Source of the DNA: an uncultured Pelagibacteraceae bacterium
GTDB taxonomy: Bacteria; Pseudomonadota; Alphaproteobacteria; Pelagibacterales; Pelagibacteraceae
Direction: 5' to 3'
DNA: 64,000 nucleotides
Assembly: GCA_902580115.1 (NCBI GenBank)
Contig: CACHJN010000003.1
Span: 43,685 to 107,684, forward strand
The first letter of the stretch is position 1, and each line of letters opens with the position of its first letter. A program made the position numbers and the translations under genes. The notes under the pieces were generated by a model, which saw only the letters and a program-made list of their open reading frames with translations, ran no database searches and was not told where the DNA came from. This document shows positions 1 to 64,000 of the stretch, one piece after another.

Positions 1-85
1 CATTAAATGGGCTCTTAGGTCTTCCCCAAAGATTCGCTTTCAATCTTCTATCAACTTTATGTTTTGATTTTAATCTTTTTGTCAT
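1..85 (-). CDS. rpsD: 30S ribosomal protein S4, N-terminal fragment (runs off the left edge)
   Basis: Minus strand from ATG at 85 reads [28 protein letters not shown], the S4 N-terminus; not in the ORF track because truncated. Confidence 0.88.
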
Positions 86-123
86 TATTTGATCACGGGT
101 TTACAAGGTTTAGGGGGTAAATG

Positions 124-852
124 TCAATTGAGCTTTTTTTTATTTTTACTCAAAGAGCCAATTAAACTGCCTAAAATCCTTAGTTCTTTGTCGTCTGGCT
201 CCATCCTATAAAATAAATTGTTTATATTTTTTATCATTGAGCTTCTTTTTTCAGGAGGTTTAAAAAAGTTTTTCTGTTCAAGTTTAGTAACAAGTAACTT
301 AATTATTTGAGATAACTTACCCTTTTGACCTATATTTTTATTAAAAAGCAGTTGTTTAGTGAGTTTAAAATTATTTAATTTAAATATTTCATAGCAAACC
401 AGTGATACTGAATGAGAAAGGTTCATTGATTTAAATTTTGGTGATGATGGTATTTGAACTACATAGTTTGCATAAGATAAATCTAGATTCGATAAACCTG
501 ATGCCTCTGGACCAAACATTAAACCAATTTTTTTTTGTTTAAATTTTCTTGTGATATTAAGAAATTTACTCAAACTGATATGTTTTTTATTAATATCTCT
601 TTTCCTAGCACTGAATGAAAAAATTATATCAAAATTTTGAATAGCTGAGTTAGTACTATCGAATACCCTTGTTTTATTTAAAATATCGAAAGCGCCAACA
701 GAAGTTGCCTTGGCTTTTATATTGGGCCAACCATGCTTTGGGTTAGTAATAATTAAATTTTTAAATCCAAAGTTTTTTAATGATCGTGCAGACGCTCCGA
801 TGTTTTCACCAAGCTGTGGTTTAATTAAAATAAAACCATATTTATTTTTCAT
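124..852 (-). CDS. SpoU/TrmH-family RNA methyltransferase, TrmJ-like
   Basis: Motifs NIGASARSLKNFG, FGPEASGLSN, PSSPKFKSMNLSHSVSLVCYE typical of SPOUT TrmJ. Confidence 0.85.
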   Translation of the reverse strand: MKNKYGFILIKPQLGENIGASARSLKNFGFKNLIITNPKHGWPNIKAKATSVGAFDILNKTRVFDSTNSAIQNFDIIFSFSARKRDINKKHISLSKFLNITRKFKQKKIGLMFGPEASGLSNLDLSYANYVVQIPSSPKFKSMNLSHSVSLVCYEIFKLNNFKLTKQLLFNKNIGQKGKLSQIIKLLVTKLEQKNFFKPPEKRSSMIKNINNLFYRMEPDDKELRILGSLIGSLSKNKKKLN

Positions 853-2446
853 GAATATTTGCTGGTGCCTTTTCCTTGAACAATTTGTATTCCAAACTAT
901 CTATTAATGCTTTAAATGAAGCTTCAATAATATTTTGAGAAACACCAATTGTAAACCAGCTTTTCCCAGTTTTATCAGTGCTTTCAATAGAAACTCTTGT
1001 GGTTGCTCCTGTACCAGTATTTAAAATCCTAACTTTGTAATCTAAAAGCTTAAGATCAGAAAAATATTTGTAATATTTTTCAACTTTTTTAAAATTAGAT
1101 CTAATTGCATTATCCAGAGCATTCACGGGTCCATTTCCTTCACCCTGACAATGGATTTCCTTACCATCAATTATAAAAGTAACCTCTGCAGTTGTTTTTA
1201 ATTCATTGTCTTTTTTTACATTCACATTATAGTTTTTAACTTTTAAATATTCTGGAAGTTTCCCTAATAGTTTATTGGCCAAAAGTTCAAAAGATGCATC
1301 AGCGCCATCATACGAATAACCAGTAAACTCTCTTTCTTTAACTTCATTTAAAATTTTTTGAACATTGGTGTCTTGTGAATCTATTTTTATTCCATAATTT
1401 TCAAGTCTAGATATTATATTCGATCTTCCAGCTTGATTAGAAACAATAATATTTCTGTGATTACCAACTTCTTTTGGATCTATATGTTCGTAGGTTTTTG
1501 GATCTTTTTTTACTGCAGAAACATGTAATCCTCCTTTATGAGAAAACGCAGATCCACCAACATAAGCCATACTTTTATTAGGTTTTTTATTAAGGACTTC
1601 ATCTAAAAACCTAGAGCATTCAGTTAATGATGAAAGTTTCTTTTTGTTTATATTTAAATCAAATTTGTCACTAAAAGTTTTTTTTAAAAAAAGTGTCGGA
1701 ATAATAGACATTAAGTTTGCATTTCCACATCTTTCTCCTAAACCATTAATAGTTCCTTGTATTTGTCTAGCTCCAGCTAGCACAGCTGTTAAAGAGTTAC
1801 TTACAGCATTTTCAGTATCGTTATGAGCGTGAATACCTAAATTTTTTCCTGGAATTACTTTGGTAACACTGTTTATTATTTCTCCAACCTCATTTGGTAA
1901 GGTTCCACCATTTGTATCACATAAAACTACCCATCTAGCTCCCTCATCATAAGCTTGTTTTAAACAATCAAGTGCGTAATTAGGATTATTTTTATACCCG
2001 TCAAAGAAATGTTCAGCGTCAAAAAGGAATTCTTTATTATTTTTTACAAAATGTTTAGCTGTCTCTTTTATGTTTCTTAAATTATCTTCGTTTTTTATAC
2101 CTAAAGCAGTTTTGACATGAAAATCCCATGTTTTTCCAACAACGCAAACTGTTTTACAATCAGCGTTAATTAAAGGAGATAAATTTGGATCATTATCTGC
2201 ACTAACTCCATTCTTCTTTGTCATCCCAAATGCTGTAAATTTTGAGTTTCCAAGATTAGGGGATTTATCAAAAAATTCATTATCTATAGGATTTGCACCT
2301 GGCCAACCACCTTCTATGTAATCAACTCCTATATTAGATAGAATTTTTGCAATCTTATTCTTGTCTTCAACTGAAAAATCAACCCCCTCAGTCTGTGCGC
2401 CGTCTCTTAAAGTCGTATCAAAAATGTATATTTTTTCTTTGCTCAT
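842..2446 (-). CDS. cimA: (R)-citramalate synthase (LeuA/CimA family)
   Basis: FDTTLRDGAQTEGVDFSVEDK, GIHAHNDTENAVSNSL, C-terminal LeuA dimer/regulatory domain. Confidence 0.85.
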   Translation of the reverse strand: MSKEKIYIFDTTLRDGAQTEGVDFSVEDKNKIAKILSNIGVDYIEGGWPGANPIDNEFFDKSPNLGNSKFTAFGMTKKNGVSADNDPNLSPLINADCKTVCVVGKTWDFHVKTALGIKNEDNLRNIKETAKHFVKNNKEFLFDAEHFFDGYKNNPNYALDCLKQAYDEGARWVVLCDTNGGTLPNEVGEIINSVTKVIPGKNLGIHAHNDTENAVSNSLTAVLAGARQIQGTINGLGERCGNANLMSIIPTLFLKKTFSDKFDLNINKKKLSSLTECSRFLDEVLNKKPNKSMAYVGGSAFSHKGGLHVSAVKKDPKTYEHIDPKEVGNHRNIIVSNQAGRSNIISRLENYGIKIDSQDTNVQKILNEVKEREFTGYSYDGADASFELLANKLLGKLPEYLKVKNYNVNVKKDNELKTTAEVTFIIDGKEIHCQGEGNGPVNALDNAIRSNFKKVEKYYKYFSDLKLLDYKVRILNTGTGATTRVSIESTDKTGKSWFTIGVSQNIIEASFKALIDSLEYKLFKEKAPANIHEK

Positions 2447-3795
2447 TTATAGTTCCAAGTCGTTTTACCTTTTTCATCTTTTATATCAACACCTTCTTTG
2501 TTTAAATCATCTCTTATTTTATCAGCGAGTTTATAATTGCCGGTTTTTTTTGCTTCCTCACGATCTTTAATTCTGCTTAATATATTGTCTTCAGAGATTT
2601 TAGCTTTACTTTTTTTGTACTCAGCTCTTTTTTCTGCACTTTCATTAAATAAGCCAATTAAACGACATGCCTTGTTAAATTCTTTTTTTTTATCTTTGTC
2701 TCCATTTTGTGATTGTTGAAACAACTTATGCAACTTAGAAATATATAGGGGAGTATTCATGTCATCTAATAAATCATTAAAGCACTCAGGTGTTTTTTCA
2801 CTTACTTCAGAGGAGTACATTGAATACCATTTATCTAAAGTTTTTGATTGTTCTGTAAGTAATTCGTTATTCCAATCCAATGGTTGTTTATATTGAGCAC
2901 TTAATAAAGATAAACGAACCACCTGCCCTGAATATTTTTTGGTTGCATCTTCTATTGTTGTTATATTGCCAAGTGATTTTGACATTTTTTCTTTATTCAT
3001 GGTTACAAAACCGTTGTGTACCCAATAGTTAGCAAATTTGTCTGTTCCATTATAAACACACGATTGAGCAATCTCATTTTCATGATGCGGAAAAATTAAA
3101 TCTAATCCTCCGCCATGTATATCAAAATTTTTACCTAAATATTTTTCACTCATTACTGAACACTCTAAATGCCATCCTGGTCTACCTCTTCCCCATGGCG
3201 AGTCCCAACCAGGATCATTATTATCTGAAGGTTTCCAAAGAACAAAATCTAAAGGATCATTTTTTAATTTAGATACTTCAACTCTCGCACCAGCTTTAAG
3301 ATCATCTGGATTTTTATTTGAAAGCTCACCATATTTTTTAAATGCACTTACTCTAAAAAAAACATGCCCCTCTTTTTCATAAGCAGCATTTTTTTTAATT
3401 AGTTTTTTTGTCATATTTATCATACCTTCAACATGATCAGTTGCTCTTGGTTCTTTAGTTGGATTTAAACAAAATAAAATTTTACAATCACTGTGAAATT
3501 TTTCTGTTACTGATTTAGTCAAATCTGAAATATCAATTTTTTTGATTTTTGAAGCTTCAATAATTTTATCATCTATATCTGTTATATTTCTTACATATGT
3601 AACTTTTTTCTTTCCATAAAGTTCAATGAGTATTCTAAAAAGAAGATCAAACACCACTAGAGCACGAGCATTTCCAACATGAGGATTGTCATAAACAGTT
3701 GGTCCACAAGCATATAAGGAAACTTTATCTTTAATTATTGGATTGAAAATTTCTTTTTTATTTGTAAGTGAATTGGTTAATTGTAAGTTATTCAT
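2443..3795 (-). CDS. cysS: cysteinyl-tRNA synthetase
   Basis: YACGPTVYDNPHVGNAR, GGGLDLIFPHHENEIAQS, KMSKSLGN. Confidence 0.95.
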   Translation of the reverse strand: MNNLQLTNSLTNKKEIFNPIIKDKVSLYACGPTVYDNPHVGNARALVVFDLLFRILIELYGKKKVTYVRNITDIDDKIIEASKIKKIDISDLTKSVTEKFHSDCKILFCLNPTKEPRATDHVEGMINMTKKLIKKNAAYEKEGHVFFRVSAFKKYGELSNKNPDDLKAGARVEVSKLKNDPLDFVLWKPSDNNDPGWDSPWGRGRPGWHLECSVMSEKYLGKNFDIHGGGLDLIFPHHENEIAQSCVYNGTDKFANYWVHNGFVTMNKEKMSKSLGNITTIEDATKKYSGQVVRLSLLSAQYKQPLDWNNELLTEQSKTLDKWYSMYSSEVSEKTPECFNDLLDDMNTPLYISKLHKLFQQSQNGDKDKKKEFNKACRLIGLFNESAEKRAEYKKSKAKISEDNILSRIKDREEAKKTGNYKLADKIRDDLNKEGVDIKDEKGKTTWNYK

Positions 3796-4525
3796 TGAAT
3801 TTGCAAACTGGTATAGGATTCATTTTGTGTAAGTTTTTTTCTCTTATCTTTAAATATTTCTGATAGTTAGGATCGTCTTTATTTTCCATAGCCTTTTCAA
3901 GATCTTCATAACTCATTCCTAATTGTTGGACATCGTTTCTTCCATCATCCCACAATCCATCTGTTGGTTGAGAATTTATAATTTCTTCTGGAACTCCAAG
4001 ATATTTACCTAATTCCCACACTTGAGTTTTTGTACAATCAGCTATTGGAGATATATCTACACCCCCATCACCATATTTAGTATAAAAGCCAACACCAAAG
4101 TCCTCAACTTTATTTCCTGTTCCAACTACAATACCAGAATTAGCAGCTGCCACCTGATAAAGGGTTGCCATTCTTAATCTGGCTCTTGAATTTGCAAATC
4201 CATGCTCATTATCAAAGTTGTTTAAAACTTGAGAAAAGGATCCAAATATTTTGTCCATTTCGATTAAGTGATGTTCAACATTTTTAAACTTATCTTTTAA
4301 CCATTTTGCATGTTTCAAGCTTAAATCATGTTGGGATTTTATTTGTTTAATTGGCATTGTTAACACAATTGTTTTTCTTCCTGTGTTTGCACAAAGTGTA
4401 CTAACTACGGAGGAGTCTATACCTCCTGAAATACCAACTACTAATGCTTTAGGATTAAACGATGTAGTTTCACAATAATTGTTGATCCAATCAGTGATAA
4501 TATTTGCTCTATTTTTTACTTCCAT
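3788..4525 (-). CDS. nadE: NAD+ synthase
   Basis: GISGGIDSSVV P-loop, GTGNKVEDFGVGFYTKYGDGGVDISPI. Confidence 0.9.
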   Translation of the reverse strand: MEVKNRANIITDWINNYCETTSFNPKALVVGISGGIDSSVVSTLCANTGRKTIVLTMPIKQIKSQHDLSLKHAKWLKDKFKNVEHHLIEMDKIFGSFSQVLNNFDNEHGFANSRARLRMATLYQVAAANSGIVVGTGNKVEDFGVGFYTKYGDGGVDISPIADCTKTQVWELGKYLGVPEEIINSQPTDGLWDDGRNDVQQLGMSYEDLEKAMENKDDPNYQKYLKIREKNLHKMNPIPVCKFNE

Positions 4526-4555
4526 AATTAATACACCTCCTCTTTTAAGGTGATG

Positions 4556-4584
4556 TCTTAATAATTACAATAATTATTAAGACG
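4556..4584 (-). terminator. Perfect 13-bp hairpin between DAHP synthase and nadE; no U-tract
   Basis: GTCTTAATAATTA-CAA-TAATTATTAAGAC, overlapping the DAHP synthase stop codon. Confidence 0.4.
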
Positions 4585-5959
4585 CGGCTTGAATAATTTT
4601 TTTTGAATATTTTGAGTTTTTCTTAATTTCCTCAGAAATTAGAAAAGCTAATTCTAACGCTTGATCAGCATTCAATCTTGGGTCGCAATGCGTTCTGTAT
4701 CTATTAGATAAGTCATTTTCAGATATTTTCTGTGCCCCGCCTGTGCATTCGGTCACATCCTGACCAGTCATTTCGACGTGTAATCCGCCAGCGTAACTTC
4801 CTTCAGATTGATGTACGCCGAAAAAGTTTTTTACCTCTTTTAAAACACTGTCAAAAGGTCTTGTCTTAAATCCTGTGGCTGCTTTGATTGTGTTACCGTG
4901 CATAGGATCACATGACCATATTACATTTAATCCCTCTTTTTTAATTACTTTAATTAGTTTAGGTAAATATTTTTCTACGTTGTCTGCTCCAAATCTTGAG
5001 ATCAAGGTCATTCTTCCTGGTTCATTATCTGGATTAAGAATATTACAAAGTTTTACAAGTTCCTCTGGCTTTAAAGTAGGACCACATTTTAAGCCTAAAG
5101 GATTTTTAATTCCTCTGCAAAATTCAACATGCGCTCCGTCTGGTTGTCTTGTTCTATCTCCTATCCACACAAAGTGCGCAGATGTATCGTGATACTCTCC
5201 AGTAGTTGAGTCTATTCTTGTCATGGCTTCTTCGAATGGTAGTAAAAGAGCTTCATGAGAAGTATAGAAATTAACAGTTCTTAATCTTCTATTATTATCA
5301 GAATTAATTCCACAAGCTTGCATAAAAGCTAAAGCATCACTAATTTTATCTTCAATCTCTTTGTATTTACCTTTAGTTTTGTCTTTTATAAATCCTAAAT
5401 TCCATAAATGAACTTGTCTTAAATCAGCAAAACCTCCTTGAGAAAAAGCTCTTAATAAGTTTAACGTTGATGCTGATTGTGAGTATGCTCTGAATAACCT
5501 TTTTGCATCTGGAACTCTAGTTTTTTCATTGAAATCTACTCCATTTATATTGTCGCCTAAATAGCTTGGTAACTCTTTCCCATCTTTTTTTTCTGTCGGG
5601 GCACTTCTTGGTTTAGAAAATTGTCCGGCTATTCTTCCAACTTTAACGACTGGTACTGAAGCTGAAGCTGTTAAAACTAGCGACATCTGTAAAATTACTT
5701 TGAAAGTATCTCTAATATTGTCAGGATGGAATTCTGCAAAACTTTCTGCACAATCTCCACCTTGAAGAAGAAAGGCTTTGCCTTCAACTACTTCTGCTAA
5801 TGCTTTTTTTAAAGATCTTGTTTCTCCAGCAAAAACTAGTGGCGGATACTTTTGTATTTTACTTAAAACTAAATCCAGCTCTTTCTTATCTACATAAGCA
5901 GGTAGATGTTTTGCAGGAAATTTGCTCCAGCTATTTAATGTCCATTTTTTCATATTCAA
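4577..5959 (-). CDS. class II 3-deoxy-7-phosphoheptulonate (DAHP) synthase
   Basis: [48 protein letters not shown]. Confidence 0.93.
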
Positions 5960-6016
5960 CCTGTGATATGTATATAGAGTATAGAGATTAAATTTCCAAT
6001 AGTTAAATTAGAAAAT

Positions 6017-7834
6017 TTACTCAACAGTTACAGATTTAGCCAAGTTTCTTGGTTTATCTATATCGCATTTTTTTAGTAAAGCCACATGATAAGCTAATAA
6101 TTGAAGTGGTATGGTTAATAAAAAAGGATTTAGAAGTTCGTCAATAAAAGGCATTTCAATTTTAAATCTTATATTTTCATTTATTACTTCATCATGTTTA
6201 TCTGATATTAATAAAACCTTTCCTCCTCTTGCTATAACTTCTTGCATATTAGAAATAGTTTTTTCAAAATATTTATCTTTTGGAGCCAAAATAATTACAG
6301 GTAAACCATCTTCGATCAAAGCTAGTGGACCATGTTTCATTTCACCAGCAGGGTAACCTTCAGCGTGAAGATAAGATAATTCTTTCAATTTTAATGCTCC
6401 TTCTAATGCTATAGGGAACGATGACCCTCTCCCTAAAAACATTGATCCTTTGGCTGATAAAAAGTCTTTAGCAAATATTTGAATTAATTCTTCGGTCTTT
6501 AATGAATTCTCAATTCCTTGGGGTAGATTTTTAAGATTTTTAATTTTTTCAATATAATTTTTATTATCAATATTCCCTCTTATTTTAGATATCTTTAAAC
6601 TCATTATATACAAAACTAACATTTGACCTATAAAAGCTTTTGTAGATGCTACGCCTATTTCTGGGCCCGCATGAATAGGGACAACCCAATCAGAATTCCT
6701 AGCTATTGAGCTTTCTACTACATTAATAACAGAACAAGTTTTCATTTTATTTTTTTTAGCTATTTCTAAAGCTGCTGCTGTATCTGCTGTTTCTCCAGAC
6801 TGAGATACAAATATATATAAAGTATTAGGGTTAAATCTTATCTTTCTATATCTAAATTCTGAAGCTACCTCAGTTTCTACGTTTAAATCTGTTAATTCTT
6901 CTATCCAATATTTAGCAACTTGGCATGAATGATAAGCAGTACCACATCCAACAAGGAATATTTTATTAATTTTTTTTGGATCAACAGGAAAATCATAAAG
7001 ATTTATATCATTTCTTATCTTGTCTATGTATTCGTTCAAACAATTTTTAATAGTAGTTGGTTGCTCAAATATTTCTTTAGACATAAAATTTTTATAATCA
7101 CCTAACTTTGCTTCATTTTTGTCTTCAGATAAAACTAATATTTTTTTATTAATTTTATTTTTAGAAATATCAAAAAATTCAACACTATCTTTTGTTATCT
7201 TGCATATTTCTCCGTCATCCAAATAAGAAATTTTATTTGTCATAGCTTTAAGTGCGTATGAGTCGGAACCTAAATAATTTTCATTATTTGAGTATCCAAC
7301 AGCAAGTGGGCTGCCTCGTCTAGCTCCAATAATAATATCAGATTGATCTTTAAATAATATCCCTAGCGCAAAACTTCCTTCAAGATATTCTAAAGATTTT
7401 AATACTGCATCAATTGGATTTGAGTCTTTTAAATATTTCGTTATCAATAATGTTATAACTTCAGTATCAGTTTGAGATTTAAATTTGTATCCTTCTTTTT
7501 CCAGTTTCTTTTTTAGAGAATTAGAATTTTCAATTATTCCATTATGAACAACCGAAACTATTTCAGAAGAATGTGGGTGAGCATTGACTTCGTTAGGTAT
7601 GCCGTGAGTAGCCCATCTTACGTGGCCAATTCCTATATTGCCTTGAGCTGGAGAATTAAATAATATTTTTTCAAGCTCTTCAACTCTTCCAGAGCATTTT
7701 TTTTCATTAAGATTTTTTTTAGAGATTGTCGCAATACCAGCGGAGTCATATCCTCTATATTCCAATCTTTTTAAAGAATTAATAATATTTGAAGTAACAG
7801 ACTTATTGCTCGCAATACCAATTATCCCGCACAT
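6017..7834 (-). CDS. glmS: glutamine-fructose-6-phosphate aminotransferase (isomerizing)
   Basis: MCGIIGIAS N-terminus, VGCGTAYHSC, SIS domains, C-terminal KPRNLAKSVTVE. Confidence 0.95.
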   Translation of the reverse strand: MCGIIGIASNKSVTSNIINSLKRLEYRGYDSAGIATISKKNLNEKKCSGRVEELEKILFNSPAQGNIGIGHVRWATHGIPNEVNAHPHSSEIVSVVHNGIIENSNSLKKKLEKEGYKFKSQTDTEVITLLITKYLKDSNPIDAVLKSLEYLEGSFALGILFKDQSDIIIGARRGSPLAVGYSNNENYLGSDSYALKAMTNKISYLDDGEICKITKDSVEFFDISKNKINKKILVLSEDKNEAKLGDYKNFMSKEIFEQPTTIKNCLNEYIDKIRNDINLYDFPVDPKKINKIFLVGCGTAYHSCQVAKYWIEELTDLNVETEVASEFRYRKIRFNPNTLYIFVSQSGETADTAAALEIAKKNKMKTCSVINVVESSIARNSDWVVPIHAGPEIGVASTKAFIGQMLVLYIMSLKISKIRGNIDNKNYIEKIKNLKNLPQGIENSLKTEELIQIFAKDFLSAKGSMFLGRGSSFPIALEGALKLKELSYLHAEGYPAGEMKHGPLALIEDGLPVIILAPKDKYFEKTISNMQEVIARGGKVLLISDKHDEVINENIRFKIEMPFIDELLNPFLLTIPLQLLAYHVALLKKCDIDKPRNLAKSVTVE

Positions 7835-8479
7835 TATTTTTTTTTCCTTTTGTAATTTTTTTTATTAATTTGTGGTGATCTTGTCAAAGCCAGTGAATTT
7901 TTTGTAATATTTTTAGTAATTACAGAACCAGCGCCTACTACAGAATTTTCTTCGATTACTAATGGTGCCACTAAAGAAGAGTTAGAACCTACAAACACAT
8001 TTTTTTTGATTTTAGTTTTGTTTTTTTTAATTCCATCATAATTACATGTGATAGTTCCTGCTCCGATATTGCTATTTTCCCCAACTTCTGTATCACCTAC
8101 ATAGGATAAATGATTTACTTTGCTTTTAGATTTAATTTTAGAGTTTTTTGTTTCCACAAAATTACCTATCTTCGAACCTGGTAAAAAATGTGATCCAGGT
8201 CTTATTCTAGCATAAGGTCCTACAGTAACATTTCTTTCCAACTTAGCCCCCTCCAAATGGGAAAAAGATTTGATGGTAACATTATTTCCAATTTTCACTT
8301 TTGATCCAATAACAACATATGGTTCAATTTTAACGTTTTTGCCAAATGTCGTATCTTTGGAAAGGAAAATTGTTTCTGGTGCAATTAACTCTACACCTTT
8401 GTTAAGGGCTTTTATTCTTAAATTATCTTGTTCAGATCTAAGTTTAATTGCTTTTTTTAAGTTTTAAATTTGTCTTCAT
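7834..8479 (-). CDS. glmU: GlmU C-terminal left-handed beta-helix acetyltransferase domain only; apparent frameshift near the 5' end
   Basis: KIGNFVETKNSKI, HLSYVGDTEVGENSNIGAGTITCNYDG; in-frame coding continues upstream of the annotated GTG (8298) as LKKAIKLRSEQDNLRIKALNKGVELIAPETIFLSKDTTFGKNVKIEPYVVIGSK but without ATG/GTG/TTG. Confidence 0.75.
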
Positions 8480-8549
8480 AAAAAGTTCTCTTTACATTAG
8501 AAATGGATTATAAATAAGTCACAAAATATTTCTTTTTAAAACTTTAAAA

Positions 8550-9212
8550 ATGACTCAAAACCTAACCATTTTATTTGATCTAGACGGAACAATTGTTAAC
8601 ACTGCCCCAGATTTAATGTCTGCACATAACCACGTAATGAGAAAATTTGGTTTTGAAGAAAAAAAAATGGAAGATATAAAATCACTGGCTGGTAAAGGTG
8701 CATGGGTAATGATGCAAAGATCATTTAAAGAAGAAATTAAAAGTGAAGAAACTAAAAAAGCAATGACTAAAGAGTTTATTGATTTTTATTCTAAAAATAT
8801 TGATACGTACAGTAAGCCATTAAAAGGACTAGTTAAATTTTTAGATTGGGCAAAAAACAAAAATATCTCTATGGCCGTTTGTACAAATAAACAAGAGCGT
8901 TTAGCAATTGATTTATTGAAAAAATTAGATATTTACAAATATTTTGAATATGTTGCGGGGTCGGACACTTTTGCATTTAATAAACCTGATCCTAGACATT
9001 TAACAGATGTCGTTGAAATTATTGGTGGAGATTTAAATAAAACAATAATGATTGGTGACAGTGAAGTTGATGAGATGTCTGCTCACAATGCTAAATTACC
9101 TTTTATTTTAGTAAAAGATGGCTACACAGAAAAATCTGAAAATGAAATAAAGCATGACGCTTTAATTTCAGATTTTGTCGGTTTCGAAAAAGTCATAGAA
9201 AAATATTTATGA
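8550..9212 (+). CDS. HAD hydrolase, phosphoglycolate phosphatase-like
   Basis: FDLDGTIVNTAPDL, GDSEVDEMSAHNA. Confidence 0.82.
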   Translation: MTQNLTILFDLDGTIVNTAPDLMSAHNHVMRKFGFEEKKMEDIKSLAGKGAWVMMQRSFKEEIKSEETKKAMTKEFIDFYSKNIDTYSKPLKGLVKFLDWAKNKNISMAVCTNKQERLAIDLLKKLDIYKYFEYVAGSDTFAFNKPDPRHLTDVVEIIGGDLNKTIMIGDSEVDEMSAHNAKLPFILVKDGYTEKSENEIKHDALISDFVGFEKVIEKYL

Positions 9213-9808
9213 TAACTTTTGCCTTATTCTCGGCGTTAGCAACTTTTTATTTTACTATGTTTATAACCCCTGGTCCAAATAATGCTATGCTAACTGCCTC
9301 TGGATTAAAATTCGGTTTTTTTAGAACCTTGCCTCACGTAATAGGAATTCCACTTGGTCATATATTCCAAATAGGGTTGACTTGTTTTGGTTTAGCAAAT
9401 TTATTTTTAATTTATCCTCAGGTTCAATTTTACATGAAAATTTTATGTTTTTTATATTTACTTTACCTAGCTAAAACAATGATCGGTTCTTTTAGTATGA
9501 TTCAAAAAGAAACAGGTAGACCTCTAAAATTTTATGAAGCTTCTATTTTTCAATTTATAAATCCTAAAGCGTGGTCTATAGCTGTGACAGTAGCTTCAGG
9601 TTTTTTTCCTACCGAAGAAAATATTTTTATTGGTGTTGCATTTGTCACAATTACTGCGGCAGTAATATGCTTTCCATCAATATGTGTGTGGGCTTTATTT
9701 GGTAGCGGTTTAAGAAAATTTATTACCAATTTAAAAATCAAAAAAACAATCGAATATTTACTTGCAATATTGTTAGTTTTAACGGGCTTGTTTATTTTAC
9801 TTAAATAA
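9209..9808 (+). CDS. LysE-family translocator
   Basis: FITPGPNNAMLTASG, hydrophobic segments, FINPKAW. Confidence 0.85.
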   Translation: MITFALFSALATFYFTMFITPGPNNAMLTASGLKFGFFRTLPHVIGIPLGHIFQIGLTCFGLANLFLIYPQVQFYMKILCFLYLLYLAKTMIGSFSMIQKETGRPLKFYEASIFQFINPKAWSIAVTVASGFFPTEENIFIGVAFVTITAAVICFPSICVWALFGSGLRKFITNLKIKKTIEYLLAILLVLTGLFILLK

Positions 9809-9849
9809 TCTTTGATTTTTATACTCTGCTCTAATATAAATTTTGGCAA

Positions 9850-10746
9850 ATGCACTTTACAAAAAAAACAGTGGTAGAAAAAAGATCTGACTTAATAAAA
9901 AAATTACAATCACAAAAATTATTAAGGTTTCCTGGCGCTTACAATCCTTTATGTGCAAAATTAATTGCTGAAATTGGTTTTGATGGTGTCTACGTTTCTG
10001 GCGGAGTAATGTCAAATGACTTGGGATTGCCAGATATAGGTCTAACATCATTGGAGCAAGTTAGCTATAGAAGCAGTCAAATAGCGAGAGTTACAGATTT
10101 ACCTACGATAGTAGATATAGATACGGGTTTCGGTGATTGTAAAAAAACAATTGAAGTTTTTGAAAACAAAGGTTTAGCTGGTTGTCATCTTGAAGATCAA
10201 GTTGCTGAAAAAAGATGTGGTCATTTAGATAACAAAGAACTTATTTCAAAAGAGGAGATGATTAAAAAAATTCAAGAATGCGTCAAATCAAGAAAAGATA
10301 AGAATTTTTTAATAATTGCTAGAACAGATGCAAACACAGTAGAAGGACTAGATAAAACAATTGATAGAATAAAATCATATGAGAGCGCAGGTGCTGACAT
10401 GATATTCCCTGAGGCTTTAAAAGATGAGAGTGATTTTGAAAAGGTAAGAAAAAATACAAAAGGATTTTTATTAGCTAACATGACTGAGTTTGGTAAATCT
10501 AAACTTTTAGATAAAAAACAATTAGAAAATCTGGGTTATAATTTGGTAATTTATCCAGTAACAACTCAAAGATTGGCTATGAAAAGTGCTGAGGATGGAC
10601 TGAAATCTATTTTTAAAGACGGTCATCAGAATAATATCATTGACAAAATGCAGACTAGAAAAAGGTTGTATGAGCTTGTAGAATATGAGAAGTACAATAC
10701 GCCAGATAAAAAAATTACAGATTTTTCTACTGAGGGACACGAATAA
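9850..10746 (+). CDS. prpB: 2-methylisocitrate lyase (isocitrate lyase/PEP mutase family)
   Basis: PGAYNPLCAKLIAEIGFDGVYVSGG, DIDTGFGD, LEDQVAEKRCGHL; adjacent to prpC-like gene. Confidence 0.87.
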   Translation: MHFTKKTVVEKRSDLIKKLQSQKLLRFPGAYNPLCAKLIAEIGFDGVYVSGGVMSNDLGLPDIGLTSLEQVSYRSSQIARVTDLPTIVDIDTGFGDCKKTIEVFENKGLAGCHLEDQVAEKRCGHLDNKELISKEEMIKKIQECVKSRKDKNFLIIARTDANTVEGLDKTIDRIKSYESAGADMIFPEALKDESDFEKVRKNTKGFLLANMTEFGKSKLLDKKQLENLGYNLVIYPVTTQRLAMKSAEDGLKSIFKDGHQNNIIDKMQTRKRLYELVEYEKYNTPDKKITDFSTEGHE

Positions 10747-11870
10747 TGAGTGAAGAAATTAAAAAAGGTTTATTAGGTATAGTTGTTGATGAAACTACAA
10801 TATCACACGTTGTTCCAGAATTAAGCACACTTACTTATAGAGGTTATACCGTTCAAGAATTATGTGATAAATGTGACTTTGAAGAAGTAGCCTACTTAGT
10901 TTTACACGGAGAATTACCTAACAAAAAACAACTTAAAAAATTCATTAAGGAAGAGCGATCTGAAAGAAAGCTGTCAAAACAAATTTTAAATGATATTCAA
11001 AAAATGCCTAAAACTGCTCACCCTATGGATGTTATTAGGACCTGTGTTAGCTTAATGGCTTTAGAGGATAAAGATACTAAAGATAATTCCCCAAAAGCCA
11101 ACATGAGAAAAGCAATGAGAATTTTTTCTAAAACACCAACTGCTGTTGCGGCCTATTTTAGGTACAGAAAAGGAAAAAAAATAATTTCTCCAGATAAAAA
11201 ACTATCTTTTTCAGAAAATTTTTTTAAAATGATGTTTAATAAAGTTCCAGATAAAGAAATAGTAAGAGCATTCGATATTTCTTTAATTCTATATGCAGAG
11301 CACAGTTTTAATGTGTCAACTTTTACCGCAAGAACTATAACAAGTAGTCTATCAGATCTTCATGGTGCTATTACCGGTGCTATCGCTTCTCTAAAAGGTC
11401 CATTGCATGGAGGCGCTAATGAAGCTGTGATGCATATGATGAAAGAAATTAAAAAACCAGAAAAAGCTAAAGCATGGATAGAAAATGCCTTAGATAAGAA
11501 GAAAGTTATTATGGGATTTGGTCACAGAGTTTATAGAACAGGAGATTCTAGAGTGCCTACAATGAAACATTATATGTTCAAAGTAGCAAAGCTTTTAAAA
11601 AAAGAAAAATATACTCAAATATATGAAATTTTAGAAAAAGTGATGTTGGAGAAAAAGAATATACATCCTAACGTGGATTTCCCTTGTGGACCTACTTATT
11701 ATATGATGGGAATAGATATAGATTTTTATACTCCAATATTTGTAATGTCTAGAATTACCGGTTGGTCAGCACATATTATGGAACAACATGCATCTAATAA
11801 ATTAATAAGACCTCTATCAAAATATAAAGGTCAAGAAGTAAGAGAAGTGATGTTGTTAAATCAGAGATAA
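10746..11870 (+). CDS. prpC: 2-methylcitrate synthase / citrate synthase family
   Basis: GPLHGGANEAVMHM, GFGHRVYRTGDSR, NVDFPCGPTYYMMGI. Confidence 0.88.
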   Translation: MSEEIKKGLLGIVVDETTISHVVPELSTLTYRGYTVQELCDKCDFEEVAYLVLHGELPNKKQLKKFIKEERSERKLSKQILNDIQKMPKTAHPMDVIRTCVSLMALEDKDTKDNSPKANMRKAMRIFSKTPTAVAAYFRYRKGKKIISPDKKLSFSENFFKMMFNKVPDKEIVRAFDISLILYAEHSFNVSTFTARTITSSLSDLHGAITGAIASLKGPLHGGANEAVMHMMKEIKKPEKAKAWIENALDKKKVIMGFGHRVYRTGDSRVPTMKHYMFKVAKLLKKEKYTQIYEILEKVMLEKKNIHPNVDFPCGPTYYMMGIDIDFYTPIFVMSRITGWSAHIMEQHASNKLIRPLSKYKGQEVREVMLLNQR

Positions 11871-12515
11871 TTAAAATTCAATTACAGCAAACTTTCCATC
11901 AATAATTTGTAAAGATAAATTCTCTTTTTTTACATAATTATCAACTGCTTTCTTAACATCTGTAATATAGGAGGCATCCTCGTAATCATCGCAAACAATT
12001 GTACCTTTTTTACCCTTCATATTTTGATGGACAATCTCCAAATCGTTAAAAGTTGTTTGATAACTGTGACCACCATCTATAAAAGCAAAATCAATTTTTT
12101 CTATATTTAAGCTTTTAAGTACTTTATTAGAGTTGCCCTTATGGAGGCTAATTTTGTTCTCAAATTTTTTTAAGAATTTTTTTACACTTTTAATGGAATT
12201 TAAATTTTCTTTTAAATAAAGGTTATAATAAAAGTGCTTTAAAGGATTTGAAAATTTTTGATTTGATATATACTCTGGTTTAATTTCATCATTTTTATTA
12301 CTTTCATCACCAAAGAGATCAACGCCTGTGTAACTAAAGTTGCCGTTATGAATTAAGTTCAAAAACTCACAAATATTTCTCGAAGTTACCCCGCAGAATA
12401 CACCTATTTCTAAAAAGTGATGGGGTTTTTTTTCATTTATGATTTTAATTAACTTATTTCCCCACTCAGGGTTAAGACCAGTTTTTCGCCAATACTTTTT
12501 AAATTTAAAATCCAA
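11871..12515 (-). CDS. class I SAM-dependent methyltransferase-like protein
   Basis: FLEIGVFCGVTSRNI, IDFAFIDGGHSYQTTFNDLE. Confidence 0.72.
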   Translation of the reverse strand: MDFKFKKYWRKTGLNPEWGNKLIKIINEKKPHHFLEIGVFCGVTSRNICEFLNLIHNGNFSYTGVDLFGDESNKNDEIKPEYISNQKFSNPLKHFYYNLYLKENLNSIKSVKKFLKKFENKISLHKGNSNKVLKSLNIEKIDFAFIDGGHSYQTTFNDLEIVHQNMKGKKGTIVCDDYEDASYITDVKKAVDNYVKKENLSLQIIDGKFAVIEF

Positions 12516-12521
12516 TAAATT

Positions 12522-13541
12522 TTAAGAAAACGCTTCAACCCATGTACCCTTAGTAGAAGCTTTAGAATATTCTGTAGCTCTACCTTCAAAAAAGTTCATG
12601 TGCTCAACAGCATTAAGCATAGTGTCTAGCCATGTTAATGGGTTTTTCTTAACATCATAAATAGGTTCCAATCCTAGCTGAATTAATCTTCTGTTTCCAA
12701 TGAACCTAATATAATCTTTCACCTCTTGAGCTGTTAAGCCTTTCATTGGACCCATTTCAAATGCTAAATCAATAAAAGCGTCTTCATGCTCAACAATAGT
12801 TCTGCAAGCTTCATAAAGTTCTTTTTTCAATTTTGGTGTCCAGATTTCAGGATTTTCTTTAATAAACTCCTTAAAGATTCTAATCATTGAATTACAATGA
12901 AGAGTTTCATCTCTTACTGACCAAGTTACTATTTGGCCCATACCTTTGAGTTTGTTGTGTCTTGGAAAATTTAAAAGAATTGCAAAGCTAGCAAATAACT
13001 GTAGTCCCTCTGTGAAAGCACTAAATACAGCTACAGTTTTAGCAATGTCTTCTTTTGAGTTTACATTGAAACCTTGCATATAATCGTATTTATCTTTCAT
13101 TTCTTTGTATTTCATAAAAGCAGAGTATTCGGACTCTGGCATACCTATTGTATCTAATAAATGTGAATAAGCTGCTACATGAACAGTTTCCATTGATGCA
13201 AAAGCAGTCATCATCATTAATACTTCTGTAGGTTTAAAAACAGTTGTGTAATGTCTTAAATAGCAATTATTAACTTCAACATCTGCTTGAGTAAAAAATC
13301 TGAAAATTTGTGTAACTAGGTTTTTTTCAGGTTGTGACAAGTTTTTTTGCCAGTCTCTTACATCGTCACCTAGTGGCACTTCTTCAGGTAACCAATGAAT
13401 TCTTTGTTGAGTTAACCATGCATCATAACACCATGGATATCTGAATGGTTTGTAAACAGGATTCTCTACCAATAGTCCCATTTTTTTTGGTTCAATAATT
13501 TTTTTAGTATTTTCTTTTTTTGCTACTGACATGATAAACAC
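12522..13541 (-). CDS. nrdB: ribonucleoside-diphosphate reductase beta subunit
   Basis: MASMETVHVAAYSHLLDTIG-type motif, SVRDETLHCNSMI. Confidence 0.93.
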   Translation of the reverse strand: MFIMSVAKKENTKKIIEPKKMGLLVENPVYKPFRYPWCYDAWLTQQRIHWLPEEVPLGDDVRDWQKNLSQPEKNLVTQIFRFFTQADVEVNNCYLRHYTTVFKPTEVLMMMTAFASMETVHVAAYSHLLDTIGMPESEYSAFMKYKEMKDKYDYMQGFNVNSKEDIAKTVAVFSAFTEGLQLFASFAILLNFPRHNKLKGMGQIVTWSVRDETLHCNSMIRIFKEFIKENPEIWTPKLKKELYEACRTIVEHEDAFIDLAFEMGPMKGLTAQEVKDYIRFIGNRRLIQLGLEPIYDVKKNPLTWLDTMLNAVEHMNFFEGRATEYSKASTKGTWVEAFS

Positions 13542-15472
13542 TCCTCATATTTGTTTTCTTCATTAGTTGATTCTTCTTTAGCTTTATAAACGTTTTTTGT
13601 CACATCTGTTGAAGAACCAGTGTTAACGTTTTCAGCCCTTTGTATTGATTTAGATCTGCAATAATACAGACTCTTCAATCCTTTTTTCCATGCTTGAAAA
13701 TGTATTTGATGTAAATCTTTTTTATGAATGTCCGCCGGAACAAAAACATTTATAGACTGAGCCTGAGATATATTTGGTGTTCTATCTGCTCCAAGTTCTA
13801 CAATCCATCTTTGGTCTATTTCAAATGCTGTTTTAAAAGTATCTTTTTCAACATCTGTTAAAAAATCTAAATGCGATACAGATCCCTGATTTGTTGTAAT
13901 TGAAGACCAGGTTTCGTCATCATTTTTTCCATGTTTTTTTAGAATCTTAGCTAGATATTTATTTCTCACGTTAAATGAGCCGGACAAAGTTTTGTGAGTA
14001 TAACTATTTGCTGCAATAGGTTCAATTCCAGGAGAGGCGCCACCACATATAACTGAAATAGAAGCAGTTGGAGCTATTGCAGTTTTATTAGAAAATCTTT
14101 CTTTTATACCATACTCTTCAGCATCAGGACATGCTCCTCTTTCTTCTGCTAATTTAACAGAAGCTAGGTCAGCTTTTTCCTGTATGTGTTTAAAGATTTT
14201 TTGGTTCCACACTTTACTCATCACTGATCCAAAAGGAATATTTTTTTGTTGGAAAAAAGAATGTAAACCCATAACACCTAGGCCTACGCTTCTTTCTCTC
14301 ATAGCAGAATATTTAGCGTTACTGAAACTGTCGGGGGCTCTATTAATAAAATCAGACATTACGTTATCTAAAAATCTCATTACATCTTCTACGAACATTG
14401 TATCATCTTTCCACTGATCATACATTTCAATGTTTAATGATGATAAACAACAAACAGCTGTTCTCTCTTTTCCTGTGTTGTCGATTCCCGTTGGTAAAGT
14501 AATCTCACTACATAAATTAGATGTTTTAACTTTCAATCCCGCAAGTTTATGATGTTGAGGAATCTGTCTATTAACTGTATCAATATAAACAATGTAAGGT
14601 TCGCCTGTTTCGACTCTTGCAGTTAATAATCTGATCCACAAATTTCTTGCTGGTAATGTTGATTGCACAGAGCCATCTTTCGGACTTCTTAGAGCCCACT
14701 GACCATCTGTCTCTACTGCTCTCATAAAATCATCAGAAACTAAAACGCCATGATGCAAGTTTAAAGATCTTCTATTTACATCTCCACCAGTTGGTCTTCT
14801 CATTTCTATAAATTCTTCAATTTCAGGATGATCTATTGGAAGATAACATGCGGCAGACCCTCTTCTTAATGATCCTTGGCTTATAGCTAAAGTTAAAGAG
14901 TCCATAACTTTTATAAATGGGATGATCCCTGAAGTTTTGCCTACTTTGCCAATTTTTTCTCCAATTGATCTTAAATTACCCCAGTAACTACCTATGCCTC
15001 CACCTCTAGCTGCTAACCAAACATTTTCACTCCAAAGACCTAATATTCCCTCTAAGCTGTCTCCTGCCTCATTTAAAAAACACGATATTGGTAAACCTCT
15101 CTCTGTCCCGCCATTTGATAATACTGGAGTTGCTGGCATGAACCATAAGTTGCTTATGTAGTTATATAATCTTTGAGCATGTAAATTGTCATCTGCATAA
15201 GTGCTTGCAACCCTAGCAAAAAGATCTTGAAAAGACTCATTCGGACCCAAGTATCGATCTGATAGTGTTGCTTTGCCAAAATCTGTTAAGTTAGCATCTC
15301 TAGATCTATCAATCTTTATGGTAATACCTTTGTCATTTTGAAATAATTCTGTTTCGCCTGAAAGAGAAAATAAATCTGGTTTTTTAGGACCGTTTACAAC
15401 TAGGTCATTTTGGTTCAACTGGCTCAAGTTGCCCATAGCTTTTTTTATTGCCAAAGATACGTTTTTACTCAT
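13523..15472 (-). CDS. nrdA: ribonucleoside-diphosphate reductase alpha subunit
   Basis: Substrate-binding and thiyl-radical motifs, C-terminal redox tail ECLSCQ, overlap with nrdB. Confidence 0.93.
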   Translation of the reverse strand: MSKNVSLAIKKAMGNLSQLNQNDLVVNGPKKPDLFSLSGETELFQNDKGITIKIDRSRDANLTDFGKATLSDRYLGPNESFQDLFARVASTYADDNLHAQRLYNYISNLWFMPATPVLSNGGTERGLPISCFLNEAGDSLEGILGLWSENVWLAARGGGIGSYWGNLRSIGEKIGKVGKTSGIIPFIKVMDSLTLAISQGSLRRGSAACYLPIDHPEIEEFIEMRRPTGGDVNRRSLNLHHGVLVSDDFMRAVETDGQWALRSPKDGSVQSTLPARNLWIRLLTARVETGEPYIVYIDTVNRQIPQHHKLAGLKVKTSNLCSEITLPTGIDNTGKERTAVCCLSSLNIEMYDQWKDDTMFVEDVMRFLDNVMSDFINRAPDSFSNAKYSAMRERSVGLGVMGLHSFFQQKNIPFGSVMSKVWNQKIFKHIQEKADLASVKLAEERGACPDAEEYGIKERFSNKTAIAPTASISVICGGASPGIEPIAANSYTHKTLSGSFNVRNKYLAKILKKHGKNDDETWSSITTNQGSVSHLDFLTDVEKDTFKTAFEIDQRWIVELGADRTPNISQAQSINVFVPADIHKKDLHQIHFQAWKKGLKSLYYCRSKSIQRAENVNTGSSTDVTKNVYKAKEESTNEENKYEECLSCQ

Positions 15473-15507
15473 TTTTTTACTTGTTTTACCGGTTTAATGT
15501 TAATAAA

Positions 15508-15554
15508 CAACTATATGTTGTGTTACAATTAAGTTAATATACTATATAACAGCA
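15508..15554 (-). promoter_or_regulatory. Candidate pair of NrdR boxes upstream of nrdAB
   Basis: CAACTATATGTTGTGT (15508-15523) and ATACTATATAACAGCA (15539-15554), starts 31 bp apart; second box is weak. Confidence 0.45.
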
Positions 15555-15660
15555 AAATCAACAGAACATTATAAGAACATATGATTATTTTTGCAAGTGG
15601 AAAATATTGTTAACAAAACATTTAATAACAAATGCCTTTATTCTTTAGTACTTATAGCTC

Positions 15661-17103
15661 ATGAAAATCAATCCTAATGGTTTTAGAGAGTATGATGCTA
15701 GGTGGATCTTTGAAAAAGAGATCGATTTAGAGGGAATCACTGATCTGGGTAAGGGCCTAGGTACTCAAATTACAAATCATACAAAAAAAAATAATCCAAG
15801 AGTTATTGTGGGGCATGATTATAGATCATACAGCGAAAAAATTAAAAAAGCTCTTATAGATGGTTTGATTTCAACAGGATGTTATGTTGAAGATTTAGGA
15901 CTCTCTCTTTCTCCGATGGTTTACTTTGCTCAATTTAATTTAAATTCTGATGCAGTCGCAATGGTTACTGCAAGTCATAATGAGAATGGTTGGACCGGGG
16001 TAAAGATGGGTATCAAAAAAGGATTAACTCATGGTCCTGAAGAAATGTCCGAATTAAAAGAAATTACACTGAATAAAAAATTTATTCAAGGAAACGGTAA
16101 TATTAAAGAAATAGATAATTTTAAAGAGGTATATATTCAAGACTTAATAAAAAAAAATAATATAGGTAAAAAAATAAAAGCTGTCGTTGCATGTGGAAAT
16201 GGGACTGCTGGAATATTCGCGCCTATTATTTTAAATAATATAGGTTGTGATGTTGTCGAATTAGACTGTAAGCTTGACTGGTCTTTTCCAAAATACAATC
16301 CAAACCCTGAAGATTTAAAAATGCTACATGCTATTTCAAAAGCAGTAAAAGAAAACAATGCTGATATTGGTTTTGGTTTTGATGGAGATGGAGATAGATG
16401 TGGGGTAATTGATGAAAAAGGAAATGAAATATTTTCAGATAAAGTTGGATTATTAATTGCAAGAAATTTAGCAGCTAAACATAAAAATTCGAAGTTTGTT
16501 GTTGACGTAAAGTCAACCGGTCTATATTTGAATGATAAAATATTATTAGATAACCAGTGTCAAACTATTTATTGGAAAACAGGTCACTCACATATTAAAA
16601 GAAAAGTAAATTTAGAAAAGGCATTGGCAGGATTTGAAAAAAGTGGTCACTTTTTTTTTAATAAACCCCTAGGATATGGTTTTGATGATGGGATAAATTC
16701 GGCAATACAAGTTTGCCATTTACTAAAAAATCAGAATAAAAAAATGAGCGAAATTTTAAATCAACTACCAAAAACATATCAAACGCCAACGATGGCTCCA
16801 TATTGTAAAGATGAAGAAAAGTACAAAGTTGTTGAAGGAGTTTTAAAAGAAATAAAAAAAATTAAAGAAAATAATGCTAAAATAGATGGTTTAGAAATTA
16901 AAGATATCTTAACTGTCAACGGTGTAAGATTTACTCTATCAGACGGGTCCTGGGGTCTTGTAAGAGCTTCATCTAATAAACCTTCATTAGTTGTAGTAAC
17001 AGAGAGCCCTGTTTCAAACATGAGAAAAAAAAATATTTTTACATTTATAGATAATATTTTACAAAAAACTGGAAAAATCGGTAAATATGATCAAAAAATA
17101 TAA
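15661..17103 (+). CDS. phosphomannomutase/phosphoglucomutase
   Basis: TASHNENGWTGVKMG, GFGFDGDGDRCGVID. Confidence 0.9.
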   Translation: MKINPNGFREYDARWIFEKEIDLEGITDLGKGLGTQITNHTKKNNPRVIVGHDYRSYSEKIKKALIDGLISTGCYVEDLGLSLSPMVYFAQFNLNSDAVAMVTASHNENGWTGVKMGIKKGLTHGPEEMSELKEITLNKKFIQGNGNIKEIDNFKEVYIQDLIKKNNIGKKIKAVVACGNGTAGIFAPIILNNIGCDVVELDCKLDWSFPKYNPNPEDLKMLHAISKAVKENNADIGFGFDGDGDRCGVIDEKGNEIFSDKVGLLIARNLAAKHKNSKFVVDVKSTGLYLNDKILLDNQCQTIYWKTGHSHIKRKVNLEKALAGFEKSGHFFFNKPLGYGFDDGINSAIQVCHLLKNQNKKMSEILNQLPKTYQTPTMAPYCKDEEKYKVVEGVLKEIKKIKENNAKIDGLEIKDILTVNGVRFTLSDGSWGLVRASSNKPSLVVVTESPVSNMRKKNIFTFIDNILQKTGKIGKYDQKI

Positions 17104-17138
17104 CTTAATTAATAAAGATACTTCCTATAAAATAAATC

Positions 17139-17717
17139 ATGAGTAAATTTTTAAATAATAATCAACTAAAGAAAATCGGATTTTTTAAAATCGGCAAAGG
17201 ATGTAAAATCTCTAATAAGATTTCTTGCTACAATCTAAAGGGTTCTCTAGGAGACAATGTTAGAATTGATGACTATGTTTGTTTAAAAGGTAAAGTATCG
17301 TTAAAATCAAACATACATATAGCTCGTGGTTGTACATTATCTGGTGGAAACAAAGGAATTTTTGTAGACAGCTACACTAATCTATCTAATTATGTGCAAG
17401 TCTTCTCAATGTCAGATGACTACTTCATGCCATTTATTCCTGGTGGAGCATTAAGTAATGCAAATCGCAATAAATTTGCAAAAATTCATAATAAAAAGGT
17501 TTTTATTGGAAAAGCTGTTTTAGTAGGAGCTTTTAGTGTTGTTCTTCCAGGATCAATTTTAAATAACTTTTCTTCAACAGCTGCTTACTCGGTAATATAC
17601 AAAACAATTAAAGAAGGATTTTATCACTCAAATTTATATAAAAAGATCAGTTTAAAAAGAAGAAATTTAAAACAGATGAAAATGATGTATAGTAGTGTTT
17701 CAAAAATAAAAAAGTAA
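17139..17717 (+). CDS. hexapeptide-repeat acyltransferase-like protein
   Basis: LbH-type repeats, VFIGKAVLVGAFSVVLPGSIL. Confidence 0.65.
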   Translation: MSKFLNNNQLKKIGFFKIGKGCKISNKISCYNLKGSLGDNVRIDDYVCLKGKVSLKSNIHIARGCTLSGGNKGIFVDSYTNLSNYVQVFSMSDDYFMPFIPGGALSNANRNKFAKIHNKKVFIGKAVLVGAFSVVLPGSILNNFSSTAAYSVIYKTIKEGFYHSNLYKKISLKRRNLKQMKMMYSSVSKIKK

Positions 17718-17743
17718 AAATCTTTTAATTTAAGATATTACGA

Positions 17744-19039
17744 ATGAAATCTCAAAATTTAAGTCAGTTATCAAACTTTAGAATATTATTATTAATAATT
17801 ACAATTTTTATATATTTTATCGGTTTTAATTTCAAAGAATATGTTCCCGGGGGGAGCCCTGAAGATTTCAAAGCTTTTATTTGGAAAAATATAAATTTTT
17901 TTAAAAATGATTTGGTTTATTCACTTGTAAACTACAAAGAGTTATCAGATGCAAATTTTCCAGGTTTTTATATAATAACTTACATCAATCCATTTAGTAA
18001 TAGTATAGAATCTTTTCATTTATTTAGTTTAACAATTGGTTTTTTAACCTTTATAATTTTTGGTATTACTTTATCACACAAAGATAAAAGCAATGATAAA
18101 ATTGCAAATTTTCTAGCAGCCTCTTCAATACTTATCTTACCTTTTTTTATTTCAAGAGTTTACTGGGGAACTTCAGCAGGTTTATCTTGGTTTTTTTTTG
18201 TACTTACTATTTTTCTTTTTTGCAAAATTCAAAATGAACTTTCAAATAATGAGAGTAAAAAACTAAGAAATATAATAATTCTTTGTTTATTATCTTCTAT
18301 CTTATTGTATGTCAGATCGTCATTTATTTTTTTGATATTTTTTTTTCTATTATTTTTTTTATTTGAAATTAAAAAAAAAAAGTATTTTTTCATATTGTCA
18401 CTTTGTTATATCTTGCTATCAATACCGGGGTTAATAATTATTTATATTTGGCTCAAACAACCAGATGGGAGTATTACCGCAGTTCAATTTCTTAAATTTA
18501 AAAATATATTTTTAAATTTTCCAATTTACACAAGCTATATAGCATTTTATCTTTTGCCAGTATTATTTATGAGCCTTAAATATATTAAAAAAGAAGTTGT
18601 TCTCAAATATCTTAAGATTTTTTTTATAATTTCTGCTGTTTACTTTATTCTAATTTATTTTGGAAAATTAGATTATTTAAGTAAATATGAATACAGTGGT
18701 GGCGCTATATTAAAACTTAATTATATACTAAAAGACGGGAATTATTTTCTTTTATTGTTTTTTAGTGTAATAGGTTGTTGTATTTTAGTGAATTTTTTAG
18801 AAAGAAATTCTTCTCAAAATTATTTTTTAATTATACCATTGTTTATAGTTTATGGTTTGACTGATTTTCCTTTTCAGGATTATTTTGAACCATTAATTGT
18901 ATTTCTTTTTTTTTCAGGTCTGTTTAAAGGGGAGTTATATGATTTCTTTATAGAACAAAAATCTAAAATTTCTGTTCTATATTTCTTTTACTTTTTGACT
19001 TTTTTGTCAGTCTCTATAATAGTGAAAAATCCCATTTAA
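17744..19039 (+). CDS. polytopic membrane protein of unknown function (possible glycan polymerase/GT-C-like)
   Basis: Many hydrophobic segments; glycan-gene context. Confidence 0.6.
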   Translation: MKSQNLSQLSNFRILLLIITIFIYFIGFNFKEYVPGGSPEDFKAFIWKNINFFKNDLVYSLVNYKELSDANFPGFYIITYINPFSNSIESFHLFSLTIGFLTFIIFGITLSHKDKSNDKIANFLAASSILILPFFISRVYWGTSAGLSWFFFVLTIFLFCKIQNELSNNESKKLRNIIILCLLSSILLYVRSSFIFLIFFFLLFFLFEIKKKKYFFILSLCYILLSIPGLIIIYIWLKQPDGSITAVQFLKFKNIFLNFPIYTSYIAFYLLPVLFMSLKYIKKEVVLKYLKIFFIISAVYFILIYFGKLDYLSKYEYSGGAILKLNYILKDGNYFLLLFFSVIGCCILVNFLERNSSQNYFLIIPLFIVYGLTDFPFQDYFEPLIVFLFFSGLFKGELYDFFIEQKSKISVLYFFYFLTFLSVSIIVKNPI

Positions 19040-20268
19040 TTTATAATTTTAGGAAAAGGCATAGGTATAATAAATTTTCCTTTGTATCCTTTTTTTCTTA
19101 AATTTTTCATTATATTTTTGCCGTAATGCCATGATAATATTAAAGCATACTCAGGCTGATTTTCAAAAAAATTACTTTCATCTAAAACTGGAATATGTGT
19201 GTTTGGGGTAAAAAGGTTTAATTTTAACGAAGAACTTTGCTCGGCTATATAATCTAATATATCCCTATTAATTTTACAGTAAGAGAGAAGTGTAATACAT
19301 CTACCTGGGCACCCAATACCTACAATATTTTTCCCTTTTTTTTTAATTCCATTCAAAATTTTTGATAATTTATTTTTACTTTTAATAATATCATTTCTAA
19401 ACTTAATGTATTTTGATTGAGAATAAAAACCTCTCTTTTTTTCGTAATCTAAAATTCTTTTCACACTGTTATTGGGTTTAATATTTTTATTTAAAGTTGC
19501 AGTGATTCTTATTGAGCCTCTATAATTTGGAATTCTTATAGCATCAATTATTTTAAAACCATGTTTTTCCATAAAATAAACTAAAGGTTTTACTAAATAA
19601 AATCTTAAATGTTCATGATAAATTGAGTCATATTGTAAATCATCTACTATATCTACAGCATAATGAGACTCGGTAACAAACACACCCTTTCTGGTATCAA
19701 GAAGCATTTTAACTGATTTTATGAAGGAGTCTAATTTGTCCACATGAGCAAATAAATTAGTTCCAATTATAACGGATGCCTTTTTATATTTTTTTTTAAC
19801 TATTTTTGCAGTTTCTAAATTAAAAAATCTTTGAATTGTGTTAACCCCCCTTTTTTTTGCAATTTTTGCTATATTTGTAGGCTCAATGCCTAAAGTCTTA
19901 AATTTTAACTTTTTAAATCCAATTAACAGTGTTCCATCGTTGGATCCAATATCAATCGCAAAAGGATTGCTTCCAAAATTAAATTTTTTTTTTAAATAAG
20001 ACGGGGTACTTTGCAGAAGCTTTACCAGAGGGGCGGTAATACTTGTTTTATAGGGATAATCTAAATGAAAGAGCTCTTTATTGTTTACTATAAAATCTAG
20101 CTGTAGAAGTTGACAATTTTCACATCTAAATAAATTTAGCGGATAACTTTTTTCATTTTTTTTTGTTTGTTCATAGGTGAGTAAAGTATCACAAAGACCT
20201 GTTGAGCCTAAAGAAATTACTTTTTTTAGTTTTTTTGATCTACAAATTTGGCAATTTTTTATTTTCAT
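19036..20268 (-). CDS. class I SAM methyltransferase with N-terminal zinc-binding domain (sugar C-methyltransferase-like)
   Basis: CQICRSKKLKKVISLGSTGLCD, CENCQLLQLD, IDIGSNDGTLL, IYHEHLRFY. Confidence 0.8.
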   Translation of the reverse strand: MKIKNCQICRSKKLKKVISLGSTGLCDTLLTYEQTKKNEKSYPLNLFRCENCQLLQLDFIVNNKELFHLDYPYKTSITAPLVKLLQSTPSYLKKKFNFGSNPFAIDIGSNDGTLLIGFKKLKFKTLGIEPTNIAKIAKKRGVNTIQRFFNLETAKIVKKKYKKASVIIGTNLFAHVDKLDSFIKSVKMLLDTRKGVFVTESHYAVDIVDDLQYDSIYHEHLRFYLVKPLVYFMEKHGFKIIDAIRIPNYRGSIRITATLNKNIKPNNSVKRILDYEKKRGFYSQSKYIKFRNDIIKSKNKLSKILNGIKKKGKNIVGIGCPGRCITLLSYCKINRDILDYIAEQSSSLKLNLFTPNTHIPVLDESNFFENQPEYALILSWHYGKNIMKNLRKKGYKGKFIIPMPFPKIIN

Positions 20269-20333
20269 TGGCTAATTAAATAAAATAATGTAATTATTAA
20301 ATATATTAATTTAATTTTAGAATATTACAATAA

Positions 20334-21053
20334 TTGAAAAAAGAACTATCAATAATTTTACCTGTATTCAATGAAAAAGATAGTCTGCCTATAATGGTTA
20401 GATTGCTAAATACAACTATAAAATTTCCAAAAGAAATAATTATTGTTTACGATGATGAAAAAGATAATAGTGTAGGAATAGCAAAAGAATTAGCATCGGA
20501 ATCTTCAGACATCAAAGCTATCCATAATCAATTAGGCAGAGGAGCAAAATATGCCGTGGAAACTGGGGTTAGAAATTCTAAGTACGATAACATATTAATT
20601 ACAGCGGTAGATGAAATTTTTCCAATAATATCAGTAGAAAAAATGTTAGAGACTCTAATTAAAAATAATTTAGATTTAGTAAGCGGTACGAGATACTCAA
20701 AAGGTGGTATGAGGCTAGGTGGCTCTCTTTTAGGAGCAGTTTTGTCAAAGATAGCTAATAAATCTTTTAATATTTTAACCAATATACATTTGAGTGATTG
20801 CACTACTGGTATAAAAATGATGAAAAAAAGTTTATGGAATTCAGTTAAACTTGAGTCTAAACCTATTGCTTGGTGTTTTGCATTTGAATTAACAATTAAA
20901 GCTTTTGTTAATGGTTTTAAAATAGATGAATATCCATTAAAATCTGTTGACAGACTATTTGGAGGAAGTTCAACTTTTAAATTAGGTCCTTGGGTAAAAG
21001 AATATTTAAAATGGTTTATTTGGGGTTATTTAAATATTAAGAAAAAGAAATAG
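20334..21053 (+). CDS. glycosyltransferase family 2 (polyprenyl-phosphate sugar transferase-like), TTG start
   Basis: LSIILPVFNEKDSLPIMV, SGTRYSKGGMRLGG, CTTGIKMMKK. Confidence 0.82.
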   Translation: MKKELSIILPVFNEKDSLPIMVRLLNTTIKFPKEIIIVYDDEKDNSVGIAKELASESSDIKAIHNQLGRGAKYAVETGVRNSKYDNILITAVDEIFPIISVEKMLETLIKNNLDLVSGTRYSKGGMRLGGSLLGAVLSKIANKSFNILTNIHLSDCTTGIKMMKKSLWNSVKLESKPIAWCFAFELTIKAFVNGFKIDEYPLKSVDRLFGGSSTFKLGPWVKEYLKWFIWGYLNIKKKK

Positions 21054-21055
21054 CG

Positions 21056-22150
21056 ATGAAAAAAATTAATTTTTGGGAAACTGATGTTGGCTTAAAAGAT
21101 TTTGCTTATCAGAGAAAAATTTTTAAAGAAAATTTTCCTAATGAAGGTAACTACGTAATTAAACTTCAAAATCAAATAAAAAAAATATTAAACGTAAAAT
21201 ATTGTATTGCATTACCAAGTTGCACGAGTGCTTTATATTTAGCAGTCAAAATTCTTAATCTAAAAAAAAATCAAGAAATTTTAATACCGAATATAACTTT
21301 TGCTGCGTCAGCCAATGCTGCTTTCATGGCAGGTGTGAAGATTAAATTTGTAGATGTTAATCCTGAAACTCTAAATATAGATTTATCTGATTTAAGAAAA
21401 AAAATTAATAAGAACACCAAAGCTATAATGCCAGTTCATGTTTCTGGTAGAGCTTGCGATATGAGCTCAATAATGAAGATTGCAAAGAAAAAAAAACTTT
21501 ATGTGATAGAAGATGCTGCAGAGGCTTTTTTATCTAAATATAAAAAAAAATTTTTAGGTACTATTGGGGATATGGGCTGTTTTTCCTTATCACCAAACAA
21601 GATTTTTACATCTGGTCAGGGTGGTTTACTGGTAACAAATAATAAACAATATTATAAAAAACTAAGTGTATTTAAAACTCAAGGAAGAGTTGGTTCAACA
21701 ACTGGAGGTAATGACTTGCATATCTCAGCTGGAGGTAATTTTAAGCTATCAAATATAAGTGCTGGACTGGCTATTACACAACTTAAAAAAGTCAATTCTA
21801 GAAAAAAAATTCTAATTAAAAATCATTTAAATTACAAAAATGGTCTTAAAAAACTTCAAAAATTAAAAATTGTAAATTTTGATATTAAAAATAATGAATT
21901 GCCACTATGGACAGATATAATTTGTGAAAAAAGAGACAAGTTATTCAATTACCTTAAAAAAAACAATATTATTTGTAGAAAATTTTGGTATCCATTAAGT
22001 AAAAAAAACTTTTATTCTAATCAAAAACATAATTCATTTAAAAATACAAAAAAAATTGAAAATAAAATAATGTGGTTACCATCTTCTTTTATGATGAAAT
22101 CAAAAGATCAAAGATATATAATTAGTAAAATCTTACAGTTTTATACATGA
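21056..22150 (+). CDS. DegT/DnrJ/EryC1/StrS-family sugar aminotransferase
   Basis: ALPSCTSALYLAVKIL, VIEDAAEAFLSKYKKKFLGTIGDMGCFSLSPNKIFTSGQGG. Confidence 0.87.
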   Translation: MKKINFWETDVGLKDFAYQRKIFKENFPNEGNYVIKLQNQIKKILNVKYCIALPSCTSALYLAVKILNLKKNQEILIPNITFAASANAAFMAGVKIKFVDVNPETLNIDLSDLRKKINKNTKAIMPVHVSGRACDMSSIMKIAKKKKLYVIEDAAEAFLSKYKKKFLGTIGDMGCFSLSPNKIFTSGQGGLLVTNNKQYYKKLSVFKTQGRVGSTTGGNDLHISAGGNFKLSNISAGLAITQLKKVNSRKKILIKNHLNYKNGLKKLQKLKIVNFDIKNNELPLWTDIICEKRDKLFNYLKKNNIICRKFWYPLSKKNFYSNQKHNSFKNTKKIENKIMWLPSSFMMKSKDQRYIISKILQFYT

Positions 22151-22162
22151 ATAAAAATTTAA

Positions 22163-22993
22163 TTATAATTGAAAGTAATCGTACAAAAACTTAGAGCCAA
22201 TTATAATTAAAAATAAACCAAAATACTTAGTTAGTTTTTTCTTTTCTAATTTGTGACTTGTTTTTGCTCCTATTCTTGCCATAAGTGTTGTGATAGGTAC
22301 AAAAATCAGGAAAGCTGGAATATTTATAAATCCTAGGCTTAGTGGTAAATTAACATTTAAATAAGTACCTGAAATAAAAAACCCAATAGCACCAAATAGC
22401 GCAATAACAAAACCAATAGCTGCGGCACTGCCTATTGCTTTGTTAATTGGATACCCAAAAAATTTTAATATAGGTACATTCATCACTGCTCCACCAATTC
22501 CCATAGGGGCAGATATAAAACCTGTAATTAATCCGCTTAATACTTTTGAAATAAATCCCATATTTATTTTTAAATCTTTCTCTTTTTCTTTAAGAAAAAG
22601 TAAGTAAAATGAGAGAACAAACACTACAACTGAAAAAAATAAAATTAATGGTTTTGTTTTCAAACTTGCGGCAAAAATTGTCCCAAGAATTACACCAGAA
22701 ATAACGAACAATCCATAATCTTTAACAACTCCAAAGTCTACAGCTTTATGTTGATGATGTGTAATTACAGAAACCGTGGATGTCGGTATAATTATAGCAA
22801 ATGACGTTCCTACAGCTAAGTGCATTAAATAAGTTGGGTTTATTCCTGCGTTATTAAAAATATAATAAAGAATTGGCACTGTGATTAAACCTCCGCCTAT
22901 GCCAAAAAGACCAGCTGCGAAACCTGCAGGAGCTGCCGTTATTATCATTATAAAGATTAGATAGATAATTTCTGATTGAGAAAGTATTTCCAA
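22163..22993 (-). CDS. sulfite exporter TauE/SafE (TSUP) family protein
   Basis: GFAAGLFGIGGGLITVPIL and second repeat GFISAPMGIGGAVMNVPIL. Confidence 0.88.
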   Translation of the reverse strand: MEILSQSEIIYLIFIMIITAAPAGFAAGLFGIGGGLITVPILYYIFNNAGINPTYLMHLAVGTSFAIIIPTSTVSVITHHQHKAVDFGVVKDYGLFVISGVILGTIFAASLKTKPLILFFSVVVFVLSFYLLFLKEKEKDLKINMGFISKVLSGLITGFISAPMGIGGAVMNVPILKFFGYPINKAIGSAAAIGFVIALFGAIGFFISGTYLNVNLPLSLGFINIPAFLIFVPITTLMARIGAKTSHKLEKKKLTKYFGLFLIIIGSKFLYDYFQL

Positions 22994-22995
22994 AA

Positions 22996-23979
22996 TTATC
23001 TTTCTAAAGAAATTGGTTTATATTTTTTTAGCTGATCCATTATGTGGTTTACTTTTTGAAGATCTGCGTCTCTGATACACATATTTTTTGAAAGATATTG
23101 TTTCCAAGTCTTAGAGCCATTCTGACCATGAAAAAGACCAACGGTATGTCTCATAATATGATTCAATTGAGTGCCTTTAGATGTTTCATCTTGAATATAT
23201 GGTATCAATTTCTCCATCACCTCTGATCTAGTTGGTACATTTTTATTTTTGAATACCTCTCTCTCAATATCAGCCAAAAAATACGGAGAATGATAAATAG
23301 CTCTTCCAATCATAACTCCATCAACTTTTTGAAGATGCAAATTAATATCTTCAATGGATTTAATGCCACCATTAATTATAATTTCATCATTTTTAAAATA
23401 TTCTTTTAATTTATAAACAAAATCATATTTTAGTGGAGGAATATTTAAATTCTCTTTTGGAGTAAGTTTTTTCAATAAAGCTTTTCTTGCATGAATAATA
23501 AATTTTTTTGAGCCTGCATTTTTTGTTGTCGCAATAAAAGATTTTAAAAATTCAAAATTTTCAACTTCGTTGTAACCAATTCTTGTTTTAATTGTTATAG
23601 GAAGATTTGAGGCTTTAGACATAGACTCTATACATTTTGCAACTAGTTTAGGCTCTTGCATCAAACAAGCTCCAAATTTGTTTTTTTGAACTTTTTTACT
23701 TGGACATCCTAAATTTAAATTAATTTCTTTATAACCGTAATCTTCAGATATTTTACAAGCCTCTGCTAGTTCAGCTGGGTTGGAACCTCCTATTTGTAAA
23801 GTTACCGGATTTGAAATTTTCTTAAATGTTAAAAGTTTTTTACGATCGCCTCTAATAATTGCATTCGCAACAATCATCTCTGTATATAGATGAATATTTT
23901 TACTGATCAGACTTAAGAAATATATTTCATGTTTATCAGTGCAATCCATCATTGGAGCAACTGAGATTGATTTATTCAT
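22996..23979 (-). CDS. dusA: tRNA-dihydrouridine synthase, DusA-type
   Basis: SVAPMMDCTDKH, LNLGCPSKKVQKNKFGACLM, IHARKALLKKLTPKENL. Confidence 0.9.
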   Translation of the reverse strand: MNKSISVAPMMDCTDKHEIYFLSLISKNIHLYTEMIVANAIIRGDRKKLLTFKKISNPVTLQIGGSNPAELAEACKISEDYGYKEINLNLGCPSKKVQKNKFGACLMQEPKLVAKCIESMSKASNLPITIKTRIGYNEVENFEFLKSFIATTKNAGSKKFIIHARKALLKKLTPKENLNIPPLKYDFVYKLKEYFKNDEIIINGGIKSIEDINLHLQKVDGVMIGRAIYHSPYFLADIEREVFKNKNVPTRSEVMEKLIPYIQDETSKGTQLNHIMRHTVGLFHGQNGSKTWKQYLSKNMCIRDADLQKVNHIMDQLKKYKPISLER

Positions 23980-24471
23980 TTATTTCTCTTCGGGTTTATC
24001 TACTTCTTCTTTGAGCTCTAATGGTGCTTCTTCCTCTAAACTTTCTTGCTTAATTTCAGGCTGTTCAGACTTAAGTTCAGATAATGCCTCTTTAACTAAA
24101 TTGCTTGTTGGTTTTTGTTCGGGGGTTCTTCGCGTTCTTTTAGACGGTAAAACAGCAATTCCACTTTTTGAAACTTGTCCTTTATAAATGTTTTCAAAAT
24201 CGTCGTTTACTTCCTCTTCAGTATCTTCTAGCTCTTCAACTTCATCCGGTTCTTTTCTTAATCTTGTAATAGCGTTTTTTTCAAGCTCTTTTACAGATAG
24301 TTTTCCATCTCCAATTTCTCTGAGTGCTATGATAGTTTTCTTGTCATTATCCTCTTCAACAAGCATAGGTGATCCGGAATTTAATTGAGCTGTTCTCTCT
24401 TTTGCTAATAAAACAAGATCGTATTGATTATCAATTTTTTGCAAACAATCTTCTACTGTAATTCTTGCCAT
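23980..24471 (-). CDS. rpoZ: RNA polymerase omega subunit with long acidic C-terminal extension
   Basis: MARITVEDCLQKIDNQYDLVLLAKERTAQL, IALREIGDGKL; followed by about 90 aa rich in Glu/Lys. Confidence 0.88.
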   Translation of the reverse strand: MARITVEDCLQKIDNQYDLVLLAKERTAQLNSGSPMLVEEDNDKKTIIALREIGDGKLSVKELEKNAITRLRKEPDEVEELEDTEEEVNDDFENIYKGQVSKSGIAVLPSKRTRRTPEQKPTSNLVKEALSELKSEQPEIKQESLEEEAPLELKEEVDKPEEK

Positions 24472-24504
24472 GATGAGGTTTATAGTGCATTTGATAAGAA
24501 AAGA

Positions 24505-25746
24505 TCAAGCTTTTTTTAAGATTATTGGATTAACCTTGTTACTTATTGTTAAAAGTAGCAAAAATACCGACACTATATAAAGAGCAGATATTAAAGAAAT
24601 AGTCTCTATGGACAAGCCTAAATCTATGAAATAACCAAAAATCGCGGTTCCGAATGCTGTTGAAAAAACCATTAATGCTGTGGTTAAAGCTTTTATACTT
24701 CCAATATATTTTACTCCGTAAATTTCCGCCCATGTTGAAGATCCTAAAACATTAGCCAAACCATTAGAGACGCCTAGTAAACCAAAAAAAATATAAGCAA
24801 TAAATTGTTGATTTAAAAAGTACAAAAAAATTAAACCCATTAATAAAGGAGCATTTATAAAATAGATTAATTTTCGACTTGTAAATCTATCAACTAAAAA
24901 TCCAGACAAAATTAATGTCAATATTGAAGAAATTGAATAAATCATAAACGATTTAGGTATAGTGTAAATTTCCCAAGATTTAGAGTCAGAAATAAAAGAC
25001 TGGTAAACAAATACGCCTGTCGCAATCCATGGCATAGCTAGCATATTTAACGATATAATATAAAATTTAACGTCTTTAATTACCTCTGATCTTTTCCAAC
25101 TTTTTATCTTATTTAAAGATCTGTCAAAAATATTATTATTTTCTCTAGAGTTTATAGATAAGTTTTTGATTGTTGACAAAACTACAATTGGTAAAACAAT
25201 CAACATTAATAAAGATATAAATTGCCAGATGGATCTCCATGATAAAAAAGTTAACATAAATACTATTAATGCAGGTAAAATAAATTCTGCAGTTGAAAGT
25301 CCAAACCAAACTGCGCTTAAAGCTTTACCTCTTCGCTGATTAAAATATCTCGATATAGTTGTTGTAGAAGTATGAGACATTAGACCTTGTCCTGAAAATC
25401 TCATCAAAAAAATACCTATAATTAAAAGATATAAATTATTTATTAAAGAGAAAAAGAAACTTGATAGAATTAAAAAGAAAATAACAATAAAAGAGTAATT
25501 TAATAATTTAAATTCATCAATTTTTTTCCCAAACCAAATAAGTGTTAAACTAGAAAATATAGTGGCTAAAGCATAAATTGAGCCAAATTGTCCATGTGAA
25601 ATATTAAGGTCATTTCTGATGCTTGGGTTAAACAATCCCAAAAAAAAACTCTGTCCAAAACTAGAAAAAAATGTAAATATAAATCCAAATATAATGACTT
25701 TTTTATTTAAACTAAGGTTAAGCATTGATGACTTGTAAAGTAGCAT
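24505..25746 (-). CDS. MFS transporter
   Basis: About 12 hydrophobic segments, MFS-like N- and C-terminal halves; probable start at 25725 (MLNLSLNKK). Confidence 0.82.
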   Translation of the reverse strand: MLLYKSSMLNLSLNKKVIIFGFIFTFFSSFGQSFFLGLFNPSIRNDLNISHGQFGSIYALATIFSSLTLIWFGKKIDEFKLLNYSFIVIFFLILSSFFFSLINNLYLLIIGIFLMRFSGQGLMSHTSTTTISRYFNQRRGKALSAVWFGLSTAEFILPALIVFMLTFLSWRSIWQFISLLMLIVLPIVVLSTIKNLSINSRENNNIFDRSLNKIKSWKRSEVIKDVKFYIISLNMLAMPWIATGVFVYQSFISDSKSWEIYTIPKSFMIYSISSILTLILSGFLVDRFTSRKLIYFINAPLLMGLIFLYFLNQQFIAYIFFGLLGVSNGLANVLGSSTWAEIYGVKYIGSIKALTTALMVFSTAFGTAIFGYFIDLGLSIETISLISALYIVSVFLLLLTISNKVNPIILKKA

Positions 25747-26597
25747 TCATAGGTTTAGGTGTAATGGGATATCCCATGGCAGGATTTATATCAAAAGCAG
25801 GTCATAATGTAACTGTTTATAATAGAACTAAATCAAAAGCAGAAAAATGGATTAAAGAATATAAGGGCAATGTCGCTGAAACACCTATGGAAGCAGCAAA
25901 AGATTGTGATTTTATATTTACATGTGTGGGAAACGATAACGACTTAAGAGAGGTTACTCTAGGTGACAAAGGGTTGTTCAAAACTGCAAAAAAGGGAGCA
26001 GTTTATATAGATAACACAACTGCTTCAGCTGATATCGCCCGGGAGCTATACAAAGAAGCTAAGTCAAAAGGATTTGAATTTCTAGATGCGCCTATTTCTG
26101 GCGGTCAAGCAGGTGCAGAAGGTGGAATTTTAACTGTTATGGTGGGAGGTGATGAGACTCCTTTTAAAAAAGCAGAGTCAGTAATCGACTGCTATAGTAA
26201 AAAAATAAAATTATTGGGTCCTTCTGGAAGTGGTCAATTAACTAAAATGGTCAATCAAATTTGTATAGCTGGTCTAGTTCAAGGATTATCTGAAGCAATA
26301 AATTTTGGAATGAATGCAGGTTTAAACATGCATGATGTAATTGAAGTAATTTCAAAAGGTGCGGCACAATCCTGGCAAATGGAAAATAGACACAAAACTA
26401 TGATAGAAGATAAGTTTGATTATGGATTTGCAGTAGATTGGATGCGTAAAGATTTAAAAATTGCTATGGATGAAGCAAAAAAGAATAACTCTCCTTTGCC
26501 TATAACAAAAATAATTGACGATTATTATTCTGAAGTTCAAAAAATGGGTGGACAAAGATGGGATACTTCCAGCCTAATAAAAAGATTTAGAAAATAG
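25725..26597 (+). CDS. beta-hydroxyacid dehydrogenase (3-hydroxyisobutyrate dehydrogenase family)
   Basis: FIGLGVMGYPMAGF, DAPISGGQAGAEGG; ATG at 25728 gives MTCKVAFIGLG. Confidence 0.87.
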   Translation: MMTCKVAFIGLGVMGYPMAGFISKAGHNVTVYNRTKSKAEKWIKEYKGNVAETPMEAAKDCDFIFTCVGNDNDLREVTLGDKGLFKTAKKGAVYIDNTTASADIARELYKEAKSKGFEFLDAPISGGQAGAEGGILTVMVGGDETPFKKAESVIDCYSKKIKLLGPSGSGQLTKMVNQICIAGLVQGLSEAINFGMNAGLNMHDVIEVISKGAAQSWQMENRHKTMIEDKFDYGFAVDWMRKDLKIAMDEAKKNNSPLPITKIIDDYYSEVQKMGGQRWDTSSLIKRFRK

Positions 26598-27208
26598 TGT
26601 CAGTAGAAAAAGTCAGTTATTATGAAGATTTTAATGAAATAGAGAAAAAATTATGGTCCTTATTAGTGCGAGCAGTAAATGACCGTAACTCGGAATTTAG
26701 AACTCCGGTATTCATTTGCGGAGATAAAGATAATTTAGATGGGAGAGTAGTTGTTTTAAGGAAAGCAGATTATGAAAATAATATTGTTCAATTTCATAGT
26801 GATATAAGATCAACAAAAATATCAATTATAAAAAATAATCCGAATTGTTCCCTATTGTTTTATGGAAAAAAAGAAAAAATACAGCTGAGAATGAAGGTCA
26901 ATTGTGAAATACATCATAACGATAAGATTGCAAAGGAGTCTTGGAATAAAACCGGTCATATTAGTAGAAAATGTTACTTAGTTACTGATGGTCCAGGAAC
27001 TAAATCAGAAAAACCAACTTCGGGACTTAATGATAAATTTGATAATTTTGATTTTTCAAAAGAGGAAAGTGAAGAAGGATATAAAAATTTTTGTGTTATA
27101 AAGTGTAAAATCAAAAGCATTGAGTGGTTATATCTAGCTGCAAAAGGTCACCGTAGAGCTTTAATAGATTTTAATGAGTCAAAAAAATTCACTTGGTTAG
27201 TTCCCTAA
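26597..27208 (+). CDS. pyridoxamine 5'-phosphate oxidase family protein, GTG start
   Basis: GRVVVLRKADYENNIVQFHSDIRSTK, C-terminal GHRRALI. Confidence 0.75.
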   Translation: MSVEKVSYYEDFNEIEKKLWSLLVRAVNDRNSEFRTPVFICGDKDNLDGRVVVLRKADYENNIVQFHSDIRSTKISIIKNNPNCSLLFYGKKEKIQLRMKVNCEIHHNDKIAKESWNKTGHISRKCYLVTDGPGTKSEKPTSGLNDKFDNFDFSKEESEEGYKNFCVIKCKIKSIEWLYLAAKGHRRALIDFNESKKFTWLVP

Positions 27209-27709
27209 CTTTTTATATTTTTTGTAATTATTAACGTAATGCTCAGCATTTTCTCTTATGTGTTTAATTTCTTCATCAGTAACCTGTCTGATAACTTTAC
27301 CTGGGCTCCCTATAACTAAAGACCTTTCTGGAATTACTTTATTTTCAGTTATTAATGCATTTGCTCCAATAATTGAATTTTTTCCTATCTTGGCTTTATT
27401 TAATATCGTGCTTCCTATTCCAATAAGACAGTCATCCTCAATTATACATCCGTGTAACATTACTAAATGTCCTACAGTAACATTTTTGCCAATCTTAGCT
27501 GGACAACCTGGATCAGTATGAATAACGCTGCCATCTTGGATATTTGATCCCTCTCCTATTGTAATGGGTTCAACGTCGCCTCTCAAAGTTGCATTAAACC
27601 AAATGTTTGCATCTTTTTTTAAAGTAACGTTACCAATTAAAACTGAATTGGGAGCAAACCAACTATCTTTGTCAATCTTAGGACTAATATTGTTGAAATT
27701 ATAAATCAT
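27197..27709 (-). CDS. gamma-carbonic anhydrase family protein
   Basis: IWFNATLRGDVEPITIGEGSNIQDGSVIH, VGHLVMLHGC. Confidence 0.87.
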   Translation of the reverse strand: MIYNFNNISPKIDKDSWFAPNSVLIGNVTLKKDANIWFNATLRGDVEPITIGEGSNIQDGSVIHTDPGCPAKIGKNVTVGHLVMLHGCIIEDDCLIGIGSTILNKAKIGKNSIIGANALITENKVIPERSLVIGSPGKVIRQVTDEEIKHIRENAEHYVNNYKKYKKLGN

Positions 27710-27729
27710 TAATATAATTATAATATATT

Positions 27730-28284
27730 ATGGTCCTAACAAAAACCCCAATCTGCAATTTTAAAGAAAAAGCAACTGAATTTAATCTAAAAGGAGTAGA
27801 TAATAAATTTTACAAACTTGAAAATTGTGTCGGAAATAGGGGGGCTATTATAATGTTTATTTGCAACCACTGCCCATATGTAAAAGCTATAATTAAAGAT
27901 TTAGTAGAAGATGTAAATGAATTAAAAAATAGTGGAATTCAAACAGTGGCTATTATGTCGAATGATGTCAAAAATTATCCGGAAGACTCTTTTGATAATA
28001 TGTTGACATTTTCCAAAGTTCACAAATTCAATTTTCCATATTTATTTGATGAAACACAAATCGTTGCTAAAAAGTATGGAGCTGTATGTACCCCAGATTT
28101 TTTTGGTTACAACAAAAATTTAGAACTTCAATATCGAGGTAGGTTTAGAGAATTAAAAGAACTAGTTCCAATTAAGAATGGAAATAGCGATTTAAAATTA
28201 GCTATGGAAATGATTTCTAAAACACAAAATGGTCCAAAAGATCAAATACCAAGTATGGGCTGTAATATAAAGTGGATTAAATAA
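27730..28284 (+). CDS. thioredoxin-fold/peroxiredoxin-like protein
   Basis: IMFICNHCPYVKAI, FPYLFDETQIVAKKYGAVCTPDFF. Confidence 0.85.
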   Translation: MVLTKTPICNFKEKATEFNLKGVDNKFYKLENCVGNRGAIIMFICNHCPYVKAIIKDLVEDVNELKNSGIQTVAIMSNDVKNYPEDSFDNMLTFSKVHKFNFPYLFDETQIVAKKYGAVCTPDFFGYNKNLELQYRGRFRELKELVPIKNGNSDLKLAMEMISKTQNGPKDQIPSMGCNIKWIK

Positions 28285-29375
28285 TGTTTGTTATATCAAC
28301 GAGAAATTTTCCACCAGATGTAGGTGGAATGCAAAATTTAATGGGGGGACTATCACTATCTTTATTAAAACATGGTCCAGTAAAAGTTTTCGCGGAACAA
28401 ACAACTGAGACAAATGATTTTGATAAAAAAACTGGTCTCGATTTAACCAGAATTTCTGGTTTTAAATTTTTAAGAAAATATAGAAAAGCAAATTTGATAA
28501 GAGATTTTTCACTAAAAAATTCTGTAAGGGCCTTTTTTTTTGATCATTGGAAAAGTATAGAAAACGTAGATGATAAAGTTTTAAAAAATGCACCATCATT
28601 TTGTTTAATACATTCAAAGGAAATTAATCATGCAAAAGGAAGTTTTCTCAATAAAAGAATGCTTAAAGCTTTAAATAAAGCAAGCCACGTAATTTCAAAT
28701 TCTGAATTTACAAAAAATCTTGCTATAAAAAATGGTTTTGAAGAAAAAAAAATTAAGATAATAAATCCGGGATGTAATTACCCTATTAAAATAGATAATA
28801 AAAGTTTAGAAACAGCAAAAGAATTATACAGAAATTCATTTCCAAAAATAATTACAGTTGCAAGACTAGATAAAAGAAAAAGTCATCGAAATATTTTGAT
28901 GACAATTAAAAACTTAAAGCCTAGATTTCCAAATATTAAATATATTTCAATTGGTGATGGAGAAGAAATGGAAAATCTTAAAAGTCTAAAAAATGAATTA
29001 GGGCTAGGCAATGAAGTTGTTCTTTTGAAAGAATCTACAGAACTTTTAAAGGTAGCCCTACTAGAACAATCTGATCTTTTTTTAATGCCATCAGTTATTT
29101 ATAAAAAATCTGTTGAAGGGTTTGGAATATCTTTCATAGAAGCAGCTGCATATGGCACCGGTTCAATAGGTGGAATAGCAGGGGGAGCCTCTGATGCTAT
29201 TCAAGATGGTATCTCTGGATATCTATGTAATGGAGAAAGTTTAAATTCAATTTACGACACTATTGTTAAATTTTTTGATAATAATAATTTTAAACAATTG
29301 GGCAAAAATGCTTTTACTTTTTCAAAAAATTTTCATTGGGACAAAATTGTCAAAAAGTACATAAAATTAATTTAA
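28284..29375 (+). CDS. glycosyltransferase family 4
   Basis: RNFPPDVGGMQNLMGGLS, ITVARLDKRKSH, EGFGISFIEAAAYGTGSIGG. Confidence 0.87.
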   Translation: MFVISTRNFPPDVGGMQNLMGGLSLSLLKHGPVKVFAEQTTETNDFDKKTGLDLTRISGFKFLRKYRKANLIRDFSLKNSVRAFFFDHWKSIENVDDKVLKNAPSFCLIHSKEINHAKGSFLNKRMLKALNKASHVISNSEFTKNLAIKNGFEEKKIKIINPGCNYPIKIDNKSLETAKELYRNSFPKIITVARLDKRKSHRNILMTIKNLKPRFPNIKYISIGDGEEMENLKSLKNELGLGNEVVLLKESTELLKVALLEQSDLFLMPSVIYKKSVEGFGISFIEAAAYGTGSIGGIAGGASDAIQDGISGYLCNGESLNSIYDTIVKFFDNNNFKQLGKNAFTFSKNFHWDKIVKKYIKLI

Positions 29376-30338
29376 ATCTTTTTTTATATTTCCTAAAACT
29401 TCTTCAACTTTTAGTTCAGACAAAAGATCTACGGTAATAGTCTTAAAATTTGTATTTCCAATATTCACTTTTTTAGCGGTTGTGTGACTTCCAAATAAAG
29501 CTAAACCTTTTTTATTTAAATGAGAACAAATGTGGGCAGGTCCTGTGTCGTTTGAAATTATATACTTGGCTGAGTTAATTAATGAAATAAGAAAATTAAT
29601 CTTTACTGATTTTCTATTATCTAAGACAACCTTTGCATTAAATTTTCTAGCTTCCTCTAATTCTTCAGGTCCAGGGGCAATTAAAATTGGATATTTATTT
29701 TTATAAACTTCTTTAATCTTAACAATTAGCTCTGAAAAATAGGGCCATTTTTTCTGTATATGTTTTTTTGAACAAAAGGGAAAGATCAAAATATAGTCCC
29801 CATTTGTATATTGCTTTAAGTTTCTTGAAATATCTTTTATGCACCAAGTTAAATTTATATCTTTAGTATTTTCAACTTTTATATTGCTTTTTTTTAATTG
29901 TTTCTCTATTCGATTTAAAACTGAGTCTTGATTAAAATCAGATAATTTTTCCCCAACCTCAAGAGTGGTTTCCGATGAAGACCAAATAGGATCTTTAAGT
30001 ATAAAATTTTTATAGAACTTAGTTCTTTTCGAGTTTTGCAAATCAAAGACGTGAGAAAATTTATACTTATGCAATAATTTTTTTAAACTAAATAAATAAA
30101 ACAAATTCCATCTAGGCAACCTTTGGTCTAAAAGTACTCCATCAATATAAGGACACTCTGACATAAATTCCAAATAAGCTCTAGAAGTCAAAAGTAATAT
30201 TTTAGAATTTTTGAAGGAATTTTTAATATCCTGAATTGCCCCATTTGCTTGAATTAAGTCACCTAATGACCCGTGCTTTATAATTAAGATATTTGACATA
30301 ATTTTAACTTTATATAATGAATTAATTAGTATAATCAA
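29367..30338 (-). CDS. glycosyltransferase family 9 (heptosyltransferase-like)
   Basis: ILIIKHGSLGDLIQANGAI, SNDTGPAHICSHLNKKGLALFG; likely start at internal MSNILII. Confidence 0.85.
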   Translation of the reverse strand: MIILINSLYKVKIMSNILIIKHGSLGDLIQANGAIQDIKNSFKNSKILLLTSRAYLEFMSECPYIDGVLLDQRLPRWNLFYLFSLKKLLHKYKFSHVFDLQNSKRTKFYKNFILKDPIWSSSETTLEVGEKLSDFNQDSVLNRIEKQLKKSNIKVENTKDINLTWCIKDISRNLKQYTNGDYILIFPFCSKKHIQKKWPYFSELIVKIKEVYKNKYPILIAPGPEELEEARKFNAKVVLDNRKSVKINFLISLINSAKYIISNDTGPAHICSHLNKKGLALFGSHTTAKKVNIGNTNFKTITVDLLSELKVEEVLGNIKKDLN

Positions 30339-30349
30339 AAAAAAACTTT

Positions 30350-30745
30350 ATGAATACAAAATTAAATCAAATATTGGCTGAGATCTCTGCAGGTGAATTG
30401 CTAGATAAAATAACTATTCTTGAAATTAAAAAAGAAAAAATAAAAAACAGAGATAAATTGGAAGATATTGATAAAGAACTAAGATCCTTAAATATTACAT
30501 CTAAGGAGAAAATACCAGATAAAAGTAAAATTAGCGATTTAATAAATAATTTAAAAAAAATAAATTTAAAGCTTTGGGATATTGAAGAAAATAAAAGACT
30601 GGCGGAAAAAAATCAAAAATTTGATGACGAATTTATAAAACTATCTAGAGAAGTTTACAAAACTAATGATGAAAGAGCTAAAATTAAATTGAAGATTAAT
30701 GAAATATTAGGTTCAAATATTAAAGAAGTTAAATCTCATTATTAG
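30350..30745 (+). CDS. DUF6165-like protein of unknown function
   Basis: EISAGELLDKITILEIKKEKIKN pattern recalled for this family. Confidence 0.6.
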   Translation: MNTKLNQILAEISAGELLDKITILEIKKEKIKNRDKLEDIDKELRSLNITSKEKIPDKSKISDLINNLKKINLKLWDIEENKRLAEKNQKFDDEFIKLSREVYKTNDERAKIKLKINEILGSNIKEVKSHY

Positions 30746-31536
30746 TCGTAGTAAATACTTGGGATAGTTTTTCTTAATTCGTTTGGTTTTTTTGGGTCAA
30801 TAGTTGTTGTAATTACACCCTCTTTTTTTCCTAATTCTTTTAAAATTTTACCATCAGGAGAAACAATCATTGAGTGTCCATAAGTCTTTCTGCCATTACA
30901 ATGTTTTCCTGCCTGACCCGGTGCGAAAACGTATGAAAAATTTTCTATTGCTCTGGCTTTCAATAAAGTATGCCAGTGTCTTTTTCCTGTGGTTTCTGTA
31001 AAAGCTGATGGGATACTTAAAAAAATTGCACCTTTCTTTGACATTTTTCTATACATGTTTGGAAATCTTAAATCATAACATATTGAGAGACCTAATTTAC
31101 CCCACGGAAGTTTTGCCACCTTAATATTTTTTCCAGCTTTAAAAGTTTTTGACTCAAAATATTTTTCTGACTTACTCAATTTTGCATCGTACATATGAAT
31201 CTTATCATAAAACATTTTGATAATCCCTTTATCATTTATAAGAACTGATCTGTTTAAAAGTTTTTTTTTATTTTTTATGATTAATGAACCTATTAAAATC
31301 CATTTTTTATACTTCTTTGCTAATTTTTTAATTCCTAAAAGGTAAGAGTCATTTCTCATTGTTGTGGCTACTTTTAAAAGTTTTTTTTTGTTTAATGAAA
31401 ATTTTGATGATACCTCAGGTGTAATAATAAGATTAGCTTTTTGTCTTACTGCTTTTCTAATTAATCTTTCACTTCTCGCAAGATTGCTTTTAATACAGTC
31501 AGAAGAACATAGCTGGATACAAGAAACTCTAAACAT
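30742..31536 (-). CDS. carbon-nitrogen hydrolase (Nit1/Nit2-like amidase)
   Basis: ITPEVSSK, GLSICYDLRFPNMYR, HWHTLLKARAIEN. Confidence 0.87.
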   Translation of the reverse strand: MFRVSCIQLCSSDCIKSNLARSERLIRKAVRQKANLIITPEVSSKFSLNKKKLLKVATTMRNDSYLLGIKKLAKKYKKWILIGSLIIKNKKKLLNRSVLINDKGIIKMFYDKIHMYDAKLSKSEKYFESKTFKAGKNIKVAKLPWGKLGLSICYDLRFPNMYRKMSKKGAIFLSIPSAFTETTGKRHWHTLLKARAIENFSYVFAPGQAGKHCNGRKTYGHSMIVSPDGKILKELGKKEGVITTTIDPKKPNELRKTIPSIYYD

Positions 31537-31601
31537 TAATAATTATTCTAAGGAATTAAATAAGAATATACTAGTATTTAGTTATTGCGTAATATTTGAT
31601 T

Positions 31602-32642
31602 TTACCGCATAACTGAAGATGCGAAATTCCATTTACAATCAAAACTTGGCACATAAGCACCTGAAAGTTTTACGTTTCCGAAATTTTTCTCAAGAACATT
31701 GCACCACTTTTCAACTTGATGAGGTTTTTTATCATGGCTTCCTACTTGAGCAGTTATTACTCCGCCCTTTTTCAATATTCTTTTTAAGCCGCGCATATTT
31801 TTTTTAGCTAAGTCGATACAATATTGATCATCATTTAAATCTACGAAAATCTTATCATATTTAGAATCTTCAATTTCTTTAATGCTTTTGAAAGCATCTC
31901 CCCAATAGGTTTTTATCTTATTGCTTTTTTTAACCTTTGAGCACACTTTAGGTAAGTGTTTGTAGCATACGTCTACTATTTCTGGGTCTAATTCAAACCA
32001 ATCAATAAAGTTTGAATTATTATCTAAGCAAGCTCTTGCTACTCCCCCATCTCCTCCACCAATAATAGCTACGTTGTTGTTCTTTTTACTTAGATCAAAA
32101 CTAGATTTAAAAAAATTTGAACTATAAATTTTTTCATCCTTTTCAGCTACTTGAATTTCATGATCAATAAATAAAGCATGTCCAAATTCTTCTAAATCCA
32201 TTATTTCAACAAACTGACCCACTTTAGAAGTAAATTTTTCTAAAACATTTTTTACCACGTAATATTTTTTCTGACCAGGGGTACTATAAATATCATCATA
32301 AAGTCCGATACTGCTTCTATCAAAAGCATTTGTAACTACTCTTTCGTGTTTAATTTCTTTTCTTAAAATTTTTAAAGCAACTTTTGGATTTACTTTTCCG
32401 CATGTAAAGAAATCAAAACTAATTACACCTTTTTCTGGAAATGTATGAAAGCTAAAATGACTCTCTGCAAGTAATGCAACTAATGTGAAACCTTGTGGTT
32501 GAAAACGATGAGAGGCAACATTTAAAATTTCAACCTTAGCTGCTTTAGCAATTGTATATATTATTTTTTCGTAAAACTCGGGGGTGTAGTCTTTTTTTAC
32601 ACCAAGAAAATCAATCGTAATGTGCTCACCAACTTTGACCAT
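31602..32642 (-). CDS. fused S-adenosylmethionine decarboxylase - aminopropyltransferase (spermidine synthase-like)
   Basis: N-terminal AdoMetDC motifs HRFQPQGFTLVALLAESHFSFHTFPEKG and FFTCG; C-terminal spermidine synthase fold NVAIIGGGDGGVARACLD, ELDPEIVDVC. Confidence 0.85.
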   Translation of the reverse strand: MVKVGEHITIDFLGVKKDYTPEFYEKIIYTIAKAAKVEILNVASHRFQPQGFTLVALLAESHFSFHTFPEKGVISFDFFTCGKVNPKVALKILRKEIKHERVVTNAFDRSSIGLYDDIYSTPGQKKYYVVKNVLEKFTSKVGQFVEIMDLEEFGHALFIDHEIQVAEKDEKIYSSNFFKSSFDLSKKNNNVAIIGGGDGGVARACLDNNSNFIDWFELDPEIVDVCYKHLPKVCSKVKKSNKIKTYWGDAFKSIKEIEDSKYDKIFVDLNDDQYCIDLAKKNMRGLKRILKKGGVITAQVGSHDKKPHQVEKWCNVLEKNFGNVKLSGAYVPSFDCKWNFASSVMR

Positions 32643-32647
32643 AAAAA

Positions 32648-33292
32648 TTACCCTTTTTTATAATTTTTAAATTTACCTAAAACTATTTTCATTTCTTTTT
32701 TTGAAAGAATCTTAGGTATTCCGATTCTTATGGCATTAATGTATTGATGGCAAATATTTTCGATCTCTTGAGCAAGCTCAAAAGTGTTTTCTAAATTTTC
32801 ACCAAAAGCAACTTGTCCGTGATTAGCAATTAAACAGGCTGACCTATTTTTTAAAGCTTTAATAATATTTTTTGAAAGATTTTTAGTTCCAAAAGTTGCA
32901 TATTTAGTACATTTAATGTCCTCACCACCTGCAACTGCAACCATGTAGTGAAATGCTGGAATATTTTTTTGATGAGTTGAAACTGCTGTTGCACAAGTAG
33001 AATGAGCATGAACAATGGCTTTAGCCTCTTTTTTATTCACATAAATATCTTGGTGAAATCTCCATTCTGATGAAGGTTTTCCCTTTTTTTTGTCGTAGAT
33101 ACCTTTTAAAGAAACAAAGACTATGTCATTAGGTTTAAGCGATGAATATCTCCTTCCTGAAGGAGTTATATAAAACCCCTCTACACCATTTTCTTTTACT
33201 CTTACTGATATATTTCCAGATCTTAAAGCTGATAAATTGGTAACATTTAATTTTTTTGAATATTTAATAACTTCTTTTTTTAATTCTTTCAC
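32648..33292 (-). CDS. class II aldolase/adducin family, FucA-like (possible MTRu-1-P aldolase)
   Basis: SGNISVRV, VHAHSTCATAVSTHQKNIPAFHYMVAVAGGEDI, LIANHGQVAFG. Confidence 0.82.
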   Translation of the reverse strand: MKELKKEVIKYSKKLNVTNLSALRSGNISVRVKENGVEGFYITPSGRRYSSLKPNDIVFVSLKGIYDKKKGKPSSEWRFHQDIYVNKKEAKAIVHAHSTCATAVSTHQKNIPAFHYMVAVAGGEDIKCTKYATFGTKNLSKNIIKALKNRSACLIANHGQVAFGENLENTFELAQEIENICHQYINAIRIGIPKILSKKEMKIVLGKFKNYKKG

Positions 33293-34359
33293 TTAAATAG
33301 TCCCTTTAGCCCTTGTTCTGATGCTTCACAAATGCCTTTTTCTGTAATTAATCCTGTAACTAATTTAGCTGGTGTTACGTCAAAGGCTAAGTTTAATGAT
33401 TTACTTTTCTGTGGGTAAATTCTTACTCTTTTAAGATTATTATTTTCATCGATTCCTTCTACATGAGATAATTCTTCGGAATTTCTTTCTTCAATAGGTA
33501 TTTGCTTATGATCTTTTATATTCCAGTCGATTGTTGAACTTGGCAATGCGACGTAAAAAGGAACGTTATTATCTTTGGCTGATAATGCTTTTAAATAAGT
33601 TCCTATTTTATTACATACATCCCCATTTGATAATGTTCTATCGGTACCCACGATACACATATCGATCTTCCCTCTTTGCATTAAAATTCCCCCAGTATTA
33701 TCCGTTATAATGGTATTAGGAATTTTTTCCTCGTTTAGTTCATAAGAAGTTAAATTTGCTCCCTGATTTCTTGGCCTTGTCTCATCAACCCAAATATGTA
33801 CTTTTATTCCTTTTTGGTGAGCATGATAAATTGGTGAAGTTGCAGTGCCCCAATCTATTGTAGCTAACCATCCTGCATTACAATGTGTTAAAATATTTAC
33901 TACATCTTTTTTCTTTTTAGATATTTCCTCAATAATTTTTAGCCCATTAATTCCTATATTTTTACAAAACTTTACATCTTCTTCTGTAATTGATTTTGCC
34001 TCATCCAAAGCTATTTTCAAAATATCGCTGTTATTAACTCCTGATAATTTTTTCATCATACGATCTACTGCCCATTTTAAATTTATTGCTGTAGGTCTTG
34101 AGGAAATTAAGTCTTCACTTGATTTTTTTAAAAAGGATAAATCGTTTTTTTCAATTATAGACAAAACTAATCCATAGGCCGCAGTAGCTCCTATAAGAGG
34201 CGCACCTCTTACCTCCATAGTTTTTATAGCATTAATTGCGTCTTTTATGTTTTTTAAACTTTTAATTACAAATTTATGTGGAAGTTTAGTTTGATCAATA
34301 ATTTTGACTTCATTGTTTTCAAACCAAATTGTTCGGTAATTCTTACCTTCAATTTTCAT
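33289..34359 (-). CDS. mtnA: S-methyl-5-thioribose-1-phosphate isomerase
   Basis: VRGAPLIGATAAYG, THCNAGWLATIDWGTA, VDETRPRNQGANLT. Confidence 0.92.
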   Translation of the reverse strand: MKIEGKNYRTIWFENNEVKIIDQTKLPHKFVIKSLKNIKDAINAIKTMEVRGAPLIGATAAYGLVLSIIEKNDLSFLKKSSEDLISSRPTAINLKWAVDRMMKKLSGVNNSDILKIALDEAKSITEEDVKFCKNIGINGLKIIEEISKKKKDVVNILTHCNAGWLATIDWGTATSPIYHAHQKGIKVHIWVDETRPRNQGANLTSYELNEEKIPNTIITDNTGGILMQRGKIDMCIVGTDRTLSNGDVCNKIGTYLKALSAKDNNVPFYVALPSSTIDWNIKDHKQIPIEERNSEELSHVEGIDENNNLKRVRIYPQKSKSLNLAFDVTPAKLVTGLITEKGICEASEQGLKGLFK

Positions 34360-35228
34360 TTTTTTAAAACTCTACCAGCTATATGTTTTAACTTTTTAAC
34401 AGTACTTTTAGTTTGAAATTTTTTTGGTGTTATTATTGCAGTATCTAAACAATCATTAGCAGGATCTCCTTTTGTATTAAAAGACTCAAAAGTTTTTATT
34501 ATTTCAATAATCATATTTTGAGCATTAGAAGCATTCTGCTGCAAAGTTTTTATAACGGTAGGAACATCTACAACATCATGGTCTGGATGCCAACAATCAA
34601 AATCTGTAACCATTGCAACTGTACAATATCTAATTTCTGCCTCCCTAGCTAATTTCGCCTCAGGCATATTTGTCATTCCAATTACATCTGCTTTCCAAGT
34701 TCTATACATTTTAGATTCTGCTAAACTTGAAAATTGGGGTCCTTCCATAACTAAATATGTTCCTCCTACCTGGTGTGGTATTTGACATTTAACAAGAGCC
34801 GACTCGCAGCATTTCATTAATGCTGGACTTGTTGGTTTTGCCATTGAAACGTGAGCTACTATTTCTTTGTCGAAAAAAGTTTTAATTCTAGCAAAAGTTC
34901 TATCTATAAATTGATCAACCACTACAAAAGACCCTGGTTTTAAATGCTCCTGAAGAGAGCCAACAGCCGAGACTGAAACAATGTCTGTTACTCCCATTTT
35001 TTTAAGAGCTTCTATGTTAGCTCTAAAATTTATATTTGATGGATTAATTCTATGACCACGCTTATGTCTTGGTATAAAATAAATTTCTTTTTTATTTAAT
35101 GTTGCTGACAGAATTCTATCCGAAGGCTCACCCCAAGCAGTATTCACCTTTTTCCACTTAATATTTTCTAAACCTTCTATTTGATAAAGGCCGCTTCCAC
35201 CAATTATCCCGAGAATTCTTTTTTTCAT
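34356..35228 (-). CDS. mtnP: S-methyl-5'-thioadenosine phosphorylase
   Basis: GIIGGSGLYQIEGLEN, PRHKRGHRINPSNINFRANI, GPQFSSLAESKMYRTWKADVIGMTNMPEAKLAREAEI. Confidence 0.92.
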   Translation of the reverse strand: MKKRILGIIGGSGLYQIEGLENIKWKKVNTAWGEPSDRILSATLNKKEIYFIPRHKRGHRINPSNINFRANIEALKKMGVTDIVSVSAVGSLQEHLKPGSFVVVDQFIDRTFARIKTFFDKEIVAHVSMAKPTSPALMKCCESALVKCQIPHQVGGTYLVMEGPQFSSLAESKMYRTWKADVIGMTNMPEAKLAREAEIRYCTVAMVTDFDCWHPDHDVVDVPTVIKTLQQNASNAQNMIIEIIKTFESFNTKGDPANDCLDTAIITPKKFQTKSTVKKLKHIAGRVLKK

Positions 35229-35259
35229 TATTTAAAATCTAGCCTTTTTTTGTTAGATA

Positions 35260-35799
35260 TTGAAGCTAAATATGGATTTAAAAAAATATATAAGATCTAT
35301 ACCTGATTACCCTAAAAAAGGAATACTGTTTAGAGATATCACCACTTTAATTAAGAGCCCTCAAGCATTTAAATATACAGTAGATAAAATTATTGAGATT
35401 TCAAAAAAAATTAAATTTGATAAGGTTTCTGCTATTGAGTCCAGAGGTTTTGTGTTTGCATCAGCAGTATCTTATTTGCTTGATAAACCTCTAATTCTTT
35501 TAAGAAAAAAAAATAAGTTACCTGCAGAAAGGCACTCTGTTGACTTTAAGTTAGAGTATGGTGAAGCTACTATTGAAGTTCATAAAGACTCAATAAATAA
35601 AGGTGAAAATATTTTAGTCATAGACGACTTAATTGCGACTGGAGGAACAGCTGAAGCTGCTGCAAAACTGATTGAATTATCTGGGGGATCGGTCGCTGGA
35701 TTTATATTTGTAATAAATCTCTTTGATTTACCGGGCAACGATCTTCTCAAAAAAAAGTCTTATTTTACCGAAAGTTTAATTGAGTTTCCCGGTCACTAG
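35260..35799 (+). CDS. apt: adenine phosphoribosyltransferase
   Basis: IRSIPDYPKKGILFRDITTL, ESRGFVFA, VLVIDDLIATGGTAEAA-type PRPP motif; likely start at 35272. Confidence 0.92.
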   Translation: MKLNMDLKKYIRSIPDYPKKGILFRDITTLIKSPQAFKYTVDKIIEISKKIKFDKVSAIESRGFVFASAVSYLLDKPLILLRKKNKLPAERHSVDFKLEYGEATIEVHKDSINKGENILVIDDLIATGGTAEAAAKLIELSGGSVAGFIFVINLFDLPGNDLLKKKSYFTESLIEFPGH

Positions 35800-36812
35800 A
35801 TCTCCTTTTTTTTCCAAGTATCTGGAGTGAGATCATTATTAATTTCCAAATTGATGTGATATTCAAATGGTTTTACACCTCTTTTTTTAATGTAATCAAA
35901 TGTTTTTTGAATCCCCTCTTTAAGGGAAACTTTAGTTTTATAGTTTAATAATTGTCTTGCCTTATCAGCAGAACAAATTGCGTGCTTCACCTCTTGTGGT
36001 CTATCTTTTTTATAGATAGGAGGCAAATTTATACCAGTTACATTTGAGCAGAGTTCAGCAACTTTATTGATTGTCACAAACTCTTCATCCGGTCCAATAT
36101 TAATTATTTGTTTGTTAAGTTTTTTTTCATCTAACATAGGTATTAAACATGATAAACAATCATCAATATATGAAAAGCATCTTGTTTGCTCTCCATCTCC
36201 ATAAATTATTGGTGCCTTACCTTGCATCATTCTATTAATCATTATTGAAACTACGTTTCTAAAGGGATCGTCATATTTTTGTCTAGGACCAATTATGTTA
36301 TGAGGTACCGCAATCACCCATTCAATCTTATTTAATTCACACAAATTTATAAGGACTTGCTCAGCTGCAACTTTAGAAATAGCATAGGGATCAACTGGTT
36401 TTGGTTTCATTGTTTCAGTAAAAGGATATTCTTGTGAGCCATATCTTGCCATCGATGAGCAAAAAATTATTCTTTTAACCTTTTCATTAACAGCTGCTGA
36501 AAAAATAGAAACTGAAGCTAAGTAATTATTTTTAGTTATCTCATATGGAGAAAAAACTGACAAACCCTCATGAGCTGTGGCCGCGCAGTGATAAACTATT
36601 TGGACCCCTTTCATAATTCCTTTTATTTTTTCAAAATCACAACAATCAATATTATGAAATTCTACTCCTTTTGGAATATTATCTTTATATCCACCGATCA
36701 TGTTATCTATTCCAATAACTTTATGACCTAACCCTGAAAGTTGCTCTGATAAATGAGATCCTAGGAAACCAGCGACTCCTGTAACAAGTATTTTATATTG
36801 ATTATTGCTCAC
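35796..36812 (-). CDS. NAD-dependent epimerase/dehydratase (SDR)
   Basis: ILVTGVAGFLGSHLSEQL, DPYAISKVAAEQV. Confidence 0.87.
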   Translation of the reverse strand: MSNNQYKILVTGVAGFLGSHLSEQLSGLGHKVIGIDNMIGGYKDNIPKGVEFHNIDCCDFEKIKGIMKGVQIVYHCAATAHEGLSVFSPYEITKNNYLASVSIFSAAVNEKVKRIIFCSSMARYGSQEYPFTETMKPKPVDPYAISKVAAEQVLINLCELNKIEWVIAVPHNIIGPRQKYDDPFRNVVSIMINRMMQGKAPIIYGDGEQTRCFSYIDDCLSCLIPMLDEKKLNKQIINIGPDEEFVTINKVAELCSNVTGINLPPIYKKDRPQEVKHAICSADKARQLLNYKTKVSLKEGIQKTFDYIKKRGVKPFEYHINLEINNDLTPDTWKKKEI

Positions 36813-36850
36813 TGAAGAATATTTATAATTTTAATTAGTATAAATCAACT

Positions 36851-37696
36851 TTAATTAATTTTAGGTCTATACCAAGACTTTCTCATTAATATTGAATTTA
36901 GTATTCCATTAAATCGACAGTAATAAATATCCTTTTTTTCCTTATTTGAAATAAATTTAAAAAAACAAGTTTTTAAAATAGCTGATAAAAATTTTGGTAA
37001 TATTTTTATTAATGCGAAAAAATAACCATAATGTTTATAATGAAAATAAAAAGTGGACCACATCCAATGCCAATTTCTTGATTTCTCCATTTCATGATTA
37101 ATTGACTCATCATGAGAAGTTCCTCCTGCATGATTAATTTTAATATTTGTATCTAAAAATATTTTTTTGTTCTTTTTAATTAATCTCCTGCAAAAATCTA
37201 TCTCTTCAAAATAAATAAAAAAGTTTTCATCAAAAAATCCTACATCTTTACACTGCTCTAAGTTTAAAAACATAGCAAAACCTTTTACATTTTTAACTTC
37301 AAAAATTCCATTTTTTTTATTCATTGATAAGTCTTTATTGAATTTTTCTTGAATAAAAGGTGCAATGATTGCGAAGTTTGGTTTGTTATTGGCTGTTAAA
37401 AAAAAATTATCAATCGCTTGATTTTGAACTTCTGCATCTGGATTTATTATTAAGGCATACTTCGTATTAACCATAGTTAAACCAAGATTATTTCCTTTGG
37501 CATAACCCAAGTTTTTATCGGACAAAATACACTTAATATTAGGATATTCTTTTTCTAATTTTTCTTTTAATTTTTTATCATTGGAATTTTCTATGATTAT
37601 GATCTTAAAGTCTTTTCCTAAAGATTTTACGCAGTTTAAGATCTTAGTTTCACTTTTAAAAGACGTAATAACTGCAGTAATATCTTTATTATTCAT
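36851..37696 (-). CDS. glycosyltransferase family 2 (rhamnosyltransferase-like)
   Basis: LSDKNLGYAKGNNLGL, FFIYFEEIDFCRRL. Confidence 0.84.
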   Translation of the reverse strand: MNNKDITAVITSFKSETKILNCVKSLGKDFKIIIIENSNDKKLKEKLEKEYPNIKCILSDKNLGYAKGNNLGLTMVNTKYALIINPDAEVQNQAIDNFFLTANNKPNFAIIAPFIQEKFNKDLSMNKKNGIFEVKNVKGFAMFLNLEQCKDVGFFDENFFIYFEEIDFCRRLIKKNKKIFLDTNIKINHAGGTSHDESINHEMEKSRNWHWMWSTFYFHYKHYGYFFALIKILPKFLSAILKTCFFKFISNKEKKDIYYCRFNGILNSILMRKSWYRPKIN

Positions 37697-37772
37697 TTTA
37701 TGTGTTATTAATTGATTTTATATAATAATTCTTTATTTTAACACAATTACACTAAATATTCTTTATTCATAT

Positions 37773-38795
37773 ATGAAAAAAATAATAGTTACAGGAGGAT
37801 CTGGCTTTATAGGTAGTAATTTGGTTAATTTTTTAATCAAAAAAAAATATTTTGTTATTAATATCGATAAATTAACCTACTCCTCTAATAATTATAACAA
37901 AAACAAACTTCCTAAAAAACAATATAAGTTTTATAAATTCGATATTGCTAACAAAACAAAACTTAAAAAAGTAATCAAAAAATATAAACCTGAATGTATA
38001 TTTAATCTTGCTGCTGAAACGCATGTAGATCGATCTATAGACTCTCCTCAACCTTTTATCCACTCAAATATTATTGGTGTCTTTAGTATTTTAGAAGCTA
38101 TAAGAGAAAACAACAAAAAGAATAAAAAAATTAAATTGGTGCATATTTCTACAGATGAGGTATATGGTGATATCAAAACAAATAAATCTAACGAAAAGTT
38201 TCCTTATAATCCAAGCTCCCCTTATTCAGCATCAAAAGCAAGTGCAGATCATCTAATAAAATCTTATATAAGAACATATAATTTACCAGCGATAATATCC
38301 AATTGTTGTAATAATTATGGCCCATATCAATTTCCAGAAAAACTTATTCCAAAAATGATTACAAATATTTTATCTAATAAATCTTTGCCTGTTTATGCCA
38401 AAGGTCAAAATTCAAGAGAATGGTTACATGTAGATGATCACTGTGATGCTTTATTTAAAATTTTCAAAAAGGGTAAGTTTGGGGAGAGTTACAATGTCGG
38501 ATCAAATATTAATCTTAAAAACATAGTTTTGGTAAAAAATATTTTAAGTATTTTTAAAAAGAAAGGATATAAAATTGGCAAAAAAGTTAAAATTAAATAC
38601 GTGAAAGATCGTCCTGGTCATGACTTTAGATACTCTTTAGATAGTAAAAAAATTCGTAAAGAAATAAAATGGCGATCAAAAAAATCAATTAACCAAGGTT
38701 TGTATTTTACAATTAATTGGTATTTACAAAATCCTAAATTTTTAACTTCCATATCTAAGAAGCTTTATGTTAATAGATTAGGATTAAAAATATGA
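37773..38795 (+). CDS. rfbB: dTDP-glucose 4,6-dehydratase
   Basis: IIVTGGSGFIGSNLVNFL, AAETHVDRSIDSPQPFI, STDEVYGDI, SPYSASKASADHL. Confidence 0.93.
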   Translation: MKKIIVTGGSGFIGSNLVNFLIKKKYFVINIDKLTYSSNNYNKNKLPKKQYKFYKFDIANKTKLKKVIKKYKPECIFNLAAETHVDRSIDSPQPFIHSNIIGVFSILEAIRENNKKNKKIKLVHISTDEVYGDIKTNKSNEKFPYNPSSPYSASKASADHLIKSYIRTYNLPAIISNCCNNYGPYQFPEKLIPKMITNILSNKSLPVYAKGQNSREWLHVDDHCDALFKIFKKGKFGESYNVGSNINLKNIVLVKNILSIFKKKGYKIGKKVKIKYVKDRPGHDFRYSLDSKKIRKEIKWRSKKSINQGLYFTINWYLQNPKFLTSISKKLYVNRLGLKI

Positions 38796-39658
38796 TAAAA
38801 AAAGGAATTATATTAGCGGGTGGTTTAGGTACAAGAATGAGCCCAATCACAAAATCAGTAAATAAACAATTGCTTCCAATTTACGATAAACCTTTAATTT
38901 ATTATCCTCTTTCTATTCTGATGCTCTCAGGAATAAAAGATATATTAATTATTGTAAATAAAGGCCAAATAAATCAATTTAGAAAAATTTTAACAAATGG
39001 AAAAAAATTAGGAATTAATATTCAATATAAAGAGCAAAATGCACCAAATGGTTTACCAGAGGCCTTCATAATTGGAGAAAAATTCATTGGCAAAGAGGGA
39101 GTTGCATTAATACTTGGTGATAATTTTTTTTACGCTCAAAGTCTTACTAAAACTCTTCAAAATGCTAGAAAATTAAATCTTGGTGCTAAAGTTTTTTTAC
39201 ATCCAGTTAAAAATCCTAAACTTTATGGGATTGCAACAATAAAAAATAAAAAGATTACATATCTTAAAGAGAAGCCTACTATTACTAAATCTAATTTAGC
39301 TGTTACAGGCTTATATTTTTTTGATAAGCATGTGGTTAATTTTAGCAAAAATTTAAAACCGTCGAAAAGAAAAGAATTAGAAATAATAGATTTATTAAAC
39401 AAATATAAAAAAAAAAATAAATTAAGCTTTGAATTTTTAGGTAGAGGTGGGGCTTGGCTAGATGCGGGGTCAATTGATGATTACTATGATGCTACCTCAT
39501 TTGTTTCAGCTATAGAGAAAAGACAGGGTTTTAAAATAGCTTGTCTTGAAGAAATAGCTTTAACAAAAAAATGGATAAATAAAAAAGAGATTTTGGAAAG
39601 TATAAAATTTTACGGTAGTTGTGGCTATTCTCGATATTTAAAACAATTAATCAGTTAG
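38792..39658 (+). CDS. rfbA: glucose-1-phosphate thymidylyltransferase
   Basis: KGIILAGGLGTRMSPITKSVNKQLLPIYDKPLIYYPLS. Confidence 0.94.
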   Translation: MIKKGIILAGGLGTRMSPITKSVNKQLLPIYDKPLIYYPLSILMLSGIKDILIIVNKGQINQFRKILTNGKKLGINIQYKEQNAPNGLPEAFIIGEKFIGKEGVALILGDNFFYAQSLTKTLQNARKLNLGAKVFLHPVKNPKLYGIATIKNKKITYLKEKPTITKSNLAVTGLYFFDKHVVNFSKNLKPSKRKELEIIDLLNKYKKKNKLSFEFLGRGGAWLDAGSIDDYYDATSFVSAIEKRQGFKIACLEEIALTKKWINKKEILESIKFYGSCGYSRYLKQLIS

Positions 39659-40477
39659 ACTTATATTAATATCGTGAAACAGTATTGGTAATTCTTTAAA
39701 ATTGGCATTTTTTTTAAACCAGTAAGACATAAACCTCTCAGCCAGAAAACCATATATTCTTTTCATTCCATACCCTTTTAAATTATCAAAGCCAAATATA
39801 CTTTCACAGGATTCTAACCACGTAAAAAGGTCTTTATAATAATCTTTTAATAAATTTCTTGACTGACAAATAAACATATTATGAGGATTAAATGATACTT
39901 CGTTGTTAACAAAATTAATAAAATCATTTTTATTTTTAGAGTCTAGTAAATTCGCAGCTTTATCCAAATTTTTTCTACCGTGCATAAGGTCAAAATGAAA
40001 TTTAATATTTCTAGCCTTTTTACTAAATAAAATTTTTGGATTTGAAAGAACTAGAGGTAAACCCTTTTTTAAGAATTTCATAGTTTTTCTATTATTAACA
40101 TAAAAAGGGCTTCCTAAAATTACATCATATTGATCATACTCTTTTGGTACATTGTTTATTGTGTTATCTTTTAAATTTGAAATATTTAATTGCTCATTAG
40201 GAACAAATTTTAAAGACCAAAATTTCCTATATTGGCAAAAACCTATCCACCTATGCTTTATTTGATCTAAATAGTTTTTCCATAACCAATAATGAAAAGT
40301 ATATTCCCCATAATATTTGTTTTTTTGAGATATATTAATTCCATTTTTATCACCTAAACAATCTTTGGGGAAAAGTTTTTCTCCTAATCCAACAGGGGTA
40401 TAATCTAAAGTTTCGATAAACTTAAGATGAGATGGCTCTAATGTTAGACAGAACATTTTTAAATTTTTTTCATTCAT
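39647..40477 (-). CDS. DUF4422-like / capsular polysaccharide glycosyltransferase-like protein
   Basis: NISQKNKYYGEYTFHYWLWKNYLDQIKHRWIGFCQYRKFW. Confidence 0.6.
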   Translation of the reverse strand: MNEKNLKMFCLTLEPSHLKFIETLDYTPVGLGEKLFPKDCLGDKNGINISQKNKYYGEYTFHYWLWKNYLDQIKHRWIGFCQYRKFWSLKFVPNEQLNISNLKDNTINNVPKEYDQYDVILGSPFYVNNRKTMKFLKKGLPLVLSNPKILFSKKARNIKFHFDLMHGRKNLDKAANLLDSKNKNDFINFVNNEVSFNPHNMFICQSRNLLKDYYKDLFTWLESCESIFGFDNLKGYGMKRIYGFLAERFMSYWFKKNANFKELPILFHDINISLTD

Positions 40478-40481
40478 AGTT

Positions 40482-41354
40482 TTATTTCAGTTTTGGTCTA
40501 AATAAGGATTTTTTCAAAAAGATAGCGTTTAAAATTCCAGATAAGCTTGCTTTATGAAGCTTAAGATGGAAAAAATTAAGTCTAAATATTGAAGCAATGA
40601 TACCTAATAAACTTTGATAGATATTTGGTATCACTTTTTTTAAGGCATAAGAATAATTAAAATTTTTTTTAAAAAAATAAAATTTTGACCAACTAAAATG
40701 CCAATTTCTATTTATTAAGATTTCATTAACATATTTCTTTTTTGTGGAACCAGTTCCTATATGTTCAAAATTTAAATTTTTAATAACGTACATTTTATGA
40801 TTTTTATTAACAAGTTCATTACATAGATCTGTTGTTTCAAAATACATAAAGTAGTTTTCGTCTAATATCTTTGTAGATTTGAATTTTTTTTTGTTAATAA
40901 CACAAAAACACCAATCAATTTCTTTAACATTTTCAATAATAAAATTCTTAATTTTTTTCAGTCTCCTTGAGCTATCACTATCAAACGGACTAAAGTTTTT
41001 ATAAATATTTTGATTCTTATATTCTGGAGCAATTAAAGTGAAATTTTTAAAATTATTTAACAATTTTTCTAAACTAAGTATTAGATTTTTGTTTATTATA
41101 ACATCAGGAGTTAATGTCAAAACAATATCATTTTTACAATTTTTTAGCGCCAAATTAAAAGCCTTAGCATAACCTAAATTTTCTTTAGGAATAATTACTT
41201 TAGTATTTTTAAATTTTTTTTCAATTTTACTTTTCGTTGATTTTAATTGAGAATTTTCAACGATAATAATTTGATATTTTTTTGGAAAATTTTTCAATAG
41301 CTTTTTTAATAAATGCTCACTTTGAAAAGATATTATAACAATTGATAATTTCAT
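40482..41354 (-). CDS. glycosyltransferase family 2, paralog of 36851..37696
   Basis: KENLGYAKAFNLAL, YFMYFETTDLCNEL, shared C-terminal RNWHxxWSxFYF...GILNxIxxxKSxxRPKxx. Confidence 0.82.
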   Translation of the reverse strand: MKLSIVIISFQSEHLLKKLLKNFPKKYQIIIVENSQLKSTKSKIEKKFKNTKVIIPKENLGYAKAFNLALKNCKNDIVLTLTPDVIINKNLILSLEKLLNNFKNFTLIAPEYKNQNIYKNFSPFDSDSSRRLKKIKNFIIENVKEIDWCFCVINKKKFKSTKILDENYFMYFETTDLCNELVNKNHKMYVIKNLNFEHIGTGSTKKKYVNEILINRNWHFSWSKFYFFKKNFNYSYALKKVIPNIYQSLLGIIASIFRLNFFHLKLHKASLSGILNAIFLKKSLFRPKLK

Positions 41355-41362
41355 AGTTTTGA

Positions 41363-41439
41363 TGGTAGCGAGGGGCGGAGTCGAACCGCCGACCCCAGGC
41401 TTATGAGTCCTGTGCTCTAACCAACTGAGCTACCTCGCC
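41363..41439 (-). tRNA. tRNA-Met (CAU), elongator type, CCA encoded
   Basis: GGCGAGGTAGCTCAGTTGGTTAGAGCACAGGACTCATAAGCCTGGGGTCGGCGGTTCGACTCCGCCCCTCGCTACCA folds as a 77-nt cloverleaf; D-arm and variable loop match elongator Met. Confidence 0.92.
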
Positions 41440-41503
41440 AAATTAAGATCATTTATATTACATTCTAAATTTCGTTCAATAAACATTTTTAATTAAGATT
41501 GCG

Positions 41504-42301
41504 CTAGTCAGAAAATGAGAAGATTAAATCTTCTTTATAAGGATTATTTGGATAATCTAAGTTTTTAATTGGAAAACTTTTGACGTACTCTCCGCTATCT
41601 TTTTGATAATCTTTATTAATAAAAGTTAACTCTAATGCGATAGGTAACCCAGATTCTAATTTTTCGCAGTGGTTATTCCCATGTATGTGAATAATATTAA
41701 AATCCTCTTTAATTTTTTTAACAGCCTCAGTAAAAATTTCCTCATTTTGATCCAAGCAGTGAAACTCAAATATGATCATAGCAATTTTTGATTTATATTT
41801 AATTATATCATCTATTAATTCAAATTCAGTTCCTTCAATATCAATTTTTAATACAACTTTTTTTTCATTGGGTATCCTTGAAAATACTTTGTCAATATCT
41901 GCATCATTTTTATTTTTTTTGATGTTTGTAATTTTCTCTTGATAAAATTTTACCGAGTCAATTTTAAAAAAATCTAAATAATTCTTAAATAAAATTATTC
42001 TTATTTTTAAATCATTGTATTTGCATCTAAATGTTAAAAATCTTTTTAAATACTTTAAAATTTCCTTTAAATATGGTTTTTTACTTACATAACAATCGTA
42101 CATATAAATTTTTACTTTTTTATTAATTTTAATGTAGTCCAACTCGAAAGACCAATCAGATCCCATTCCAAAGCTAATTAAATAATCAACGCTAGCTACA
42201 ACCTTCTCATCTACAATATAGCCACCATCAGCTTCTCTTCCAACTCGAATAAGATTTTGGTTTTTAAGAGGTTTTAAAAAATTAAATTTTTTGTCCATCA
42301 A
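41504..42301 (-). CDS. FkbM-like methyltransferase
   Basis: ISFGMGSDWSFELDY, VVLKIDIEGTEFELIDDI, IIFEFH. Confidence 0.65.
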   Translation of the reverse strand: MMDKKFNFLKPLKNQNLIRVGREADGGYIVDEKVVASVDYLISFGMGSDWSFELDYIKINKKVKIYMYDCYVSKKPYLKEILKYLKRFLTFRCKYNDLKIRIILFKNYLDFFKIDSVKFYQEKITNIKKNKNDADIDKVFSRIPNEKKVVLKIDIEGTEFELIDDIIKYKSKIAMIIFEFHCLDQNEEIFTEAVKKIKEDFNIIHIHGNNHCEKLESGLPIALELTFINKDYQKDSGEYVKSFPIKNLDYPNNPYKEDLIFSFSD

Positions 42302-42434
42302 TTATAAAATATTTTATCTATTTTAATTTCCTTTAAAAGGTAAAAAAACAAAATTTATAGCACTAATTTAAGTATTTATTTTGAATAAATTAAGTGACTT
42401 ATGAAAAGTGATTTGATAATAATTTGTTTATACA

Positions 42435-43052
42435 ATGGATGAATTAAAAGCATTAATACTATTAATATCGAGTGGATTAATAATAAGATACTCTTTAACG
42501 TTGACTGGTCAAGCGTGGGCAAAATCTCATTCTCAAACAGTCGCCTTTATGATTTTACCAGTAATCACCTACGTAATTACAAAAACAATTGCTGGAAACA
42601 TAGCTTTATCACTGGGAATGATTGGTGCTTTGTCAATTGTAAGGTTTAGACACCCGGTAAAAAGTGCCTTAGAGTTAATAATGTACTTTGATCTTATAAC
42701 AATTGGAATTGCAACGAGTGTTAGAACTAAATGGGCTATTCAACTTGTTTTATGCACTGTCATAATTATTTTTGCAGTAAAATTTATACAAAAAATTTTA
42801 AATAAATCAGGTTCATCTTTTTATAACATGTCATTTAATGAGGGTAATACTGCTAACACTATTGAAATTGTCTCAAAACAAAAAATTGAATTTATTGAAA
42901 AAAGTGAGTTCTTATTAAATTCTCTAAATGATAAAAATAATCAAGAATTTACTTACAGATTATCTTTTAATAATAAAAAAGAGTTACAAGATTTTAAAGT
43001 TAAGTTGGAAAATGATAAAAATATTGAAAGAGTAAATACTATCTATAATTAA
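42435..43052 (+). CDS. DUF4956-family membrane protein
   Basis: Several TM segments and SLGMIGALSIVRFRHPVKSALELIMYF, a DUF4956-type motif. Confidence 0.82.
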   Translation: MDELKALILLISSGLIIRYSLTLTGQAWAKSHSQTVAFMILPVITYVITKTIAGNIALSLGMIGALSIVRFRHPVKSALELIMYFDLITIGIATSVRTKWAIQLVLCTVIIIFAVKFIQKILNKSGSSFYNMSFNEGNTANTIEIVSKQKIEFIEKSEFLLNSLNDKNNQEFTYRLSFNNKKELQDFKVKLENDKNIERVNTIYN

Positions 43053-43055
43053 ATT

Positions 43056-45395
43056 ATGAAAAAGATTGTTTTTCTTTTTTTTATTTTTACTTTTTTTTCT
43101 TTTGAAGTTCTTGCGAATAAAAAACTATCTGAAAAAGGTTTCACAGGCTGCAATTATAGTATCAACGAAAAAAATCTGAAAGAAATCAATTATTTAAAAA
43201 TAAAAAAAATTGGGGTAGATGTTCATAATTACAGAAACTGGATTGTAAATAGTATTAGGATAATAACCAGTAGATCACGATATGTTTCAGATACATATAA
43301 GCAAAGATTTAAATCAAATATATCTGTTGAATTTGAGGACGGTACTTTTTGTAACTTTACAGGAAGAATTAGGCATCATGGAGATGAAAAAGATCACATT
43401 AGTCTAACAGGAAACACAATTATACAAAGTATAGATGTGCATTTAGATAATGGAAATATTAGAGGAATTACTAAATTTAAACTTCTTAGGCCAAATACAA
43501 GAGGAAAACTTGAAGACGAAATTTTTTTAACAGAACTTCTCAGGAACTTAAATTTTTTAGCACCAAGAACTATGAGAGTTGATGTTAGAATTAATGAAGC
43601 AAATTCTGTTATGATTTTTCAAGAAAAAGCAGCAAAAGAGTTATTAGAGTTCAATAATAGAAGAGAAGGACCAATATTTGAGGGTGACGAAAGATTTTTT
43701 TTTAGGACCGTAAAAAAATTACCATCTAATCAAAAAAGTAATTGGGATATTGGTGTCGTACCATTAATGAACAATAGTGTTAAACATCTTTTGGCACGTC
43801 AAGTTAATACTAATATAATGCAAAAAAGTGATGGTTTAAACAAGATGTCTTTCAACTCTTCAACAAATCTAAATTTAATATATCTTTATTACTCAAATAG
43901 ATTCCAAGATGGAACAAATAATTTTAATTATTTTGATTATGATTTAGATAACACTTTACTTGCTATGTTTAACCCAGAAAATATAATGAAATTAGACGCA
44001 TATAATCTACTAATTCAATCTACAAATAGTCAACACGGTTTAGCTGCTAATAACAGAAAATTTTTTTGGAACTCTATTGAAAATTACTATGAACCAATAA
44101 ATTATGACTCAAATCCAAACATAGATTTAAAAAAACCAACAATTACAACGGCGATATACAGGCTTCCCATATCAGAAAACTTTATAAGCGCTTTCGGGTT
44201 TCTCGAAGAAAAACTTCTAAATCTTAATTTAAAAAATATAAGCGATAACATTGATAATTCTGGAATTAACATGACAAAAAAAGAAGTCTCTGAGAAAGTT
44301 AAAAAGATATTAAATAATCTTAATGTAATTAAAATTAACTACTTAAATATAGATAATCAAGCTTTGCTAGAGCATAATAAATTTAAACCTATAGATAATT
44401 TATTGGATAGATTTAATGAAACTTTAAATGAAGTAGAGCCAAATGTTTTTCTTGTTAAATATAATGAAAAAAATGGAAATTTACAAAGATGTAAAATCTT
44501 TTTAAAAGACTGTAAAGATTATAATTTTTCTCAAGAAAATTTAACGGATTTATTAGAAGGTGAATTGATATTAAATGAAAAAATATATCAATTTTTAGGA
44601 AAAAGTTTTAATTTTGAAAGTATCAAAAAGAATAGAAATTTTAACAAAATTAATTTTGGTGACTCAAATATCTTTTATGAAGATGGAATTAACTTAAAAA
44701 TAGATCAACAAAATAAATTGTTAGAAATCATTCAAAATGAAGTGGGATCTAGAGCTTATATTATAAACGGAACTTTATCTGATCTTAAAATTAAGTTTTA
44801 TGGTTTAAATAATGAAATAACAAACGCAAAACCAAAAAATTTTCCAAATGATAGTAACGGACTTACAGGTTGCTTATCATTAATAAATTTAGAGGTTAAG
44901 AATATTCATTTATTTGCTCAAAATTCAAATTGTGAAGATGCAATTAATTTAATTAATGTAAAAGGTTCGGTCAACGAAGTCATTGTCAAAAATTCATATA
45001 GTGATGGTTTTGATGTAGATTTCTCAAATGTTAAAATTAAAAACTTAAAAATTGAAAATTCAAAAAACGATTGTGTAGATTTTTCCTCTGGAAATTATGT
45101 TTTAAGTGAATTAATTTTAAATAATTGTGGAGATAAAGCTTTGTCTGTTGGAGAAGGGTCTAAAATAAATATTCAAAATTTAAAGGCATCAAATTCGAAC
45201 ATGGGTGTCGCATCAAAGGATAGCTCTATTGTTAATTTAGATAATTTAAAAGTTAATAATGTGTCAACATGTTTAGCCGCTTATAAAAAAAAACAAGAAT
45301 TTAATGGAGGAGTGATTAATATAAACAATAATTTTTATTGTAATAATTTTAAGGATAAACTAACAACAGATGAGTTTTCTATAATTAATAACTAA
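43056..45395 (+). CDS. secreted CotH-like protein with C-terminal parallel beta-helix repeats
   Basis: Signal peptide MKKIVFLFFIFTFFSFEVLA; CotH-like RIRHHGDEKDH, VMIFQEKAAKELLE, NNRKFFWNSIENYYEPINYDSN; C-terminal degenerate beta-helix repeats. Confidence 0.65.
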   Translation: MKKIVFLFFIFTFFSFEVLANKKLSEKGFTGCNYSINEKNLKEINYLKIKKIGVDVHNYRNWIVNSIRIITSRSRYVSDTYKQRFKSNISVEFEDGTFCNFTGRIRHHGDEKDHISLTGNTIIQSIDVHLDNGNIRGITKFKLLRPNTRGKLEDEIFLTELLRNLNFLAPRTMRVDVRINEANSVMIFQEKAAKELLEFNNRREGPIFEGDERFFFRTVKKLPSNQKSNWDIGVVPLMNNSVKHLLARQVNTNIMQKSDGLNKMSFNSSTNLNLIYLYYSNRFQDGTNNFNYFDYDLDNTLLAMFNPENIMKLDAYNLLIQSTNSQHGLAANNRKFFWNSIENYYEPINYDSNPNIDLKKPTITTAIYRLPISENFISAFGFLEEKLLNLNLKNISDNIDNSGINMTKKEVSEKVKKILNNLNVIKINYLNIDNQALLEHNKFKPIDNLLDRFNETLNEVEPNVFLVKYNEKNGNLQRCKIFLKDCKDYNFSQENLTDLLEGELILNEKIYQFLGKSFNFESIKKNRNFNKINFGDSNIFYEDGINLKIDQQNKLLEIIQNEVGSRAYIINGTLSDLKIKFYGLNNEITNAKPKNFPNDSNGLTGCLSLINLEVKNIHLFAQNSNCEDAINLINVKGSVNEVIVKNSYSDGFDVDFSNVKIKNLKIENSKNDCVDFSSGNYVLSELILNNCGDKALSVGEGSKINIQNLKASNSNMGVASKDSSIVNLDNLKVNNVSTCLAAYKKKQEFNGGVININNNFYCNNFKDKLTTDEFSIINN

Positions 45396-45407
45396 ATTAA
45401 AAAAATT

Positions 45408-46001
45408 ATGAGCTTCAGAAAAGAAGAAAAACTTTATATCAAATCCGAACATATTTTTGATTTTAAAAAATTTCTTGAGAATCGTTCTGTAAAAAATTTA
45501 TATAAGCCAAGAAGAATTAAGAGTTTGTATTTTGATAATTTAAATTATGATATGTATAATGACTCTATCGAAGGTGTCGTGCCAAGAAAAAAAATAAGAG
45601 TAAGAGAATATCCAGGTGAAATCGATAAAAAATATTATTTAGAAATTAAACACTCATCTGTAGAGGGGAGATTCAAAACAAGAGAAATAGTTAAAAAAGA
45701 AAGATTTGAATTTTTAAAAAAAACAGGAATTTTAGACACTAGATATGGTACTTGCCTACCTAATTATTACGTTTCGTACGATAGAGAATATTTAATTATT
45801 AATGATGTTAGAATATCAATAGACACAAATCTTTTATATCAAGACTTTAAATCAAAATTAAGATATGTTGACAATAATTGTATTGTTGAGTTGAAAACCT
45901 CAATTAATAAAGATCATGATAAATTAATTGAAGAATTTCCTTTTCAAAGAATTAGGTTTTCAAAATACTGTTATGCTGTTGAAAACTTCAGTTACAAATA
46001 A
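45408..46001 (+). CDS. VTC-domain polyphosphate polymerase-like protein
   Basis: RIKSLYFDNLNYDMY, RKKIRVREYPG, YYLEIKHSSVEGRFKTRE, VSYDREYL, IVELKTS, RFSKYCYAVE. Confidence 0.85.
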   Translation: MSFRKEEKLYIKSEHIFDFKKFLENRSVKNLYKPRRIKSLYFDNLNYDMYNDSIEGVVPRKKIRVREYPGEIDKKYYLEIKHSSVEGRFKTREIVKKERFEFLKKTGILDTRYGTCLPNYYVSYDREYLIINDVRISIDTNLLYQDFKSKLRYVDNNCIVELKTSINKDHDKLIEEFPFQRIRFSKYCYAVENFSYK

Positions 46002-47101
46002 TTTAATATCTCTTTAAAATCCACACTAATATATCCATGTTGATTATTTTGGTTAAATTTTTCAGGCACTTTTGCAATAGAGTAATAATTTAATGAGCAC
46101 TTCTTGGCAAGGTTTTCATACATCATCCCAGCGCCTGAAGGTTTAAGTTCTATAATTTTTGTTCCAGGTTTACAAAATACTAAGTTTGTAAATCCTCCTC
46201 CATGAAGACCTATTATAATGTCTGCGTTTTGAAAAATTTTCACTTGTTTAACAAAAGATAAATTACTTAATTTAATGATTTTAAAACCGATCTTATCTAG
46301 CTGACTTTTAATCTCATTATCATTTATAATTTTTCTCATCATGCTTAGATTTGAAGTTGCATCGCTCCTATCAATATAAATTTTTTTTGGTAAATCTTCG
46401 TTCTGATTAATTTCAGTTTCTTTTAAAAAAGTTTCTTGTAACCACCTTATTATCCACATCGGAACATTTTGAATTTCGTCGGTTGCATTATTTTTGATTA
46501 CATAAGGATGATCAGTACATATTATTTTTTCGCAAGATAAATGTCTATTTTTTAAACTAGATAATCTTTTTGAATTTGGAATTTTAAAAAAATCAATAGT
46601 CTCCTGTTGAAATTTTTTTTCTAAATTAGGAAATAAAAAATAGTCTTTTTCATCAAAGGTTATCTTTTTTGAAAGTATCTTAATTCTAGGCAATACATCA
46701 AACATCCAATGCCAGTAATTATGATTTCCTGCTCCTCCAGTCAAAAGAGAAAACAATCTATTATTTAATTTTTTTTTTAATCTTGGGGTGCCTTTATTAA
46801 AAACTATATTTTTTTTTATATCTTCAAATTTTACATCTCTTATTTGAAAAGAAGGGCCTTCAATAATCTTATTGTCCTGAATAATAGCAGTATCACTAAC
46901 AGTATCTGTATAAATTCTTGCATGATAATTATAATAAATCTTATAATTAAAACTATCATCAACTTTAGATAATTCGACAAAAGAATTTTTGTCTGATCCT
47001 GCTTTTTTAAAATCTTTTATTGGCCCATATAAGATTTTAAATATCCCATAACCTGTTTTTTTAAATATAGATTGTAATTTTTTATTAATATTATTTATCA
47101 A
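45992..47101 (-). CDS. glycosyltransferase family 61 (DUF563)
   Basis: GGAGNHNYWHWMFDVLPRIK, IIGLHGGGFTNLVFCKPGTKIIEL. Confidence 0.84.
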   Translation of the reverse strand: MINNINKKLQSIFKKTGYGIFKILYGPIKDFKKAGSDKNSFVELSKVDDSFNYKIYYNYHARIYTDTVSDTAIIQDNKIIEGPSFQIRDVKFEDIKKNIVFNKGTPRLKKKLNNRLFSLLTGGAGNHNYWHWMFDVLPRIKILSKKITFDEKDYFLFPNLEKKFQQETIDFFKIPNSKRLSSLKNRHLSCEKIICTDHPYVIKNNATDEIQNVPMWIIRWLQETFLKETEINQNEDLPKKIYIDRSDATSNLSMMRKIINDNEIKSQLDKIGFKIIKLSNLSFVKQVKIFQNADIIIGLHGGGFTNLVFCKPGTKIIELKPSGAGMMYENLAKKCSLNYYSIAKVPEKFNQNNQHGYISVDFKEILNYL

Positions 47102-47107
47102 TTTTTT

Positions 47108-48028
47108 TTAGATTTTTGTTTCTATATATAATTTTTTAAAAAACATTTCAAAATGAACTTGGTGATAAAAATCATAGGCCTTTTTTCCAACCGGAAAGAC
47201 TACCGGAAAATCAGGTGATGCTTCTAATAATCTTGGAACTTTTAACCCTTCAGCAACTGAATAAGCAAAACACTCGTTGCCTATAAATAATCTACAGGAT
47301 TTTATAATTTGGGCTAATTCAAGAAAATCTTTGCAATCGTAGAATTCTAAGTTTTTGATACTTTTTTTTAAATCTTCGTACTCACTTTTAAGGCCAATAC
47401 TTATTATTTTGTCTTCAGTTTTATTTAAAAAACTGTAATTAATGAAATCATTTCTATAACGAGGAGACCTGACTATAATAATATTATTTTTTAATTTATT
47501 GTGTTCCTCGACTTCAAGATAAGGTTGACCCATATCAATTTGAACTCCTGTCAGATGAACATACCATCTAGTAGAGTGGAATTTAATATCTATTGGAACT
47601 TCTCTAAAAAGATCTAAATTAACGTCTATTTCCTCATTATTGTGAATTGAAACTTTATTGATAAATTTTTGATTATTAATTAAAGGTATAAACAATTCTA
47701 CCATTCTTTTGTCTAAATATACATTTCCTGAGGGATGATTTGTATATTTTACAGGCATCTTTTTACCTACCCCTATAAATAAGTTGCATTTATGAGTTTT
47801 GGATAATTCCTTAATTAAGGGTAGAGAATAAATAATGTCACCTAAATGTCCTGAATGAAGAAAATTTAATTCGGTTTTTTCTTCTATTTTCCGTCTTATT
47901 TTAAGAATAGCATTATATATATTGGAGTCATATTGATCTAAAATTACTTTTTTTTTTTCAAAAGCTTTTAACTCTTGATATTTACTTTTATTAAAAAACT
48001 TATAAAAAATTTTTCTTAAAATTATCAT
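47108..48028 (-). CDS. glycosyltransferase-like protein (divergent GT9-like)
   Basis: FLHSGHLGDIIYSLPLIKEL, LFIGNECFAYSVAEGLKVPRLLE. Confidence 0.6.
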   Translation of the reverse strand: MIILRKIFYKFFNKSKYQELKAFEKKKVILDQYDSNIYNAILKIRRKIEEKTELNFLHSGHLGDIIYSLPLIKELSKTHKCNLFIGVGKKMPVKYTNHPSGNVYLDKRMVELFIPLINNQKFINKVSIHNNEEIDVNLDLFREVPIDIKFHSTRWYVHLTGVQIDMGQPYLEVEEHNKLKNNIIIVRSPRYRNDFINYSFLNKTEDKIISIGLKSEYEDLKKSIKNLEFYDCKDFLELAQIIKSCRLFIGNECFAYSVAEGLKVPRLLEASPDFPVVFPVGKKAYDFYHQVHFEMFFKKLYIETKI

Positions 48029-48172
48029 TTTTAATATAATCTATATAAATTCCCTCTATTTACTTTAAATTTATATAGCAGTTTAAAAAACTGTTGTATT
48101 TTTCATTTAATAGTATAATCAATTTTAAAAGTGTTTAAATTTAGAATTATTAGCATTATAAAATAAAATAAA

Positions 48173-49156
48173 ATGAGTAAAAAAGCTTTAATCACTGGTA
48201 TTACCGGTCAAGATGGATCTTATTTAACCGAATTTTTACTAAAAAAGAAATACAAAGTTCATGGAATAGTGAGAAGAGTGGCTCTTGAAGATGGAAATCA
48301 CAGACTTTGGAGATTAAGACATATCTTAAAAAAAATTACTTTACATCCTGCGTCTCTAGAAAGTTATGCTAGTTTAGTAAAAATAATTACAAGGACTAAG
48401 CCTGATGAAGTCTATCATTTAGGTGCTCAAAGCTATGTCGATTATTCTTTCAAAGATGAATTTTCAACTCTTAACACAAATATTAATGGCACTCATTACA
48501 TATTATCAGCAATTAAAGAATTTTCACCAAAAACTAAATTTTATTTTGCTGGCTCTTCAGAAATGTTTGGTAAAGTAAGAGAAGTTCCACAATCTGAAAA
48601 AACACCATTTTATCCTCGATCAGTATATGGAATCTCTAAAGTCGCAGGATATGATCTTACAAGAAATTACAGAGAGGCTTATAATATGTATTGTTGCAGT
48701 GGTATTTTGTTTAACCATGAGTCTCCTAGAAGAGGTTTTGAATTTGTAACTAGAAAAATTACACACGCTGTAGCTAGAATAAAATTTGGTTTACAAAAAG
48801 ATTTGGAACTTGGAAATCTTGATGCTAAAAGAGACTGGGGTCATGCTGAAGATTATGTAAGGGCTATGTGGTTAATGCTAAATCAAAGAGTTCCTAAGGA
48901 TTACGTGATAAGCACTGGTAAACAATTTTCAGTAAAAGAGTTTGCTAAATTAGCTTTCGAACTAGTTGGATTGGATTATAAAAAATACGTCAAAATTCAA
49001 AAAAATCTTTATAGACCATCTGAAGTTCGTAGTTTGCTAGGAAATTGCAATAAAGCTCGAAAAGAACTCAATTGGAAACCAAAATATAATTTTAAAGAAC
49101 TTGTTGCCGATATGGTAAAAGCAGATTTAGAGTTTGTAAAAAAAGAAGGTTACTAA
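48173..49156 (+). CDS. gmd: GDP-mannose 4,6-dehydratase
   Basis: KALITGITGQDGSYLTEFLL, HGIVRR, GDLDAKRDWGHAEDYV-like LGNLDAKRDWGHAEDYVRAMW. Confidence 0.94.
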   Translation: MSKKALITGITGQDGSYLTEFLLKKKYKVHGIVRRVALEDGNHRLWRLRHILKKITLHPASLESYASLVKIITRTKPDEVYHLGAQSYVDYSFKDEFSTLNTNINGTHYILSAIKEFSPKTKFYFAGSSEMFGKVREVPQSEKTPFYPRSVYGISKVAGYDLTRNYREAYNMYCCSGILFNHESPRRGFEFVTRKITHAVARIKFGLQKDLELGNLDAKRDWGHAEDYVRAMWLMLNQRVPKDYVISTGKQFSVKEFAKLAFELVGLDYKKYVKIQKNLYRPSEVRSLLGNCNKARKELNWKPKYNFKELVADMVKADLEFVKKEGY

Positions 49157-49158
49157 AC

Positions 49159-50376
49159 CTAAAAAATTTGTAGTCTAGGTAAAGGAAAAATAAGCTTTGT
49201 TCCTTTTTTTAATGTGTCTTTCTCCCTTTCAATAATTTCCTTTTTAAAGTGCCAAGGCATTACTAAATAATAGTTAGGTCTTAGAGACCTGGAGAGTTTT
49301 TCAGAAATTATCTTAATTTGTGTTCCAGGAGTTACTAAGCCATATTTGTTTTTATTTCTTTCAGCTGCAAAATGAATTTTTTTATTATCTATTTTAAAGT
49401 ATTGTAATAAAACATTTCCCTTAGTTGATGCTCCATAACAATGAATTATCTGTTTTTTTTTATTTATTTTTCTTAAAATATTATTTAAATTGATTTTCAA
49501 ATCATTAATTTTTCTAATAAATTTTTTAAATGTTGAAACTTTATCAAGATTTAATTTTGACTCTTGCTTTAATATTTTAGTTATTAATTTGTTATTCGAT
49601 TTTATGTTAGATTTTTGGTGACAAATAAAATATTGTTTACTTCCACCGTTAATTTGATTTTGTTTAATATCAAATAACCTCAATCCGTTTTTTTGAGTTA
49701 AATTCTTAATTACATTACTGCTGTAATACTCTAGGTGCTCATGACATATAGTATCAAACATTTTATATTTTATAATTGATGCTAAGTCAGCAAATTCTAG
49801 CATAAATACACCATCTGGTAATAATAGTTTTTTTACATCCTGTAAAAATTTATTAGGATTAATTGCATCATAAAATACTGATAATGCTGTTATCGCTTTA
49901 AATTTTTTTTGTGTTTTTGATTTAATTTTTTGTGCTGAAAAAAAGCTCGAGACCGAATATTTTATATTCTTATAATTGTCTTTGTATTTTTTTAAAATTG
50001 GATCAATTCCAAATTTAATAATATCTTTTTTATAAAAATTTAACAAAGTACCATCGTTACTGGCTATATCTAACACTAAATCATTTCTTTTTAATTTGGC
50101 TTTTAAAGTTATAATTTTTGTAACATTCCTAACATGATCTAACATAGTTTGATTTATTCCAGTGCGATAACCGTAGTCTGGTCCATATAAATATTTCAAA
50201 TCATAATTGTGGGCTAATTGAACCAAGTTACAATTTTTGCAAATAACAAGCAAAATTGGTTTTTTTCTAATTTTTTTTTTTGGTAATGAAAATTTACCTG
50301 TAAAACTCATATTTCCTAGGGAAAACAAAGTTGCTAGTTTTTTTGATTTACAAATACGGCACTGTCTAATTCGCAT
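49159..50376 (-). CDS. zinc-domain SAM methyltransferase (sugar C-methyltransferase-like), paralog of 19036..20268
   Basis: CRICKSKKLATLFSLGNMSFTGKF, CKNCNLVQLAH, LDIASNDGTLL, CHEHLEYYS. Confidence 0.82.
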   Translation of the reverse strand: MRIRQCRICKSKKLATLFSLGNMSFTGKFSLPKKKIRKKPILLVICKNCNLVQLAHNYDLKYLYGPDYGYRTGINQTMLDHVRNVTKIITLKAKLKRNDLVLDIASNDGTLLNFYKKDIIKFGIDPILKKYKDNYKNIKYSVSSFFSAQKIKSKTQKKFKAITALSVFYDAINPNKFLQDVKKLLLPDGVFMLEFADLASIIKYKMFDTICHEHLEYYSSNVIKNLTQKNGLRLFDIKQNQINGGSKQYFICHQKSNIKSNNKLITKILKQESKLNLDKVSTFKKFIRKINDLKINLNNILRKINKKKQIIHCYGASTKGNVLLQYFKIDNKKIHFAAERNKNKYGLVTPGTQIKIISEKLSRSLRPNYYLVMPWHFKKEIIEREKDTLKKGTKLIFPLPRLQIF

Positions 50377-50405
50377 TGCATCGTTATACCAGTGCTAAAA
50401 TTTAT

Positions 50406-50606
50406 TTAAAGAGTAAGAATTATTCCGAAAACGGTAACAGCCGAAATAGCAGCTGCGCCCAAAATCATACTGTTTTTTCTGTCTCTTTTTTTGTCTTCGT
50501 TCATTTTTGAGACCAGATCGTTTACATTAACTCTCTTTTTGGCATTGTTTGGATTTTCAAGCCAAGAATAGTGATTAACGTCTTTTTCCTCAGGTTGTGC
50601 GCTCAT
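50406..50606 (-). CDS. small single-TM protein of unknown function
   Basis: 66 aa, hydrophilic N-terminus, C-terminal TM SMILGAAAISAVTVFGIILTL. Confidence 0.6.
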   Translation of the reverse strand: MSAQPEEKDVNHYSWLENPNNAKKRVNVNDLVSKMNEDKKRDRKNSMILGAAAISAVTVFGIILTL

Positions 50607-50670
50607 ACTTAATATTATTAAAGCATAAATCGCTTAATATTTTAATATATTTTCAGTTCATACTGGGCTG

Positions 50671-50716
50671 ATTTAAAAAAAATCTCTTTTGTGTAAGACT
50701 TTTTAAGAGAAATCTA
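50671..50716 (-). terminator. Possible weak intrinsic terminator downstream of alanine dehydrogenase
   Basis: TCTCTT...AAGAGA short stem followed by T8 on the minus strand. Confidence 0.35.
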
Positions 50717-50729
50717 GTCCGGTTTGGGT

Positions 50730-51848
50730 TTAAGTTGAGATTGCTTCTTCTGGAGAGAAGTATTTTACATTTAAGGCCTCTGCAACTCCTTTGCAGGTTA
50801 TCTTTCCTTTAAATACATTTAAACCAGCTAAAAAGTTTTTGTCCGCTAAAAGTGCTTTTTTATAACCTAGATCGGCAATTTTGATTAGTAAAGGTAACGT
50901 TGCTTTATTTAATGCCATTGTAGAAGTTCTTGGAACGCCGCCAGGCATATTAGCAACGCAATAATGTACCACATCATCAACAATGTAGGTTGGATTAGCG
51001 TGTGTTGTAGGTTTACTGGTTTCTATACATCCTCCTTGATCAATAGCAACGTCAACAACTACAGAACCTCTTTTCATAGACTTAATCATCTCTTTTGAAA
51101 CTAATTTTGGCGCCTCTGCTCCTGGAATTAAAACACCACCAATTAATAAATCGCATTCTGAAACTAGTTTTTTGAGATCTGTTTTACTACTATCTGCAGC
51201 TATTATCTTATCTCCAAACAACTCGTGTAGTTGTTTTAGTCTGTCCTTTGATTTATCTACAACATAAACTTTACTTTTCATTCCAGTAGCTATTATCGCA
51301 GCGTTCTCTCCAACAACACCTCCGCCTAAAATAACTACGTTTGCTGGCTCGACTCCAGGCGCTCCTCCCAATAACAAACCCCTTCCTTTTTGATTTTTTT
51401 CAAGTGAGTGGGCTCCAGCTTGTACTGACATTCTTCCTGCAACAGCACTCATAGGTGCTAGTAAAGGAAGTCGACCATTTTTATCTGTAACAGTCTCATA
51501 TGCGATACATATTGATTTTGATTTTATTAGTCCATGCGTTAGCTCTTTTGCAGCGGCTAAATGTAAGTAAGTGTAAATGATTTGATTTTCTCTTATCATT
51601 TTTACCTCATTCATCTGAGGTTCTTTTACTTTGACAATTATCTCTGATTTTTTAAATATTTCTTCAGCAGTATCAATTATTTGAGCTCCAGCGTTTTTGT
51701 AATCTTCATTTGTAAAGCCCGCTTCAAATCCTCCATCTCTTTGTACTAAAACTTCGTGCCCTTTTTTTGCTAGAACTTTAACGCTATCAGGAGTTAAGCC
51801 AATTCTATGCTCTTGAAGCTTTATTTCTTTAGGAACTCCGATGATCAT
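50730..51848 (-). CDS. ald: alanine dehydrogenase
   Basis: MIIGVPKEIKLQEHRIGLTPDSV, GGGVVGENAAIIATGM, NMPGGVPRTSTMALNKATLP. Confidence 0.94.
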   Translation of the reverse strand: MIIGVPKEIKLQEHRIGLTPDSVKVLAKKGHEVLVQRDGGFEAGFTNEDYKNAGAQIIDTAEEIFKKSEIIVKVKEPQMNEVKMIRENQIIYTYLHLAAAKELTHGLIKSKSICIAYETVTDKNGRLPLLAPMSAVAGRMSVQAGAHSLEKNQKGRGLLLGGAPGVEPANVVILGGGVVGENAAIIATGMKSKVYVVDKSKDRLKQLHELFGDKIIAADSSKTDLKKLVSECDLLIGGVLIPGAEAPKLVSKEMIKSMKRGSVVVDVAIDQGGCIETSKPTTHANPTYIVDDVVHYCVANMPGGVPRTSTMALNKATLPLLIKIADLGYKKALLADKNFLAGLNVFKGKITCKGVAEALNVKYFSPEEAIST

Positions 51849-53189
51849 TTATGATTTAGTATAGTTTGAAATACCAGTTCTTAACTTATCAATTATCTCA
51901 TCGATATGTTTTTTTTCACATATAAATTGTGGGGCAATAATTAATGTATCTCCGGTGTTTTTAAAATTTACTCCAGCATCATAGCAGTGTTTAAAAGTTT
52001 GAAATCCAGCTTTTCCTGGTTTTTCAACCATTTTCATTTCTATACCGCCCATCATTCCATATCCTCTTATGCTAACAACTTCTTTTAAATCTTTTAAAGA
52101 ATGTAAACCATCTTGAAAATAAGGTGACATTTCTTTTGCTCTTTTAAAAATATCCTCTTTGTCAAAAATATCTTGTACGGCCAATGCAGCTGCTACAGCT
52201 ACTGGTATGCCTGAGTAAGTATATCCGTGAAATAATTCTGGAGTTCCTTCGGGAGCTTTTGAAGCATCTAATACTGTGTCGTACATTTCTTCTTTCACAG
52301 CAACGACTCCCATAGGGACAACTCCATTCGTGGTTGCTTTAGCCATTGTCATAATATCAGGTGTAACTCCCCATTCTTGAGCTGCAAATGCAGAGCCAGT
52401 TCTTCCCCAACCTGTAATTACTTCATCAAATATTAAAAGTATTCCATGTTTATCGCATATTTCCCTTAACCTTTTAAGATAACCTTTTGGTGGAACAAGA
52501 GTACCTGTCGATCCAGCTATAGGTTCAACAATGCATGCTGCGATATTTTCCCCTCCAAAATTCATCGCTATTCTCTCTAAATCTTCTGCTAGCTCTACTC
52601 CAGTTTCTGGCTGACCTTTAACAAATTTATGTTCTGGTAAATGAGTGTGTCTCATGTGTTGTACACCTGGCATTAATACACTTGCAAAAGTTTTTACATT
52701 GTTAATCATCCCACCAACTGTGGTAGCTCCAATGTTCATGCCGTGATATCCTCTTTCTCTTCCAACAAATCTAAATCTTTTTGAATCTCCTTTTGCTCTA
52801 TGATAAGCGATTGCAATTTTAATCGCCGTTTCAACTGCAGTAGATCCACAAATAGTATAAAAAATTCTGTTAATTCCCTCTGGAGTTTTTTTTGCAATTC
52901 TTGTTGCTAATTCAAAAGAACCTCCAAATCCTTGGTTAAAAGGTTGACAGTAATCTAATTTGTCTAATTGTTTTGAAACAGCTTCAGTTATTTCTTTTCT
53001 TCCGTGTCCCAAAGGATTACAAAACAATCCTGAGCTAGCATCAATCATTTTTTTTCCTAAATGATTTGTTAAATATACCCCTTTAGCATCCGTAATTAAT
53101 CTAGGATTCTTTTTAAATGATTTGTTGTCTGAAAATGGCATCCAGTGCTCATTTAAAGAATTTGGTATGTTTGTTCTTTGTGAACTCAT
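51849..53189 (-). CDS. class III omega-amino acid:pyruvate aminotransferase
   Basis: HWMPFSDNKSFKKNPRLI, GRERGYHGMNIGATTVGGM, LIFDEVITGWGRTG. Confidence 0.88.
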   Translation of the reverse strand: MSSQRTNIPNSLNEHWMPFSDNKSFKKNPRLITDAKGVYLTNHLGKKMIDASSGLFCNPLGHGRKEITEAVSKQLDKLDYCQPFNQGFGGSFELATRIAKKTPEGINRIFYTICGSTAVETAIKIAIAYHRAKGDSKRFRFVGRERGYHGMNIGATTVGGMINNVKTFASVLMPGVQHMRHTHLPEHKFVKGQPETGVELAEDLERIAMNFGGENIAACIVEPIAGSTGTLVPPKGYLKRLREICDKHGILLIFDEVITGWGRTGSAFAAQEWGVTPDIMTMAKATTNGVVPMGVVAVKEEMYDTVLDASKAPEGTPELFHGYTYSGIPVAVAAALAVQDIFDKEDIFKRAKEMSPYFQDGLHSLKDLKEVVSIRGYGMMGGIEMKMVEKPGKAGFQTFKHCYDAGVNFKNTGDTLIIAPQFICEKKHIDEIIDKLRTGISNYTKS

Positions 53190-53287
53190 AATAATAAAAT
53201 CTTTAGACTATTGCTTACCTAAAACAACTAAATTATATACAACTAATAGTGGTATTTAATTTTAAAATATATATCGTATAAAAAATA

Positions 53288-53812
53288 ATGCAAATTAAAA
53301 AAACTAAGTTTAAGGGTCTTAAGGTAGTCATCAATAAAATCTACAAGGATTCAAGAGGTTATTTTAAAGAAGACTTTAAACAAATATTATTTAAAGGTTC
53401 TAAATTTATTTTTTCATGCACATCTAAGTCAAAGAAGAATGTTTTGAGAGGCCTACATATGCAAACCAAAAAAAAACAAGGAAAATTTGTCTCTGTTCTA
53501 AAAGGATCAATTTTAGATGTAGTAGTTGATTTGAGAAAAAACTCTAAAACTTTTGGTAAATATTTTAAAATTGAACTTACTGATAAAAATGGAAAATCTA
53601 TTTTTATTCCGCCAGGATTTGCACATGGATTTTTGGCTAGAGAGAAGGAAAATATAGTTCATTATTACAATACTAATTATCGGCAAACAAAACATGAAAT
53701 AGGAATTATGTGGAATGACCCTTCACTCAAAATTAAATGGCCTATTAAAAATCCAATACTCTCAAAAAAAGATAAAAGAAATTTAACTTTTAAACAATTT
53801 CAAAAAAAATAA
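53288..53812 (+). CDS. rfbC: dTDP-4-dehydrorhamnose 3,5-epimerase-like
   Basis: DSRGYFKEDF, VLRGLHMQTKKKQGKFVSVLKGSILDVVVDLR, IPPGFAHGFL. Confidence 0.88.
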   Translation: MQIKKTKFKGLKVVINKIYKDSRGYFKEDFKQILFKGSKFIFSCTSKSKKNVLRGLHMQTKKKQGKFVSVLKGSILDVVVDLRKNSKTFGKYFKIELTDKNGKSIFIPPGFAHGFLAREKENIVHYYNTNYRQTKHEIGIMWNDPSLKIKWPIKNPILSKKDKRNLTFKQFQKK

Positions 53813-53813
53813 A

Positions 53814-55013
53814 ATGAAATGTAAGATAACTGGAGATAAGCTAAGTCCTTTCATGTCTTTTGGTAAAATGCCATCTGCCAACGGATTTTTAGATGAAAAC
53901 AATTTCGATAATGAGTTTTTTTACGAAATGGAAGTAGGATTTTCAAGTAAAGTATCTTTGCTACAATTAAATGAGTTTTCAAATCCTGTAAAAGTACATA
54001 ATGATAGATATCCTTTTTATACTAGCAGCTCACAGAATATGAAAAAACATTTTAACCAATTAGCTCATTGGTTAAAAGAAAAGTATCTTAACCATGGATC
54101 AAAACTTATCGAAGTGGGTTCTAATGATGGAACTTTGCTTGAAAATTTTAAAAATACTAATATTGAAGCAGTAGGATTTGAACCCTCCAAAACTATTGCT
54201 GAACTTGCAAATAAAAAAAATATCAAAACATTGAGTAAATTTTTTAATACCCAAAACTTAGATGAGATAAAGAATTTTCATTCTTCGGTTGATGTTATAT
54301 GTTCTGCAAATGTTATAGCTCATATTCCAGATCTTAAAGATGTTATCGAATGTGTTGATAAATTATTGTCGTCAAAAGGTTTGCTTATATTTGAAGAGCC
54401 TTATCTTGGGTCTATGTTTTCAAAAATTTCTTATGATCAAATATACGATGAACACATATTTATGTTTTCCGTCAATTCAATAAAAAAAATTTTTGATTTG
54501 TTTGATTTTGAACTCATAGATGTTCTGCCTCAGGTTACTCACGGAGGGTCAATGAGGTATATAATTGCAAGAAAGAATAAACACAAAAAAAGTGAAATAG
54601 TTTCTAAATTTCTTGATGAAGAACAAAGTAAAAAATTAGACACAATTGAGTCATGTTTAGAGTTTAAAAAAGCTTGTGAATTATCAAAAAAAATGACTGT
54701 AGAAAAATTGAATAAATTTAAGTCCGACAATAAAAAAATCTGCGGTTATGCAGCTACAGCTAAAAGTACTACGGTTTTAAACTATTGTGACATTGGAACT
54801 GATTTAATTGATTATATTTGTGATACTACAACTGAAAAAATTGGAAAGTTTTCCCCGGGTAAACATATACCAGTTGTTCCTATGAGTCATTTTAAAGATA
54901 ATATTCCGGATATAGCTTTCTTATTTGCTTGGAACCACAAAGAGGAAATTTTTTTAAAAGAAAAAGAATTTAAAAAAAATGGAGGTACTTGGTTTTCCCA
55001 TGTTGCTTTATAG
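53814..55013 (+). CDS. C-methyltransferase-like SAM methyltransferase with degenerate zinc-binding N-terminus
   Basis: SFGKMPSANGFLDENN, EVGSNDGTLLENF, YDEHIFMFS; expected CxxC pairs missing. Confidence 0.8.
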   Translation: MKCKITGDKLSPFMSFGKMPSANGFLDENNFDNEFFYEMEVGFSSKVSLLQLNEFSNPVKVHNDRYPFYTSSSQNMKKHFNQLAHWLKEKYLNHGSKLIEVGSNDGTLLENFKNTNIEAVGFEPSKTIAELANKKNIKTLSKFFNTQNLDEIKNFHSSVDVICSANVIAHIPDLKDVIECVDKLLSSKGLLIFEEPYLGSMFSKISYDQIYDEHIFMFSVNSIKKIFDLFDFELIDVLPQVTHGGSMRYIIARKNKHKKSEIVSKFLDEEQSKKLDTIESCLEFKKACELSKKMTVEKLNKFKSDNKKICGYAATAKSTTVLNYCDIGTDLIDYICDTTTEKIGKFSPGKHIPVVPMSHFKDNIPDIAFLFAWNHKEEIFLKEKEFKKNGGTWFSHVAL

Positions 55014-55713
55014 TAATCGAATAGTAGTTACAGGTGGCACTGGCAGATTTGCTTCATCTCTTAAAAAGGTGAAATCGAAATACTCGGTATTCTTCCCTTC
55101 AAAGTCAAATCTAAATATACTTAAAGAAAACTCAATTCTTAAATATTTAAAAAAGAAAAAACCAAAATATCTTATTCATTTAGCAGGTTTATCTAGACCA
55201 ATGTCAGTGCATAACAATGATATTAAAAAGAGCATTGACTTAAATATTATTGGGACAGCAAATATTGTTAAAATTTGTGAAAAGCTGAATATTAAACTTA
55301 TCTATTTTTCATCAAGTTACGTATATCCAGGGAAAAAAGGTGGCTATAAAGAAAATGATCCTGTTTTGCCAATAAATAATTATGCATGGTCAAAATTAGG
55401 GGGTGAATGCTCTGTAAAACTGTATAAAAATTCTTTAATTGTTAGAGCCTCTATGACAGAAAAACCATTTGTACATAAAGCAGCTTTTAGTGATTTTTAT
55501 ACAAATTTCATATTTCATGAAGATATTGCTCCAAAAGTTTTTAAAATTTTAAAACTAAAAGGAGTAATAAATTTTGGAGGAAAAGCTCAAAGCGTTTTTA
55601 AATTTGTAAAAAAATATAATCCTAAAATAAAAAAGATTTCTTATAAGAAAGTGTTTGGCAAAACTTATCCGTCGAACACCTCTATGAATTTAAAAAAATT
55701 CAAAAGAATTTAA
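54979..55713 (+). CDS. SDR / dTDP-4-dehydrorhamnose reductase-like
   Basis: IVVTGGTGRFASSL, LIHLAGLSRPMSV, NNYAWSKLGGE. Confidence 0.72.
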   Translation: MEVLGFPMLLYSNRIVVTGGTGRFASSLKKVKSKYSVFFPSKSNLNILKENSILKYLKKKKPKYLIHLAGLSRPMSVHNNDIKKSIDLNIIGTANIVKICEKLNIKLIYFSSSYVYPGKKGGYKENDPVLPINNYAWSKLGGECSVKLYKNSLIVRASMTEKPFVHKAAFSDFYTNFIFHEDIAPKVFKILKLKGVINFGGKAQSVFKFVKKYNPKIKKISYKKVFGKTYPSNTSMNLKKFKRI

Positions 55714-55855
55714 AAAAATTAGTATTAATTTCAATTGCAACCTATAATTGATTATTTATCTAAACATCGCCTATTATTGAACACTCTAGGTATTTACTTA
55801 CGATTAAAATTCATTTTAAATCCTCATTAATTAACAAACTATATATAGGAGAACT

Positions 55856-56794
55856 ATGAAAAAAATAATAAGCACAGTTCTTGGAATGGTATTGGCTTTT
55901 TCTCTTTATTCTTCAGTTGCAAATTCTGCTGCTAAAGAAGTTAGAGTTGCATACTTTTTAGAGTGGCCATCACCAAATCTTGAGGACATGAATAAAAAAG
56001 CATATTCAAAAGCGCTTGGTGTACCAGTGAAGTGGACTAACTTTACTAACGGTGTGGCAATGACAGACGCTATGTTAGCAGGAGACATTGATATCTCTTA
56101 CTCGCAAGGTTTAATGCCTTACATTAACGCTGTTAAAGCTAAAGCGCCTATCAGTTTAGTTGACGTTGCTATGGAATACGGTATGGGAGGAACAACATGT
56201 GTTACTTCTAATAAATCTGGTATTACAAAAGCGAATGCTTCAGAGCTAGAAGGTAAAAAAGTTGCAGTTCCATTAGGAACTATGGCTGAGTATGTTTTTA
56301 CTGAAAGTATGAAAATAGTTGGAGCTGATAGAAAAAAAATGAATATTATTGCTATGGATCCTGAAGAAGGTGCAGCTGCACTAGTAAGTGGTGATGTAGT
56401 AATGGCATGTTTATTTGGTGGTAATTCTATAAAGTCTGCAACATCAGTTGGAAAAAGACTTCTAACAGTAGATGAAGCACGAGCTGGTGGAATTATGGGT
56501 ATTGATATCGTTTCTGTTACTAACAAATTCATGAAAGAAAACCCAGGAATGTTAAAGTCATTCGTTGAGTTAACTCATGAAGCTAATGAAAGATACAGAA
56601 AAGGTGGAAGTGATATGAAAGCTATGTCAAAAGAGTCAGAAATGAAAGTTGCTGACATGAAAGACACTTTAAGTGGCTTTAAATTCTTAACACCAAAAGA
56701 AACAAAAAAATCTATGAAGAGTGGAAACCTTGCTAAGTTTTTAAAAGGATTTGACACTCCTAGAGGTACGGTAACTACTAAGTTTTTACCGTAG
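55856..56794 (+). CDS. taurine/nitrate-type ABC transporter substrate-binding protein (TauA-like)
   Basis: Signal peptide; VRVAYFLEWPSPN, GDIDISYSQGLMPYINAVKAKAPI; RBS AGGAGAACT before ATG. Confidence 0.85.
   Translation: MKKIISTVLGMVLAFSLYSSVANSAAKEVRVAYFLEWPSPNLEDMNKKAYSKALGVPVKWTNFTNGVAMTDAMLAGDIDISYSQGLMPYINAVKAKAPISLVDVAMEYGMGGTTCVTSNKSGITKANASELEGKKVAVPLGTMAEYVFTESMKIVGADRKKMNIIAMDPEEGAAALVSGDVVMACLFGGNSIKSATSVGKRLLTVDEARAGGIMGIDIVSVTNKFMKENPGMLKSFVELTHEANERYRKGGSDMKAMSKESEMKVADMKDTLSGFKFLTPKETKKSMKSGNLAKFLKGFDTPRGTVTTKFLP
56767..56793 (+). other. Hairpin at the 3' end of the tauA-like gene
   Basis: TACGGTAA ... TTACCGTA, 8-bp perfect arms. Confidence 0.45.
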
Positions 56795-56810
56795 TTTAAG
56801 AAATAAAATT

Positions 56811-56848
56811 AATAGGCGCCAATTTATATAATTGGTGCCTATTTTTTT
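56811..56848 (+). terminator. Intrinsic terminator/attenuator between tauA-like and tauB-like genes
   Basis: AATAGGCGCCAATT-TATAT-AATTGGTGCCTATT (one G-U pair) followed by a T-tract. Confidence 0.85.
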
Positions 56849-56874
56849 AACTAAATATCTAATATAATTATTTT

Positions 56875-57672
56875 ATGAGCGACTTGATTTCACAAAACTT
56901 AAATATGATTTTTAAAACTCCGAAGGGAGAGACTGTCCATGCGCTCAAAGATTTAAATTTCACAATTAAAAAAGGAGAATTGCTAACCGTTCTCGGTCCC
57001 TCAGGATGTGGAAAAACAACTTTATTAAATATAACAGCAGGATTTATTAGACCAACTTCAGGAAAAATTACTCTTAATAATAAAGAAATCAATGGACCAG
57101 GTGTTGATAGAGGAATGGTTTTTCAGCAAGGTGCATTATTTGAATGGTTAACTGTTGCTGAGAATGTAAATTTTGGTTTGAGAATGAAAGAAGAAGACGC
57201 TGCTCAAACACAAAAGAAAGTTGACGAATGGTTGGATATAGTTGGTTTAAAAGGTTTTGGAAATACTCCTACTTACCAATTATCAGGGGGTATGCAGCAA
57301 AGAGTAGCTTTAGCTAGATGCTTAATAAATGATCCTGATTTAATTTTAATGGATGAACCTCTAGGAGCTTTAGATGCATTAACGAGAGAAAAAATGCAGT
57401 CGCTAGTTCTTAAAATTTGGAAAGAAACAGGAAAAACAATTATTTTAATAACTCACTCTGTTGAAGAGGCATTATTGCTTGGAGAAAAAGTTTACGTTAT
57501 GGCTCCAAGACCTGGAAGAATTCATAAAGAATATAAGTTACCCTTTGCATCAATGGGTCTTAACGGTGATTTAAGGGAAATCAAAAACAATAAAGAATTC
57601 GTTTCAAAAAGAGAAGAAATTCTCTCTATGATTTGGGACATGGAAGAAGAAATAATGGGTAAAGATAATTAA
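56875..57672 (+). CDS. ABC transporter ATP-binding protein (TauB-like)
   Basis: Walker A GPSGCGKTT, LSGGMQQRVALARCLI, Walker B LILMDEPLGALD. Confidence 0.93.
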   Translation: MSDLISQNLNMIFKTPKGETVHALKDLNFTIKKGELLTVLGPSGCGKTTLLNITAGFIRPTSGKITLNNKEINGPGVDRGMVFQQGALFEWLTVAENVNFGLRMKEEDAAQTQKKVDEWLDIVGLKGFGNTPTYQLSGGMQQRVALARCLINDPDLILMDEPLGALDALTREKMQSLVLKIWKETGKTIILITHSVEEALLLGEKVYVMAPRPGRIHKEYKLPFASMGLNGDLREIKNNKEFVSKREEILSMIWDMEEEIMGKDN

Positions 57673-59582
57673 TGATCACAGCTTTTTTAACTTTTGTATT
57701 TTTCTTTGCTATCGTCGGATGTGTTTTATACGGTAGGAAATTAATTAAAACAGAAAAAGTAGATGCTGTTTTTGGAAATCCAGAGAGGGCTCAAGGTGGA
57801 ATTCATTGGGTAATTGTTGGTAGCAGTTTCTTATTATTAGTTTGGCTTTACTACTCTTGGGATATTGCAAAATCTTTTTTTCCTAGATCAGCTAATGAGC
57901 TTTGTCAAGTTGGAAAGGTAAATGAGTCACTTCTTTCTCTTAAGTATCTTTTTCCAATTGAAGAGCGTCAACTTAAAAGTACCTCTGTAATTGAAACTGA
58001 GACAGAAAATTTAAATAAAATAATTGTTGAAATTGAAAAATCAGAAAAAGTAAAAAGTCAAGATAGAAACAAATTATTAAATTTTGTTTCACAAACTAAA
58101 AATACAATTCCTTTACTGACTAATGAAAAACTTTTAAATAATGAAACAAAAGAGCAAATTAAAATAATTAATAATAAAATTATAGATTTAACTGAAAATT
58201 TTAGAAAAAAGGATTATCCAAATGAGAGTGCTGAACAAGAAACAGAAAGAATTGAAGCTGCTAAAGAGGAAGGCAGTTGGAAAGCTTCAAGTACATCAAT
58301 TGAAAACACTATTGAAATACCCTCGATACCAAAAACAAAACGAGGTTTAAAATTTCAAGCAGCAGCTGAGGAGCTTAATTTGATTAGTGACGAGTTCTTT
58401 GAACTCCGAAACCATAATAGTCAATATACTTCAGCATTAGAAAAACTAAAAAAAGAGATTAAGGATTTCAGAAATAATCTTGGCTCTTCAGAGGAGATTT
58501 CTTCCTCGTTCGCAAAAGATATCTTAAAAATTGCACGAAGAATTGAATACGCAAGTATTTTTCCACCAAATACTTTGAAAGACATGCAGCTTTCAATAAT
58601 TAATTTTGATAAAGCGCAGAAAAAAGAACAAGGCACTTTAAGATGGGTCGATATACTTTTGTTTCCGTCTGGTACCATTATTTCTAGCGGACCAAGTTGT
58701 TCAGAGCAAGGATCAGGTAGATGGCTACCGAAGCCTTCAGATACAATTAATAAATTTACATTAATGCTTAACCCTAATGTTGGTTACAAACAAATTCCAT
58801 TAATTTGGTATGAAATGATGGACGTGAGTAAGATTATTGGTTTCTTAATTCCTGATTGGTTTGCAGATATTTTGCCTGGTGAATACCCAGTTCATAACGA
58901 GCAGGGAGAAGTTAAACCCAACTTTAAAAGTAAAGTATTAAGTTTTGTTACAGGAGACTTCAATTTATTTAAAATTCCAATTCCAACTGGTCATATATGG
59001 GACTCATTTTTAAGAGTCTTTCTTGGTCTTGTAGCGGGAATTATTGTAGGCGTGCCATTAGGATTGTTCATGGGTTTAAATAGATTTGCAAAAGGATTTT
59101 TTGATCCTTTAATTGAACTTTATAGACCTGTGCCACCATTAGCTTGGGCACCTTTAGTTATTTCAGTTTTAGGTATTGATAACCTTGGCAAAGTGTTCTT
59201 GTTATTTATGGTCTCGCTATCAATAATGATTATTTCGGCTAGAGCTGGGGCTTCAGGAACTCAATTATCCAAAATTCACGCCGCACATTCTCTTGGCGCA
59301 TCTAAATGGCAAATATTAAGACATGTTATTTTCCCAAATTCTTTACCAGAAATTCTTACTGGCATAAGAGTGGCAACAGGAATGTGTTGGGGAACTTTAG
59401 TAGCTGCAGAATTTTTAGCTGGAACTACTGGAGTAGGATTTGTAGAAAATGTCGCTAAAAAATATTTCCAATATGAAGTAATATGGATAACTATATTTAT
59501 TATGGGAATGTTAGGTTTGTTATTTGATATTACAATTAGAAAAATTATTGATAAAACTATTCCTTGGCGAGGAAAAGGTTAG
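57672..59582 (+). CDS. ABC transporter permease (TauC-like) with large N-terminal extension
   Basis: C-terminal SsuC/TauC permease (ELYRPVPPLAWAPLVISVLGI, HSLGASKWQILRHVIFPNSLPEILTGIR); about 370 extra aa before it. Confidence 0.88.
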   Translation: MITAFLTFVFFFAIVGCVLYGRKLIKTEKVDAVFGNPERAQGGIHWVIVGSSFLLLVWLYYSWDIAKSFFPRSANELCQVGKVNESLLSLKYLFPIEERQLKSTSVIETETENLNKIIVEIEKSEKVKSQDRNKLLNFVSQTKNTIPLLTNEKLLNNETKEQIKIINNKIIDLTENFRKKDYPNESAEQETERIEAAKEEGSWKASSTSIENTIEIPSIPKTKRGLKFQAAAEELNLISDEFFELRNHNSQYTSALEKLKKEIKDFRNNLGSSEEISSSFAKDILKIARRIEYASIFPPNTLKDMQLSIINFDKAQKKEQGTLRWVDILLFPSGTIISSGPSCSEQGSGRWLPKPSDTINKFTLMLNPNVGYKQIPLIWYEMMDVSKIIGFLIPDWFADILPGEYPVHNEQGEVKPNFKSKVLSFVTGDFNLFKIPIPTGHIWDSFLRVFLGLVAGIIVGVPLGLFMGLNRFAKGFFDPLIELYRPVPPLAWAPLVISVLGIDNLGKVFLLFMVSLSIMIISARAGASGTQLSKIHAAHSLGASKWQILRHVIFPNSLPEILTGIRVATGMCWGTLVAAEFLAGTTGVGFVENVAKKYFQYEVIWITIFIMGMLGLLFDITIRKIIDKTIPWRGKG

Positions 59583-59588
59583 TCATTA

Positions 59589-60026
59589 ATGAAAAGACTT
59601 TTTATCATAGTAATTGTTTTTCTTCTTCCAGGATCTATTTTAGCTGACGAAAAAGCAAAAGAAAAAAAAGTAGCTAAATATATCATGGAAAACATTCAAA
59701 AAGATTATTTAGATTGTTATAGTTTTTATAAGGTTGCAGCAGAGAGCTTTAAAAAAGCTGGGAAAGATCAGGGAATTATAAAAAATTTAGAAAATAGTGC
59801 AGATGTTTCATTGAAGTATAAATATGATTTAGGGGAAATTATGGGGTTAAATCCTGAAGTTATGGCTGAGATGACTAAGACAAAAATAGATACGTTTGTG
59901 AAAATGGCAAACAAAGATTTTTCATCTTTAGCTAAAAAATACGGTCTCATGTGTAAGAGTTTGGTTGAGAATCCAGAGCAAAGAACAAATTACTGGGAAC
60001 AAAAAGGTTCTAAAATAATTAAGTGA
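59589..60026 (+). CDS. small exported protein of unknown function
   Basis: Signal peptide MKRLFIIVIVFLLPGSILA; two Cys. Confidence 0.6.
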   Translation: MKRLFIIVIVFLLPGSILADEKAKEKKVAKYIMENIQKDYLDCYSFYKVAAESFKKAGKDQGIIKNLENSADVSLKYKYDLGEIMGLNPEVMAEMTKTKIDTFVKMANKDFSSLAKKYGLMCKSLVENPEQRTNYWEQKGSKIIK

Positions 60027-61033
60027 AAAAAAAAGTAATACTTTCAAAACTTCAGAGAATTTTTAAAAAACATAATCTTCCAAACAATCACTCCAGGATT
60101 TGTGCTGATTATTTACTTAAAGCTGAATTAATAAATGCACAGTCCCATGGTTTAGCAAGATTAAAGATGTATTGTGATAGACTTAAAAAAGGTCTTATAA
60201 ATTCAAAACCAAAAATAAAAATAAAAAAAATCAGTTCATCTATCTCCCACATTAATGCAGACAACGGTATTGGTTTTGTTGCTGCTGATATAGGTATTAA
60301 GGTAGCTATTAAAAATGCAAAAAAAACTGGAATTGGTCTTGTGGCTATTAAAAAAAGTGGTCATTACGGATTATCTAGTTTTTATGCCGAGCAAGCTGTA
60401 AAGAAAAATTTAATAGTATTTTGTTTTACTAATGCTCCTCCTGCGTTAGCGCCACATGGAGCAAAAAAATCTTTGTTTGGAACTAATCCTATTTGCTTTG
60501 GAGCACCAACAGGTAATACACCTTTTATATTCGATTCTTCAGCTTCAATGATTAATCGAGGTAAAATACGAAGAGCAGAAAAGTTGGGTTTAAAAATTCC
60601 TTTCGGCGTTGCTCTTAATAAAAAAGGAAAAATAACGACAGATGCTAAACAAGCCTTGCAAGGTACGCAACTACCTATAGCAGGATTTAAAGGTTCAGGT
60701 TTAGCTTGGATGGTTGATATACTAAGTGGTGTTTTGACCGGAAGCAGCCATGGTGGAAAAACAAAAGATCCTTTTGATGACTTTTCAGGACCACAAAACG
60801 TAGGACATCTATTTATTACGATTAATCCTAATGTTTTTTCGAGAAATAGCTTTTTAAAAGAGATGAAAAAAAATATCAAATTAGTTAAAAAACTTCCTAA
60901 AGCAAAAGGATTTAGCTCAATAATGTATCCTGGAGAAAGAAAAAATAAGATATATAAAAAAAATATAAATAAAGATATATCTATACCTTCAAAAATACTG
61001 AAAGAAATGGAAGACCTTGATGCTAACGAATAA
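60023..61033 (+). CDS. malate/L-lactate dehydrogenase (LDH2) family oxidoreductase, GTG start
   Basis: AQSHGLARLKMYCDRL, KKSGHYGLSSFYAEQA, APHGAKKSLFGTNPI, GFKGSGLAWMVDILSGVLTG. Confidence 0.88.
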   Translation: MKKKVILSKLQRIFKKHNLPNNHSRICADYLLKAELINAQSHGLARLKMYCDRLKKGLINSKPKIKIKKISSSISHINADNGIGFVAADIGIKVAIKNAKKTGIGLVAIKKSGHYGLSSFYAEQAVKKNLIVFCFTNAPPALAPHGAKKSLFGTNPICFGAPTGNTPFIFDSSASMINRGKIRRAEKLGLKIPFGVALNKKGKITTDAKQALQGTQLPIAGFKGSGLAWMVDILSGVLTGSSHGGKTKDPFDDFSGPQNVGHLFITINPNVFSRNSFLKEMKKNIKLVKKLPKAKGFSSIMYPGERKNKIYKKNINKDISIPSKILKEMEDLDANE

Positions 61034-61928
61034 AAACATAGTTTGTCCTGAAAATCTTTTAAACATTGCAAAAGGTAAAGGTCCAGTAAAAGCTGTAATA
61101 GTAAATGCTGTAAAAAAAGTTGCAATAGAGTCGGCTAAGCAAGCAGTTGAGGCAAATTTAATAACACCATTGTTTGTTGGAGATAAGTCAATAATCGAAA
61201 AAATTTCAAAAGAAATTAATTGGGATATTTCAAAATATGAAATTGTTCATGAGCCTGATGAAAATAGTACTGCTCCGATTGCTGCAAAATTAGCTAGTGA
61301 TGGAAAAGTAAAAATAATAGTTAAAGGTCATATTCACACAGATGTTTTAATGAAAGCAGTACTAAAAAGAGATTTAAATCTAATAGGTAAAAAAAGATTG
61401 AGCCATGTATGGCATATGACATTAGAAAAAAATGACAAGCCATTCATTATTACTGATGGCGCGTTAAACGTGTTACCTAAATTAGAAACTAAAATGCATA
61501 TTCTAAAAAACTCTGTAGATTTTGCAAATAGGATAGGTATTGAAAAACCTAAAGTTTCAATTTTATCTGCTACAGAAGAAGTTTTAGAAAGTGTTCCAAG
61601 TTCTGTTGAAGCTAAAGAATTAACAAAGAGAGCTAAAGAGGAAGGTATTAAAGCTGATGTTTTTGGTCCGATGGCATTTGATAATTCGGTTTCTGAAAAA
61701 GCTGCCCAAATAAAAGGAATAAAAAATGCTGTTGCAGGAAAAACAGATATTCTATTGGTACCTAATGTAGAAGCGGGCAATGGATTAGTTAAAATGATGA
61801 TTTTTTTTATGGGCGCTTGTGCTGCAGGAGTAGTTGTAGGCGGTAAAGTACCAGTAGTTATTACAAGTAGAGCTGACGATACTCAAGCAAGACTTGCCTC
61901 GATGGCTGCTGCTGTCGTGGCACTCTAA
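61017..61928 (+). CDS. phosphate acetyl/butyryltransferase family protein
   Basis: GHIHTDVLMKAVLKRDLNLIGKKRLSHVW, GKTDILLVPNVEAGNGLVKMMIFFMGACAAGVVVGGKVPVVITSRADD. Confidence 0.88.
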   Translation: MMLTNKNIVCPENLLNIAKGKGPVKAVIVNAVKKVAIESAKQAVEANLITPLFVGDKSIIEKISKEINWDISKYEIVHEPDENSTAPIAAKLASDGKVKIIVKGHIHTDVLMKAVLKRDLNLIGKKRLSHVWHMTLEKNDKPFIITDGALNVLPKLETKMHILKNSVDFANRIGIEKPKVSILSATEEVLESVPSSVEAKELTKRAKEEGIKADVFGPMAFDNSVSEKAAQIKGIKNAVAGKTDILLVPNVEAGNGLVKMMIFFMGACAAGVVVGGKVPVVITSRADDTQARLASMAAAVVAL

Positions 61929-62635
61929 TGAAGCCTTTAAAAAACTGGGATAATAGGACGTGGCTTTCTTCGAAAAGATATATCAGTCAATTTCATAAAT
62001 TTATAAAAAGAAAAACTAAATTTAATAAGAATACAAGAGTTTTAGATATAGGTTGTGGTAGAGCTAATATAATAAGCTTTCTTCAAAAAAAATATAAATT
62101 TAAAACAAGAGCTATCGGAATAGATATTTTAAAAAATAAAGATACTAAAAAAAATATATTATTTAAGAAAGTAGATGCTTTAAAATATCTTAAAAAGGGG
62201 AAAAAATTTGATGTTATAATCATTAAACAAACAATTCATTTTTTCTCACAAACAAAAATTGTTTCTTTATTAAACTTAGTCAAAAAGAATTTAAATGAGA
62301 AAGGAACACTATTAATTTTTTCTCTTAAGACAAAAAATAATAAAATACCTTGTTTTAAAATAATGAAAAAACAACTAAATAATAGTCTCAAAAAAGATGA
62401 AAAATTATTTAAAATCATCAGAAAAAATTTAACAAGAATAAAAGAAACAAATTTCAATTTTAATGTAAAAATTACTAAGAGAAAGTATGTGTCGATGATT
62501 AAAAATAGATATATGTCTTGTCTTTTAAGTTTATCCAAAAAAGAGATAGAAAAAGGTATCGATGAGATTAATTTAAATTTTAAAAATCAATTAAATTTCA
62601 CCGATACCCTAAAATGTATTAGCTTTAGAAAATAA
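61928..62635 (+). CDS. class I SAM-dependent methyltransferase
   Basis: TRVLDIGCGRANIISFL, FDVIIIKQTIHFF. Confidence 0.78.
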   Translation: MKPLKNWDNRTWLSSKRYISQFHKFIKRKTKFNKNTRVLDIGCGRANIISFLQKKYKFKTRAIGIDILKNKDTKKNILFKKVDALKYLKKGKKFDVIIIKQTIHFFSQTKIVSLLNLVKKNLNEKGTLLIFSLKTKNNKIPCFKIMKKQLNNSLKKDEKLFKIIRKNLTRIKETNFNFNVKITKRKYVSMIKNRYMSCLLSLSKKEIEKGIDEINLNFKNQLNFTDTLKCISFRK

Positions 62636-62959
62636 TTATTTTCCAGGCTCTTTATAAGAGCTAGCCATTTTTTGTGCTGTTTTAGCTATTCCGTTTAAAT
62701 CAACGTCTTCTAAAATAGTAAAATCTGATACTGCACCACTTGATACAGCAACCATTGCAGCAGCAGCAGCTTGTTCAAAAGTTCCTTCGATCTCTGCCAT
62801 GAAATCATATTTTCCTCTTAGACCGGCATATCGAGTAACTTTTGCTCCTACTGAGGCAGCAAGTGCAGATGTAGCAGCTTTTCTGTCTGTTGACGGGTTA
62901 CTTACAAACCCACCAAGACCTTTTGCTGTGTAGCATCCTAATGTATAAAATTTAGCCAT
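62636..62959 (-). CDS. GYD-domain protein
   Basis: GYD-like fold pattern KYDFMAEIEGTFEQAAAAAMVAVSSGAVSDFTILEDV; RBS AGGAG. Confidence 0.72.
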   Translation of the reverse strand: MAKFYTLGCYTAKGLGGFVSNPSTDRKAATSALAASVGAKVTRYAGLRGKYDFMAEIEGTFEQAAAAAMVAVSSGAVSDFTILEDVDLNGIAKTAQKMASSYKEPGK

Positions 62960-62974
62960 TGTTTCTCCTTTCTT

Positions 62975-63352
62975 TTAGTATAATGTTTGTATTACTTTTT
63001 TAATTCTTTCAGCTCCATTAGGAATTAAAGCTTCAACAAAAGAATGGCATTTTTCGGTTTTGGTTTTATCGTATTTTGAACCGTAATGTTTATCAACTGC
63101 TTTGTTTACTTCGTCATCCCATTGTTTTTCTGGTATTCCTATTTCTAAAGCATATGCTTTTAAGACCTTTACAGTTGAGATGGATTTTTCTTTCATGCCG
63201 TATTCAAATTTTTCTCCTGAAGGTAGAAAGTAATTAGCCATGTAAATCCCAACACAATCCAATGCTTTTGATTTATCTTTATCACTCATTCCTGCATTAG
63301 CAGAGGTGAAGATTAAAAAAGTTAGTAGTAAAATAATTTTTTTCATATCCAA
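62975..63352 (-). CDS. small exported protein of unknown function
   Basis: Signal peptide MKKIILLLTFLIFTSANA; two Cys, helical. Confidence 0.6.
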   Translation of the reverse strand: MDMKKIILLLTFLIFTSANAGMSDKDKSKALDCVGIYMANYFLPSGEKFEYGMKEKSISTVKVLKAYALEIGIPEKQWDDEVNKAVDKHYGSKYDKTKTEKCHSFVEALIPNGAERIKKVIQTLY

Positions 63353-63431
63353 TTTTAATAAATTTAACGATAGATTAACTATGTTTAAATGTGGTTTCAG
63401 GTATGCAATTTGTCTACAACTATAAGATGAA

Positions 63432-64000
63432 CTATGGAATAAGAATGATTTTTGGTGCTACGCAGGTCCCGTTATGTATTTCGTTAAATGCTTCAGAACC
63501 TTTTTTAAGATCTCTATATTCTATCCAACCTAGATCACCTAGTTTTTTATTAGAGAGGATATCTAAAGTATTTTTAAAATCGTTGTTCGTGTAGCAATAA
63601 GTTCCAACAAGAGTAACCTCTTGGATAGTTAATTTTTTAAAATTAAAATTTCCTGTCGGTTGAGTTAATCCAATATGTATTATAGTACCCCCCGGAGCGA
63701 TTGATTTTATTGCCTGCTGACGTGTAACTTCTAAACCCACAGACTCTAATATTAAATCAAAGTTATTTTCTTTTATGGATTTATCATCAGGAGAAACAAA
63801 GCTTGCCGAAAGGTATTTTTTGCACTCATTAAGTCTTTTTTTATTTGGATCAGACATAATGATATTTTTGGAATTTTTTTCTTTGTTAAGAATTAAACCA
63901 CAAAGAAGACCTATAGCCCCTGCTCCTTGAATTAAAATTTTACTTTCCGATAAAGGTTTTTTAAGATTTTGTTCAGCTAATAGAACAGCATGAAGAGCAA
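63432..64000 (-). CDS. zinc-type alcohol dehydrogenase / MDR oxidoreductase, partial at right edge
   Basis: ORF open to 64000; reads ALHAVLLAEQNLKKPLSESKILIQGAGAIGLLCGLI ahead of the listed start, giving GAGAIGLL Rossmann motif. Confidence 0.8.
   Translation of the reverse strand, partial: ALHAVLLAEQNLKKPLSESKILIQGAGAIGLLCGLILNKEKNSKNIIMSDPNKKRLNECKKYLSASFVSPDDKSIKENNFDLILESVGLEVTRQQAIKSIAPGGTIIHIGLTQPTGNFNFKKLTIQEVTLVGTYCYTNNDFKNTLDILSNKKLGDLGWIEYRDLKKGSEAFNEIHNGTCVAPKIILIP

Follow-up and report, generated by a model that had tools for sequence, protein, structure and literature searches.

The window, i.e., the whole analyzed stretch of 64,000 nucleotides from an uncultured Pelagibacteraceae bacterium, contains a cassette of three intact open reading frames on the same strand, which are separated by 3 and 12 bp and are flanked on both sides by genes on the opposite strand. 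This arrangement matches exactly that given by an earlier sequence-only reading. The features of the cassette are the following:

42435..43052, + strand: DUF4956 membrane protein, 205 aa (PF16316)
43056..45395, + strand: secreted CotH-fold/right-handed beta-helix protein, 779 aa (CotH profile, model, Foldseek)
43056..43121, + strand: signal-peptide-like N-terminus of the latter, residues 1-22 (hydrophobic segment; helix 2-22 in the model)
43308..44345, + strand: CotH-fold part, about residues 85-430 (alignments)
44034-44036, + strand: H327, the Asp228 position (alignments)
44106-44108, + strand: D351, the Asp251 position (alignments)
44733..45392, + strand: beta-helix part, about residues 560-779 (model, alignments, Foldseek, Pfam Beta_helix in relatives)
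45408..46001, + strand: soluble VTC (triphosphate tunnel) domain, 197 aa (PF09359, Vtc4 profile match, residue map)

The neighborhood in the window comprises GT61, GT2, and DUF4422 genes and a gene with a weak FkbM-type methyltransferase match in Pfam, which is in line with a surface-glycan island. Within this region a tRNA-Met gene (window positions 41363-41439, - strand) lies 1 kb from the cassette and is a possible insertion site. The loci most closely related to the DUF4956 gene of the window stem from Pelagibacteraceae, by which the genome is judged to be SAR11-like (Pelagibacterales).

The first gene encodes a DUF4956 protein (PF16316, E=8e-11, 42.4 bits, cut-off 30.6) with four predicted hydrophobic segments, in agreement with its earlier description as a multi-TM protein. 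In the AlphaFold model (pLDDT 86) membrane helices occupy residues 2-125 and a soluble domain residues 141-203. The C-terminal domain has the order beta-alpha-beta-beta-alpha-beta and is ACT-like according to weak fold matches; most matches of the fold search were of the ACT/Lrp type and covered the soluble part, and no match had an E-value below 0.001. The membrane part has a weak profile similarity to the MgtC family (PF02308), which also shares the ACT-like tail, but the hhalign match (E=7e-4, probability 27%, one pair) is below the safe threshold; the best of 20 shuffles, which served as control, reached E=0.03. Independently, the Streptococcus intermedius homolog has been described as an MgtC-type transmembrane region plus an ACT domain (PMC12345266). 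DUF4956 differs from MgtC in its conserved motif, GALSIxRFR. The residues of the longer motif SLGxxGALSIxRFR are invariant over 42 DUF4956 sequences, and GxxGALSIxRFR represents residues 61-72 of the window protein. The positive-inside rule indicates that the RFR loop probably faces the cytoplasm.

The VTC protein is assigned by Pfam (PF09359, E=1.8e-21, 77 bits, cut-off 23), and a profile of 19 relatives matches yeast Vtc4 (3g3q, E=1e-18). All ten of the Vtc4 tunnel residues that were compared are present in the window protein (K8, R64, R66, K81, R126, R135, E161, K163, S185, and K186), in agreement with the earlier claim that the tunnel residues are retained, and this polymerase-type set is invariant. 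It includes the counterparts of R264, R266, and E426, the triple mutation of which impairs Vtc4 (PMC9911596), and that of K458, which is catalytic in Vtc4 (PMC4641920). The compact protein has neither an SPX nor a TM part, as had been read from the sequence, and the absence of a TM segment from VTC is the rule, with one exception in 56. Its soluble domain suggests that it is presumably cytoplasmic. Reviews assign bacterial polyphosphate synthesis to PPK and present VTC as eukaryotic (PMC7332688, PMC10657179). A comparison of 101 SAR11-group genomes led us to reject VTC as a substitute for PPK1, which is present in six of the 15 genomes with VTC versus 40 of the 86 others (P=0.78). The two enzymes are thus unrelated in their distribution, and VTC is not simply a replacement of the usual polymerase. 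The bacterial VTC protein is probably a polymerase, and we regard it as likely that it forms one complex with DUF4956.

The 779-aa protein alone yielded zero Pfam matches. A profile of 16 relatives matches Bacillus CotH (PDB 5jd9, E=1e-13), and Pfam searches with these relatives detected PF08757 in seven and Beta_helix in five of the 16. The AlphaFold model (pLDDT 83, pTM 0.83) has CotH 5jda as its best Foldseek match among solved structures (E=3e-10), with Fam20 proteins further down, and its tail matches the beta-helix of PL3 pectate lyases (E=2e-3). An assignment of the tail as a PL3 pectate lyase was rejected, as the resemblance is one of fold only, with no Pfam match and a profile probability of 6.6%. 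An N-terminal hydrophobic segment is present in 50 of 53 CotH proteins. The earlier description as a secreted CotH-like beta-helix protein therefore holds for the fold and the signal-peptide-like start, but one of the two Asp residues that are essential in Bacillus CotH, D228 and D251 (PMC7821199), is replaced by His. When the two positions are located in the alignment from their spacing of 23 residues, the Asp228 position is His in all 18 beta-helix-type CotH proteins (H327 in the window), while Asp251 is Asp in all 18 (D351 in the window). CotH proteins from the same loci that lack a beta-helix tail have Asp228 in 31 of 36 cases, and thus the fusion and the active-site change go together. 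The His in beta-helix-fused CotH proteins is newly described here; two further trios of the G183 family also have it. The window protein thus shares the fold and Asp251 with Bacillus CotH and differs from it by the His, the signal-peptide-like start, and the C-terminal beta-helix. The latter is the best conserved part of the protein and holds most of its invariant residues (D628, D650, D653, D655, D672, D675, D693, K694, E700, and K721). The His argues against taking it for granted that the protein is an ordinary CotH kinase that depends on ATP: the CotH-like character that had been read from the sequence is true of the fold, the kinase activity is a different matter, and the domain is either a pseudokinase or performs other chemistry. 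A function of the CotH part as a transferase is possible rather than probable.

The expectation that this association recurs in other bacteria was borne out. Among 299 Pseudomonadota genomes, DUF4956 is present in ten, VTC above the cut-off in seven, and both in seven (P=3e-12). A DUF4956 search of genome contigs retrieved 80 loci from Pelagibacteraceae, Prochlorococcus-labelled single cells, Actinomarina, Paenibacillus, Clostridia, Thiodiazotropha, and others, so that the related loci span many phyla. Good flanks were available for 51 DUF4956 loci, 43 of which contain VTC and 35 CotH according to its own profile, with seven more CotH genes recognized by Pfam; in six of these loci CotH occurs without VTC. 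The pairwise distances of the three proteins correlate across 25 loci (r=0.94, reached in 0 of 2000 permutations), part of which represents shared organismal history. VTC was found in 15 of 101 genomes of the genus and order, all 15 in the genus of the window, and the CotH-like and DUF4956 genes adjoin VTC in the SAR11 loci wherever the contig is long enough. The SAR11 copies occupy unrelated sites, namely, a glycan island with GT61, DUF4422, and 47108-type genes (L022, L026, L027), a site between a tenA-like gene and apr genes (L029, L030, L031, L032), a site near EF-Tu (L023, L025), and others elsewhere. The proposed location in a surface-glycan region is therefore true for the window but not general. 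From the co-occurrence, the recurrence at unrelated SAR11 sites, and the co-inheritance we conclude that the trio is a real unit. Two results that would have refuted the earlier reading, a loss of the VTC catalytic residues and a lack of conserved co-occurrence, were thus not obtained. The apr genes of L029-L032, which represent a second type of the cassette within SAR11, look like aprM, aprB, and aprA, names that were given by eye from the sequence. The GT61, 47108-type, and DUF4422 genes of the window (positions 45992-48028 and 39647-40477) also surround the cassette in three further SAR11 genomes (L022, L026, L027) and may travel with it.

The unit is also modular. Nine G183-family loci have the DUF4956-VTC pair but no detected CotH, which makes CotH an optional accessory partner. 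In two other genomes of this family DUF4956 and CotH occur together; in one of them a profile places VTC next to the two, and in the other VTC was recognized by the genome search. A PHO4 phosphate transporter gene adjoins the pair in only two of the nine CotH-less loci, one of which also has a phytase-like gene; PHO4 was therefore rejected as a constant partner.

The trio is known as the accessory genes cotH-PPP-DUF4956-DUF4832 of Gram-positive Pel clusters (PMC7112168), and the earlier statement that no function is defined has to be updated. For S. intermedius (SIR_1594/1593/1592) it has been shown that deletion of the DUF4956 homolog raised Pel, deletion of the CotH homolog lowered Pel, each of them reduced aggregation, and deletion of the VTC homolog had no phenotype (PMC12345266). 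The authors of that study, published in 2025, proposed that the genes function in phosphate metabolism and encountered the arrangement in Pel loci only. PelG (PF16933) was found in none of 61 SAR11-group genomes, with the window's own genome being 76% complete, and the published restriction of the trio to Pel loci thus does not hold and is corrected here. The Pel accessory loci and the SAR11 cassette have the same three adjacent families in common, but no DUF4832 gene was seen beside the SAR11 copies, and the tail of CotH is FN3 in S. intermedius but a beta-helix in SAR11, where CotH has His at the Asp228 position. VTC and CotH genes are also clustered in NELoc-2 of Clostridium perfringens (PMC2879425), which differs from the cassette by a duplicated VTC pair next to a chitin-synthase-like gene and for which no beta-helix fusion was reported. 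The "tubulin/FtsZ GTPase" genes of NELoc-2 are probably DUF4956 genes, as their size, place, and predicted membrane location suggest; the tubulin/FtsZ label of these homologs is not supported. Taken together, the gene set, which had been published without a settled function, has a wider distribution and a more modular composition than previously described.

From the component identities, their linkage, and their predicted locations we infer a line of synthesis, export, and transfer. On the inner side of the membrane, VTC would use ATP to synthesize polyphosphate. DUF4956 would dock VTC, and its RFR motif would receive the chain and pass it across, as the basic channel of yeast VTC does. In the periplasm, the CotH/beta-helix protein would bind a surface polymer and either decorate it with the delivered phosphate or attach polyphosphate to it. 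We know of no ATP supply in the periplasm. The Vtc1/Vtc3/Vtc4 complex of yeast, in which synthesis is coupled to passage via a channel lined with basic residues (PMC9911596), shares with the cassette the tunnel domain, the active-site residues, and the possession of a membrane partner. However, the cassette has no SPX domain and no fused DUF202-type TM region, and DUF4956 is unrelated to the yeast partner as far as tested.

Our preferred, albeit tentative, reading is that VTC produces polyphosphate, which via DUF4956 acts on a surface polymer. It is supported by the retention of all ten compared Vtc4 residues, the co-occurrence of DUF4956 and VTC together with the co-inheritance of all three proteins, the predicted locations (VTC without TM segment, CotH with a hydrophobic N-terminus), which fit a line through the membrane, the two loci with an adjoining PHO4 gene, the coupling of synthesis and passage in yeast, and the altered exopolysaccharide and aggregation of the S. 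intermedius DUF4956 and CotH deletion mutants. It is weakened by the lack of a phenotype of the S. intermedius VTC deletion, the His in place of the essential Asp228, the restriction of PHO4 to two of nine CotH-less loci, the distance of several SAR11 copies from glycan genes, and the six loci that have CotH without VTC. In addition, no Pho box was found upstream of the cassette, and no activity of any bacterial member is reported in the cited literature. Export of polyphosphate across the membrane, one part of this reading, comes close to an even chance. A more specific version, in which VTC and DUF4956 would make and export polyphosphate and the CotH-fold protein, with His in place of Asp228 and a beta-helix that would bind glycan, would use it instead of ATP for phosphotransfer to surface glycans or proteins outside the cytoplasm, is unlikely.

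The cassette could also be a regulatory module, in which VTC and DUF4956, via its ACT domain and MgtC-like membrane part, would sense internal phosphate, ATP, or polyphosphate and pass a signal on to a secreted pseudokinase with a CotH fold, the beta-helix of which would bind and possibly cleave surface glycan and thereby tune its amount or attachment. The invariant His, the strong conservation of the beta-helix, the ACT-like tail of DUF4956, and the opposite Pel levels of the DUF4956 and CotH mutants, with Pel unaffected by the VTC deletion, are in agreement with this idea. However, a complete and invariant polymerase residue set would be superfluous for a sensor, and the retention of Asp251 in 18 of 18 proteins is unusual for a dead kinase, so that we consider such a module to be somewhat unlikely. 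Polyphosphate could further be synthesized and exported for its own sake, to serve as a phosphate or cation store or a capsule-like polyanion, and the CotH/beta-helix protein would then function in anchoring or binding and not as an enzyme. The nine CotH-less loci, including the two with PHO4, and the complete active site of VTC agree with this proposal. The presence of CotH in most other loci and the missing relation of PPK1 to VTC make it quite improbable. Even less credit is given to the VTC domain as a tripolyphosphatase-type tunnel enzyme that hydrolyzes short polyphosphates or triphosphates. Tunnel enzymes of bacteria and plants to which it is related act as phosphatases (PMC4641920), and E6 of the window protein is acidic, like the ExExK motif of these enzymes, but the first place of the motif is Arg and not Glu. 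Furthermore, the metal site has the Vtc4-type pair E-x-K in place of E-x-E, while the phosphatase AtTTM3 has Glu at the second place, and the match of Vtc4 Lys458 is invariant, yet its counterpart is dispensable in AtTTM3 (PMC4641920).

Together with its dedicated membrane partner, VTC would give bacteria a second route to polyphosphate, which is perhaps coupled to export. To our knowledge, kinases outside the bacterial cytoplasm have no evident phosphate donor. The conserved gene set points to a candidate and opens the question to tests. The cassette is present in streamlined ocean bacteria with few extra genes, and it suggests an uncharted way to put phosphate on the cell surface.

Several loci have additional genes or unexpected sources. 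In SAR11, a fourth, membrane-anchored protein of 340-342 aa is encoded between DUF4956 and CotH (L021:9016-10041, - strand; L023:3145-4164, + strand), for which Pfam gave no match with the L021 protein, and a secreted metallophosphoesterase-like protein (L025:2905-3924, - strand; Metallophos E=0.014, below the cut-off) adjoins the CotH-like gene. An extra secreted protein of 325-329 aa with a C-terminal TM segment lies between DUF4956 and CotH in L086:7591-8577 and L087:7609-8583; it has only a weak DUF6583 match and putative tunnel-enzyme-like motifs recognized by eye. A 211-aa gene product with a hydrophobic start is encoded between CotH and VTC in L186:3987-4619 (+ strand), where the trio lies beside glycan-export-like genes. 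DUF4956 loci were also found in bins labelled Micrarchaeota and Woesearchaeota (L084, L134); the L084 trio adjoins a cellulose-synthase-like GT2 gene, looks Bacillota-like, and may be a contamination. Three Prochlorococcus-labelled single-cell contigs (L076, L077, L078), two of them with the trio, are among the closest non-SAR11 relatives of the window DUF4956, with 37-44% identity, and these cassettes reflect either transfer among ocean picoplankton or contamination.
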